Shown: positions 1 to 46,911 of the stretch, piece after piece
Layout of the letters: each line of letters begins with the position of its first letter
How positions within the stretch are numbered: position 1 is the stretch's first letter
NCBI GenBank assembly: GCA_029258925.1
Contig: JAPDJV010000013.1
Coordinates: forward strand, 1-46,911
Reading direction: 5' to 3'
DNA: 46,911 nt
DNA from: Thermoproteota archaeon
GTDB lineage: Archaea > Thermoproteota > Thermoprotei_A > EX4484-217-1 > JAPDJV01
Program-made: the position numbers and the translations under genes
The notes under the pieces: model-generated
The model's input: the letters and a program-made list of their open reading frames with translations, nothing else
Database searches by the model: none
Told to the model about the DNA's origin: nothing

Positions 1-1223
1 CTACTGTTATGATTACTGATAGGTTTGATTGGAGTGGGAGGAGGTGGGGTGACCTAACCTACGAGATATTCAAGCTGACTGCAACCAAGGGAAGCTTCTA
101 CTTCCTAAACGCCCAGAGCGGAGCATTCGATCCAAGAACAACGTACGCTATGTGCTGCAGACTTACAATCGATAGGGGGGAGCTCCTCAAGCTCCGTGAA
201 GAGGCTTTAAAAATCGGGGGTCTTAAGGAAGAGGAGTTTAAGAGAGCTATTAGAGGGGTGAAAGAAGAGGCTTTAAGACTTAAGAGTGTTGGGGGTACGT
301 GGACCATTCCTGATGAAACAGGTAGCATAGGAGTTGTAACTATAAATTTGCCTAGAATAGGCTTCATCTCCGCGGGAGAAGAGGGGAAGTTATTTGATAT
401 GCTTGATGAGTTGGTTGATGTCAGTAGGAGAGTTCTAAGCGTTAAAAGGATGAGACTTGAAAAAATAATTGCTGAAAAACCATTTGACCTACCAGTTACG
501 AGAACATATCTTGGATCATTCCATTACCACTTTTCAACCATAGGCTTAATAGGTATACCAGAGTTCCTGGCGAACTATACTAGAAATCCCGATCTCTGGA
601 CAAGTTATTCTAGGAAAAACGTTGCAGAAGCCTTCAGAGTCCTTCGCAAACTACTCGAGCACCTGCATGGGAGAATTAAGGAGTTCGAAGCGGAAGACTC
701 TATTCCATGGAATATTGAGGAGGTTCCGGGAGAAGGAGCATCGTATAGGCTAGCCCTCCTAGACTACAGGATGTTTCGGGAGAAGATTAGGAGTGGAGAA
801 TTCTTCATCCCCCTACAGAAGGGGGTGCCATTCTATAGTAACAGCATAGTCCCATATTACGCTGATATTCCTCTAAGCGAGAGAATTCGACTCGAAGCCG
901 AGATCCAGCCGCTTTTCAATGGAGGAGTCATGATGCACATTTTCCTAGGGGAACCAGTAGAACCAACGGCCCTAATGAGATTTGTTAGGAAAATTACGGA
1001 AAACAAGATAGTATACTTCAGCATAACTCCAACACTAACGGTATGCTTAAAGTGTAGTAGGTCTTCTATTGGAGTACACTCTTCGTGTCCTTATTGTGGT
1101 TCGAATAAGGTTGAGATATGGAGTAGGATAGTGGGGTACTATAGACCTCTCTACAGGTGGAATCCCGGTAAAAAAGCAGAGTTTGAGACGAGAATTCATT
1201 ATGGAATGGGAGGATTGTTCTAG
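1..1223 (+). CDS. nrdD: Anaerobic (class III) ribonucleoside-triphosphate reductase, C-terminal part
   Basis: This is the large subunit of the oxygen-sensitive, glycyl-radical ribonucleotide reductase that makes deoxynucleotides from ribonucleotides in the cytoplasm of anaerobes. The frame is open to the left edge of the window, so the N-terminal part is missing; about 405 residues are visible. Counting from the ATG at 9, a Cys pair in AMCCRL (residues 49-50) looks like the active-site cysteine region. A four-Cys zinc site lies near the C-terminus (C346, C349, C360, C363), followed by the glycyl-radical loop RIVGYYRP with the presumed radical glycine at residue 376. The activase gene starts 2 nt after the stop, with its Shine-Dalgarno site GGAGG inside the end of this gene, so the two are translated as a unit. 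The presence of class III RNR implies an anaerobic lifestyle. Confidence 0.93.
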   Translation, partial: TVMITDRFDWSGRRWGDLTYEIFKLTATKGSFYFLNAQSGAFDPRTTYAMCCRLTIDRGELLKLREEALKIGGLKEEEFKRAIRGVKEEALRLKSVGGTWTIPDETGSIGVVTINLPRIGFISAGEEGKLFDMLDELVDVSRRVLSVKRMRLEKIIAEKPFDLPVTRTYLGSFHYHFSTIGLIGIPEFLANYTRNPDLWTSYSRKNVAEAFRVLRKLLEHLHGRIKEFEAEDSIPWNIEEVPGEGASYRLALLDYRMFREKIRSGEFFIPLQKGVPFYSNSIVPYYADIPLSERIRLEAEIQPLFNGGVMMHIFLGEPVEPTALMRFVRKITENKIVYFSITPTLTVCLKCSRSSIGVHSSCPYCGSNKVEIWSRIVGYYRPLYRWNPGKKAEFETRIHYGMGGLF

Positions 1224-1225
1224 AA

Positions 1226-1999
1226 ATGTGCACAAACCATATTACTGTTGCAGGCATAAGAGAAGTGTCTCTAGTAGACATGATAGGACATCCATGTTAC
1301 GTTATATGGCTTCCAGGATGCAACTTCAAGTGTCCTTGGTGCCAGAATACCCACGTGGTTGAGGGCAGAACGGTTATTGAGGTAAGCATTGAAGAATTGA
1401 GGAGAGAGCTGGAAGAAGCTTCTAAAATAGTCGACTACATCCACATCACTGGAGGAGAACCAACGCTCCATCCAGCACTTCTCTCGAAAATATTTAGCAT
1501 AGCTAAGGATGTAGGATTAAAGTGTAGTGTGGATACTAATGGGTCGAATCCAAAGGTGATCAAGGATCTCATAGCTAAAGGACTTCTCGACCATGTTGCA
1601 ATAGATTTAAAGTCATCTCCATATAGACAGGAGAATCTCAGCATTGTTGCGGGAATCCCGAGGGAATCAGTTAGAGATGTTTGGAAGAGAATTATTTTAA
1701 CATTAAACTATTCGTGTAGAAATGGTCTGGAAGTAGAGGCTAGGACAACGTTTGTACCTGGCCTCCTTAGCTTGGAAGATATTCTAGATGTTGGTAGATG
1801 GTTGAAGGAGGAGTTCGGGGAGTATAAGATAATATACGTGATACAGCAGTTTAATCCCTCACCCACGGTCAGAGATCCTAATTTCAGGAGAGTGAAGCCC
1901 ACTCCCAGAAGCATCCTATTAGATGCAGGATTGAAGGTTAAAGAACTCTACGGTTTAAACGTCTATATTAGGCTAATAGAGGAAACCCTAAAACTGTAA
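1226..1999 (+). CDS. nrdG: Anaerobic ribonucleotide reductase activating protein, radical SAM
   Basis: This 257-residue radical-SAM enzyme is expected to install the glycyl radical on the neighbouring reductase. The 4Fe-4S/SAM motif CxxxCxxC is seen as GCNFKCPWCQ (C32, C36, C39), followed by a glycine-rich SAM-binding stretch HITGGEPT. The start is an ATG 2 nt after the reductase stop, preceded by GGAGGAT about 10 nt upstream. The protein is longer than typical bacterial NrdG (about 150-170 residues) and resembles the longer archaeal activase or pyruvate-formate-lyase-activase-like form, so the assignment to NrdG rests partly on the tight operon. A non-coding stretch of about 400 nt follows. 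Confidence 0.88.
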   Translation: MCTNHITVAGIREVSLVDMIGHPCYVIWLPGCNFKCPWCQNTHVVEGRTVIEVSIEELRRELEEASKIVDYIHITGGEPTLHPALLSKIFSIAKDVGLKCSVDTNGSNPKVIKDLIAKGLLDHVAIDLKSSPYRQENLSIVAGIPRESVRDVWKRIILTLNYSCRNGLEVEARTTFVPGLLSLEDILDVGRWLKEEFGEYKIIYVIQQFNPSPTVRDPNFRRVKPTPRSILLDAGLKVKELYGLNVYIRLIEETLKL

Positions 2000-2214
2000 A
2001 TCCTTATCGAAAAACTCTCTTCTACTACTTCAAGAACTGTTGTGGGATAGATTATTTTAGCTCCGCAATCTCAACAATTGTTACTATCCAAATCTCCATA
2101 AGCTGGAAATACTTCACAAAGCATCTATGCTGACCTAAGATGGTACTGGTGGGTGATGACGTGAAATGTAGGAAATAGCATACTATAAGTGGGGGATTAT
2201 ATTCCACTAAACAT

Positions 2215-2279
2215 TTTTCTCAGCTACGACCGCACTCTTCATCTTCATGTCATATAAGCCCGCCACTCATCATAGAGAA
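2215..2279 (-). ncRNA. Candidate C/D box guide sRNA (1)
   Basis: Read on the minus strand there is a consensus C box ATGATGA (2267-2273) and a D box CTGA (2220-2223), 54 nt apart. Between them are a D'-like ATGA (2250-2253) and a C' box ATGAAGA (2236-2242, with a second overlapping copy at 2242-2248). The D guide, between C' and D, is exactly 12 nt (2224-2235). The flanks can form an imperfect 5-bp terminal stem (2275-2279 with 2215-2219, one mismatch), as expected for a kink-turn. By the D+5 rule the predicted target is CUACGACCGCAC, with 2'-O-methylation on the fifth base, G. It lies just downstream of the Ced block in the same orientation. The D' side is weak (13-nt spacer, ATGA). Confidence 0.5.
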
Positions 2280-2293
2280 GAATTGATTGTGTA

Positions 2294-2370
2294 TGGGGGG
2301 CTTGACGCCTAGGGGTTGGAGCCGCCAGGCCCTCATAGATCCCCGTGACGCGGGTTTTCTCAGCCGGCAT
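2294..2370. other. GC-rich hairpin island in the nrdG-cedB gap
   Basis: This stretch is far more GC-rich than its AT-rich surroundings and folds locally. One nested hairpin pairs GGGG (2312-2315) with CCCC (2341-2344) and encloses GAGCC (2319-2323), loop GCCA, and GGC-C-CTC (2328-2334). A second hairpin is CCCGTGACGCGGG (2342-2354), and a small one is GGCTTGACGCC. The word TGACGC occurs twice (2304-2309 and 2346-2351). It could be a structured RNA, or the decayed 3' end of an IS605/TnpB-type element, whose ends are typically GC-rich and structured. Neither is proven and the strand is unknown. In 2000-2214 I see no gene. Confidence 0.4.
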
Positions 2371-2396
2371 GAATATTATTACTTATAGACTAGTCT

Positions 2397-4202
2397 TTAA
2401 GATTTGCTTTTGACAGACATTATTCTAACTGCTTGAGGAACGGGGTTTCCAGGGGTTACGATTAATGCTTCTCCAGGCCTTAACCATCTAATCCTAGTCT
2501 TGGTCGACTCTCTCAATGGAAATATTCTGCCAAGATTATCCACGTAATCCTGGGATCTGGAGGGAAATGCAACAACCGTACCAGCATTGTTAACTATTTC
2601 AGGAGTTAAGTCCTCTATATCCTGTGTTGCAAGTACGATAGATATACCTAGACCTCTTCCCTGCTTCACTAGCCTCAATAAAAGCTTACCAGCACTAGTA
2701 TCCCTCAACAAGATCCACGACTCGTCCACACATATTATAGCTTTAAGAGTGGTTGAAGGTTCAAAGCCGTACCTACATAGAACTTCCTCTAATAGTAGTG
2801 TTGTAAAAGCTATCTTCTCCTCTATAGAGAGGCCGGAGAAATCATATATTATCACCTTCCCCGGAGGTAATTCTAGTTTATAATATCTGCTCTTTCTCAA
2901 CGATCTCAATTTGATGGAAGTCTCCTTAGAGTATTTTGCTGAATACTCTATTAAATCATCTATGCTGACCTCCCTTTTAGAGAGCAAGGTTCTTGAGATT
3001 ATGTCTTCGAGAATCTTCGCTTCGCCCGTGTTTAGCCTCAGTATTGTAGATAGCGCCTCAGATATTCTCTTAGACTTGACTTCAATGTTCCCCCTGCCCA
3101 AACTGAATACAAAGGGGGGCTCATGGTATAATTTCACAACTTTAATTCTCTCGTCCAGTTCGCCTAAAATAACCCTATAGTCTCCCTTATAGTCGAATAC
3201 TAGCACTGGAATCTGAAGGCTTTCAACTATTCTAAGCGATAACGTGTAGATGAAAGTGGTTTTACCCGTACCCGTCGGCCCAACGACTAATACGTGTCTT
3301 AGGAGGCTCTCGGGATTGATCATTACTGGAGAACCAGTGTCTCTGCTAAAACCTATTAAAACCCCCTGAGTTTCAATGCTCTTGGAGATGAAGTCCGGGT
3401 ATGGGGCTAGATGTGCTAAATCCAACGTTAATGCCTTCAACCCCTTTGCCGACTCTTCCCCTAATATCCCCAACAACATGATTTCAGATATCTCACTTAG
3501 AGAAGGCTTTGAAAGTTTGAGGCCCATTGTCGCTTCTAGCGATCCCTTCAACATCTTTAAGCTGTCGTTAATTCTTTGAGTAAGCCTATTTACATCAACG
3601 TCTCTATCCACTAAACACACATAATATGACACTTCAATAGGATTCTCTCCCCTCAATATCCTCTCCCTGATCTTCATTAAATCCGACAGCCTTCTCTTCG
3701 CCTTCAAGTCTGTTGGATCAGATGCTAACATTATCTCTAGCACTCCGATTTTTCTTTCAATATCCGACAGATACCTTGCTCTAGGAATATTCTTCTTCCT
3801 AACTATCAGTATTGCATCGCAGCTTATGGAGGAAATTGATATCGCAAAGCTTCTAGCCAAACTCGCAAGCATCGTATCATTATAGACGTCCACGAACTCC
3901 TCTATACTCGAAACTTTAAGAAACCCTATTCCTCTGAAGCCGTCCTTTAATTCGAATAATAGTACTCCGTCTTTAGAGAAAAACTTCAACCCGTCCATGT
4001 TGCTGGCAGATAGAATCCTATTTAGCCTTATTGTTGAAGAAGACCTTAAGCCTAGTCCAAACACTACTATAATCCAGGCGATGCTTGTTGCACCCATCAG
4101 CATCCAAAAATCTCTTAGGCCTAGTAGGAATAGGATCGCGGAAACCGTGAATATAGCGCTTAAAGTAAGAGTTAGTATTTGCACAATTCTAGTTCTCCAC
4201 AC
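2397..4202 (-). CDS. cedB: CedB-like HerA/VirB4-family DNA-import ATPase, membrane anchored
   Basis: This is a membrane-anchored hexameric-type ATPase of the HerA/VirB4 superfamily. In the crenarchaeal Ced system CedB is thought to power uptake of DNA through CedA. Two hydrophobic helices occupy about the first 55 residues. Walker A is GPTGTGKT (residues 308-315 from the chosen start), Walker B is CVDE (493-494 for DE), and a sensor-type LATQD follows (Q527). The longest ORF begins at a TTG at 4223 without a ribosome site. I chose the GTG at 4202 because GAGAGGA stands about 8 nt before it. It overlaps the end of the 61-residue gene upstream. The position directly after CedA1, CedA and a CedA2-like gene supports CedB rather than a generic HerA repair ATPase. 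Confidence 0.8.
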   Translation of the reverse strand: MWRTRIVQILTLTLSAIFTVSAILFLLGLRDFWMLMGATSIAWIIVVFGLGLRSSSTIRLNRILSASNMDGLKFFSKDGVLLFELKDGFRGIGFLKVSSIEEFVDVYNDTMLASLARSFAISISSISCDAILIVRKKNIPRARYLSDIERKIGVLEIMLASDPTDLKAKRRLSDLMKIRERILRGENPIEVSYYVCLVDRDVDVNRLTQRINDSLKMLKGSLEATMGLKLSKPSLSEISEIMLLGILGEESAKGLKALTLDLAHLAPYPDFISKSIETQGVLIGFSRDTGSPVMINPESLLRHVLVVGPTGTGKTTFIYTLSLRIVESLQIPVLVFDYKGDYRVILGELDERIKVVKLYHEPPFVFSLGRGNIEVKSKRISEALSTILRLNTGEAKILEDIISRTLLSKREVSIDDLIEYSAKYSKETSIKLRSLRKSRYYKLELPPGKVIIYDFSGLSIEEKIAFTTLLLEEVLCRYGFEPSTTLKAIICVDESWILLRDTSAGKLLLRLVKQGRGLGISIVLATQDIEDLTPEIVNNAGTVVAFPSRSQDYVDNLGRIFPLRESTKTRIRWLRPGEALIVTPGNPVPQAVRIMSVKSKS

Positions 4203-4374
4203 CTCTAGCCATCCTCTCAACAATTATTGTCGACAAGACTCCGGTACATAGAATCATTAGAAGGAGTATGATTTGATATACATCTATTCGAAATCCGGTC
4301 GACGCAACATACAATACTGTGAATAGGCTTACTATGATTAACATAGTTCTTGGAGTAATAGACAACTTCAACAC
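4189..4374 (-). CDS. Small two-helix membrane protein, CedA2-like
   Basis: This 61-residue protein is almost entirely two transmembrane helices (about residues 10-29 and 32-51) separated by a short turn, with a basic/acidic tail ERMARGVEN. It starts with GTG 6 nt after the cedA stop and its end overlaps the start of cedB. Sulfolobales Ced loci contain two small two-helix proteins, CedA1 and CedA2. CedA1 is identified separately here, so this one occupies the CedA2 position. Sequence similarity to CedA2 cannot be judged by eye, so the name is by position, size and topology only. Confidence 0.6.
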   Translation of the reverse strand: MLKLSITPRTMLIIVSLFTVLYVASTGFRIDVYQIILLLMILCTGVLSTIIVERMARGVEN

Positions 4375-4380
4375 CCTATG

Positions 4381-5850
4381 TCAAGGGGTTTTAACAGGGA
4401 TTCTGAAACCTCTCCCACCGATAACTCTCGACAGAGAATAGGATATGCTTAAGAGTACTGTAAGATATGTGGTTGGGAGTATCACCCACTCTACGAGCAA
4501 ACTTGCTATTAGCTTTGCAGCATCTCTCAGAATACCTTCTATCCCACCGCTCCCTTCGATGAAGTCTCTGACATAGTACTTTTCTCCGAAAACTCCTTTA
4601 TTAGGTGGTTTGGGCGATCCCGTGAAAAAGGCTTTAAATAGATGTGTTCCGGGGTAAACGTTTATTACGGCAGTATGTGATACAGTATTGCCATTATAGT
4701 GGTCCTCATGTATTACTGGGGAAACCTTGATGTCGTCTAGGAAGGATTCCTCCATCGTCATGGAACTTGGGAACACCATCTCCAAGCTAATCTCTCTTCT
4801 AGCTACTACAGTTAGCTCTATTAGCCCCTGATCTTCCAAATATTTGCCATCAACTACCTCGCCCTCACCCCTAATAGAGGCATATAGACATGGAGCGAAA
4901 CTCCATGAAACCTCTGGCACATATAAAGTACAATAGTAGTCGTAGGATGGGTCGGTTACTGGATCAAAAAGCCCATTCCTCTTTACATTGAATTCCTTAG
5001 GGATCACACTATAAGACTTTCCCGAGAGATATACTACCACAGTCATGTTAATGTTTAATGGAAGCCCCTTATCAGGCCTACCTGCATCTATCGTGCCATC
5101 GCTAATTGAAGAATACCTAGCATAAACTATACCGCTCTTATCTTTGAAAACTGCGTGAACCCATGGAATCCTATTTCCGTTAGCATCTATGAAAGAAAGC
5201 TTACAATATGCAACGCCTAGTTCATCTAAGCTTTTCCCAACAAGAAAACTGCTTCCATCAATAGTGGTAAGAGAGAAGTAAGATGTAAATAGAGGCAGAA
5301 GAGGAAGGCCCACATAAAATACTATTGCAAAACTCAACAATCCAGCTCCAATACTCCTTGCAATTCTAAAAGGTATGGAAAATAATAAAATTCCTAGGAA
5401 AATCATTTTAGTAAAATAAGTTTGAACTATTAAGCCTATTATAGTTATTGTCTCTAAAGCTATCATAACATACGTCAGAGCTGTAATTAATGGATTCACG
5501 AATGCTCCGAAAACATTCCCGCCGACAATATTTGAGGAAAACCATGTTTTAAGCAGGCCAATACCCGCTGTGAACATGGCAACGTAAGATATCCTCTGCG
5601 CGCTCCAAGAATAGAAGTTCCCCCAGCTTGCTCCAAGGAGGCCAGCAATGTACTCTGTTGAAGAAACTATTACTCCTGCAGAGAATATTAGTAGAGCTGA
5701 AGCAGCTCCATCGTATATTAATGTGGGAGCCCACCTCTTCAAACCCCACCATGGAATGGGGAGCGCGTAAATTAGCGTGCCAAGATAATATGTCAGGACA
5801 GATAAGGAAAAAGCCAGCAAGAGAATGTTGTCCAAGATTCCTCCCTCCAC
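4381..5850 (-). CDS. cedA: CedA-like polytopic DNA-import channel with large extracellular insert
   Basis: This 489-residue integral membrane protein is the predicted channel of the Ced DNA importer. About six hydrophobic segments fill residues 6-190. A soluble, beta-rich stretch (about 190-445, with a few cysteines) follows and one last helix lies near 447-475. The N-terminal hairpin carries PIPwwglKRwaptLIyD (31-47), which matches the same motif in the CedA1 pilin-like protein next door without a gap. Sulfolobus CedA is much shorter, so the insert before the last helix is a notable extra. The start is either GTG 5850 or TTG 5835, because the purine run GGAGGGAGGA lies between the two and would serve the TTG. 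It is translationally packed between CedA1 and the two-helix protein. Confidence 0.77.
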   Translation of the reverse strand: MEGGILDNILLLAFSLSVLTYYLGTLIYALPIPWWGLKRWAPTLIYDGAASALLIFSAGVIVSSTEYIAGLLGASWGNFYSWSAQRISYVAMFTAGIGLLKTWFSSNIVGGNVFGAFVNPLITALTYVMIALETITIIGLIVQTYFTKMIFLGILLFSIPFRIARSIGAGLLSFAIVFYVGLPLLPLFTSYFSLTTIDGSSFLVGKSLDELGVAYCKLSFIDANGNRIPWVHAVFKDKSGIVYARYSSISDGTIDAGRPDKGLPLNINMTVVVYLSGKSYSVIPKEFNVKRNGLFDPVTDPSYDYYCTLYVPEVSWSFAPCLYASIRGEGEVVDGKYLEDQGLIELTVVARREISLEMVFPSSMTMEESFLDDIKVSPVIHEDHYNGNTVSHTAVINVYPGTHLFKAFFTGSPKPPNKGVFGEKYYVRDFIEGSGGIEGILRDAAKLIASLLVEWVILPTTYLTVLLSISYSLSRVIGGRGFRIPVKTP

Positions 5851-5858
5851 CTATAATT

Positions 5859-6122
5859 CTAAATTGAGGGGGGTGGGGGCATTGGAAGGGAAACATTTGA
5901 CACTATATAAGATATTAAAGCGAAGACCGTTGACCCGAGGGCAAGCCAGAAAGCCCCTATAACAGCATCCTCTATGAGGTCTTGACCCAGCCTCTTTACT
6001 CTATAGAATGGAATAGGACTGCCTCTCAGCACCCATCCAATAGACCATGATAACAAGAAAAGAGCCCATGCTACCATCACAACTCTCACTGTTAAGTCCT
6101 GAATGAAAGATACTAAATCCAC
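5859..6122 (-). CDS. cedA1: CedA1, pilin-like two-helix subunit of the Ced DNA importer
   Basis: This small protein (87 residues from the chosen start) has two long hydrophobic helices joined by a polar hairpin RGSPIPFYRVKRLGQDLIED and a proline-rich tail. CedA1 is the archaeal counterpart of the VirB2-type conjugation pilin, in a system that imports DNA. The longest ORF starts at TTG 6146. However, a TATA box (6145-6156) overlaps that codon and would place transcription start near 6124, so I chose the GTG at 6122, giving a near-leaderless mRNA. The own promoter suggests independent, perhaps higher, expression than the rest of the block, as expected for a filament subunit. Confidence 0.8.
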   Translation of the reverse strand: MDLVSFIQDLTVRVVMVAWALFLLSWSIGWVLRGSPIPFYRVKRLGQDLIEDAVIGAFWLALGSTVFALISYIVSNVSLPMPPPPSI

Positions 6123-6144
6123 CCCTATCCCCGAGTAATAGATC

Positions 6145-6156
6145 AAATATAAAAAA
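6145..6156 (-). promoter_or_regulatory. TATA box of cedA1
   Basis: On the minus strand the run TTTTTTATATTT ends about 23 nt before the GTG start of cedA1. Archaeal TATA boxes sit 24-30 nt upstream of the transcription start, which would make the mRNA nearly leaderless and decides the start codon. Confidence 0.55.
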
Positions 6157-6188
6157 CGCTATATTTTGAAAAAGAAAGAAGGTAGATT

Positions 6189-9100
6189 CTACTTCCTCAA
6201 CGTGAATACTAGATAAACTGTTAACGCGAGTCCCAGTATCACTAACACTGCGATCATACCAATATAAGTCGCCAATCCTCCCTGCCCCTCTATTATTTGG
6301 TCAACTTTAACAGTTATGGTTCCTACATCTGTCTGAATCGTTGCAACATTATTCTTAATCTCCGTTATTATACCCTCAATGCTGCCTATTTCAGTCAATA
6401 TTTCAACTTTATTGGAGTTACCTATCCTCACAATCGTTGCATTCAGTTCGTCCAAATCTACCTCTACTATACCTAGCGCTGTATCTATTTTCGCCTTCAC
6501 TCCATCAGGTCCATTAATTAATTCTATTATAGTCGCGTTCAGCGATCTCAGCTGCAATATTACATCTTCGATTCTAAATGTTTCATTCTTTATTTGGGAA
6601 AGATCTTCGATAATAGTGTTCACTACAGGATTTATAGTGAAAGTCAACGCTCTTACAGCCTTCTGATCGACTATAGTGCTAGGAGTCACGTAGACTGGGC
6701 CATCGAACATGACTATAAGAGTATATGTTCCAGGGCCACCTACTACCGTTGACTGGAAATTATCAGACGTTAAATCTATCCAAACCTCATACACGCCCTT
6801 AACCACAGTGTCATTAGCTATTAGTGGAACCACGGGGAACTCTGAGGAATCCAAGTACGATGTGAATACTGATCCCTCTGAACCCACAACTTTTAGTAGG
6901 ATGTTGAATGCAGATACGTCAACATCAACTGGTTCACCGTTAAACTTAGTTATTATAGTCAAGTGGTATGCAGAAGTATTGTTTCCATAGTAGAGAAGGC
7001 CTCCTTCAAGCTCTATGCTCAACCCTTCATAATCGTACGGATATATGAACACTTCCATAGACTCCGCTTGGCTTATACCATAAGCATCCAGCGCATCCTG
7101 ATATGCTGATATAGTATAGTATCCTAATACTATGTTCCATATGAAGCCATCTTCATACACAGCCGAGGGAACTCTGAATGACACCGTAAACTCGCCGTTG
7201 TCATTTGCCGTGGTCTCTGCTATCACTCTATCATAGAACATTATCAAAACATCCTCGTTTTCCAGGAAACCGTAGCCCTTAACAGTTAACATGCTACCTA
7301 CTTGGACAGCTAAGGGCTCCGCTTCTATTCTCGGAACTATTTTCACGGGTACAGGTATTGTTAGGTTCATTGGATCCTCAACGAACACGGATATATAGTA
7401 TGTTCCAGCGGGTAGCGATGGAACAGTGAACAATACTTCCGCCTCTCCATTAGCATAAACATTCATAGATATGTCTTGAGACGGCTCCATCACTATGGGC
7501 ATGGGACTAACTCTCTTCAATACTACGTCCACAAGTTCTGTTCTAGGACCGAAGCCCACTCCCTCAACCTTCACCAAGTCTCCAACACTAATTGTGTCTG
7601 TGAGAATCCACATTCCACCCCTATATACGTAGACGGCTACTCTCATTTTGGGGATCAGTGTGAATATCCATGGAGACCCTCCTTTACTGCTTCTTATAGG
7701 CCCTATTTCACCAAACTTTTCTTCAACTATTATAACAGTATAGTCCTTTTTCGCCACGACTGGTGCGATGAAGGAAGCATTAACGTAGACGTCTCCGGAA
7801 GACATCACACCCTTTACTTGTCCAGTAATGTCAACTGGAATAAGCTCGCCAGTATCGGGGTCTACTAGGAGAATAGAGGTTATCGTATCGTTTACACCAA
7901 ATATTTGAATACTTAACGTCGATTCAGGAGTAGTCGAGCCTACAGGTGAAGGTGTTAACACCCACGGCGTGTAGACATGTACATAAACCGTGGAGCCGTT
8001 CTCGAACAATAGTGGGGCAACCTCTCCAACACCCTCAAAGACTAGTTCGAAGCAATAGATGTCTTCAGATACTGATGGAATTATCAGAGTTACATTAGCA
8101 TACATGTTTACACCCTTACTATAGAACACTACGTTACCCACTTCAACAAAGTACTCGTCTCCACTAGGCGAGACCACTTTAGCTTCAATAATGTTCGAAG
8201 CCACTCCTTTAATACCCAGCATAACAGTGTATCCCGGATACAGCTCTGTTCTGGAAACATATTCGACAAAAGCCTCGCGCACAGTTAAATTCCATATATT
8301 TCCCTCAACACTCATCCACAAGTATCCCACTTCACCTAGGTCTCTCTCAACTAGAACCAACTGGTATACTCCAGCAGGTATAGCTGGAATCCTTAAGGAG
8401 GCATTCAAGTATCCGCCAGAAGGCCCATAGTGTACTTCGCTCAGTAGAGAAGTTGACGCTGCAAGAGTTCCATTACACCAGAATTCCACAGATTCGATAC
8501 TTGGAACAGCCCCCACTATGGTTAGATTGATTAAGTCTCCTGGCAACACTGTTGTAGCCGACTCGTAAGCCACTATTGGCATTAATACTCTTAAGCCTCC
8601 GGCAATGTAAACGAGATCCGTTTCGTTCTCCACGATAGCTACACTATAATTACCGCTCACAACATTAGGAGTCATTATGGTCAACTTAAGAGTAGCATTA
8701 TCCGGATAGTATTCTTGCCAAAGTATTTCAGCAGTAACAGTAGTACCGTCTGCCACAAATAGAACCATTCCGGCCTCGCTACTTAAACCCACAACTGTTA
8801 TGTTAACTGGATCACCTGGAAACGTGTCGTTAGTGAACGTAACAAGGTCTACTAGTGAGGTAGTGATAGGAATTACCGTTAAATAGTCAGCATACTCGGC
8901 GTAACCGTAAGGAGTTTCATTGTATTTGTCGAGGCTTATCGCAACAACGTAATCTCCCCACGGAATGTTAGGTACTATGAATTCCAATGTTAAGTTTCCA
9001 TCTGCACCTATAGGAGGCTTACTCACATATGGCACTTCGTGGATTCTCTGTTCTCCAATTAACCACACATGGTAATTCATCTGGTTGGGGTAGAGGCCTA

Positions 9101-10817
9101 CGGCAGTGAGGCTAACTATTGTACCCGGAACAGCGAAGACGGGTTCAACACTAGTTATATTTGCTTCGATAGTGAAGTACACTCTCTCAAAGCCCTTAAA
9201 GTACTCTACTTCATATAATTCGTTAACAGTCCCCTTGACGTAGTATACTCCACCTGCCTTAGCAGGAACACTGCTTAAAACTGCTACTGCAACACCTGTT
9301 TCATCAGCTATAGCTGAGGCTAGACACCCTAATACGTAGCTGGGAGTATCATTGAATACGAAGCTCACTCTGACACTATCTCCAGGCAACAGACCGTTAA
9401 AAACTATGGTAATGTCCTGGAGAGAACCTGCTACACCGCTTTCAGGCGTAACAGACGCTATCTGAGGCAATACCTCAAACGTGAATTCTGTTAGAGTTGA
9501 CCCACTATCGTAACCTAGTTTAACGACATATGTGCATCCCGGTATCTCCGGTATCTCCATAGTCCCGCTTCCATTTATGACGCCCGAGGAATCCGCTGTC
9601 ACAGTGCCTATTACGTATTTGCCATAAGTTTCATTAAAGAATATTACTTCAACTTCCTCTAACGGCTTAAATCCGTATCCAACTATTACAGGCTTGTCCC
9701 CCACGTATCCCTGAGAAGGCGTAAATGATGTGACCAATGGTAAGATCTCTATGATGTCTTCCTCGAATAGCATATTATCCGGTAACGTACCACTTATGTT
9801 TAGATCATAGTATCCTCTAGTAATATTATGTGGCAATGTGAATGTTGTGTTGACGTAGCTCGTTCCATTGACTTCAACGTCTATGGAATATGTGGAGAAT
9901 TCTCCCACGAGTTTCAGCTTTAATACTTCAGGTGCAAAATATTTGGCTACAACGTTTACAATGGTTTTCCCCGGATAGCCTTCAGATGGCTTAAATGATA
10001 CTAGCTCTGGGTAGGGAACTATGAGAGTCTTATTTGACAATGCCTCATTGCCTTCAGTTGGTCCAACTATGGCTATAGCATAGCCCTCGGGAAGCCTCGG
10101 CAAGTCTGGTGGGAGGAGAACATCGAAGTAAATGTCTCCACTCTCATTTGGAATAGAACTAGCCAAATAAACCTCTAATCCATCGGGGCCAATTAAAGTA
10201 AACTTCACTTCTTCGGCTCTGAACCCCCATCCACCAATCCTTATCCTCACAAGCCCTGGCACACCGTAAAGCAATTCTTCAGTGTTCTCTGAGAGAGCTT
10301 CTCCACTAATGTTCCACGTGGTTGCCACGTAATCCTCTACAATCATAGGTTTAACTAGAAAAAGCTTTGCTGGATCCACTATGTAGACTCTCTCCAACTC
10401 CACAAAAGAACCATTGGGGTAAAGCGTTCCTAAAGCAACGGTAACATTATAATAGTCGTGTTGCATGTGCGGTAGTTCCACGCCTGAAATAGACCATTCT
10501 CCATCCGATGAATTATAGAACAGCCTGCCTCCACTAGTCACAAAGAATGCATCAATGTCTCCCCCAGCAATCCTATAGTATCCTGGAATGGTTGTTGCAT
10601 TGAACACTACATACGATGCATTTACTGGTAGCTCCGGTGTTACAGTACCGAAAACGATCACTAAATCCCCTACGCTCCCCTCAGGCTTACCAGTCTCTAT
10701 ACTCAGAACACCCATTACAGCATTTACTGTCTCATCCGCTTTGATCAATGGTAATTGAATGAACATTACAGTTAACAACAAAATACATACCAACAGCGTT
10801 TTCGTACTCCTACTCAT
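6189..10817 (-). CDS. Giant S-layer-like surface protein with Ig-like repeats, coiled coil and C-terminal anchor
   Basis: This 1542-residue secreted protein has a signal peptide (MSRSTKTLLVC..., cleavage near IKADE) and about ten tandem Ig/IPT-like units of roughly 100-130 residues. Each unit opens with a P-x-x-G...V-x-V-x-G-x-G-like phrase, such as FTPSQGYVGDKPVIVGYGF. A stretch of about 110 residues then has coiled-coil character (many I/V/L heptads). One transmembrane helix and the short tail FTLRK end the protein. NxS/T glycosylation sites are abundant. This is the layout of crenarchaeal S-layer stalk or tetrabrachion-type proteins. The longest ORF starts at a TTG at 10838, but GGAGGG lies just downstream of it and 9 nt before ATG 10817, so that ATG is chosen. 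It lies 66 nt upstream of cedA1 on the same strand. The ligand or partner is unknown. Confidence 0.82.
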   Translation of the reverse strand: MSRSTKTLLVCILLLTVMFIQLPLIKADETVNAVMGVLSIETGKPEGSVGDLVIVFGTVTPELPVNASYVVFNATTIPGYYRIAGGDIDAFFVTSGGRLFYNSSDGEWSISGVELPHMQHDYYNVTVALGTLYPNGSFVELERVYIVDPAKLFLVKPMIVEDYVATTWNISGEALSENTEELLYGVPGLVRIRIGGWGFRAEEVKFTLIGPDGLEVYLASSIPNESGDIYFDVLLPPDLPRLPEGYAIAIVGPTEGNEALSNKTLIVPYPELVSFKPSEGYPGKTIVNVVAKYFAPEVLKLKLVGEFSTYSIDVEVNGTSYVNTTFTLPHNITRGYYDLNISGTLPDNMLFEEDIIEILPLVTSFTPSQGYVGDKPVIVGYGFKPLEEVEVIFFNETYGKYVIGTVTADSSGVINGSGTMEIPEIPGCTYVVKLGYDSGSTLTEFTFEVLPQIASVTPESGVAGSLQDITIVFNGLLPGDSVRVSFVFNDTPSYVLGCLASAIADETGVAVAVLSSVPAKAGGVYYVKGTVNELYEVEYFKGFERVYFTIEANITSVEPVFAVPGTIVSLTAVGLYPNQMNYHVWLIGEQRIHEVPYVSKPPIGADGNLTLEFIVPNIPWGDYVVAISLDKYNETPYGYAEYADYLTVIPITTSLVDLVTFTNDTFPGDPVNITVVGLSSEAGMVLFVADGTTVTAEILWQEYYPDNATLKLTIMTPNVVSGNYSVAIVENETDLVYIAGGLRVLMPIVAYESATTVLPGDLINLTIVGAVPSIESVEFWCNGTLAASTSLLSEVHYGPSGGYLNASLRIPAIPAGVYQLVLVERDLGEVGYLWMSVEGNIWNLTVREAFVEYVSRTELYPGYTVMLGIKGVASNIIEAKVVSPSGDEYFVEVGNVVFYSKGVNMYANVTLIIPSVSEDIYCFELVFEGVGEVAPLLFENGSTVYVHVYTPWVLTPSPVGSTTPESTLSIQIFGVNDTITSILLVDPDTGELIPVDITGQVKGVMSSGDVYVNASFIAPVVAKKDYTVIIVEEKFGEIGPIRSSKGGSPWIFTLIPKMRVAVYVYRGGMWILTDTISVGDLVKVEGVGFGPRTELVDVVLKRVSPMPIVMEPSQDISMNVYANGEAEVLFTVPSLPAGTYYISVFVEDPMNLTIPVPVKIVPRIEAEPLAVQVGSMLTVKGYGFLENEDVLIMFYDRVIAETTANDNGEFTVSFRVPSAVYEDGFIWNIVLGYYTISAYQDALDAYGISQAESMEVFIYPYDYEGLSIELEGGLLYYGNNTSAYHLTIITKFNGEPVDVDVSAFNILLKVVGSEGSVFTSYLDSSEFPVVPLIANDTVVKGVYEVWIDLTSDNFQSTVVGGPGTYTLIVMFDGPVYVTPSTIVDQKAVRALTFTINPVVNTIIEDLSQIKNETFRIEDVILQLRSLNATIIELINGPDGVKAKIDTALGIVEVDLDELNATIVRIGNSNKVEILTEIGSIEGIITEIKNNVATIQTDVGTITVKVDQIIEGQGGLATYIGMIAVLVILGLALTVYLVFTLRK

Positions 10818-10877
10818 ATAACTAATCCCTCCTCTCAAAGAAGCTTACTTCTAGAACTAGACTATGAATATAAGGGG

Positions 10878-10886
10878 TATATTTAA
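10878..10886 (-). promoter_or_regulatory. TATA box of the giant surface protein gene
   Basis: AATTAAATATA on the minus strand lies about 60 nt before the ATG at 10817. With a start site about 26 nt downstream this leaves a leader of roughly 35 nt containing the GGAGGG ribosome site. Confidence 0.45.
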
Positions 10887-10982
10887 TTGTTGGAAAATGC
10901 AAGATGTGCGCTTCTAGTTACATGCGGAATTAAAGAAATAGTTATGAGGGATTTTTGTCACTGAAGGCGTTAGATTAAAGAA

Positions 10983-11207
10983 CTATGCTCTAACCTTTAT
11001 CAAAGCCTTCTTCCTAGTTCTCACTATAGGAGTAATCTTCACATCTTCAAGATTTGGAGGAGAAAGCCTCGAGTTACATCGGGGACAAACCCCTCCATAC
11101 CAGTTGATGATTTCAGAGGGAGTTGGAATACCGTAGTAATCTTGACCTACTTTCTCAAATCTGTACAATATGAATCCGCAGTGCTTACAGGCGTAGATTA
11201 CAGGCAT
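10983..11207 (-). CDS. Small zinc ribbon protein
   Basis: This 74-residue protein has two CxxC knuckles, CKHC near residues 7-10 and CPRC near 37-40, and a basic C-terminal tail (RTRKKALIKVRA). The arrangement is that of a rubredoxin-like zinc ribbon, common among small archaeal nucleic-acid or transcription-associated proteins. It stands alone between the surface protein gene and the ornithine carbamoyltransferase gene, in the same direction as both. I cannot name its family or partner. The stretch after it, 11208-11478, is AT-rich and shows no gene or RNA that I recognise. Confidence 0.7.
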   Translation of the reverse strand: MPVIYACKHCGFILYRFEKVGQDYYGIPTPSEIINWYGGVCPRCNSRLSPPNLEDVKITPIVRTRKKALIKVRA

Positions 11208-11478
11208 CTAGCCCATCACCCGGTCGCGCTATGGGATGATTATGGCGCAAACCGTATTTATCTCTCTCTCCTAGGTAATACTCAAGATCTTTTTAAATAA
11301 ATTGATTAAAGTGTATGGAAGCATTTCTCTAATAATATTTAAATATTTGATTCAGGAGATTGAACTATATATACATCGCCTGATACAACTGTTTAAAGAT
11401 TACTTAACCCGTAAATGCGAAGGTTCTTCTACAATTACACACTGTTACCAGCTTAGCTCGATTCCAACACTACTTGGT

Positions 11479-12420
11479 TTACAAGATTAGGGAGAGCACT
11501 GCTTTCTCTGTATGCAACCTGTTTTCAGCTTGATCCCACACTGCACTCCATGACCCATCAATTACATCATCTGTTACCTCCACTCCCCTATGAGCCGGCA
11601 AGCAATGCATAAACATGACGTTTTCAGACGCGTATTCAAGAAGCTCTCTATTTACTTGAAATCCTCTGAAATCCCTCATCCTCTTCTCAGCTTCCTCCTC
11701 CTGCCCCATCGAGACCCATACGTCGGTATAGACTACATCAGCCCCTCTGACCGCCTCAATGGGATTATTTGTCAACATAATGCTTCCCCCACTCCTCCTA
11801 CAGTCTTCCTCACATATTTCGAGGACCTCCCTATCCGGCTCATAGCCTCTCGGCGTTGCAACCCTAATATTAGCCCCCATCTTAGAGCAGGCCACCATAA
11901 GAGAGTGAGCCACGTTATTTCCATCCCCCACCCAAGCAACGTTCACCCCCCTAATTCTCCCCTTCCACTCTAGAATTGTCATTAGGTCTGCCAGAGCTTG
12001 ACATGGATGAAACTTGTCAGACAACAAGTTTACGACGGGGACGCTGGAGTACTCGGCTAGCGTGACTATGTCTTCATGCCTGTAAACTCTAGCCCCAATA
12101 CAGTCCACGTATTTAGATAGAACTCTAGCAGTATCAGCTATAGTCTCGCCCCTTCCCAGCTGCAACTCAAACCAGTTCAGGGATATTGGGTGTCCTCCAA
12201 GCTGTGCCACAGCTACCTCAAAAGATACTCTAGTCCTCGTACTAGGTTTCTGGAATATTAAGCAAACGCTTCTGCCTTCAAGAACAGGTATTATCCTCTC
12301 TCCAGCATAATATCTCTCCTTAAAGTTCATGGCAGTTCTCAGGATGAACTCTATTTCCCCACTACTATAGTCTTGGAGTGTTATGAGGCCTCTTCCCTTA
12401 AATCGCACTCCAACCTGCAC
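11479..12420 (-). CDS. argF: Ornithine carbamoyltransferase
   Basis: This enzyme transfers carbamoyl from carbamoyl phosphate to ornithine to give citrulline (arginine synthesis, or the reverse in arginine breakdown). It has 313 residues, normal for the family. The carbamoyl-phosphate motif STRTR, the HPCQALADL motif, and the ornithine-binding loop MHCLPAHRG near the C-terminus are all present; the last separates it from aspartate carbamoyltransferase. It starts with GTG at 12420, with TTAATATATT around 12442-12453 as the likely TATA box. No other arginine gene is in the window, so the direction of use is unknown. It is divergent from the acyltransferase gene, and the two promoters share the same 60 nt. 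Confidence 0.93.
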   Translation of the reverse strand: MQVGVRFKGRGLITLQDYSSGEIEFILRTAMNFKERYYAGERIIPVLEGRSVCLIFQKPSTRTRVSFEVAVAQLGGHPISLNWFELQLGRGETIADTARVLSKYVDCIGARVYRHEDIVTLAEYSSVPVVNLLSDKFHPCQALADLMTILEWKGRIRGVNVAWVGDGNNVAHSLMVACSKMGANIRVATPRGYEPDREVLEICEEDCRRSGGSIMLTNNPIEAVRGADVVYTDVWVSMGQEEEAEKRMRDFRGFQVNRELLEYASENVMFMHCLPAHRGVEVTDDVIDGSWSAVWDQAENRLHTEKAVLSLIL

Positions 12421-12496
12421 CCGCTACCATAATCATTTTAACCAAATATATTAAAGTGACTACGAAATACTATTTTTCCTGTTATAGGTGAAGGAG

Positions 12497-13210
12497 ATGT
12501 ATGTTTCGAGGAAAAGCAGAATAGCCTCTACATCCTTCATAGAAGGTAATGCAGTGATCCTAGGACCTACTAAGATAGGTGGTGGCACAATAATAGGGTT
12601 AAATGTAGTCATAGGATACCCTAGGAGGAGGAGCATACTAGATTCTCTTGGAGAAGTAGGGGAGTCATTTATAGAGAAACTGGATTCGATAAGTAGGGGG
12701 GCAGTTATTGGGGAGAAGTGCATTATTCGAAGCAATACTATAATTTACGAAGATGTTGTTCTAGGAGACAACGTTGAGACAGGGCATTCTGTTTTAATAA
12801 GGGAGGAATCCAAGATAGGCAGTGGAACTAAAATTGGAACATTAGCTGTCATAGACGGGTATGTTGAAGTAGGTTCTAATGTAAGTATTCAAACAGGCGT
12901 CTACATACCGCCGAAAACAGTAATAGGAGACAACGTGTTCTTGGGACCCTACGTTACAATAACCAACGACAAGTACCCTCCCAGTAGGAGACTTGAGGGA
13001 GTAGTTATCGAGGAGAACAGTGTCATTGGAGCTGGATCAGTTTTGATAGCCGGAGTAAGAGTTGGGAGAAACAGTGTTGTAGGAGCTGGATCAGTTGTAA
13101 CAAGAGATGTCCCCGAGAACAGTGTGGTTGTAGGTGTTCCAGCTAGGCTAATAGGTTCTAGGGCCAGTTATGATGAGAAGAGGAGAGCATACGAGAAAGG
13201 AGGAGTATAA
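12497..13210 (+). CDS. Left-handed beta-helix (hexapeptide repeat) acyltransferase
   Basis: This protein of about 237 residues is made of hexapeptide repeats (for example VIGDNVFLGP, VIGAGSVLIAGVRVGRNSVVGAGSVV), the hallmark of trimeric left-handed beta-helix acyl- or acetyltransferases such as those acting on UDP-amino sugars or tetrahydrodipicolinate. The C-terminal phrase VVVGVPARLIG is typical of sugar O- or N-acetyltransferases. The open frame begins at GTG 12488, but GGTG at 12487-12490 sits 6 nt before ATG 12497, so the ATG is chosen. It overlaps the next gene by TAATG, so the two are coupled. The acyl acceptor is unknown. Confidence 0.8.
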   Translation: MYVSRKSRIASTSFIEGNAVILGPTKIGGGTIIGLNVVIGYPRRRSILDSLGEVGESFIEKLDSISRGAVIGEKCIIRSNTIIYEDVVLGDNVETGHSVLIREESKIGSGTKIGTLAVIDGYVEVGSNVSIQTGVYIPPKTVIGDNVFLGPYVTITNDKYPPSRRLEGVVIEENSVIGAGSVLIAGVRVGRNSVVGAGSVVTRDVPENSVVVGVPARLIGSRASYDEKRRAYEKGGV

Positions 13211-15198
13211 TGGTTAGGCGGAAATTTTGGCCAACGATAGTAAATTTATGGTGGTGCCCCTACTGTAATCTACCTATACTAAGAGAGAAATGTGATAAGT
13301 GTGGGGGAGAGGGATTTAAGCTTAAAATAGCCGAGCCATGTGACGCAAAACCAGCATTCCAACACGACCTAGAAGTTCTCAGAGAAGCCGTTGAATGGGA
13401 GCTTCAGAGCACTAAGGCACCTAAAGCATTATTCGAAGAGGGGAAGTTTGTACTCTTAAACAAGAGCACCCACCTAGATGATGCAAAAGAAGTCGTAGTA
13501 GATGGAAACGTTGCTGGACTACTATACTTCGATCCTATTAGATTTAGATGGAGGTTCAGGCCCTACTACTATGCATCTGTTAAACTACTCGAATATAACG
13601 CGGTGGATTACCTAGTATTCGACGATATACGAAGACCTAGGCAGGGGGATTACTTAGACGCTGTTTCGCTTGACAGCTTCAGAGAGGTAATAGTAGTAGA
13701 TCGTAATGGAGATCCCATAGGCTTAGCGAAGCGTCTGGGAGACGGAAGGACAAGAATATTTAAGACTTTTAAAAGAGGTGTCTGGGAGACCTCCGAGTCT
13801 AAAGCATCGTTTTCAGACGTCTACAGAGCAAACGAGTACATGATATATTACTTAGAGTCGAGAGCAAGAAAGTTTCTTTACGTCATGGACTCTAAAGTGA
13901 GGAAAAAAGTAATAGTGTCTTTTTCAGGCGGGAAAGATAGCTTGGTATCCCTTCACCTATCATTCAACACCATAGGTGAACCGGAATTATTGTTCAACGA
14001 TACTGGCATAGAGCTTCCCGAGACTATAGAGAACGTTCACAGAACTGCCGAGAAATACTGCTTAAAGCTGACTGTAGCCGATGCCGGGGACTCTTTTTGG
14101 AGAAATGTCGAAATGTATGGGCCTCCTGCAAGAGACTATAGGTGGTGTTGTAAAACATGTAAGCTAGTACCTCTCTCCAAGGTTGTCTCGAGGAAGTGGC
14201 CTGAAGGAGCCTTAAATGTTGTCGGACAGAGAGCATTTGAATCCTTAGATAGAGCTAGAAGTCCGAGAGTCTGGAGAAACCAGTACGTGCCCGTCCTACT
14301 CTCTATATCACCAATCCAGGAATGGCCCCAACTAGCAATATGGCTCTACATATACAAGTATGGTCTCGAAGCAAACGCTCTCTACTATAGAGGCTTCGAG
14401 AGAATAGGATGCTTCATGTGTCCTGCAAGCAGGCTTGCAGAATTCGAAGACGTGAAAAGAGTTCACCCGGAGATATGGGGGAGGTGGGAGAACTTTCTAC
14501 TTAAATGGGCTAAGAGAATCGGTGTTCCAGCGGATTGGGCGAAATACGGATTGTGGAGATGGCTTGTCAACGCTTCGCCGAAAAGAAATCTAGCTAGGAG
14601 AGCAGGTATAAGGCTTCCTGAGTGGAGCGAAACGTATAGGCGATGGCTTATCCCTGCAGTAATCGATGCAATTAAATATGAAAGAGGAGGAGAAGTCGAA
14701 ATCCACGTAAAGCTATCGTCTCCAATAGATCTCAGCGTTGTAAGAGACCAGAAGAGCATTATTGGTGAAATAGTCCGCGAAAATTCAGATAAGCTTGTAT
14801 TTCACGATTCAAACCACGAGGCCGAGACGACAATATATGCAAGTGGAGAAGTGGTCTCACATGCAAGTAATGCCTCAGATGCTGTTGAAAGCATAATCAC
14901 CGCACTCAAATTAATCTACAGGGGCTTAATGTGCAGTAAGTGTCTCTCATGTGAAATATGGTGTCCGAGCAATGCCGTTAAGGTCGAAGACCGCCCAATT
15001 ATAGATGCTGAGCAGTGCCAGAGGTGTCTAGTATGCATTTACATGTGCCCTGTTTCAGAGGTCGTTGTCGAACACTTGGCTGCAGCACTATTCTTAAATG
15101 ATCAATGGGCTTGGAGAAGGATATCTAAGCCTAGGAGAAAGGATATCGTAGCCAAAATCAAGACGGTTATATTGTCTAGCGATCCCAGTAAACCCTAG
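13210..15198 (+). CDS. Zinc ribbon-PUA-PAPS reductase-like-ferredoxin fusion protein
   Basis: This is a 662-residue multidomain protein. In order it has a zinc ribbon (C16, C19, C28, C31), a PUA-like RNA-binding segment (about 85-190, with VVVDGNVAGLLYFD and VVVDRNGDPIG), an ATP-pyrophosphatase core of the PAPS-reductase type with the PP-loop SGGKDS (239-244), extra cysteines (RWCCKTC; GCFMCPASR), and two C-terminal 4Fe-4S clusters, each CxxCxxCxxxCP. PAPS reductase-like archaeal proteins are usually annotated as sulfate-assimilation enzymes. The PUA domain and PP-loop together suggest instead ATP-dependent sulfur or adenyl chemistry on RNA; that is inference. It is coupled to the acyltransferase by TAATG. 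Its last 23 nt overlap the 3' end of the convergent helicase gene. Confidence 0.8.
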   Translation: MVRRKFWPTIVNLWWCPYCNLPILREKCDKCGGEGFKLKIAEPCDAKPAFQHDLEVLREAVEWELQSTKAPKALFEEGKFVLLNKSTHLDDAKEVVVDGNVAGLLYFDPIRFRWRFRPYYYASVKLLEYNAVDYLVFDDIRRPRQGDYLDAVSLDSFREVIVVDRNGDPIGLAKRLGDGRTRIFKTFKRGVWETSESKASFSDVYRANEYMIYYLESRARKFLYVMDSKVRKKVIVSFSGGKDSLVSLHLSFNTIGEPELLFNDTGIELPETIENVHRTAEKYCLKLTVADAGDSFWRNVEMYGPPARDYRWCCKTCKLVPLSKVVSRKWPEGALNVVGQRAFESLDRARSPRVWRNQYVPVLLSISPIQEWPQLAIWLYIYKYGLEANALYYRGFERIGCFMCPASRLAEFEDVKRVHPEIWGRWENFLLKWAKRIGVPADWAKYGLWRWLVNASPKRNLARRAGIRLPEWSETYRRWLIPAVIDAIKYERGGEVEIHVKLSSPIDLSVVRDQKSIIGEIVRENSDKLVFHDSNHEAETTIYASGEVVSHASNASDAVESIITALKLIYRGLMCSKCLSCEIWCPSNAVKVEDRPIIDAEQCQRCLVCIYMCPVSEVVVEHLAAALFLNDQWAWRRISKPRRKDIVAKIKTVILSSDPSKP

Positions 15199-17995
15199 TT
15201 CTAACATAGTTCCTTTCCGCAAGAAATATAGCCTTATAAAACTCTTCTTCACCCTCCAAAAGTTTTCCCACGACTCTCGCTGCAGTTGAGGGACCAATAC
15301 CGTAAGCGGATAAAGCTATTATGGCCGGCTTACCGTATACTAGTACCAGGTCTCCTATTTTCCTAAGCATGTTAAACCTCCTTAACTCTTCACCTCTAAG
15401 CCTCCTAAATCTATGGAATCTCCTGACAATCATTTCAGAATAATTGTCATCAGGTCTCAACACTCCAATAAACCTGGAACCACACTTGGGACAAGTAACT
15501 CTATCAGGTATATCCTTCACTCTCTCAATAGTACTCCACTTACCACACATGAGGCACACGAGCTTCACTCTCTTGTTTAAGATTCTCTTCTTCATCAAAT
15601 CTATTATCATATTGGGAGGCATTGGAGGAGAGATAGCATCATAAACGTTCAAGCTAAGCAATGCCTCCTCCCCTAAAATAGAAGGCCTTCCTCCCAGCTT
15701 ATCCTCAACAACCATCTTCACTCTATTCTTCTTCAAATCCTCCAGGAGTATTCTAATAGGTTCGAGACTCAAGTAGTCTGTAAGTATTTCTCTTAAAGCC
15801 TCCACACCTATAACTGTATCTTTTAAAGTTTCGAGAATCCTCCCAACACTTCTAAGACTAGCATCTCTCGATATTACGCCAAATCTCTTGGCTACGTGGA
15901 AAAGCCTCCACTTAAATAGATTAGTGTTTTTCACAGCCTCTACAATCTCTCCCTCGATATCCTCAAGACGATGAGGGGAGAGGAGTTCTCTTATTAGACT
16001 TGAAGGTATAGGTTTAGGTGTAATGATCATAATTCTATACGGGTCGCTCTTAGACGCGATAGAGAATTTCAGGTTTCTTGAAAGAGTGTGGACAAGGTAT
16101 ATTTCAAGAGCTCTATTCCCCCTAGTACCTAGGGGTGCGTGAATTATGATTGTTCTACCAAGATTCTCTATCACCAAATGTTTATCGTCCGGAACGAATT
16201 CTCCTCTCTTAATGGCTTCTTCAACGAATTCCAGTAGCTTACTGACAACATCTTCGGTCGCCGGGTATTTTCGGAGAATCCTTCTACCCGTGTCTCTCTT
16301 CATCAACAATCTTCTCAGAGCTCCGACTTCTCGTGCAACCTTGAAATGAACTGGAATGAGCTCCCCCTCCCATGCTGGAATAGCTCCGAGAACTTCTGGA
16401 CTCGGCTCAACTTTCACCACATCCTCATAAATACCTACAATCCTCCAAACACTCCCACCTAAAATAAACTTGAATCCTTCTCTCCCATTTAATGCAACAA
16501 ACAACTCATCTAGAACACCTATAGTAGTGTTAGAGATCACATCTTTAACGAGATAATGTCTTGTGTCGGGGATCATAGAAGTAGTATAATAGTATTTCCA
16601 TATGCCCCATCCCATTCTCAGCATTCCATCCCTGTATCGAACTAGACCCTGTGAATCTAGCTGTCTAACAACATCCATGAACTCCTCTAAACTAAGATCT
16701 CTGTAAAAATATGATCTAATAACAGTCCTGTAGGCTTCTTCAACGCTAATCCTACCATTAGCCTCTAAAACCATTCCAGCTATTTGATGCGCTAGAACAT
16801 CAAGCGCCTTGAAATGAGGTTTCTCCTCCTCCAATTCCCCACTAACTGCCCTACGTGCCAATACCAGAGACTCCATCATATCATCCACGTTGTCACTAGC
16901 TATAATAATCCCCCTAGAAGTATCTCCCAGTCTATGACCTGATCTGCCAACTCTCTGAAGAAGCTTCACAGCTTGTCTTGGCGACATGTACTGAATCACT
17001 AGATCAACACTACCTATGTCAATTCCCAGTTCAAGCGACGAAGTGCAGATTATTGCCTTAATCTTCCCGTTCTTAAATTCTTCTTCAACCCTTATTCTAA
17101 TCTCTCTTGAAAGGCTTCCATGGTGAACGCTCACAGTGTTCTCCGAATAAGCATTTATTCTTGAAGCTAAGAGCTCGGCCATATCCCTAGTATTCGTGAA
17201 TATTAGAATGCTGGCATGTTTCTCCATCAAGTCCAGAATTCTCTTCAATCTAACCATTATGCTCGGTGAAATTCCCAGTTCTTCTTGCCCATCGATGTCT
17301 GCTTCCGAGAACCTGGGAGACTCCACGATTATTTCAATAGGTTTCAAATAGTCTACATTGACTTCAACAACCCTCCTCCAACCCCCACCTAGCATTCCCT
17401 TAGCGTGCTCAATGTTACCTATGGTTGCAGACAAGCCGATTCTCTGAACTCTCCTCGATACAATATTGGACAATCTTTCGAGCGCTAGGGATAGTTGAAC
17501 CCCTCTCTTATCGTAGAGAAGTTCGTGTAGCTCATCTACTATGATCCACCTGACTTTCCTCAAATGCCTTCTAGTGCTCCTAGCTACTAGCAGGAATTGT
17601 AGGGTTTCGGGTGTAGTTATAAGCATGTTAGGTGGATTAGCAGCTATCTTCCTTCTTTGAGACTGGGGGGTGTCACCGTGTCTAATGGCAACGCTAATGC
17701 CCACTTTCTCGGCTATCCTCTTCATCCTCCTATAAATATCCCTATTTAAAGCTCTCAGAGGAGTTATGTAGAGTATTTGTATTCCTGTAGATTCAGGTTT
17801 TGACAAAAACATGCTGTAAACTGGGAAGAGAGCAGCCTCTGTTTTCCCAACCCCTGTAGGAGCACATATTATCGTATGTTCTCCACTCAGCACAATACGT
17901 ATTGCCCTTTCCTGGACTGGAGTTGGCTCTACATATCCTTCTCTACGTATCGCTTCCCTCAGCTTAGGATGTAGGATGTCGAATGCTTTCCCCAT
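15176..17995 (-). CDS. lhr: Lhr-type superfamily 2 helicase
   Basis: This 939-residue 'large helicase-related' ATPase translocates along nucleic acid and unwinds duplexes; archaeal Lhr is linked to DNA repair or RNA processing. Walker A is APTGVGKT (45-52), the DEAD-type box is DELH (154-157), and helicase motif VI appears as QRVGRSGHR. The winged-helix and Lhr-specific middle region follow. Near the C-terminus a four-Cys zinc ribbon (CLMC...CPKC) is present, a feature of some archaeal Lhr subtypes. The length fits the Lhr core. The 3' end overlaps the convergent fusion gene by 23 nt, and the 5' end is divergent from the HerA-like gene. Confidence 0.92.
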   Translation of the reverse strand: MGKAFDILHPKLREAIRREGYVEPTPVQERAIRIVLSGEHTIICAPTGVGKTEAALFPVYSMFLSKPESTGIQILYITPLRALNRDIYRRMKRIAEKVGISVAIRHGDTPQSQRRKIAANPPNMLITTPETLQFLLVARSTRRHLRKVRWIIVDELHELLYDKRGVQLSLALERLSNIVSRRVQRIGLSATIGNIEHAKGMLGGGWRRVVEVNVDYLKPIEIIVESPRFSEADIDGQEELGISPSIMVRLKRILDLMEKHASILIFTNTRDMAELLASRINAYSENTVSVHHGSLSREIRIRVEEEFKNGKIKAIICTSSLELGIDIGSVDLVIQYMSPRQAVKLLQRVGRSGHRLGDTSRGIIIASDNVDDMMESLVLARRAVSGELEEEKPHFKALDVLAHQIAGMVLEANGRISVEEAYRTVIRSYFYRDLSLEEFMDVVRQLDSQGLVRYRDGMLRMGWGIWKYYYTTSMIPDTRHYLVKDVISNTTIGVLDELFVALNGREGFKFILGGSVWRIVGIYEDVVKVEPSPEVLGAIPAWEGELIPVHFKVAREVGALRRLLMKRDTGRRILRKYPATEDVVSKLLEFVEEAIKRGEFVPDDKHLVIENLGRTIIIHAPLGTRGNRALEIYLVHTLSRNLKFSIASKSDPYRIMIITPKPIPSSLIRELLSPHRLEDIEGEIVEAVKNTNLFKWRLFHVAKRFGVISRDASLRSVGRILETLKDTVIGVEALREILTDYLSLEPIRILLEDLKKNRVKMVVEDKLGGRPSILGEEALLSLNVYDAISPPMPPNMIIDLMKKRILNKRVKLVCLMCGKWSTIERVKDIPDRVTCPKCGSRFIGVLRPDDNYSEMIVRRFHRFRRLRGEELRRFNMLRKIGDLVLVYGKPAIIALSAYGIGPSTAARVVGKLLEGEEEFYKAIFLAERNYVRTRVYWDR

Positions 17996-18026
17996 GGAGA
18001 GAGCAACTCCTATGCGCGGATAACAT

Positions 18027-18035
18027 TATTTATAT
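18027..18035 (+). promoter_or_regulatory. TATA box of the polytopic HerA-like gene
   Basis: TTATTTATAT lies about 45 nt before the TTG start. A start site near 18057 would leave a leader of about 20 nt holding GGTGGGG (18061-18067), 9 nt before the TTG. Confidence 0.5.
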
Positions 18036-18076
18036 GCTCTTCTTAAAATTATTTTATCGTGGTGGGGATATAGAAT

Positions 18077-19909
18077 TTGAGGCTATGGATCAGAGCGATC
18101 CTCTCCGAAACCATTACAGTTCTAGCTATCCTACTTCAAACACAGCTTCAGCCAAACACCGTTCTCTTAAGAGGGTCTATTGGAGTAACTCTACCCATTC
18201 TAATGTTAATAATAGTCATTTTCACAAAGTCCATAATTCTTTCGATGATAATCCTAATATCATCAGCAATAACATCGATGCTCCTCCAAGTAACCGCGCG
18301 ACCTCTCATAGTAATGCTGTACTTCGTGCCGGGGATGAGAGGACTTTCGGAGAATCTGGTGGATTTCGTTAATAGTACCGCTACAAAGGTCTTCTTAGAC
18401 CCCTCGATAATCACCCTCTCCGTAGCAATATCCATTCCCATATCATTATTCTTAATGAGGCTCGTTTATGGAGGAGTAAGCGATGAAGTTCTCAGCAATC
18501 TAGGAAGTGTAGACTATAATATTGGGAGACGCAATAAGATAACTTATTGGAGCACAGGTGTTTTCATCACAATACTTCTAGTAATTTACTTGAAGCTTAC
18601 CAATGTTCTTTACGTAGTGGGGGTAATAGTGTCTTCGGCTTTAAGCATGTTAGCACGTTCTAAGAGAGCAGGTATCTCAGTACTTGCATGGATGTCGTGG
18701 ATTCTCCTACCAATAACAGTCTCCCTAATAGTGGAGGGCAGAGGAGATGTTGGGAAGAGAGTGGAGGGAATAAGACTTGGGAGAGTGAGAGCAGTGTTGA
18801 AATACGGTGTTCCCACAATAACTTGGATGCCAAATATAATAAGGTATAGTAGTAGAGGTAAGTGTTGGCATTGGTCGAGAAGTAGAGGATACTATTATCT
18901 AAACGTACACTCCCAACTAAACCCCCATATAGTGTTATTCGGTGGAAGCGGAGCAGGCAAGTCCAAGCTCGCAATGAGAATAGTGAAAAACCTGTACATC
19001 AATGAGGGAATACCATTTGTTGTCATAGATCTACATAACGAGTACGTGGACCTTATTAAGGAGGTGGGAGGTGAAATTATCTACGCCGACAAGGAGTGCA
19101 TTAATCCACTGGAACTAGACGGTGCGTCGCCTAGAGACAGAATAGTACAGGTGGCTGATAGTATTGCAAGAGTTTTCAAGCTAGGACCACTACAGAAAGC
19201 GACATTAGAGGAAGTATTGGAGGAGGCATACGCCTATAACGGCATAGTATTAGACGAGGTGTCGACGTGGAGTAATCCTGCTCCAACTTTTTCGACAGCC
19301 CTAATGGTGCTAGATAGGATAGTTGAAGAGGCAGGAAGCTGGAGGGATAAGTCTAGAATAGAGGCAATAGCACCCTACCTTAGAGTATTATCCTCAAATA
19401 TCTTCAAGAAGACTACTCTCTCGGTCGGGGAAATAATGAGGAGGCCCACGACAATAGCTTTAGCAGGGGTTCCAGGAGACAGCATTAAAGCCGTCATAAC
19501 CGAAACTCTACTGAGAAAAATATTCCACTACATAATGACCAGAGGACATTCGGAGAAAATCGTGAACTATATTGTAATAGATGAAGCACACAGAGTATGT
19601 AGAAGGGGAGCTGAGCCGTCACTAGTGGCAAGACTGATAATGGAGAGCAGAAAGTACGGTGTAGGATTTATTGTAATAACGCAGCAGCCAAGGGACATCG
19701 ATGAAAGCATAATAGCTAATGCAGCTATAAAGATTAGTCTAAGAGTAATGGAACCACAAAACTTAGATTATACCGCAAAAACCATAGCAGGATTCCAGCA
19801 GGCCGGTAGACTTGAAAGCGTTAGGCAAGCAATATACTACCTGCCACCCAAACACATAGTTTTAAAGGATAGCATAAGTCCGGAACCTATGATAGTTGAA
19901 GTGGACTAA
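18077..19909 (+). CDS. Polytopic membrane protein with HerA/VirB4-like ATPase domain
   Basis: This 610-residue protein has about five or six transmembrane helices in residues 8-220, then a HerA-type motor domain. Walker A is GGSGAGKS (289-296), a HerA-like DLHNEY follows at 319-324, the Walker B box is IDEAH (502-505 for DEAH), and QQ at 536-537 is the sensor. Such ATPases pump DNA through a central pore. The multi-helix N-terminus is unlike soluble repair HerA and unlike the two-helix CedB-like ATPase earlier in the window. No NurA nuclease gene is adjacent, which argues against end resection. It starts with TTG after GGTGGGG. It could be a second DNA-transfer motor or a secretion ATPase. 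Confidence 0.75.
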   Translation: MRLWIRAILSETITVLAILLQTQLQPNTVLLRGSIGVTLPILMLIIVIFTKSIILSMIILISSAITSMLLQVTARPLIVMLYFVPGMRGLSENLVDFVNSTATKVFLDPSIITLSVAISIPISLFLMRLVYGGVSDEVLSNLGSVDYNIGRRNKITYWSTGVFITILLVIYLKLTNVLYVVGVIVSSALSMLARSKRAGISVLAWMSWILLPITVSLIVEGRGDVGKRVEGIRLGRVRAVLKYGVPTITWMPNIIRYSSRGKCWHWSRSRGYYYLNVHSQLNPHIVLFGGSGAGKSKLAMRIVKNLYINEGIPFVVIDLHNEYVDLIKEVGGEIIYADKECINPLELDGASPRDRIVQVADSIARVFKLGPLQKATLEEVLEEAYAYNGIVLDEVSTWSNPAPTFSTALMVLDRIVEEAGSWRDKSRIEAIAPYLRVLSSNIFKKTTLSVGEIMRRPTTIALAGVPGDSIKAVITETLLRKIFHYIMTRGHSEKIVNYIVIDEAHRVCRRGAEPSLVARLIMESRKYGVGFIVITQQPRDIDESIIANAAIKISLRVMEPQNLDYTAKTIAGFQQAGRLESVRQAIYYLPPKHIVLKDSISPEPMIVEVD

Positions 19910-20110
19910 GTACATAAAATGTAGGCTTCACATTCTTAAAAACATCATGTAACTAAAGACTATGGTGTTTTGGAAAGATTTAAAATTCAAGTATCGCTTA
20001 GGATAACAAATGCCAATATTAAGCCTTGTAGCCGGCATACTGAGAAATACACAGTTGTTGAAGATTATCGTAAGTTACTTAGTTAATCACGAATTTTATT
20101 AACGGATAAC

Positions 20111-20119
20111 ATTTTATAT
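20111..20119 (+). promoter_or_regulatory. TATA box of rpo13
   Basis: ATTTTATAT lies about 37 nt upstream of the rpo13 ATG, so the expected transcription start is near 20141 and the leader is only about 10 nt. Confidence 0.5.
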
Positions 20120-20151
20120 GTTGCAAATTCAATAGAACCCTACAGCTAGAT

Positions 20152-20406
20152 ATGGTGGTATACGTGGCGGAGAATTTATTGGACGAAGAGAGCAAGAAGG
20201 AAGAAACCGTAGAAGTTGAAGAAGATTTCGAAGCGGTTGGAAAAGAGTTTTCACTACAGGAGCTTGAAGTCTTTGCTAAAATAAGCGAGTTGTGGGAGAA
20301 AATACTCAGAGGAGAGGTTGAACCTGAGGCCATTAAATCTATTTTGAGCACAAAGCGCGTTAAAATCACTAGAAAGAAGCGTAGAAGAACTAGAGGAAAA
20401 TCTTAG
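20152..20406 (+). CDS. rpo13: DNA-directed RNA polymerase subunit Rpo13
   Basis: This 84-residue protein has the Rpo13 plan: an acidic N-terminal half (DEESKKEETVEVEEDFE), a central helix-turn-helix (FSLQELEVFAKISELWEKIL then a short second helix) and a strongly basic tail (TRKKRRRTRGKS). From memory, the helix pattern LSxQ(D/E)(I/L)E...(E)(L/I)W..(I/L)L.G resembles Sulfolobus Rpo13. Rpo13 binds at the polymerase cleft and contacts DNA; it is limited to crenarchaea such as Sulfolobales and Desulfurococcales. It is monocistronic with its own TATA box. The 220 nt after it, up to 20629, show no gene. Confidence 0.72.
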   Translation: MVVYVAENLLDEESKKEETVEVEEDFEAVGKEFSLQELEVFAKISELWEKILRGEVEPEAIKSILSTKRVKITRKKRRRTRGKS

Positions 20407-20629
20407 CGTTAACAAAATATGTTGGATTATGGCTCACTTGCTTTCTGAATAGAGAATGTTCTAGTAACACAAATTTCCATAGTTTCGGATATTAGTTAGG
20501 CGACCTTCATAAAATTGAAGCTTTAAGAAGCTGTGATGAATTATTAAGGATTATTGCTGAAAACTACCATTATTTCCATATAGAGAATACATTCCACCAT
20601 AACCACACGGAGGTTTCCTAATACTGGCT

Positions 20630-21016
20630 TCATTCTTCTCTAACTACTTCAATTTCGTACCCAATATTCTTTAGAGCTTCCTCCAAGAATTTGATGTCAA
20701 ATCTCTTATCGAATATTATTATGGCTTTAATTTCGTCATTTTCCGTTTTAAAAGATATCTTATCCACAACTATTCTCCCTCTAATAGTGTCCTCTATTTT
20801 GTGAGGAATAAGTATGTAATTTCTAAACTTTCTCTCTAAAACTTGGATGAAAACGTCATAGTTATTTATAATTCTCTCAGCTTCCTCTAAGTCGTTTGCC
20901 CTATAGCCTAACACGCCCTTAAGACTATTAATTAACTTGATCGAATCATCTATACTCAATTTAACTACTTTGTATTCCCCCAAAGTAACCTTCACTTGAA
21001 CTCTCTTAAAGCCCAC
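20630..21016 (-). CDS. Conserved-looking protein of unknown function
   Basis: This 128-residue protein is rich in Lys, Glu and Ile, with no signal peptide, membrane segment or cysteine motif. The order of predicted strands and helices (VQVKVTLGEYKVVKL, helix, VFIQVLERKFRNYILIPH, ..., IKAIIIFD, FLEEALKNIGYEIEVV) suggests a small alpha/beta fold. It is divergent from the PCNA gene and separated from it by about 160 nt. I do not recognise the family. The codon use and amino-acid make-up look like a real gene. Confidence 0.6.
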   Translation of the reverse strand: MGFKRVQVKVTLGEYKVVKLSIDDSIKLINSLKGVLGYRANDLEEAERIINNYDVFIQVLERKFRNYILIPHKIEDTIRGRIVVDKISFKTENDEIKAIIIFDKRFDIKFLEEALKNIGYEIEVVREE

Positions 21017-21178
21017 AGTTTACACCTCAACAAGAAGGATCCCCTCCTAAAATAATAACTCTTCCTCTACTGCCAGGCTTGCCGTTGATAGAGACTTCCC
21101 AAAATATTTTAATTAGAACCCTAAGTATTTAAGTGGGGATTTAAGTCTTTACTTAGATGAGTATTAGGGTGTTGAGCA

Positions 21179-21934
21179 TTGTTTAAGGCAGCATATCCTT
21201 TCGCGTCGAAGTTCAAGTACATTGCACAGACGCTGGCAAAGGTCACTGATATGATACCCTTCACTGTGAGGCCTGAGGGAATGGAAGTTAAAATGTTGAG
21301 CCCCGATAAAACAACGATGATTATTTTGAGATTACCAAACTTGGCCTTCGACTCCTATGAGTGTGACTCGGAGAAGACTTTTATAGTTAGAGCAGACGAG
21401 TTGACGAAGATTGTGAGGAGAGGAACTAGGAACGACATATTAGAGTTTTTATTGGACGAGGAGAGGAGAAGGCTTGTTCTAGTATTTAGAGATAAGAGAA
21501 CAGGGGTTAGTAGAAGGTTTTATCTTCAGCTAAGAGAGGGTGTTGTAGAGAAGCTTGGCGAGCCAAAGATTGCCCTCCCTGTTAAGATTAGGATGCTTAC
21601 AGAGGACTTTAAAAACATGCTAAAAGACGCTAAAATAGTCTCTGACGAAATAGATATGAAAGCCTACAGCGATAGACTAGAGGCTATAGCTGAGGGTCAT
21701 CAAAAGAACTACAAGAACATTATGCGAATTGATAAGCCTTTAATATCGTATGAGGCGTCTGCGGAGGCTACAGCAACTTATGGACTCGATCTGCTAGAGG
21801 TCTCCTTAAAGGCTATGCAAGCCTGCGAAACAGTTTACATAGAGTTCGGAGAAAATTTCCCCATGAAGCTCACATTTGATATCCCAGGAGGAGGAGTCTT
21901 AATTTACTGGGTTGCGCCGAGGGCTAAGACTTGA
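21179..21934 (+). CDS. pcn: DNA polymerase sliding clamp (PCNA)
   Basis: This 251-residue clamp subunit encircles DNA and tethers polymerase, FEN1 and ligase. The family features are present: the N-terminal FKAAYPFASKFKYIAQTLAKV, the core MKMLSPDKTTMIIL-like strand, the interdomain loop, and the C-terminal TYGLDLL..., VYIEFGENFPMKLTFDI...GGVLIYWVAPR. Crenarchaea often have several PCNA paralogues forming heterotrimers; only one is in this window. The start is a TTG, the first possible in-frame start after the stop at 21173. TATTTAAG at 21126-21133 is a plausible TATA box. The stop codon overlaps the start of a possible 37-codon membrane peptide. Confidence 0.95.
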   Translation: MFKAAYPFASKFKYIAQTLAKVTDMIPFTVRPEGMEVKMLSPDKTTMIILRLPNLAFDSYECDSEKTFIVRADELTKIVRRGTRNDILEFLLDEERRRLVLVFRDKRTGVSRRFYLQLREGVVEKLGEPKIALPVKIRMLTEDFKNMLKDAKIVSDEIDMKAYSDRLEAIAEGHQKNYKNIMRIDKPLISYEASAEATATYGLDLLEVSLKAMQACETVYIEFGENFPMKLTFDIPGGGVLIYWVAPRAKT

Positions 21935-22044
21935 CAAAGTACCTAGTGGGCATTATAGGAATAATTTTGATAGTGTTACTAGTGGTTCTAATGGTCAGCT
22001 ACAATATTCGCTGTGCTAGGAAGCTATCCAAACCTCTCCAATAA
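21931..22044 (+). CDS. Possible 37-residue single-helix membrane peptide after pcn
   Basis: A TTG overlapping the pcn stop (TTGA) opens a 37-codon frame encoding MTKYLVGIIGIILIVLLVVL followed by MVSYNIRCARKLSKPLQ. That is one clean transmembrane helix with positively charged residues on the C-terminal side. Its end overlaps the convergent Cys-rich gene by 21 nt. The overlap with pcn suggests translational coupling. The frame is short and there is no independent ribosome site, so it may be fortuitous. Confidence 0.35.
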   Translation: MTKYLVGIIGIILIVLLVVLMVSYNIRCARKLSKPLQ

Positions 22045-22257
22045 ATCTTTCATCACAGCCTTAATCTTCTCCTCCTCAACTTTCTTCACAGGCCTCCTAG
22101 GAGCCTTAACCTGAGGATACCAGGCAGGCTTAGAACAATGCCCCCTCTCTGGACAAATAATGCAACAAAGAGGACAAACATTATGGTTTACGTGGAGAAC
22201 ACAAGTTTTAACAGGCGTCCCTATCACACCGCAGTAATCACACTTAGACCAATACAT
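22024..22257 (-). CDS. Cysteine-rich zinc-binding protein of unknown function
   Basis: This protein of about 77 residues carries eight cysteines (KCDYCG, KTC, NVCPLCCIICPERGHC), probably two metal sites, then a basic proline-rich stretch (APRRPVKKVEEEK) and a C-terminal helix. The open frame continues upstream to 22335 inside the reductase gene. I start at the ATG at 22257, with GAGTGGTG upstream; a TTG two codons earlier is equally possible. It follows the geranylgeranyl reductase gene on the same strand. I do not recognise the family. Confidence 0.6.
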   Translation of the reverse strand: MYWSKCDYCGVIGTPVKTCVLHVNHNVCPLCCIICPERGHCSKPAWYPQVKAPRRPVKKVEEEKIKAVMKDLLERFG

Positions 22258-22276
22258 AACCAATATCAAACACCAC

Positions 22277-23629
22277 TCATAATATACTGGCAAATTCGCT
22301 GAAAGCTCTTTCCACATCATTAGACCATTTCTCAAAGCCCTCAGGCCTCTTGGGATAGTTGTCGTAGAGAGCTTTTACCTCACTCATGTACTTTGCTAGA
22401 AGCCTTAGCTTCGATAGGAGACTAGGCTTTCTAATTAGCTTAAACAACTTAATGCCTTTCTCCACAATACTATACTTCAATAGTCCCTCCGAGCTAGTTG
22501 CAGAAAGTTCTTCCCCAGTAACTATCCTCTCCCTCATAACGAACTCTAAGTCATCATTTGAGAGCCTTTGCATGAACATCCTCATTAAATCTAGAGAGGC
22601 TTGCTTTGCACCATATAGCTTATTGTAAATCACATTAGTCTTCCACAAACCATTAATACTGTAGTCTCCCATTTCGAAGGCCTCTGTTATAGCCATGTAA
22701 GCAGCATAAGCGGATTTGAGGGCGGCTCCCATACCTCCTCCGTGAACAGGGTTAGCCGTTAGAGCTGCGTCCCCAATAGTTACAAAGCCGTTTGCAACAA
22801 ATGTTTTCAAAGACCTTCTTGTGGGAACTATTCCTCCACCTGCCTCGACAACCTTCGATGAAGCAAGCTCTGCTCGAATAGCAATATGCTTGTAGAACAG
22901 GTTCCTAGGATTAGGATGATTTGGAACGCCTTGAACACCCAACCCTATGTTAGCTTTATTTTCTCCCTTAGGGAAGAACCACCAGTAGCCTCCTGGACTA
23001 GCTTCTTGATTCAAAAATATTTTAATACTCGTGGGGTTGTCTACTTGAACATCAACCCTTATCTCCCTGTACGCTATCGAAGCATCTTCAAGTGAAAGCT
23101 TCTCTGAGACAGGCCAGCTGCTTGGAAGCTTCCTCCTTATAGCAGAAGCAATGCCCGTAGCATCGACTGTTACATTAGCGCTAATCCTCTTAATCACATT
23201 ATCTCTTAGATCTCTCACTACAATACCCTTCACAAAGCCTTCGGATATGATAGGGCTTAAAACGTGGTGAAAGTGATAGAGTTCTACTCCCGCATTTAAT
23301 GCTTCCCTTAAAAGTCTTTGACCGAAGGCCTTCCTATTTAGCTCGTATCCCTCTCCCTGAAGAACTAAAACGTACTTCTCGCTTGGAGAATATATTTCCA
23401 TTCTCCTAATTATCCCCTCAATCTCCCTGCTTCCAGGAAGCTCAAGACCTAACTCCACGAAATAGCTCTTACTAATGGCGTCTCCGCATACCTTCTCACC
23501 TATCCTAGACTTCTCTTTCCTCTCTACTAAGGCAACTCTCAGACCGCTCTCTGCAAGCCTACGAGCAACATAGCAACCTGCTACTCCAGCTCCAGCTACA
23601 ACCACATCGTAAAATAGATGCCCCGCCAC
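22277..23629 (-). CDS. Geranylgeranyl reductase family flavoprotein
   Basis: This 450-residue FAD enzyme is of the digeranylgeranylglycerophospholipid reductase type, which saturates the isoprenoid chains of archaeal membrane lipids. The Rossmann motif VVAGAGVAGCYVARRL with the trailing acidic VALVERK is at the N-terminus. A second FAD motif, FVTIGDAALTANPVHGGG, lies near residue 280, and KVCGDAIS near 45 is typical of the family. It starts with GTG at 23629 after GAGGCGAG. The family also includes oxygenase-like members, but in archaea lipid reduction is the usual role. It probably acts at the membrane face with reduced ferredoxin. Confidence 0.85.
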   Translation of the reverse strand: MAGHLFYDVVVAGAGVAGCYVARRLAESGLRVALVERKEKSRIGEKVCGDAISKSYFVELGLELPGSREIEGIIRRMEIYSPSEKYVLVLQGEGYELNRKAFGQRLLREALNAGVELYHFHHVLSPIISEGFVKGIVVRDLRDNVIKRISANVTVDATGIASAIRRKLPSSWPVSEKLSLEDASIAYREIRVDVQVDNPTSIKIFLNQEASPGGYWWFFPKGENKANIGLGVQGVPNHPNPRNLFYKHIAIRAELASSKVVEAGGGIVPTRRSLKTFVANGFVTIGDAALTANPVHGGGMGAALKSAYAAYMAITEAFEMGDYSINGLWKTNVIYNKLYGAKQASLDLMRMFMQRLSNDDLEFVMRERIVTGEELSATSSEGLLKYSIVEKGIKLFKLIRKPSLLSKLRLLAKYMSEVKALYDNYPKRPEGFEKWSNDVERAFSEFASIL

Positions 23630-23726
23630 GTCTACTCGCCTCTAAAACGCTTGAACCAGTTGGTTAATACCCGAGTTAAAATATTAACGTTTCCTCCCTC
23701 GAATTACCGCTTCCAAAAGCTTTAGC

Positions 23727-25112
23727 TTAAATTTTTTCCGTTAAACTATTAATTACAACGTAGCTGTATGCTGGAATATTTAATGCAAACCATAGAGCAT
23801 ACACGATTTTGCCTAAGGTTATTGAGAGGGAGAGGAGGACTAGTAGAACTGCTAATATGAACAATTCTAGTATTTGAAGTCCACTCATCTTAGGCTTTCT
23901 CGGCCCCTTAGGTGTGATCCTCCATTCAAAGGGCAATGATAGAAAGGATTTGATGACTGAGTAGGTTATACTTGGACTCATTGAGAGAGTTACGCATGAA
24001 AGCCTCCCAATTATTCTGAGAGCTCTAAGCAGTCTCTTTCCGCAATAGCGTACAGCATGGTTTACAAATAAGATAGCGTATAGAATTGAGGGGGCCAACA
24101 TCAGCATGATCGCAGTTTGCATGGATAAATCCTCCATTACTCCTCCTATAAGCATCGCAATAGTAGCTAGTGGCAATAATATGAAGGAGAACAGGGAAGA
24201 AAAGTATTGAGATAAGTAGATGGTCCACTCAATTCTTGATCTAAGAGAGAGACTGTATTTGCCGAGTAGAATTCTTTTTAATAGTTCGACTGCACCGTAA
24301 GCCCACCTACACTGCTGGGCTTTAAATGCACTATATGTTGCAGGCATTTCGACTAGAAGATTGTGTGGGCACGTTTTAACGGGTCTCCCGAGAGACTCTA
24401 GTCTTAACCCCAATTCCACATCCTCTAACAGTACACTTTCATCCCATCCTCCAACTCGCTCTAATAATCTCTTTTCAATGCAACAACCTGACCCAACTAG
24501 CGAGACTCTTCCCATAACCATTTCTCTCCCCAGTATTATAGAGGCGTTCGCAAATTCTTCTGCAATAGCTAATGCCTCCGATATCAACGATTCCTCTGCA
24601 TTATACGCCTTCCACAGAGAGATGTGGGGATGCCCTGTTTTGTTTGAAAAAGAAATAATCGTATTTATGAAGTTCTCAGACACCCTGGCGTCTGCATCCA
24701 ATACGATCACGTAGTCTCCCTTAGTCTTCCTCAATGCGCAGTTTAATGCCCCAGCCTTCCTACCATAAGGTCTCCCCCTACAAATCAGAGAGCCATTAAT
24801 CTCCTCGAGGACATCTTTCGAAAACTCCTTGAGCTCCCTACACGTAGCTGGATCATCATCCGAAATCACCAACACCTCCATTTCCCCATTGTAATTAGAT
24901 CCTCTAATTGACAATAAGGCCCTCCGAACAATATCCTTAGGCTCGTTCTTAACCGGTATATGTATTGAAACCTTCCTTGAGGAGTCTTCGTGGAAAGTAT
25001 TATCATTTCTTAAGGATCCCCTCCTATATCCCACAACGTAGTAGTATGATTGAAGAATCGGAGCCAACACGGATAGACATGCTACTAATATTATTAGGAT
25101 GGGAAGTATCAT
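23727..25112 (-). CDS. Processive family 2 glycosyltransferase, membrane bound
   Basis: This 461-residue enzyme has one N-terminal helix, a GT-A catalytic domain on the cytoplasmic side and several C-terminal helices (about 285-460). The motifs are those of processive beta-glycosyltransferases such as cellulose or hyaluronan synthase: DADA (139-142) for UDP-sugar/metal, the catalytic ED (230-231) and QQCRW (266-270; QxxRW type). It should polymerise a sugar and export the chain through its own helices, making a surface polysaccharide. The sugar cannot be told. The upstream 84-residue membrane gene is 15 nt away on the same strand and probably in the same operon. Confidence 0.85.
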   Translation of the reverse strand: MILPILIILVACLSVLAPILQSYYYVVGYRRGSLRNDNTFHEDSSRKVSIHIPVKNEPKDIVRRALLSIRGSNYNGEMEVLVISDDDPATCRELKEFSKDVLEEINGSLICRGRPYGRKAGALNCALRKTKGDYVIVLDADARVSENFINTIISFSNKTGHPHISLWKAYNAEESLISEALAIAEEFANASIILGREMVMGRVSLVGSGCCIEKRLLERVGGWDESVLLEDVELGLRLESLGRPVKTCPHNLLVEMPATYSAFKAQQCRWAYGAVELLKRILLGKYSLSLRSRIEWTIYLSQYFSSLFSFILLPLATIAMLIGGVMEDLSMQTAIMLMLAPSILYAILFVNHAVRYCGKRLLRALRIIGRLSCVTLSMSPSITYSVIKSFLSLPFEWRITPKGPRKPKMSGLQILELFILAVLLVLLSLSITLGKIVYALWFALNIPAYSYVVINSLTEKI

Positions 25113-25127
25113 AAATTCAACACTTCC

Positions 25128-25382
25128 TTAACCTTTTAAACGTGCATTCCTGTAGGCTAACGTTAACACATGCCAGGACAATAGCCATATGAGGGCTAAT
25201 ACACCAGATAAACCTATCTCAAGAATTGCTTTAACCATGGGAGGACTTTTACTCACTACGTTAGGTATGGTTTCAAAGATTATACTCGACGCCAATGCGA
25301 CGAGAAGCATACCCACCCATGCATATAACATTATTAAGAGTACTGGTAGAATCGGCACTAAAATCTCTCTTAACACACTCAA
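25128..25382 (-). CDS. Small two-helix membrane protein upstream of the glycosyltransferase
   Basis: This 84-residue protein has two hydrophobic helices (about 8-35 and 50-75) and a short basic tail. It starts with TTG at 25382. A G-rich run (GGGGGG, 25389-25394) and a minus-strand TATA box (TTATATAA, about 25413-25421) lie upstream. It is the first gene of a two-gene unit with the processive glycosyltransferase, so it may be an accessory subunit or regulator of the synthase. No family is recognised. Confidence 0.65.
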   Translation of the reverse strand: MSVLREILVPILPVLLIMLYAWVGMLLVALASSIIFETIPNVVSKSPPMVKAILEIGLSGVLALIWLLSWHVLTLAYRNARLKG

Positions 25383-25669
25383 ACTATGCCCCCCTTATGC
25401 TCTTTTTCTAAGCTTTATATAAGTTAATGACGTTCTTCCAGAACCTGGTTGTCGAAGTTGAATTAAGTTCCAGAAACGGTTTCATATGTCTGTACGGGGT
25501 CTTTTGCTCGCATTTCTCAGCGAGTTATGTCTTTAGGTTTCCGCATGAACCTCACGTGGAGCAACTTGTAGTCGTGGTGAGGCATGGAGCAGAGGTCAAC
25601 TCGCCCTAGGAAGGCATACAATGACCTAGATGAGAGGGAAGGGCTGGCTCAAATAGAGGCCCTTAAATA

Positions 25670-26434
25670 TTATAGTACGTCTACTCCTTCACCGGCAATA
25701 ATGTGTTTAAATCTGAGTGCGTCATCCCACATATAAACATTGTTAAACATAACATAGACTTCGCTACATCCATTTGCTTCCAATAGTAACACCTCCTCCT
25801 TAAGTCTCTCAAGATCTCTGTCACTATACTTATACTTATAGTTTATTTCCCCGTTTAGACCGTGAAGTCTAATATAACATATGGGCCATGTTGAAAGAGG
25901 CTTTCTTTTCAATAAGTCGACAACGTGAATTAAGTCCAGTTCCTCAAGAATACTCTTCAGTAACTTGCTGTTATTTAGCCAGTCCCCTCTAGGTTCCCAT
26001 GCTACTAGAAGCCCTCTTCTATCTATTGCCTGGAAGAATCTTCTCATGTTTTCAATATTTTCCTCGCGGCACTTAAAGCTAGATGGCGTTTGGACCACTA
26101 TGATCTTTGATTTAAGTATAATTGCCGCTTTAACAGTTTTATTCCATGCATCAAAGTTTTCTCTGGTTGGTCTTAGAAAACCGTACTTATCGTATTGATC
26201 TCTCGAAATATTCAATCTTGCTTTTCTCCACGTGGGGCTAGTGGGAGGGTGCGTTATGGCTTGCCATGCTTTAACCGTAAACTCAAATTCTGGGGGGGCA
26301 CTCTTCCTCCAAGTAGCTAATGTCGTGTCCAATGGTATCTTATAAAAAGTTCTTTGAACTTCAACCACATTAAAAACCTCATAGTACTTCTTCCTCGACT
26401 TGGGGAATCCGCAGCACCCTATTTTAACTATCAT
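25670..26434 (-). CDS. DUF72 family protein (TIM-barrel fold)
   Basis: This 254-residue protein has the DUF72 signature: an N-terminal IGCCGFP, then VVEVQRTFYKIP, FEFTVKAWQAITH, an LLVAWEPRG strand, and YIRLHGLNG near residue 190. DUF72 proteins (YecE-like) form a TIM barrel; their reaction is not established, and some are linked to nucleic-acid or sugar-phosphate metabolism. It starts with ATG at 26434, with AGGTG upstream. The neighbours are unrelated. The 240 nt between its stop and the membrane gene promoter contain only short, unconvincing frames. Confidence 0.85.
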   Translation of the reverse strand: MIVKIGCCGFPKSRKKYYEVFNVVEVQRTFYKIPLDTTLATWRKSAPPEFEFTVKAWQAITHPPTSPTWRKARLNISRDQYDKYGFLRPTRENFDAWNKTVKAAIILKSKIIVVQTPSSFKCREENIENMRRFFQAIDRRGLLVAWEPRGDWLNNSKLLKSILEELDLIHVVDLLKRKPLSTWPICYIRLHGLNGEINYKYKYSDRDLERLKEEVLLLEANGCSEVYVMFNNVYMWDDALRFKHIIAGEGVDVL

Positions 26435-26535
26435 CTTAACACCTAACTTAAACTATTAATTAAATATAAATTAAGGTTTAACTCACTTAGTTGTGGTATT
26501 ACGTAATTGAAAACCTGTTGTAGAGGCGGCCAGTA

Positions 26536-27153
26536 TTGCTTAGGTTCAAGTGCTTGAAGTGTGGGAAATGTTGCAAGATGAGCCCTATATCGCTTCTACC
26601 GCATGAGAAAATCATTTTAGAGAATCTGAGTAAGCGCTTAGGGATAGAGGTCTCATTCAGCTACGACTATTATATTCACGATGCTAGACATAACTATAAC
26701 ATTGTTTTAACGTATCACTTGAACCTCGAAGATGGTAAATGCCCCTTTCTATCGTCAGACAGCAAGTGCTTGCTTCAAAACTATTATAAACCTCTTGTTT
26801 GCCGAGCATTCCCATATATTCCATCCAAGGTGGAGTATGTTTACGATACTAGAATAAAGGTTCTGGGATGTAAGACTAGTTATGCTATATCAACTGCCTG
26901 CACCTATATTTCTAAACTAAAGGATAAGCTTAGCACTAAAATTAAATCACCTTACGAGATCAGGAAGTTCATGTTAGAAGAGTTCAGTGCTGCGGCAGAA
27001 ATGGAGTTGAAGAGAAGACTGGTGTTATCTTACATAAGTTTTCTATGGAAAAGAGGTGCCTTGAATCTGACATTCAGCAATAGTCCTGGCATACCTATTA
27101 ACGCCTTCTCTCTCATCAGAAAATATTTTCCCTACATCCATATCAAATTGTAG
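26536..27153 (+). CDS. YkgJ-type cysteine cluster (zinc/iron-chelating) protein
   Basis: This 205-residue protein begins with the YkgJ motif CLKCGKCC (C6, C9, C12, C13). It continues with the family's second part, DGKCPFL...CLLQ...KPLVCRAFPY. The cluster is thought to hold a metal or Fe-S centre. No enzyme activity is known to me for the family, although it is often near flagellar, methylation or redox genes. It starts with TTG at 26536, with GAGGCGG about 9 nt upstream. It is convergent with the metallo-beta-lactamase-fold gene, with only 7 nt between them. Confidence 0.82.
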   Translation: MLRFKCLKCGKCCKMSPISLLPHEKIILENLSKRLGIEVSFSYDYYIHDARHNYNIVLTYHLNLEDGKCPFLSSDSKCLLQNYYKPLVCRAFPYIPSKVEYVYDTRIKVLGCKTSYAISTACTYISKLKDKLSTKIKSPYEIRKFMLEEFSAAAEMELKRRLVLSYISFLWKRGALNLTFSNSPGIPINAFSLIRKYFPYIHIKL

Positions 27154-27160
27154 GCTGGTA

Positions 27161-27841
27161 TCAATCAATCCACATAGGCTCCTTCTCCAACAACTTCTCC
27201 AGTATCTCTCTTCCCCTATTCACTTTATACCAGTGCCCCATACATAGTATATCGAATTCCATGCTAAGTATTTTCTCAATACTTCTCCTCCAATCCTTCT
27301 CATCAGAGTTCCACTTAGAACACAAGACTCCATCACAATCCCCGCCAAATAAAACTCTGCCACCAGCTACTTCAACTAGTATGCTCATCGAGCCTGCAGT
27401 ATGGCCTGGAGTACGGTATAGTTCGACAATTCCACTTCCAACTCGGAGCTCATAATATTCTTTCTCGAGCGAAATTCCGACAGGACAAGGCTTGAAGGGT
27501 ACTCCTAGCATCTTAGATGCTGTATAATCCTCATTGCCGTGTCTAATGGCCATTGCATCAGGTTCCATCGCTACTATTGTTGAATTAAGGTTGTTGTAGA
27601 AAAAGTAGTCTCCTCCTGCATGATCTGCGTGGGCATGAGTGTTTACTATGTATCTTAGATTCCTCACAGAAATTCCTAGTTCTAAAATGTTTCTCAGAAC
27701 ACCTATAGGATTCATTCCTGAACCAGAATCTATTAGAATAGCTTCATCATTGAATATTACGGCGTAAGAATAGGCGTCGAGTTCGCTAGTCAAAAATGGC
27801 GCAGCAACTAAATACACTCCACTACATATTTTAACGACCAT
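27161..27841 (-). CDS. Metallo-beta-lactamase-fold hydrolase
   Basis: This 226-residue metal hydrolase has the motif THAHADH (residues 69-74 hold the metal ligands), then HGNED, an RTPGHTAGS region and a final GH for the second metal ion. Together these make the two-metal alphabeta/betaalpha fold used by glyoxalase II, RNases and lactonases. Without a substrate domain the reaction cannot be named; a glyoxalase II-like or alkyl-sulfatase-like thioester or phosphodiester hydrolase is possible. It starts with ATG at 27841. It is monocistronic, in the same direction as the AbrB-ACT gene upstream. Confidence 0.85.
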   Translation of the reverse strand: MVVKICSGVYLVAAPFLTSELDAYSYAVIFNDEAILIDSGSGMNPIGVLRNILELGISVRNLRYIVNTHAHADHAGGDYFFYNNLNSTIVAMEPDAMAIRHGNEDYTASKMLGVPFKPCPVGISLEKEYYELRVGSGIVELYRTPGHTAGSMSILVEVAGGRVLFGGDCDGVLCSKWNSDEKDWRRSIEKILSMEFDILCMGHWYKVNRGREILEKLLEKEPMWID

Positions 27842-27895
27842 AAGCCTTTACCTTATTAACTATAGTTATTTATTTTATTTATTTCTCGAATTATT

Positions 27896-28312
27896 CTAGG
27901 CTATTCTACGTAGATGCGTTATTGATACATACTTTACTACTGGAAGTATTGCCAGTTTCTCCCTTAACTTGTCGATTGGAATAGCTAGCTTTGAAATATC
28001 GGCCACTAACGTGCATTCAGCTAGCTCGCCTCTCTTGATAGTCGTACAGTGGGAGGCTATTAAGTCCACATTTAACTCAGCTAGTTCTCCTGTTACTGTT
28101 GCAAGAGCTCCTGGAATATCATGCAGTTTCAACGATATTTCAACTAGTGCAGCCTTGGGTGGTAGTAATGGGGATAGCAGTATTTCCCTCTTCTCGCTGT
28201 CAGCTATTAATATTATGTGCATTCCCTCAACTATTCCGAGGGCTTCTCTCACAACCATGGGAATCGTGATTCTGCCTTTATTATCTACTCGAACAATTTC
28301 AGTTAACTTCAA
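27896..28312 (-). CDS. AbrB-type DNA-binding domain fused to an ACT domain
   Basis: This 138-residue regulator has an N-terminal SpoVT/AbrB swapped-hairpin domain (RVDNKGRITIPMVVREALGI) and a C-terminal ACT ligand-binding domain (about 58-138, including LHDIPGALATVTGELAELNVD). ACT domains bind amino acids or similar small molecules, so a metabolite-responsive transcription factor is likely. It starts with TTG at 28312, with GGTGGTG upstream. A TATA box (AAGTATAATT, 28356-28365, minus strand) gives a leader of about 20 nt. The targets are unknown. Confidence 0.85.
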   Translation of the reverse strand: MKLTEIVRVDNKGRITIPMVVREALGIVEGMHIILIADSEKREILLSPLLPPKAALVEISLKLHDIPGALATVTGELAELNVDLIASHCTTIKRGELAECTLVADISKLAIPIDKLREKLAILPVVKYVSITHLRRIA

Positions 28313-28644
28313 GCCACTACACCACCTTGTAAAAGAATGGTTAATACTGTGGGATAATTATACTTTTAACCCTTTATATTTCTTTCACACAGATAAATTA
28401 ATAGTTCCTTTAAAAAATCAATAACAACAACATTTAATAATTATTACCTTTCTTATAAAATCTGTTTAAATCCCACACACTACCCGCATCCATAACATTA
28501 CAAAAACTATTAAAATGCCTAATTTACATGCAGACCTTGTCAATTCATAGCAGTTATTCCTATTCAGCGAAATAGTTTTGTAGAAAATAAAGAAAAATAT
28601 TCCCTACAGATAGTTAAGTTGTAGCTTAGCCTAGAGGGATTTGA
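28313..28644. other. AT-rich intergenic region between divergent genes
   Basis: This 332-nt gap separates the AbrB-ACT gene (minus) from a metallo-beta-lactamase-fold gene (plus). It contains the AbrB-ACT TATA box at 28356-28365 and AT-rich runs (about 28420-28470). A GAGGGAT ribosome site (28634-28640) stands before the TTG of the next gene. I see no open frame, tRNA or C/D box RNA in it. Confidence 0.5.
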
Positions 28645-29376
28645 TTGAAGAGACCTAGCCGAGTAGAAGTGATAGTTTTAATGGATAGAGATTCTCTCAG
28701 CAATGCATTCATTACAGAATACGCTCTCTCGATACTAATACGTGCTCACTACCAGAAAAAGATTAAGGAAATACTTTTTGATACAGGTATAAGTTGGAGT
28801 AAGGTAGTTTATAATGCTATGAAAATGGGGTATAATATAGGGAAGATAAGAACATTCTTCATAAGTCACTGGCACAGGGATCATGCTGGAGGATTTAAGG
28901 AGAGAATTAGTTTAGGTGGAGAAGATAAATTAAAGGCTTACTCACCCGATGACAAAAGAGCTTTGAGAGAGGTAGCTAAGAAACATAGGAACTTAAATGT
29001 TGTTGTATGTAAGAATAAAACGACGGTAATCCCCGGAATATACTCGACTGGAACAATAGCTTCCTCTAGAGAGCACGCTCTGAAAATAGAGCTCGTAAGT
29101 GGTAAAAAAGTGCTTATAATAGGTTGCGGCCATGCAGGCCTCATGAACATAATAAAGTGGAGCTCCAGTAATAAGGAGATTCTCCACGCAATAATGGGAG
29201 GCTTCCACCTAAAGAATGAAGCTTCTCATAATGTTAGATTAATTCTAAGAAATATTTCAAATAGAGTTGAGAGAGTAATACCACTCCACTGCAGTAACCA
29301 TAAGAGAGTATTCAAAGAAGTATTAAAAGATAAATATACTCCCGGTGGAGTGGGTCTTAAAGTGGTATTCGAATAG
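28645..29376 (+). CDS. Metallo-beta-lactamase-fold protein, dihydropterin phosphate synthase-like
   Basis: This 243-residue protein has the motif SHWHRDHAGG (H75, H77, D79, H80), a late GCGHAGLMNII and MGGFHL, and a terminal IPLHCSN. This is the pattern of the MJ0301-like family, annotated as 7,8-dihydropterin-6-methyl-4-(beta-D-ribofuranosyl)aminobenzene 5'-phosphate synthase, an archaeal enzyme tied to methanopterin-type cofactor chemistry. That function is inherited from the family and is not visible here. It starts with TTG at 28645 after GAGGGAT. It is monocistronic and convergent with the Mrp gene. Confidence 0.8.
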   Translation: MKRPSRVEVIVLMDRDSLSNAFITEYALSILIRAHYQKKIKEILFDTGISWSKVVYNAMKMGYNIGKIRTFFISHWHRDHAGGFKERISLGGEDKLKAYSPDDKRALREVAKKHRNLNVVVCKNKTTVIPGIYSTGTIASSREHALKIELVSGKKVLIIGCGHAGLMNIIKWSSSNKEILHAIMGGFHLKNEASHNVRLILRNISNRVERVIPLHCSNHKRVFKEVLKDKYTPGGVGLKVVFE

Positions 29377-29406
29377 TATTCTTAGTTCTGTCTTCATCCC
29401 TTCTAG

Positions 29407-29456
29407 TCAGACCGTGGTCCGTTCATCACGTTTCAGTACAAATCAGACTATTTCAT
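29407..29456 (-). ncRNA. Partial C/D box sRNA candidate (3)
   Basis: On the minus strand D' CTGA (29433-29436) is followed after 3 nt by a consensus C' GTGATGA (29423-29429), a 12-nt guide (29411-29422), and D CTGA (29407-29410). That is the exact archaeal D'-C'-D geometry. The upstream C box is weak: only ATGAAAT (29450-29456, 13-nt spacer) is present, and no terminal stem is seen. The predicted D target is ACCGUGGUCCGU with the fifth base, U, methylated. It lies in the convergent gap between the pterin-type gene and the Mrp gene. Confidence 0.4.
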
Positions 29457-29535
29457 TCATATTTTATTTAAGCAACTAATAAATTTTCACTAGAATTCCT
29501 AGCCAATAGCTACTGTAGTAGTGTCCACTCTGCGT

Positions 29536-30396
29536 TTAGACTCGTCGATCACTACCTGCCTGCTCAACTACATTAATTAGCTTGTCCACTACTTCAAGTA
29601 TTATTCTTGAAGTATCACAGTTCTCCTTCAACACTATGGGAGTACCTTCATCGCAAGATAATGATGCATATGGGTCGAGAGGGATTTTACCGAGGAGTCT
29701 AAGTCCATATTTTTTAGTAAGTCTTTCTCCCGCTCCCTTTCCAAGCAGATAATAGACTTCGCCACAGTTGGGACACTTAAAGTAGCTCATGTTCTCTACA
29801 ATGCCAATTATTGGTACCTTGAGTTTCTCAGCAAATACTATAGCCTTCTTAACAACGTGCTCAGATACTCCGCTTGGAATGGTGACCATTATAATTCCCG
29901 TTAGAGAGGGAATAAGCTGAGCTATACTTAGAGGTTCATCGCCTGTTCCAGGAGGCAAATCTATTAGAAGGTAGTCTAGCTCACCCCATTCCACTTCAGC
30001 TAGTAATTGTCTTATAACATTAGTTTTCAAGGGGCCACGCCAAATTGTTGGGGCATCCTTTTCTTCTAGTAACATGTCTAGGGAAATGACCTTAACTCCC
30101 ATAGGTCCCTCTACGGGAATTATTCCTTTAGAGCTAATAGCAGGTATTTCATCCACTAAGTTTAACATCTTGGCTACACTAGGACCATGGAAATCTGCAT
30201 CGAAAATAGCCACCCTTTTACCTTTCGAGGCGAGGCCTACTGCTACATTAACTGTAATAAAACTCTTACCTACACCCCCCTTACCGCTCATGACAGGTAT
30301 TTTAAATCTTATTTTACTCATCTTGTCCGCTATCATAGCGTTCATTTCAGCAATAGTTTCTCTCAGTCCTTTTTTAGCAGGAGCGTTTTCTTTCAT
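29536..30396 (-). CDS. Mrp/Nbp35-family Fe-S cluster carrier ATPase
   Basis: This 286-residue cytosolic P-loop ATPase (MinD/ParA superfamily) binds and transfers 4Fe-4S clusters to apo-proteins. The deviant Walker A GKGGVGKS is at 38-45, the FDADFHGPSV switch region follows, and the bridging-cluster cysteines CPNC are near 218-221. The length matches archaeal Mrp/ApbC. It starts with ATG at 30396 after GGGAGAGG. Many Fe-S enzymes encoded in the window (radical-SAM activase, Elp3, ferredoxin fusion) are possible clients. No other Fe-S assembly gene is nearby. Confidence 0.92.
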   Translation of the reverse strand: MKENAPAKKGLRETIAEMNAMIADKMSKIRFKIPVMSGKGGVGKSFITVNVAVGLASKGKRVAIFDADFHGPSVAKMLNLVDEIPAISSKGIIPVEGPMGVKVISLDMLLEEKDAPTIWRGPLKTNVIRQLLAEVEWGELDYLLIDLPPGTGDEPLSIAQLIPSLTGIIMVTIPSGVSEHVVKKAIVFAEKLKVPIIGIVENMSYFKCPNCGEVYYLLGKGAGERLTKKYGLRLLGKIPLDPYASLSCDEGTPIVLKENCDTSRIILEVVDKLINVVEQAGSDRRV

Positions 30397-30472
30397 ACGC
30401 CTCTCCCTAAATATTTTGTTCGAGTAACCAGATTAACCATTTTCGGGGTTAAAAATGTAGCGATAATGTTTT

Positions 30473-32218
30473 TCAAATAACTCCGAGGACTATTCCAACG
30501 ATTATCGGTATACTGGCCAGTATTGGAAGAACCTTGGAGGTTTTCCTGCCGGCTTCCTCCAACGCTTCCATAAGGATCTCTAACCCCCTCGAACCAATTA
30601 CCTGTACCCCCTTTACCTCACCCATAATGTAGAGGGGCCTGCACTTACTCATATTAGAATAGGCTTCTCTAAACAGGCTTTCAACTTCATTCAATATATC
30701 CTCTTCTGAGGTCACGTCTCCTACTGCCAGGTAAGATTTTTCACCCGGCTTCACAGCTGTCTTAGCATGGTTATCCGTTGTCAGGACTTCAACGTGTTTT
30801 ACACCTAGTTTTCTGAGAAGGCCGATTATTTTCTCTCTTAGACCGGGCTTCATATTATTCCCGTCTACCACTATAATAGACAACAATTCCTCTCCCACTC
30901 TCATCAAAATAACTGTCACTCCATTCTCACATATATCGTCATTCTTCGCAAGCCTTCTACTCCTAGCTACGCCCACCTCCACCCACTCTGCTAGTTTCTC
31001 TCTTCTCCCATCTAGCGCTTTTCCTATTATCTCTGTAAGCGTGTCTATATCGCCTTGAGTATAGTTGAATGCGTGTGGCTTTCTATTATGTGCCTCTATT
31101 ACCATGATGTCCTGATACCCCTTCTTCCTCGCAACTTCCAGAAGCCTATGGTTTAATTCGTACGGTAGGTCATCTATTCCATTCTTTATACTTATTGTAA
31201 TTATGGGAACTTTATCTGTTAATATTTGAAGTATCTCATAATCCTGCTTCGAGCAGTGTTTAAAGTATGACACCTTTAAAAGCGTCGGGGAGTCGCTTAA
31301 AGTCTTTATAGTTTTTTCAACTATCCTCTCCACCTCCCTCCTTGAAACAGGGTCTCTCTCATGTCCTCCGGGACCATGAACTAGCACAGCTATGCACTTC
31401 AATTCCCTCTCAACTCTCTCTACCAATACTTTCGGCAACATCGAGCCCCCGATGTTCCTGAATGGACCCGTGTGGAAGCTTGTCTGGATAATGCATGAGA
31501 CCGTATTGTCCCTCTCATCTACTACTCGAACGGCTTTAATCCATCCATCCACGCGTGTCCCAATCCTATGCAAGATTTCCTCGAAAACAGATGGGTCGTT
31601 GGTTAGCCAATTATATGCAAAGCCTTTAAACAATTCTAGCGGTTTCACATCTGAAATACTCGTACCTCTATTAAGCCATAGTGAGAAAAAATAAGTTGCA
31701 ATTCCGAGTAAAGTGGATGAAAATAGGAAAAGCACTATTGTCTTTATACTATAGTTCATGGCGAAGTAGAAATATATGGCGCTAAGGATTACGGGGGTCA
31801 TAGCTAATGTCATTGACTTAACGAAGTTCCATTCAAGTAGAGTACAGAAAAGTAGCATTAAGACGACCGTTGAGACGCCATAGCCTAAACCATACTTCCC
31901 AGACGTGAAACCTAGGGTTCTGAATACTGTTAATACCATGTCTGCTATGGAGGATGTGAAAAATATTAAGCCTATTAGAGTACATATCCTCCTAACCTTA
32001 TTCCCCTTCAACACGTACGTGGCATTCAAAGCAAGCACTGCTGGAAACGTGAAGAGGGTTAATGGGGCAAGTATTGATAGAATGTAGTTTAATGTCAACC
32101 TTAAATCTAAGCAGGATACAGCTAAGAGTGTTATGATGACCAGCAAGTATAGTGTTGCTGGAAATCTTATAGAAGATGAGAATAATCTCCTATAATATCT
32201 TGAAGCTCTTGCTTCCAT
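30473..32218 (-). CDS. DUF2070 family membrane protein
   Basis: This archaeal protein of about 580 residues has roughly seven transmembrane helices in its first 190 residues. A long soluble part follows, with conserved-looking phrases such as SFHTGPFRNIGGS, HGPGGHERDP, VIEAHNRKP and TTDNHAKT. A last hydrophobic helix lies at the C-terminus. The many His/Asp/Asn motifs suggest a metal-dependent hydrolase-like domain, but no activity is known to me. The open frame starts at GTG 32236. ATG 32218 is preferred because GGGGGA lies 5 nt before it; ATG 32230 is an alternative. Confidence 0.82.
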   Translation of the reverse strand: MEARASRYYRRLFSSSIRFPATLYLLVIITLLAVSCLDLRLTLNYILSILAPLTLFTFPAVLALNATYVLKGNKVRRICTLIGLIFFTSSIADMVLTVFRTLGFTSGKYGLGYGVSTVVLMLLFCTLLEWNFVKSMTLAMTPVILSAIYFYFAMNYSIKTIVLFLFSSTLLGIATYFFSLWLNRGTSISDVKPLELFKGFAYNWLTNDPSVFEEILHRIGTRVDGWIKAVRVVDERDNTVSCIIQTSFHTGPFRNIGGSMLPKVLVERVERELKCIAVLVHGPGGHERDPVSRREVERIVEKTIKTLSDSPTLLKVSYFKHCSKQDYEILQILTDKVPIITISIKNGIDDLPYELNHRLLEVARKKGYQDIMVIEAHNRKPHAFNYTQGDIDTLTEIIGKALDGRREKLAEWVEVGVARSRRLAKNDDICENGVTVILMRVGEELLSIIVVDGNNMKPGLREKIIGLLRKLGVKHVEVLTTDNHAKTAVKPGEKSYLAVGDVTSEEDILNEVESLFREAYSNMSKCRPLYIMGEVKGVQVIGSRGLEILMEALEEAGRKTSKVLPILASIPIIVGIVLGVI

Positions 32219-32297
32219 CCATTCCCCCATAACCACTTCAACCTGCGCTAATACTCTACTGGCTATTGCAGTATTGTTAGAAGGGTAATATAAGCTT

Positions 32298-32342
32298 TTG
32301 ACGATGAGCCCTTAGTCTCCTACAATCTTTACTGAGCGTCAA
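32298..32342. repeat. Inverted repeat TTGACG / CGTCAA upstream of DUF2070
   Basis: TTGACG (32298-32303) and CGTCAA (32337-32342) are perfect 6-bp inverted repeats 33 nt apart. They lie upstream of the DUF2070 promoter (TAATATAAGC region near 32287-32297). A CTGA lies just inside the right arm and GATGAG inside the left, which looks superficially like a C/D RNA but lacks C', D' and a proper C box. An operator or a chance palindrome is possible. Confidence 0.25.
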
Positions 32343-32350
32343 TTATTCAC

Positions 32351-33085
32351 TCACATTATTCTTTTAGCAGTAGATATTTGCAGTATTGATTCGACAGGTA
32401 AGTCTATTTTCTCTTTCCAGTCATCCCCTATGGTTACGAGGGTCATTATGCCGCTGATGGAAGCCCTAGCCTTCCTAACAATGTTTATCAAACATCTAAC
32501 AGTTTTCCCGGTTCTAATAATATCGTCTACTATGAGTACCTCATCCTTCTTCTTCAAATGCTTTCTGGGAACGTAGAGTGTAATCACAGTGTTAGGGCTC
32601 CTAATGAAGGAATCCTCGTAGTAGTCCTCTGTACCCGCCTCCATGCTCTTCTTCGCTATGATTATTGGGACTTGAAGTGTTAAACCTATTGTTGTGGCAA
32701 GAGGAATAGCATTTATCTCCGGTGTAAGAATTTTCGTAACCCTCTTGCCTGCGAAAGCCTGGTATGCATGGTGAGATATTAGTTGAAGCATGTATGGGTC
32801 GGAGAGTATATCAGTGATGTTAATGACCCCGTTAGCAGTAATTTCTATCCTATCTTTTATCAACAGTGGTATATCAACGGTATTATTAAGTTTCTCCCAT
32901 ATTTTCTCAGCTTGGTCAAGGCTCGGAATAATGGAACCCTTCACATATCGACATAACACGGTTTCTGGCACACCTGTAATAGCCGAAAGTTCTCTATAGG
33001 AGTAGAGTTTTTTCAGAAGCCTTAATTTTTCTATAACCATTATTCTAAACTTCAGTAATTCTGATTTAGACGAAATCGTTCTCAT
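32351..33085 (-). CDS. HTH-phosphoribosyltransferase regulator, GfcR-like
   Basis: This 244-residue protein has an N-terminal helix-turn-helix (SYRELSAITGVPETVLCRYVKG) and a type I phosphoribosyltransferase domain with the PRPP loop VLIVDDIIRTGKT. The order is that of the archaeal GfcR family, annotated as orotate phosphoribosyltransferase-like transcription regulators. Some bind sugar-metabolism promoters in haloarchaea; others are named PurR-like. The open frame runs to 33181, overlapping the divergent methyltransferase gene. I chose ATG 33085 because GAGGAGAGG lies just upstream of it. It may sense PRPP or nucleotides; targets are unknown. Confidence 0.82.
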   Translation of the reverse strand: MRTISSKSELLKFRIMVIEKLRLLKKLYSYRELSAITGVPETVLCRYVKGSIIPSLDQAEKIWEKLNNTVDIPLLIKDRIEITANGVINITDILSDPYMLQLISHHAYQAFAGKRVTKILTPEINAIPLATTIGLTLQVPIIIAKKSMEAGTEDYYEDSFIRSPNTVITLYVPRKHLKKKDEVLIVDDIIRTGKTVRCLINIVRKARASISGIMTLVTIGDDWKEKIDLPVESILQISTAKRIM

Positions 33086-33170
33086 AAGCCTCTCCTCGCA
33101 GGGATTATATAAAATTTTAATCAAAGGTTTAAAAAAGGTTTTTGCAAATCTCTTATTTGGATGACCCCCA

Positions 33171-33875
33171 TTGAAGAACATTATTGAGCTGAAGAAGAGT
33201 CTGATGGAAACCTATGATGCTATAGTACCAGGGTATGCTAGGAGCAGGAGGAGACCATTCAAGATAATTTCGAAAATCCCCTTAGAGGAGCAGCGTTTAA
33301 TCTGTGACCTCGGCTGCGGCCACGGCATTAATGCTACATTTATTGCTGAAAAAGGATGCGAAGTAGTGTGTATTGATTTATCAACTAGAATGCTAAGTGC
33401 AACCCGTAGGAGAAGTATTAGGAGGGGAGTCTACACTAGAGTAAATGTTATTCAAGCTGACATGGAACACCCTCCATTAAGAGAGAATTCTCTAAACGCA
33501 GCTATAATAATAGCTAGCCTACATCATCTCCCCGTAGAAAACGCTATAACAACTCTAAGAGAGCTAGGCAGATCTCTTAAAAGTAGGGGGCTAGTTCTCA
33601 TAGTGGTCTGGGCTGCACCTCAATTTAGGTTCTTAAAAGCGATTACAATAAACATTCTCAAGAAGATTCTCGGAAGAGTGGACAACGTATGTGATGTACA
33701 CGTATCCTGGAGGAGCAAGGGACGAGTCTATGCAAGATACTATCATTTATATACGCTTAGAAGTCTTAGAGATATTATTGAGAAGGCTGGTTACAGTATT
33801 AGACAGATTGGGGGACTAAAAATAACTTCGAGAATACTCTACGACAACTACTTCGCTCTGGCTGAGAAGAGATGA
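33171..33875 (+). CDS. SAM-dependent methyltransferase, Trm9/ALKBH8-like
   Basis: This 234-residue class I methyltransferase has the SAM motif CDLGCGHG (45-52), the acidic VCIDLS at the end of strand 2, and the phrase SLHHLPVEN...LRELGRSLKSRGLVLIVVWA. The last matches the tRNA methyltransferase Trm9 pattern (HH..., RVLKPGG, VWA). Trm9 makes the methyl ester of 5-carboxymethyluridine at tRNA wobble position 34. The stop overlaps the Elp3 start by ATGA, and Elp3 makes that carboxymethyluridine. The start is TTG at 33171; the nearby ATG at 33161 is out of frame. Function from family and context. Confidence 0.78.
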   Translation: MKNIIELKKSLMETYDAIVPGYARSRRRPFKIISKIPLEEQRLICDLGCGHGINATFIAEKGCEVVCIDLSTRMLSATRRRSIRRGVYTRVNVIQADMEHPPLRENSLNAAIIIASLHHLPVENAITTLRELGRSLKSRGLVLIVVWAAPQFRFLKAITINILKKILGRVDNVCDVHVSWRSKGRVYARYYHLYTLRSLRDIIEKAGYSIRQIGGLKITSRILYDNYFALAEKR

Positions 33876-35299
33876 AGAGAAAGCTTGTGAGAATTCTATC
33901 GGGAGTTACAGTGGTAGCAGTAATGACACATCCGCATCCATGTCCACATGGGAAATGTCTATACTGTCCAGGAGGCCCAGAGCATGGAACTCCGCAGAGC
34001 TATATTGGGAAGGAGCCGGCTTTAATGAGGGCCGTTAGATGTAAATTCGAACCATCCCTCCAAGTATATGAGAGGCTGAAGCAGTACGTGTTTTTAGGAT
34101 TTAAGCCGAGCAAAGTAGAACTCATAGTCATGGGAGGAACATTTCCTTCAACACCTATAGACTATCAGGAATGGTTTATAGCTAAATGTTTAGATGCTTT
34201 AAACAAGTTCCCACTGAAGACCAGTAATAGCTGGATTAGCTTGGAGGATGCCCAGGCAGAAAACGAGGTAGCAGATGTTCGATGCATTGGATTAACTATT
34301 GAGACAAGACCTGACTGGGCATTTGAGAAACAGGTTGATAGAATGCTCCGCCTAGGAGCAACGAGAGTGGAGCTAGGAGTCCAATCAATATATGACGACG
34401 TGTTGGAGAATATTAGGAGAGGGCATAAAGTCGAAGACACCATTAAGGCAACTAGGATATTAAAGGATTCAGGCTTTAAGGTAGCATATCACGTAATGCC
34501 TGGATTACCTGGTAGCGATCCTGATAGGGACTTGGAGATGATGAGAGAAATATTTGAGAACCCTGATTTCAGACCTGACATGTTGAAAATCTATCCAACA
34601 CTGGTAATGAAAGATACTGGACTATATGATATGTGGAAGAGGGGAGAATACGAGGCACTAACCGATCTGGAAGCTGTGGAAATGATTTCGGAGGCCTTCA
34701 GGTACATACCGAAATACGTGAGAGTTATGAGAGTTCAAAGAGATGTCCCGGCACCGCTTATAATAGCTGGGCCTAGGAGGGGTGATCTGAGAGTGCTCGT
34801 TGAGAAGAGAGCCTTAGAGAAGGGAATTACAATAAGAGAAATAAGGTGGAGGGAGGCAGGACTAGCTGCGTGGAAGAGGCTCATGAAAGTAAATCTCAGT
34901 AGAGTTAGAGTAGACATTTTGGAGTATGAGGCAAGCATGGGTACTGAAGTGTTCATATCCGCCGAGGACCCAGAAAACGATCTTATAGTAGGTTTCGTTA
35001 GACTCAGAATTCCCTCAAATAAATCGCATAGACCGGAGGTGGATGAACATACAGCAATAATAAGAGAACTACACGTTTACGGTCCTCAAATACCTATTGG
35101 AGAGAAGTCTGTAGATGGGTTACAACACATTGGATGGGGAACAAGGCTTCTTAGGAAAGCCGAGGAACTAGCTGTAGAGAACTACGACTGTAGGAAAATA
35201 CTAGTTATATCCGGTATAGGTGTAAGAAGTTACTATAGGAGACAAGGTTATTTCAGAGCATCGGGCACACACTATATGATGAAAATTTTAGATAAGTAA
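33872..35299 (+). CDS. elp3: Elp3 tRNA uridine(34) acetyltransferase
   Basis: This 475-residue enzyme joins a radical-SAM domain and a GNAT acetyltransferase domain. It uses acetyl-CoA and SAM to add carboxymethyl to C5 of wobble uridine 34 in tRNA. The cluster ligands are CPHGKCLYC (C24, C29, C32). The C-terminal GNAT part (about 370-475) ends in YYRRQGYFRASGTHYMMKIL. The length matches archaeal Elp3, which works without the other Elongator subunits. The ATG overlaps the stop of the Trm9-like gene (ATGA), so both proteins are probably made together in a single pathway. Confidence 0.95.
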   Translation: MKRKLVRILSGVTVVAVMTHPHPCPHGKCLYCPGGPEHGTPQSYIGKEPALMRAVRCKFEPSLQVYERLKQYVFLGFKPSKVELIVMGGTFPSTPIDYQEWFIAKCLDALNKFPLKTSNSWISLEDAQAENEVADVRCIGLTIETRPDWAFEKQVDRMLRLGATRVELGVQSIYDDVLENIRRGHKVEDTIKATRILKDSGFKVAYHVMPGLPGSDPDRDLEMMREIFENPDFRPDMLKIYPTLVMKDTGLYDMWKRGEYEALTDLEAVEMISEAFRYIPKYVRVMRVQRDVPAPLIIAGPRRGDLRVLVEKRALEKGITIREIRWREAGLAAWKRLMKVNLSRVRVDILEYEASMGTEVFISAEDPENDLIVGFVRLRIPSNKSHRPEVDEHTAIIRELHVYGPQIPIGEKSVDGLQHIGWGTRLLRKAEELAVENYDCRKILVISGIGVRSYYRRQGYFRASGTHYMMKILDK

Positions 35300-35313
35300 C
35301 ATGAAACGATCCG

Positions 35314-35568
35314 TTACATTAAGCTATCTCCATAGTCGTCACTTGGAATATATTTTCTCAACCCTCCCTCTTTCTTATACTTCAATATCTTAACAATCTC
35401 CACAGCTTCCCTCCCATTTCTCGCTTTCCCGTAAACCTTGGCCTTAAGTAAACTAAATCTCCTACCACAGTAAGGACAAGTCTTACTTTTAGCTCCAGCT
35501 CTAGCAACTTGGAGCCCTCCGCAGTGAGGACAAGAAACTATTAGATATTTCCACTCCGAGCAACCCAT
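35314..35568 (-). CDS. Small zinc ribbon protein, DUF1922-like
   Basis: This 84-residue protein has two CxxC knuckles (CPHCG and CPYCG, 13 residues apart between inner cysteines) followed by a basic helix (GREAVEIVKILKYKK). It resembles the archaeal DUF1922 zinc ribbon. The open frame begins at TTG 35595. I chose ATG 35568 because GGTGGG lies about 5 nt before it. It is convergent with Elp3. It may bind nucleic acid or be a ribosome-associated ribbon; not proven. Confidence 0.7.
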   Translation of the reverse strand: MGCSEWKYLIVSCPHCGGLQVARAGAKSKTCPYCGRRFSLLKAKVYGKARNGREAVEIVKILKYKKEGGLRKYIPSDDYGDSLM

Positions 35569-35723
35569 TAATCCCACCAATCCTAAGCAATCCAATGGAT
35601 TCTATGATTATAAGTTTAAGCTTCCGCTTAAATAGTGAACACTAAAATAGCGCATCTACTCACTTCAATCCTCATAGGGTTCCGAATTAGATAGAAATAA
35701 ATTGTTCCATCAATAATACAATC

Positions 35724-35783
35724 AATGGGATGAAGAAGGTTTTAAGTGCTGAGACGTGAAGACAAACCCACGCGCTGACCATT
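35724..35783 (+). ncRNA. C/D box guide sRNA (2), near-ideal geometry
   Basis: All expected elements are present in order: a 5-bp terminal stem AATGG (35724-35728), C box ATGAAGA (35730-35736), a 12-nt guide (35737-35748), D' CTGA (35749-35752), 3 nt, C' GTGAAGA (35756-35762), a 12-nt guide (35763-35774), D CTGA (35775-35778) and the matching stem strand CCATT (35779-35783). In both C boxes the fifth base is A, not U, giving an A-U pair instead of U-U in the kink-turn. The D guide predicts the target CGCGUGGGUUUG (fifth base, U). The D' guide predicts CACUUAAAACCU (fifth base, U). It lies in the gap between the zinc ribbon and rhomboid genes. Confidence 0.72.
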
Positions 35784-35841
35784 AAAACATTGATTATTAA
35801 GGGTGGTTTTAGCTATTCTAACGCGGGTAACTAATAGTGTT

Positions 35842-36546
35842 TTATGTGTAGGGATAGTAGGTGTGTGAGTATTCGAACCTTATTCTTGGAATAGATATGG
35901 CCCAGATAAAGCCTAGAGCTAGGCCCGTTGCAAGACCTCCTATGTGAGCTAGAACGTTTACAACCTCTCCGCCAAAGCCAAAGCTGCTTATAATGAATAT
36001 CATTATAGCCCAATTAATACTTCTCATGGAGCCAAATCTCTTATACTCGAACATTGCAAGCAATCCTATTATTGAGAATATTGCACCCGAAGCTCCGACG
36101 GTATACATGAAAGGTGCAATTGTAATAGTTAAAACGCCTCCTACAAGTCCCCCTAGAAAGTAGGCTATTAGCATTCTCTTTGTTCCCATAGTAACCTCCG
36201 TTACCTCACCTATACTTTTCAGAGCAAGCATGTTGAACAGTATGTGGAGAAGATTCGCATGTACAAACATTGAGGTTAAAAGCTCCCACCACCTATTCAA
36301 GTACATTACTTCATATCCTTGGAGAACTATTGGTACAATCCTATGTACCTCCCATATAGCCCCCGTGAAGTCGGGTACTAGCAATGCGAAAACAGCCTTA
36401 ACGTAGTCTCCTCTTAGAGCCAATAAGAGGGCCCCTGCAAGAGACACTAGCACATATACTAGAATATTTGTTGCTATAAGAATCCTAGTGACCCTCCTCC
36501 TATAGGCAAAGAAACGCCCCCTAAACATTCTCCTATCATACCTCAT
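35842..36546 (-). CDS. Rhomboid-family intramembrane serine protease
   Basis: This 234-residue, six-helix membrane protease cleaves transmembrane segments of client proteins. The catalytic serine is in GASGAIFS (S153), the histidine in AHIGG (H201), and an oxyanion-hole asparagine in HILFN (N105). The spacing is right for a rhomboid. The start ATG overlaps the gatB stop (TAATG), so it is the last gene of the gat operon; no functional link to tRNA amidation is known to me. Its N-terminus is basic (RRMFRGRFFAYRRRVTR), putting it in the cytoplasm. Confidence 0.92.
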   Translation of the reverse strand: MRYDRRMFRGRFFAYRRRVTRILIATNILVYVLVSLAGALLLALRGDYVKAVFALLVPDFTGAIWEVHRIVPIVLQGYEVMYLNRWWELLTSMFVHANLLHILFNMLALKSIGEVTEVTMGTKRMLIAYFLGGLVGGVLTITIAPFMYTVGASGAIFSIIGLLAMFEYKRFGSMRSINWAIMIFIISSFGFGGEVVNVLAHIGGLATGLALGFIWAISIPRIRFEYSHTYYPYT

Positions 36547-38000
36547 TATCTAACTCCTCCCTTAAGGGATTGAAGTCTCTTTTTTATAATTTCTATAGTT
36601 AAATTTGGATCGGCTCGACCCCTAGTAACTCTCATAACCTGCCCCACTAGGAAGTGTATTGCTTTCTCTTCTCTTAACGCGTCCGAAACAGCTTTCGGAT
36701 TCTGCTTAAATACTTCTTCAACAATCTCGGCAATATAGTCTTCCTCGCTTAAAACAGTTACTTTCTCACGTCTAACAATCTCTCTTGGACTTATCCCCTC
36801 CATTATTACTTTAGGAAGTATTCTCTTAGCTATCTTAATGCTTATAGTCTTCTCGTCTACTAGTTCAAGTAGTTCTGCTAAGTGCTGAGGCTTCATTTTA
36901 GACTCCTCGATCTCAATATCTCTTTCATTAAGCCATCTCAAAACATCGTTCACCAACATGTTTGCTATTCTCTTAGGGTTACGGTAGTATTTTACAGCTT
37001 CCTCGAAGAAGTCTGCCAGAGGCTTACTACTGACTATTACAATAGCCTCGGTGTCCGGAACACCATATTCTCTAACGAACCTCTTTGCTCTCTCCTCGGG
37101 CAATTCCGGCATTAACGTTTTTAGTCTAGTAATTCTATCGTCCGTTATGATTACGGGCGGGAGGTCTGGTTCCGGGAAATATCTGTAATCTTGCTCCTCC
37201 TCCTTCACTCTAAGTGGGACTGTTACACCTCTAGTTGAATCCCAATGCCTTGTTTCCATTTTAACATGCAAGCCCTTTTTCAAAGCCTCCTTCTGTCTAA
37301 CAATCTCGTAAGCTAAAGCTCTCTCAACCTCCTTTATCGACCCTATGTTCTTAACCTCGATCCTAGGATGACCCTTTATAGAAACATTAGCGTCTACTCT
37401 CATAGACCCTTCCAGACTTAAGTCGGCAACACCTAAGTGCTCTATTATGGATCTAAGCTTTGCGAGGAAAACCCTTGCCATCCTAGGACTCCTAATGTCT
37501 GGTTCTGTTACTATTTCAGCTAAAGCTATACCTGACCTATTGTAGTCCACGAGAGTATATGGGCTCGTTATAATAGAACCTGTTGGATAAGTTAGTTTTG
37601 CAGGATCCTCCTCTAAACTAATACGTCTAATACGAACTCTATAACTAGATCCCTCCCAGTCAAACAATAGTTCTCCTCCAACAGCTATAGGGGCTCCTCC
37701 CCCACCCTCAAACTGTGTTATCTGGAAATTCTTGCTCATATCAGGATAGAAATAGTGCTTCCTGTAGAACACTATTTCCCTATTAATTTTAGATTTCAGC
37801 GCTAAAGCTATCATGACCGCGAAATCTATAGCCCTATCGTTAACCACCGGAAGAGCCCCCGGTAAACCCAGACAAACGGGGCAGACTACGGAGTTAGGGG
37901 TTTTACCTCTATAATTTGATGGGCATGAGCAGAATAACTTGGTTTTTAACTCAGTTAGCTGAACATGTATCTCCAAACCTATTTTCACATCACAGTTCAT
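36546..38000 (-). CDS. gatB: Aspartyl/glutamyl-tRNA(Asn/Gln) amidotransferase subunit B
   Basis: This 484-residue GatB subunit of the GatCAB complex phosphorylates Asp- or Glu-tRNA and converts it to Asn- or Gln-tRNA with ammonia from GatA. The family signature IGLEIHVQL lies near the start, then CSCPSNYRG...CPVCLGLPG (zinc-type cysteines), YFPEPDLPP, and the helical tail domain that grips the tRNA. The open frame begins at TTG 38006, overlapping gatA. ATG 38000 is preferred, with GGGTG 7 nt upstream. It is the third gene of gatC-gatA-gatB. Confidence 0.95.
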   Translation of the reverse strand: MNCDVKIGLEIHVQLTELKTKLFCSCPSNYRGKTPNSVVCPVCLGLPGALPVVNDRAIDFAVMIALALKSKINREIVFYRKHYFYPDMSKNFQITQFEGGGGAPIAVGGELLFDWEGSSYRVRIRRISLEEDPAKLTYPTGSIITSPYTLVDYNRSGIALAEIVTEPDIRSPRMARVFLAKLRSIIEHLGVADLSLEGSMRVDANVSIKGHPRIEVKNIGSIKEVERALAYEIVRQKEALKKGLHVKMETRHWDSTRGVTVPLRVKEEEQDYRYFPEPDLPPVIITDDRITRLKTLMPELPEERAKRFVREYGVPDTEAIVIVSSKPLADFFEEAVKYYRNPKRIANMLVNDVLRWLNERDIEIEESKMKPQHLAELLELVDEKTISIKIAKRILPKVIMEGISPREIVRREKVTVLSEEDYIAEIVEEVFKQNPKAVSDALREEKAIHFLVGQVMRVTRGRADPNLTIEIIKKRLQSLKGGVR

Positions 38001-38002
38001 CT

Positions 38003-39442
38003 TCAAGCACCCGGTGGCAACAAATTTCTCAATCCAGTCGTCTCCTCGATGATCGCAGAGACATTGAGTAGAAGAGGCTCTGAGAGTATAGGCCCCATGA
38101 TCTGTAATCCTATCGGAAGACTATCGACAAATCCCGCCGGAACAGAGAGAGCTGGTATTCCAGCTAGATTTGCTGGTACTGTTTCCACATCTACCATGTA
38201 AAGTGTTAGAGGATCCTTTATTTTCTCGCCGATATCAAATGCTGGAATAGGCATTGTGGGCCCGACCAATACTCCATGGTCTTTAAATGCTCTATTGAAA
38301 TCTTCAACGATGAGCCTCCTTATCTTCAAAGCTTTGAGATAATATTGCTCATAGTAGCCTGCTGAGAGAGCAAACGTGCCTAGTAATATTCTCCTCTTAA
38401 CCTCCCAGCCAAATCCCCTAGCCCTAGTCATAGAGTAGACGGTGTTCCAGTCCCCTTCAATTTTAGCTCTAAAGCCGTATCTTACTCCATCAAATCTAGC
38501 TAGATTAGAGCTCGCCTCGCTCATAGCTATCACATAGTATGCTGGCAGGGCGTATTTTAGTGATGGAAGACTAACTTCTTCCACTTCAAATCCTAATTTA
38601 TCAACTACTCTAAGAACTGTCTTGGCAACTCTTTTATCAACGCCCTCACCGAACATTTCCCTCACAACACCTATCCTCAAGTTATCCATCTTAAAGCTCC
38701 CTAAAGTACGGTAGTAATCTGGTCTCTTGCCAGGTATTGTGGTAGCATCTCTCGAATCATATGAGGCGATAACCGATAGGAGGAGAGCTAGATCCATAGT
38801 ATTCCTTGCCATGGGTCCTATTTGTTCTAAGCTATTTGCATAAGCTACCAACCCGTAACGGCTTACAAGACCATATGTAGGCTTTAATCCATATATTCCA
38901 GTGTAGGCTGCAGGACACCTAATAGATCCCCCGGTATCAGATCCCAGGGAAACTGTTGCTAGGTATGCCGATATAGCTACAGCACTCCCACCGCTCGAAC
39001 CCCCTGGAACCTTGGAGAGATTCCAAGGGTTTCTCGACGGCCCGAAGTAGCTGGTCTCCGTGGTCGAGCCCATTGCAAATTCGTCCATATTTGTCTTACC
39101 TATTATTACAGCTCCCTCCCTTTTCAATAACTCTACAACAGTAGCGTCGTAGGGGGGCACATAGTTTTCAAGCATTCTAGATGCACAAGTAGTTCTAATA
39201 CCTTTAGTTGAGATATTATCCTTCACTGCAACAAGGGCGCCGCTGAGCTTCCCGCCAATTTTAATAGATTTTTTCACTTCTTCCAACACTACTTCGACTG
39301 GACGCAGACTTATGTAGGCATTTAACTTGTTGTTAAGTCTCCTAATATTCTCGTAAATAGAGTACACGTAGTCTTCAGGAGAGAGATTACCCTCCCTTAA
39401 AGCCTCTGAAACCTCATGAGCAGATAAGTATCTAGGCCTCAT
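38003..39442 (-). CDS. gatA: Aspartyl/glutamyl-tRNA amidotransferase subunit A
   Basis: This amidase subunit, about 480 residues, releases ammonia from glutamine or asparagine for GatB. The amidase-signature catalytic triad is visible: Lys in VAVKDN, Ser in GGSSGGS and Ser in GSDTGGS (about K74, S150 and S173 from the chosen start). The open frame starts at GTG 39454. ATG 39442 is preferred because GCAGGAG lies just before it. The tight gatC-gatA-gatB order shows that the organism makes Asn-tRNA and/or Gln-tRNA indirectly. Confidence 0.95.
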
Positions 39443-39454
39443 AGTCTCCTGCAC

Positions 39455-39754
39455 CTACACTATTCTGGGAGCCTTAATGAATGCCCCCTCTCTCTTCGGT
39501 GCATTTCTAAGAGCTTCCTCCTGACTTAAGCCTGTTGAAGGCTCATCTGCTCTAGTGGTCTCAGTGTACTCGACGACTGTGAACAGCGGAGGAGTATTTT
39601 CAACCCCCGCTTCATCCATTTGATGGAAGAATTCTAGTATTCTCGTTAATTGTGGTAGAATATTCCGGATCTCCTCTTTTTCAAGCCGTATTCTAGACAA
39701 CCACGATAAGTGCTCTATTAATTTCTCATCGATAACTATGCGTCTCTCTGCCAA
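39455..39754 (-). CDS. gatC: Aspartyl/glutamyl-tRNA amidotransferase subunit C
   Basis: This small subunit of about 99 residues stabilises GatA-GatB. The typical GatC phrases are present: IDEKLIEHLSWLSRIRLEKEEI, LTRILEFFHQMDEAGVENTPPL, and the Asp-rich TRADEPSTGLSQEEALRNAP. The open frame runs up to 39787, but two ATTATAAAAG motifs there look like the promoter. TTG 39754 has GCGGGGGA just before it, so I start there. It is the first gene of the operon gatC-gatA-gatB-rhomboid. Confidence 0.9.
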   Translation of the reverse strand: MAERRIVIDEKLIEHLSWLSRIRLEKEEIRNILPQLTRILEFFHQMDEAGVENTPPLFTVVEYTETTRADEPSTGLSQEEALRNAPKREGAFIKAPRIV

Positions 39755-39901
39755 TGCTTCCCCCGCTTTAACTTTTATAATAATCAACTTTTATAATCAT
39801 ACACATCTTAATCCTAATAAAACTTTATTTCTACATGTGGAAACGTATACTGAGTTCTATGTTCATGTTCTTCTAGCGGACTCTGAGCTTCTATGCCTAA
39901 A

Positions 39902-40228
39902 TCATTGAGTTCTGGTTTCGCGTTTAACCCATTCCAAGTACTCTTCGAGACCTCCTACAACTCTCACAGCGATGATTTCGGGAACCTCGTAGGAGTGGGA
40001 GGATCTTACTTTCTCAACCAGTTCCTTTAATAAACTGCTTCTGGTCTTAACTATTATCAAGGTTTCCTCAGAAAACTCCACTCCTCCCTTCCACCAATAT
40101 AACGATGATACCCCCTTCAATATACTGGCGCATGCTGCAATCCTGGACTCAACAAGGGTTGATGCTATGTTCCTCGCTTCTTCGAAGCTAGATGCAGTAA
40201 TGAAGACCACAATTACCTCGTCTTCCAC
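39902..40228 (-). CDS. cutA: CutA1 divalent-ion tolerance protein
   Basis: This 108-residue trimeric ferredoxin-like fold protein is of the CutA1 family. It carries the family phrases EEARNIASTLVESRIAACASI, SLYWWKGGVE, ETLIIVKTR and HSYEVPEIIAV. The family was linked to copper tolerance in bacteria, but its archaeal role is unclear. It starts with GTG at 40228, with GGAGGG 8 nt upstream inside the end of the preceding gene, so the two form one unit. Confidence 0.92.
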   Translation of the reverse strand: MEDEVIVVFITASSFEEARNIASTLVESRIAACASILKGVSSLYWWKGGVEFSEETLIIVKTRSSLLKELVEKVRSSHSYEVPEIIAVRVVGGLEEYLEWVKRETRTQ

Positions 40229-40230
40229 AA

Positions 40231-40869
40231 CTAGTTCCCTCCGAATAGTGAAGACGATTTAACCCATATTTCCCCTGACTCTCCAATTCTAATCTCCACT
40301 ACCCCCTTCTCAGCCATTATTTTAATGAGGTCTTCAGCGTCCTCTAAGCTAAGTCCTAGTCTCTCCGAGATCTTCTCCAATATTCCATATCTTTTAAGCG
40401 GAATCCACTCCATATCAATGCCGAGAAGCTTCTGAACCTTCTCCTTCAACCACTTCACGTTCTCGCGCAGAATACTTATGGCCTTATCTAAAATGCTTTC
40501 GTCCAGTAGCTTATATTCTAAGTCGCCAAGAAACCTTCTTATCCTGACCAATTCCCTGTAATCTATTAAAAAGTCTCCATCATTAATTATGATTCTTGCA
40601 TTCTCGAATGGCCACTTTGGTGGAGGCCTTAGCTCTTCGCAAAGCTCAGATGAAACATTTTCCACGATACTTCCATCCTCGGCAATCCATATTAGACCAC
40701 TATATTCAACAACTTTCCCACAGTTCTCAATGCTTACACGCTTACGAAAGTCAACTTTAAAAGAAACACCCACGTTCTTCAAATAATTATTGTATTCCCC
40801 CAGCTTTATCAAGTATTTTAGTTCCTCTCTCTCCAATATCTGCCTCCCCTTCGGAACAACCACAAGCAT
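40231..40869 (-). CDS. Unknown protein with possible C-terminal winged helix
   Basis: This 212-residue protein is not recognised. Residues 1-110 look beta-rich (VVPKGRQILEREELKYLIKL, IWIAEDGSIVENVSSE). The C-terminal third (about 150-212) has the order helix, helix (ERLGLSLEDAEDLIKIMAEKG), then VVEIR-GE-IWVKSS, which resembles a small winged helix. It starts with ATG 40869 and is followed after 2 nt by cutA. A nucleic-acid-binding role is possible but not shown. Confidence 0.6.
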   Translation of the reverse strand: MLVVVPKGRQILEREELKYLIKLGEYNNYLKNVGVSFKVDFRKRVSIENCGKVVEYSGLIWIAEDGSIVENVSSELCEELRPPPKWPFENARIIINDGDFLIDYRELVRIRRFLGDLEYKLLDESILDKAISILRENVKWLKEKVQKLLGIDMEWIPLKRYGILEKISERLGLSLEDAEDLIKIMAEKGVVEIRIGESGEIWVKSSSLFGGN

Positions 40870-41009
40870 TATAACTCCCCACTAGAAAACTACTCCACAC
40901 TTCCAGTTTATATGTGAAATATTATATATGTGTCCCCGGGGCAGAAACCATAAAATATAGCGTTTTATTTCTTTCTATATCTTTTTGTTTCATATTAATA
41001 GAAGTAATC

Positions 41010-41017
41010 TTTATATG
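41010..41017 (+). promoter_or_regulatory. TATA box of the tnpB unit
   Basis: TTTATATG is centred 25 nt before ATG 41039. This spacing places transcription start at the ATG itself, so the small ORF and tnpB would be read from a leaderless mRNA. Confidence 0.5.
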
Positions 41018-41038
41018 CCCTATTTACCCTATTTCTGT

Positions 41039-41197
41039 ATGGTGGTTGGTATTCCTGCTAAGGGTTGGAAGCAGATTAGTCTTCATGAAGATAGGTTTTG
41101 GAAGCTACTAGAGATTAAAGCTAGGTTAAAAGCTAGGACTTGGGATGAGCTTGTTGATAAACTTTATGACTTAGTGATGAAATATGAAGCTAACTAG
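41039..41197 (+). CDS. Small TnpB-linked protein, ribbon-helix-helix/VapB-like
   Basis: This 52-residue protein reads as a short strand (WKQISLHEDRFWKLLEIK), then two helices (ARLKARTWDELVDKLYDLVMKY). This looks like a ribbon-helix-helix or VapB-type DNA-binding module. The ATG sits 25 nt after a TATA box. Its 3' end overlaps the tnpB start by 14 nt, so the two are coupled. I recall similar small ORFs before crenarchaeal tnpB genes. Whether it represses tnpB, acts as an antitoxin or takes part in transposition is unknown. A longer frame from 40985 would overlap the promoter and is not used. Confidence 0.55.
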   Translation: MVVGIPAKGWKQISLHEDRFWKLLEIKARLKARTWDELVDKLYDLVMKYEAN

Positions 41198-42425
41198 AAC
41201 TGTTAGAGTAGAATGTGTAGTCTCTAAGAGGAATCTAGCAGTATTAAAGGAACTTCTCTCTATGTATAAGTCTATGCTAGAGTTTACGTTAAACTATGCA
41301 TTAGAAAACAGCATTAAGTCCTTCACTAAGCTAAAAGCTAAAATGTATAGAAAGCTTAGAAGCATGTACCCAGAGTTACCTAGCCATTACGCTTACACAG
41401 TTTCTCAAGATGCTTCTACTAGAGTTAAGAGCTTCCTTAAACTTAAGAAAAAGGGATTAACATACACGGATAAACCGGAGATAAAGAGAGTAACACTATG
41501 GCTTGATGATCACCTTTGGAAGCTTCACGGATATACAGAGGTTAAAATCGCTACCCATAAAGGATGGATAACGTTAGGTATAAGACCTCATAAGCTGTTT
41601 TGGAAGTACATGAATAAGTCTGAATGGAAGCTATCTAGTGCGTCAAAACTAAAGATAAATGGTAATGAAGTTGAGTTAGTCTTAACGTTTAAGAAGGAAT
41701 GGTACAAACCTTATGAACTCAAAGCCGTTATCCCAGTAGATATTAATGAGGATAATGTTACGTTCAAACTAGGTAATGAGGTTTATATGGTTAAAACTAA
41801 CTTCAAGAAAATAATAGTAAGCTATCATAATCATAGAAAGAGGGTTCAAGAGAAATATCAACATAAAATACCTAAGCTGTTTAAGAAGTTAGTTAGAGTT
41901 CTTAGGGAAAGAGAGCGTAAGAAGAATATTCGATACCAACTAGCTAATCTCATAGTGAAAACAGCTAGAGAATTAAGAGCAATCGTTGTATTAGAGAATC
42001 TACCAAAGAAAACACCAGTCAACATGATTTCAAGAGTAAACAATAAGATGTTAAAGCATAGAATTTACCAAGCTGGGTTTAGAGGACTACTAGGTATCAT
42101 CATTGATAAGTGTGTGGAATATGATGTTCCCTACGTTCTAGTTGATCCTAGAAATACATCCTCTATATGCCCAGTTTGCAACTCTAAACTTAAGCCTATG
42201 ACGGGCTATGCTCGGAGGCTTACATGTCCCAATTGTAGTCTATCTATGGGGAGAGATGTAATAGCCGTGATCAACCTTGAAAAGAAGTACCTTCAGATGA
42301 GGGGTGCACTGCCGTTCACCCCGAAACCCTATGAAGTCGGAGTGAAGCACATGAACCCCGCACAGAGGGTAAAACCTCTACCCACGATACACTCTAGCAC
42401 AAAAATACACAAAATGAATGGGTAG
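41184..42425 (+). CDS. tnpB: TnpB RNA-guided endonuclease (IS605 OrfB family)
   Basis: This 413-residue TnpB is a RuvC-like nuclease guided by an omega RNA made from the element's 3' end. The RuvC triad appears intact: D186 (VIPVDINED), E271 (IVVLENL), D358 (MGRDVIAVIN). The zinc finger ligands C329, C332, C348 and C351 (ICPVC...TCPNC) are also present, so the protein is probably active. The last 45 residues are low-complexity and reflect the 3' guide-RNA scaffold rather than a domain. The start overlaps the small upstream ORF by 14 nt. The stop lies inside the right inverted-repeat arm. Confidence 0.88.
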   Translation: MKLTRTVRVECVVSKRNLAVLKELLSMYKSMLEFTLNYALENSIKSFTKLKAKMYRKLRSMYPELPSHYAYTVSQDASTRVKSFLKLKKKGLTYTDKPEIKRVTLWLDDHLWKLHGYTEVKIATHKGWITLGIRPHKLFWKYMNKSEWKLSSASKLKINGNEVELVLTFKKEWYKPYELKAVIPVDINEDNVTFKLGNEVYMVKTNFKKIIVSYHNHRKRVQEKYQHKIPKLFKKLVRVLRERERKKNIRYQLANLIVKTARELRAIVVLENLPKKTPVNMISRVNNKMLKHRIYQAGFRGLLGIIIDKCVEYDVPYVLVDPRNTSSICPVCNSKLKPMTGYARRLTCPNCSLSMGRDVIAVINLEKKYLQMRGALPFTPKPYEVGVKHMNPAQRVKPLPTIHSSTKIHKMNG

Positions 42426-42429
42426 AGGT
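42374..42429. repeat. 11-bp inverted repeat at the tnpB 3' end
   Basis: ACCTCTACCCA (42374-42384) and TGGGTAGAGGT (42419-42429) are perfect inverted repeats 34 nt apart, spanning the last tnpB codons. A smaller hairpin AGAGG-CCTCT overlaps the left arm. It is probably part of the element's right end or the omega RNA. The right arm also supplies GAGGT, a ribosome site for the gene at 42438. Confidence 0.55.
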
Positions 42430-42437
42430 AAACGGAA

Positions 42438-42884
42438 ATGATGATATCACTAAGCCAGCTACTGGATGCCATAGAGAAATACGTTGACAGGTACCTAGTT
42501 ATGTGGGTATTCGAGGAAGCTATTGAAATGGGGTGCAATGTAGTTGAACTGGTTTTTAGTAGGAGACCCTATATAGCATTAATGCTAACAATGATCGAAA
42601 TGAGCCCGGAGAACATTTTAGTAAGTGGCCTACATATGCTCGTAGATAAGAATGTAGGAGATTGGAGAAGAGTAGTTGAGTGGATAGAGAAGAATTTTTC
42701 TCAAAGAATAAAACTATTACATGTAGAAAAAGAATATATTGATATAATAATGGATATCCCCCAAGAGAATATAGATAATATGATTACTGGAACAATAAAT
42801 ATTGTGCGTAGTCTGAAAGAAGTATTTCCAGAACTCGAGGACTGGAAGCCCAAGATAATAGGATATAACATGTTTGAGACATAA
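42438..42884 (+). CDS. Unknown protein upstream of the XPB helicase
   Basis: This 148-residue, mainly helical protein (SQLLDAIEKYVDRYLVMWVFEEAIEMG..., ENIDNMITGTINIVRSLKEVFPELEDW) has no motif I recognise. It starts with ATG 42438, 8 nt after GAGGT, and ends 20 nt before the helicase start. It probably forms an operon with it. In many crenarchaea XPB sits with the nuclease Bax1; this protein is too short and lacks a visible nuclease motif, so it is not Bax1. The tnpB element abuts its 5' end, so the original promoter may have been displaced. Confidence 0.6.
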   Translation: MMISLSQLLDAIEKYVDRYLVMWVFEEAIEMGCNVVELVFSRRPYIALMLTMIEMSPENILVSGLHMLVDKNVGDWRRVVEWIEKNFSQRIKLLHVEKEYIDIIMDIPQENIDNMITGTINIVRSLKEVFPELEDWKPKIIGYNMFET

Positions 42885-42904
42885 CGTTCATTGGAGTGGT
42901 GGAT

Positions 42905-44524
42905 ATGAGGATAAGATTCCATGTAAAGAAGTGGATGGATAGAGAAGACTTCATGAAAATACTCGAAATAGCAGATTATTTGGGTAGAGAGAAAGGCTTT
43001 TCGGAATTTGAGCTTAACATGTTAAAAATAAAGAAGAACAAGTATGGCTTGGAAGATGTCTTATCATTATTGAGAGACGTTGGAGTAAATCTCTCAAGCA
43101 CTGAGATAAGGTATCTGGAGAAAAACATAGGGGAACGTAGGGAGGTTATATTAAAGTGGTCCGGGACAGAAACTGTGATGAAACCTAGGTTCTTTCTAGG
43201 AGACTATTTGAGTGATATCAAGAAGTATGTTCGCTATGATAGCAATACTAGGACGTTCACCATAATACCCTGCTATTTCTTCGAGTTGAAGAAGAAATTG
43301 TTGGATTTAGGGTTTAATGTTAACGATAAAACAAGCTTGAAAGAGAGAACAGCTCTCCCCATAAAACCCGAATTCACGGCCGAGCTAAGGGATTACCAGG
43401 AGGAGGCACTTCGAGCTTGGATGGAAAATGATATGAGGGGAATAATAGCGTTACCGACAGGCTCAGGTAAAACTATAATAGCCTTGGCGGCCCTAGCCAT
43501 GATCTCGGAGAGAACACTAATAGTAACCTACACTAAAGAACAAATGTTCCAATGGAAGGACATGCTACAGAAGTTCACAAACATCCCCTCAGAGTTCATA
43601 GGCTTGTACTATGGAGAAGAGAAGAACTTGGCATCCATAACGGTTACAACATATCAAACATCCTATAGGCACGTTAAGAAACTAGCTCCCTTCTTCTCCT
43701 TCATAATAATCGATGAATGCCACCATTTGCCAGCGGATAAGTTCAAGCACATAGCCATAAACATGTTTGCATATCATAGAATGGGGTTATCGGCGACCCC
43801 TGAAAGAGAGGATGGGAGACATGAAGAATTATTTCCCTTAATGGGCGGAATAGTCTACTATAGACCCCCTTCAGACCTCTCGAACAGAGGCTACTTGGCA
43901 CCATACATTATAAGACAAATATATGTTGAGCTGGACGAAGAGGAGAAGAGGAAGTATAGAAGGCTAATAGAGAAGTACAGGTCGTTGTCCAGAGGATTAA
44001 GGTTTCATGAACTATTGTCAAACGCAAAGAAAGGCGATTTTAAGGCAGTTGAGGCGTTAAGAGTTCACAGCAATATTCGGCAGCTTGTTTCAAAGGCGAG
44101 AGGAAAGATTACAGCTGTTAAAAAAGTAGTTGAATCAGAGATTAGTAGAGGAGGAAAGATCATCGTATTCACCCAATACGTAGATCAAGCAGAGGAGATA
44201 GGAAAAGTTCTAGGAGCACCTGTTTTAACGGGTGAAACCCCCACGAATATTAGAAACAATATTCTAAGAGGTTTCAAACAGGGTCGTTCGAAAATCTTAG
44301 TAGTGACAACTGTTGGAGACGAGGGAATAGATATTCCCGATGTCAATGTTGGGATAATAGTTGCCGGAACAGGGTCTAGGAGACAGTTCGTTCAGAGGCT
44401 TGGAAGACTCTTAAGACCTAGACCTGGAAAACGGGCAGTACTTTACGAGGTAATAGTTAAAGGTACGTCAGAAGAAGCCCAAGCTAGACGTAGGAAAAGG
44501 CTCACACTACACGACTTTTCATGA
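42905..44524 (+). CDS. xpb: XPB/Rad25-type DNA repair helicase
   Basis: This superfamily 2 helicase of about 539 residues is of the XPB family, used in nucleotide excision repair and transcription. Walker A is LPTGSGKT (about 183-190), the DEAD-type box is DECH (270-273), and the XPB-specific RED motif appears in ATPERED (301-303). Motif VI is QRLGRLLRP. The N-terminal 150 residues are the damage-recognition region. The open frame starts at GTG 42896; ATG 42905 is preferred, with GGAGTGGTG just upstream. Its 3' end overlaps the convergent oxidoreductase gene by 23 nt. No Bax1 gene is in the window. Confidence 0.92.
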   Translation: MRIRFHVKKWMDREDFMKILEIADYLGREKGFSEFELNMLKIKKNKYGLEDVLSLLRDVGVNLSSTEIRYLEKNIGERREVILKWSGTETVMKPRFFLGDYLSDIKKYVRYDSNTRTFTIIPCYFFELKKKLLDLGFNVNDKTSLKERTALPIKPEFTAELRDYQEEALRAWMENDMRGIIALPTGSGKTIIALAALAMISERTLIVTYTKEQMFQWKDMLQKFTNIPSEFIGLYYGEEKNLASITVTTYQTSYRHVKKLAPFFSFIIIDECHHLPADKFKHIAINMFAYHRMGLSATPEREDGRHEELFPLMGGIVYYRPPSDLSNRGYLAPYIIRQIYVELDEEEKRKYRRLIEKYRSLSRGLRFHELLSNAKKGDFKAVEALRVHSNIRQLVSKARGKITAVKKVVESEISRGGKIIVFTQYVDQAEEIGKVLGAPVLTGETPTNIRNNILRGFKQGRSKILVVTTVGDEGIDIPDVNVGIIVAGTGSRRQFVQRLGRLLRPRPGKRAVLYEVIVKGTSEEAQARRRKRLTLHDFS

Positions 44525-45038
44525 ATTTGAATCCTATGTTCAAAGCCTTAATGTTCATGTCAGCCCACTCGCTTCTAGAAACCTCTCTCACAGCCCCTGC
44601 GAGAGATTCTAGGGTTACTATCCTAGTTAAAGCAAACGCTCCCAACATCACCATGTTAGCTGGAATAGTTGACCCAAACTCCTCTAAAGCTATTCTCGTT
44701 GCAGGTACACCTATTTTCTCACACTCTTCAGGGAGTGCCGAGACGGCGACTAAACCTGAATTATAAAATACTTTTGTATAACCTCTTATTTTCTCAAGTC
44801 CGCCATCATACATTATTATCGCATACTCTGCCTCACTAACACATATATCATCTATAATGTCCTCCTCATCTGAGATTATCAGTTCACATCTGGTTCTCCC
44901 ACCTCTCGTTTCAGCACTATAGCTTTGATAAGATACTACGCTGTAACCCATGAACTTGGATGCAGCGAGACCTAGAATATATCCCATGAAGAGTATCCCC
45001 TGTCCTCCCCTGCCAACTATTATGATCTCGTGTCTCAA
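44502..45038 (-). CDS. korC: 2-oxoacid:ferredoxin oxidoreductase, gamma subunit
   Basis: This 178-residue gamma subunit helps transfer electrons from the thiamine enzyme to ferredoxin. The family phrase IIVGRGGQGILFMGYILG opens the protein, and SYQSYSAETRGGRTRCELIIS follows. It is the last of three genes alpha-beta-gamma on the minus strand and overlaps beta by 4 nt. The set is most like 2-oxoglutarate:ferredoxin oxidoreductase (KorABC without a separate ferredoxin subunit gene here). Its substrate could also be another 2-oxoacid. Confidence 0.85.
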   Translation of the reverse strand: MRHEIIIVGRGGQGILFMGYILGLAASKFMGYSVVSYQSYSAETRGGRTRCELIISDEEDIIDDICVSEAEYAIIMYDGGLEKIRGYTKVFYNSGLVAVSALPEECEKIGVPATRIALEEFGSTIPANMVMLGAFALTRIVTLESLAGAVREVSRSEWADMNIKALNIGFKFMKSRVV

Positions 45039-45817
45039 GCAGGCTCACCTGGAACCTTAAAGTCTCCGCAAACTATCTTATTAGGCCAATCAATAGTTGC
45101 ATCCATAGGGTTAATGTTGTTTTTGATAACACAGATCTCCTTAATAGTTCTTAACAAGTCCACAGGATCTCTTAATCTATTTAATCTGCCAAATATTTCT
45201 GGACAGGGGGAAACGACTTCGAGGAAACCGAAAACCTCCTTAGAGAACATTTTCTTCAAGGAGTTCTTCAATTGGATAGGATGGGCTACACTCCACCTAG
45301 CAATAAACTCTGCACCAGCCGCATAAGCTATTGCTACAGAATTCAATGGTTCATAAGGATTTCCTCTGGGGGTAGTAGTTGTTAAAGCTTTATGGGGGGT
45401 TGTGGGAGCCATTTGGCCTCCAGTCATGCCGTAGATCATGTTATTTATCATTATCACGCTTATGGGAGTTCTCCTATGGGAAGCGTGAATGAAGTGGTTT
45501 CCCCCAATAGACAATATGTCTCCATCTCCCCCCACCACGATGACCTTAAGATAGGGCTTCGCGAGTTTCACTCCCTCGGCAAATGGCACTGCTCTTCCAT
45601 GAATTACGTGAGCTGTATCACAGTTAATATACGTTGATATTCTTCCAGCACACCCTATACCTGAGATTATTACAATTCTATTCCAGTCAACTCCTAATTC
45701 CTTTAATGCCCTAATTAATTGGCCTAGAAATATGCCAATCCCGCAGCCAGGACACCAAATATGGGGAAGCTTATTAGCCCTTAAGTATGGGTCTAGAGGA
45801 TGCAATATTTCATCCAC
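45035..45817 (-). CDS. korB: 2-oxoacid:ferredoxin oxidoreductase, beta subunit
   Basis: This 260-residue beta subunit holds thiamine pyrophosphate. The TPP motif is VVGGDGDILSIGGNHFIHASHRRTPISVIMINN, split in the usual GDG...NN way. The N-terminal WCPGCGIG is typical of KorB. It oxidatively decarboxylates a 2-oxoacid to the acyl-CoA with ferredoxin as acceptor. It overlaps the alpha gene upstream by 8 nt and gamma downstream by 4 nt. Confidence 0.9.
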   Translation of the reverse strand: MDEILHPLDPYLRANKLPHIWCPGCGIGIFLGQLIRALKELGVDWNRIVIISGIGCAGRISTYINCDTAHVIHGRAVPFAEGVKLAKPYLKVIVVGGDGDILSIGGNHFIHASHRRTPISVIMINNMIYGMTGGQMAPTTPHKALTTTTPRGNPYEPLNSVAIAYAAGAEFIARWSVAHPIQLKNSLKKMFSKEVFGFLEVVSPCPEIFGRLNRLRDPVDLLRTIKEICVIKNNINPMDATIDWPNKIVCGDFKVPGEPA

Positions 45818-46911
45818 CTAAGGTGCAACTTATAGCCCTACTTAAATCCTTAACTGAGGGAGGTTCTAGTTTTAGCCACGGTAGGAGTCTAGTCTTCTTT
45901 ACTCCAGCTATCCTAGCCACTTCTCTAAAATACTGCCCATAGTTCATTTCTACAACTAAAATCTCGTCGACGTTTCTAGAGGCGTCGGCTATTGCCTCCT
46001 CGTCTACAGGCCATAGGACCTTGGGTCTAAGAAAACCTATTTTACAATCTCCTGCTCGAATTCTAGATTTCACAAACGATTTGACTATTCTTGCAATAGA
46101 GCCATAGGATACCAAGAGTTTCTCGCATCCATCGGGTATAATAGTTTCTGTTTCAACGATCTCTCCTCTAGCATTCAGAATCTTGTCTGAGAGCCTTTTC
46201 ACTAGTTGCTGATAAGCATTTTCTTCAAAAAAACCTTCTTCGTTGTGAGCTAGGGACTCGACATGAACCCTATAGCCTGACCCGAACACTGCCATCTCCG
46301 GAACAAGGTCTGGGCCAGGCCTATAAGGTTTAAATTCGCTTGGAGAGCAACTCGGAGTCTTTCTATTATGAATCTCGACTTCACTCCTGTCCCTCACCCA
46401 GATATTTTCCCTTAGATGTGAAAGCAATGCATCACTCAATATTATGACCGGCACTCTAAACTTCTCAGACAAGTTGAAAGCCTTTATAGTTAGATCATAC
46501 ATTTCTTGAACGTAGGAAGGGGCTAAGACTATGATCTCATAGTGACCATGGGAACCCCACCTAGCTTGCATCACGTCTCCCTGGAAAGGCTTTGTAGGAA
46601 CGCCAGTACTAGGCCCTGCTCTCATTATGTTTGTTATTACTATTGGTGTTTCTGTTATTGTTGCTAGTCCTATTGCCTCCTGCATCAAGCTAAACCCAGG
46701 ACCACTAGTAGCAGTCATAGCCTTAAAACCAGCCCAACTAGCACCAATAACCATACAAACACTAGAAATCTCATCCTCACACTGAACAAAAACACCACCA
46801 ACACCAGGAAGCCTAGAAGCCATCAACTCCAAAACCTCACTAGCAGGAGTAATAGGGTAGCCGGCATAAAACCTGCAGCCAGCTAAAATAGCACCCTCAA
46901 CAACAGCCTCG
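45810..46911 (-). CDS. korA: 2-oxoacid:ferredoxin oxidoreductase, alpha subunit (5' end cut by window)
   Basis: The open frame runs off the window: upstream of the ATG at 46832 the frame continues as EAVVEGAILAGCRFYAGYPI and on, the conserved N-terminal part of KorA (AGYPITPASEV), so that ATG is internal. About 366 residues are visible. The pyrimidine-binding region AGYPITPASE, the TSGPGFSLM motif and the tail domain (SYGSIARIVKSFV, FLRPKVLWP) are present. With beta and gamma it makes a three-subunit 2-oxoacid:ferredoxin oxidoreductase, most like the 2-oxoglutarate enzyme. Confidence 0.9.
   Translation of the reverse strand, partial: EAVVEGAILAGCRFYAGYPITPASEVLELMASRLPGVGGVFVQCEDEISSVCMVIGASWAGFKAMTATSGPGFSLMQEAIGLATITETPIVITNIMRAGPSTGVPTKPFQGDVMQARWGSHGHYEIIVLAPSYVQEMYDLTIKAFNLSEKFRVPVIILSDALLSHLRENIWVRDRSEVEIHNRKTPSCSPSEFKPYRPGPDLVPEMAVFGSGYRVHVESLAHNEEGFFEENAYQQLVKRLSDKILNARGEIVETETIIPDGCEKLLVSYGSIARIVKSFVKSRIRAGDCKIGFLRPKVLWPVDEEAIADASRNVDEILVVEMNYGQYFREVARIAGVKKTRLLPWLKLEPPSVKDLSRAISCTLGG

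Follow-up and report, generated by a model that had tools for sequence, protein, structure and literature searches.

Does a giant surface protein encoded directly upstream of a DNA-uptake operon belong to that machinery? The question is raised by the window analyzed here, a 46,911-nucleotide stretch of DNA from a heat-loving Thermoproteota archaeon (contig JAPDJV010000013.1), in which a gene that we call SURF lies beside the ced genes (Table 1). We consider it probable that the locus consists of an ordinary Ced operon next to a separately transcribed, fast-evolving S-layer-type gene, and that SURF is not a dedicated Ced subunit.

Table 1. Features of the SURF-ced locus and its surroundings, in window coordinates
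Feature	Position	Strand	Remarks
cedB, VirB4/HerA-like ATPase, two N-terminal membrane helices	2397..4223	-	profile match
cedA2-like two-helix membrane protein	4189..4374	-	position and topology
cedA, VirB6-like channel with beta-sandwich ectodomain	4381..5850	-	profile match and model
cedA1, VirB2-like pilin	5859..6122	-	GTG at 6122 is the probable start; ORF from TTG 6146
TATA-like box TTTTTTATATTT	6145..6156	-	upstream of cedA1; best TTTATA match, -31 from GTG
T-rich stretch TTCTTTCTTTTTC, possible archaeal terminator	6168..6180	-	after SURF stop; function inferred
SURF, S-layer-like surface protein	6189..10817	-	1542 aa from ATG; signal peptide, beta-rich repeats, coiled coil, C-terminal anchor
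SURF C-terminal membrane helix	6207..6263	-	hydropathy; helix also in model
SURF coiled-coil stalk	6294..6575	-	residues ~1422-1515 of 1549-aa ORF; ~100 aa
Zinc-ribbon protein, marks SURF insertion site	10983..11207	-	directly upstream of cedA1 in sister family
Lhr-type helicase, conserved neighbor of ced/cedD	15176..17995	-	
CedD-like ATPase, second VirB4-like subunit, N-terminal membrane helices	18077..19909	+	NF053655

The original prediction read five consecutive minus-strand genes, for SURF, CedA1, CedA, a CedA2-like protein, and CedB, and each of these ORFs is present where it had been placed. The identification of the Ced machinery holds as well. CedA1 scores above the cut-off of its profile (NF041797; 131 bits with a cut-off of 100, E = 1.2e-38) and matches the Aeropyrum pernix pilin in PDB entry 8dfu (E = 3.9e-26). 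CedA and CedB were recognized through profile matches under the respective cut-offs (NF041796, curated cut-off, E = 4.7e-49, with a weak CedA1 match in addition, and NF041017, E = 6.4e-52); a HerA/DUF87 domain is present in CedB, and the predicted model of CedA, which includes membrane helices, is of high confidence. The CedA2-like protein, with two predicted membrane helices, had zero matches among the library models, and a two-helix ORF of 45 to 80 aa lies directly 3' of cedA in 85 of 126 loci. The CedD-like ATPase likewise matches its profile under the cut-off (E = 9.3e-18), and the same block occurs in sister genomes. By gene content, the Ced operon of the window is complete and of the standard, type IV secretion-like kind, predicted to import DNA from neighboring cells, with CedD nearby.

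The beta-sandwich ectodomain of CedA (residues ~212 to 412) is conserved in the class survey of ced loci. In the PDB it matched nothing beyond pilin modules, weakly and at TM-scores near 0.2, so that its fold class can be given as "beta-sandwich" and no further. A weak sequence hint of a lectin (E about 0.1) was not trusted.

What kind of protein is SURF? Its ORF reaches back to a TTG at position 10838 (1549 aa), and a GAGGAGG ribosome-binding site precedes the ATG at 10817. The N terminus carries a hydrophobic segment or signal peptide according to hydropathy, the beta-rich repeats gave weak matches to TIG and PGS Ig-like profiles, and N-glycosylation sequons number 38 versus 9.4 expected. 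A single-sequence AlphaFold model of the last 450 aa, with strands followed by a terminal helix, was of low confidence (pLDDT 46), and its quality was too poor for use as a structure-search query. No full-length relative was found in 229 genomes of the class. Local matches to other surface proteins in these genomes were confined to the stalk (residues 1422 to 1548) and single Ig-like domains, a pattern that is usual for fast-evolving S-layer proteins. In one sister genome, a 790-aa frame encodes a protein of SURF architecture, at a distance of about 127 kb from ced. In the 400 kb of the remaining genome inspected, a rival S-layer candidate is a 1179-aa anchored protein without a recognized stalk. 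SURF itself combines the traits of crenarchaeal S-layer proteins in the broad sense, namely, a signal peptide, beta domains, a coiled coil, a C-terminal anchor, and dense sequons. Judged by its architecture, it is most likely an ordinary S-layer or S-layer-like protein, and the initial description of it as S-layer-like is well supported.

SURF and cedA1 lie on the same strand, separated by 43 to 67 nt. Because a T-rich stretch follows the SURF stop codon and cedA1 has a TATA-like box of its own, a shared SURF-ced operon is unlikely, and SURF is probably transcribed separately; the same two elements weaken the idea of SURF as leader of the ced operon. Across cedA1 loci, TATA-like matches peak at -33 to -30. 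With a gap this short, read-through from SURF into cedA1 is nonetheless conceivable.

A further point for this reading is that the damage-response box, frequent before cedA1, is missing before the S-layer genes that stand beside ced in other genomes. In the window, a single ATTTTC at -81 of SURF has the wrong spacing to its TATA and was taken as chance. The cedA1 gene of the window has no ANTTTC box between -70 and -45, though this box is enriched class-wide upstream of cedA1. The class survey maps this promoter element of ced loci outside Sulfolobales.

The original prediction regarded SURF and ced as linked, and held that the link would be accidental if SURF were not conserved next to cedA in related genomes. 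The outcome is mixed. All three sister-family genomes contain the matching block without SURF, in the order zinc-ribbon gene and then cedA1, which indicates that SURF was inserted in the lineage of the window. Since, in addition, more than 90% of the cedA1 loci with enough upstream sequence have no S-layer-type gene there, SURF is not a conserved Ced component. However, "accidental" is too strong a word, because a giant coiled-coil S-layer gene lies upstream of cedA1 at five loci besides the window (142 cedA1 loci surveyed), in three other families, where 0.1 to 0.4 such loci are expected by chance. One of these five genes is that of Staphylothermus marinus tetrabrachion itself, and in four of the five loci, two pilin-like genes lie between the S-layer gene and cedA1. 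We found no description of such an arrangement in the literature. Such repeated placement in several families hints that genes for the cell surface and for DNA exchange are slightly prone to cluster.

Among the competing explanations, the one that fares best, unlikely as we consider it, is pure chance, with S-layer genes landing randomly in a rearrangement-prone segment upstream of cedA1. The gene in this position does vary widely between genera, being an Lhr helicase, a PAPS-reductase-like gene, or others. Giant anchored surface genes, however, have a background frequency of 0.07 to 0.24% per gene, and the probability that two or more of them would have been placed there independently, not counting the window, is about 0.006 to 0.06, varying with the size cut-off.

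Slightly less likely again, in our judgment, is a locus for partner recognition and DNA uptake, in which the S-layer glycoprotein would act as a species tag, pilins, where present, would bind partners, and Ced would import the DNA, with clustering keeping tag, adhesin, and importer together. In Sulfolobales, Ups pili have been proposed to recognize S-layer N-glycans and thereby gate Ced-dependent DNA exchange (PMC7064770), and such a locus would fit both the recurrence above chance and the arrangement of four loci, in which two pilin-like genes separate the S-layer gene from ced. The pilin pair is missing from the window, however, these genes are unclustered in most genomes, and the arrangement of S. 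marinus is not shared by its congener G016, which has no tetrabrachion relative at all. The small pilin-like protein of locus L058 weakly matches UpsB (E = 3.2e-5), but this match is unspecific, because the UpsB model hits many archaeal pilins at that level; for this reason, the small pilins linked to ced were not accepted as UpsB. We are more doubtful still that the gene of the S-layer glycoprotein, the carrier of the proposed recognition glycans in Sulfolobales, and the Ced importer, in some cases with adhesive pilins, constitute a mating-type-like locus in several hyperthermophilic archaeal families, in which tag and uptake machine are inherited and diverge together. If the clustering were functional, it would tie a cell-recognition envelope protein to DNA exchange in archaea without Ups pili and explain how partner choice could work in them. 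Should it have no function, the survey still provides a usable class-wide map of ced loci, including the conserved CedA ectodomain.

The proposal that SURF is a dedicated accessory (collar, receptor, or gate) passing the CedA1 pilus through the S-layer is highly improbable, for although the two genes are co-directional across a short gap and three further families also have giant coiled-coil surface genes upstream of cedA1, SURF is missing from the ced loci of the sister genomes and most of the class, cedA1 likely has a separate promoter, CedA's own conserved ectodomain could serve that role, and the best-characterized case, tetrabrachion, serves S. marinus as its bulk S-layer and not as a pilus collar (PMC5744192).

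We thus favor an ordinary Ced operon beside an independent S-layer-type gene. Here, the CedA1 pilus, the CedA pore, the CedA2-like partner, and the CedB motor would form the DNA-uptake machine, with CedD encoded nearby. SURF, its gene placed between the zinc-ribbon gene and cedA1, is predicted to be heavily glycosylated and may be anchored by its C-terminal helix, as part of the envelope that any CedA1 pilus would have to cross.

Among known systems, the Ups pilus genes of Sulfolobales are comparable to pilin-like genes that adjoin ced in related genomes, one of which matches UpsB weakly; none occurs in the window, and outside Sulfolobaceae the UpsB model had no above-cut-off match. By description, the SlaB-type anchors of Sulfolobales (PMC5744192) resemble SURF in their beta-sandwich domains, coiled coil, and C-terminal membrane helix, whereas in SURF the beta repeats are far more numerous and its gene has no slaA partner alongside. 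Tetrabrachion shares with SURF a length of ~1530 to 1540 aa, a signal peptide, beta-rich arms, and a C-terminal coiled coil plus membrane helix; its gene also lies upstream of cedA1 in S. marinus, but with two pilin-like genes in between. Sequence homology between the two does not extend beyond weak coiled-coil scores. SURF shows no 3.667 periodicity peak of the undecad (11-residue) repeat, which is strong in L037 and L083, and PF11401 had zero matches in the window genome; an identity of SURF as tetrabrachion was rejected on these two grounds. The Ced systems of Sulfolobales and A. pernix, finally, differ from the window in that an S-layer-like gene stands directly upstream here and the damage-response box was not found before cedA1, and CedA, of 252 to 263 aa in Sulfolobaceae, has 489 aa with the beta ectodomain in the window. 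They share with it the gene set, the order cedA1-cedA-cedA2-cedB, the 8dfu-related pilin, and the CedB/CedD pair.

The five minus-strand genes predicted as a Ced operon with a linked surface protein were confirmed at their positions. CedA1 scores above the NCBIfam equivalog cutoff and matches the solved A. pernix pilin 8dfu at 3.9e-26, and the NCBIfam models for CedA and CedB give strong matches, yet under the curated cutoffs. Since the 61-amino-acid gene product has two predicted membrane helices and such a gene directly follows cedA in 85 of 126 loci, it can reasonably be taken for CedA2 on its topology and position, though this is not proven. With CedD and Lhr helicase genes also within the window, the known Ced set is complete there except for CedE, which is Saccharolobus specific.

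SURF, the giant surface protein encoded upstream of cedA1, begins with a hydrophobic segment and continues with a long region rich in beta strands, with weak TIG/PGS Ig-like matches, then a coiled coil of ~100 amino acids and a terminal membrane helix, and it carries 38 N-glycosylation sequons versus 9.4 expected from composition. Judged from its sequence, its features are those of crenarchaeal S-layer proteins with the SlaB/tetrabrachion architecture (reviewed in PMC5744192). No full-length relative was found among 229 genomes. SURF was rejected as tetrabrachion proper, since it lacks the undecad periodicity that is strong in the surface proteins of loci L037 (Staphylothermus marinus) and L083. 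In a sister genome (G001), an anchored Ig-domain, coiled-coil protein in a 790-amino-acid frame, ~127 kb from ced, is likely its counterpart in role.

The original prediction proposed SURF as a collar, receptor, or gate for the Ced machinery. The survey does not support a conserved component dedicated to Ced, as no surface gene is present at the ced locus in 3/3 genomes of a sister family from the same order, the window's own family (f1) having only one genome in the comparison set. The three sister loci (L033, L034, and L035) share the order zinc-ribbon gene, cedA1, cedA, two-helix gene, and cedB, and beyond the zinc-ribbon gene they carry genes for a left-handed beta-helix transferase, a PAPS-reductase-like protein, Lhr helicase, and CedD. 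Because these blocks lack a surface gene, SURF lies on a segment that was inserted in the lineage of the window, with the zinc-ribbon gene on one side and cedA1 on the other. The GC content over SURF resembles that of the flanking DNA, and the synteny on either side is as expected, which makes an assembly join improbable. Relative to the sister genomes, the block has also gained an ornithine carbamoyltransferase gene.

A survey of the class (229 genomes) found CedA1 in 177, and 80 named loci were drawn from the species collection; 142 loci have a cedA1 gene, 110 of them with at least 5 kb of upstream sequence. The commonest upstream genes encode a PAPS-reductase-like protein (opposite strand) or Lhr helicase (same strand). 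Same-strand giant surface genes with a coiled coil and C-terminal helix lie upstream in the window and in five other loci (see table). The S. marinus protein, which matches Pfam PF11401 at 2.6e-33 and the solved tetrabrachion stalk (1ybk/1fe6) almost perfectly, is by these similarities the tetrabrachion of that species. In alignments, the five proteins outside the window are mutually related in stalk and membrane segment; the relation of SURF to them is marginal (best, 3.4e-5, in the coiled coil). Stalk-profile matches elsewhere in the class lie far from ced (e.g., in genomes G113, G118, and G121). As a congener (G016) of S. marinus (G037) has no tetrabrachion relative, either genome-wide or at its ced locus, the S-layer gene has been replaced or lost within one genus.

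Coordinates and properties of ced-linked features
Feature	Locus	Family	Coordinates	Remark
SURF	window	f1	6189-10817 (-)	1542 aa
SURF stop codon	window	f1	6191-6189	followed by TTCTTTCTTTTTC
cedA1	window	f1	5859-6122 (-)	
cedA	window	f1	4381-5850 (-)	
cedA2-like	window	f1	4189-4374 (-)	61 aa
cedB	window	f1	2397-4223 (-)	
Ornithine carbamoyltransferase	window	f1	11479-12420	
CedD	window	f1	18077-19909 (+)	
Surface gene	L052	f8		1494 aa; nearest upstream gene, doubtful 66-aa ORF aside
Surface gene	L037	f4		1527 aa
Surface gene	L083	f4		1611 aa; incomplete at contig end
Surface gene	L058	f16		1322 aa
Surface gene	L062	f16		final 205 aa only
Pilin-like pair	L037	f4	6526-8905	
Pilin-like pair	L083	f4	4989-7329	
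Pilin-like pair	L058	f16	7749-9939	
Pilin-like pair	L062	f16	766-2929	
Pilin-like pair	L139		6398-8981	no S-layer gene seen
g41 pilin-like protein	L154	f7	2869-4818	
g41 pilin-like protein	L158	f7	441-2372	
g41 pilin-like protein	L159	f7	7026-8966	

In a background sample of 2.8 Mb (2964 ORFs), the anchored surface ORFs away from ced number only two at a length of 1000 amino acids or more and seven at 700 or more, and 0.11 to 0.39 chance placements are expected (three upstream positions, one strand, 110 loci). The five loci observed outside the window were counted as two to three independent placements, because families f4 and f16 have intervening pilin genes in common and may represent one event. 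The probability of at least two independent placements is 0.006 to 0.06, and recurrence above chance is suggestive only, given the small sampling and edge effects that depress the background rate somewhat. SURF is not conserved beside ced in relatives, which the original prediction equated with an accidental link, but a fully accidental link is not well supported.

In f4 and f16, a gene pair with type IV pilin-like N termini (107 to 140 and 604 to 726 amino acids) lies directly upstream of cedA1; the small protein of L058 has a weak UpsB match. In genus g41, a different protein of 643 to 649 amino acids with a pilin-like N terminus is encoded there. Since it has been proposed that Ups pili of Sulfolobales target N-glycans of the S-layer for recognition ahead of Ced-mediated exchange (PMC7064770), a functional grouping of S-layer, pilin-like, and ced genes in f4 and f16 is a sensible hypothesis, although one of low probability. 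No mention of tetrabrachion with CedA1 or the Ced system was found in the literature searched, whose coverage leaves out most subscription journals.

Downstream of SURF, TTCTTTCTTTTTC is followed by TTTTTTATATTT, which ends ~23 nt ahead of position 6122, where cedA1 probably starts with a GTG. Across cedA1 loci, a TATA-like hexamer is commonest at -33 to -30, also where the upstream gene points the other way, and the simplest reading is that cedA1 begins its own transcript. Larger gaps likewise separate the S-layer gene from the next gene in L037, L058, and L052.

In Sulfolobales, the ANTTTC hexamer is the damage-response element of Orc1-2 (PMC9738581). Of 121 distinct cedA1 promoters, 39 carry it between -70 and -45, versus 4.5 in shuffles (highest count among 200 shuffles, 12), an enrichment whose P value is not literal because the loci are related. 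The same promoters have 4 occurrences on the other strand, and the frequency is 32% versus 2.8% for 645 other promoters of the same loci. The box (L034, L036, L037, L058, L062, L066, L083, L097, L146, L166, and others) usually lies 13 to 16 nt ahead of the TATA-like box and occurs outside Sulfolobaceae too, suggesting that ced may be damage inducible in archaea carrying it. None was found at the window's cedA1 or before the S-layer genes tested in related loci. GAAACTATTC, the reverse complement of GAATAGTTTC, lies upstream of the small pilin-like gene in L037 (before 6526) and L083 (before 4989) and is possibly an inverted damage-response box.

The Ced proteins of Sulfolobales and A. pernix form a T4SS-like pilus and channel importing DNA (PMC9905601, PMC11868833); those of the window would do the same, with SURF as envelope material surrounding the machine. 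As a conserved piece spanning the envelope, SURF is a weaker candidate than the predicted CedA ectodomain, a beta-sandwich at ~residues 212 to 412 between membrane helices in an AlphaFold model (52 sequences; mean pLDDT, 91), with weak PDB matches of low TM-score. Given this model and a length of at least 430 amino acids in 115 of 116 non-Sulfolobaceae CedA proteins, versus 252 to 263 in Sulfolobaceae, the conserved extracellular part is that of CedA. Sulfolobaceae CedA, in contrast, lacks the ~200-amino-acid beta-sandwich found in other CedA proteins.
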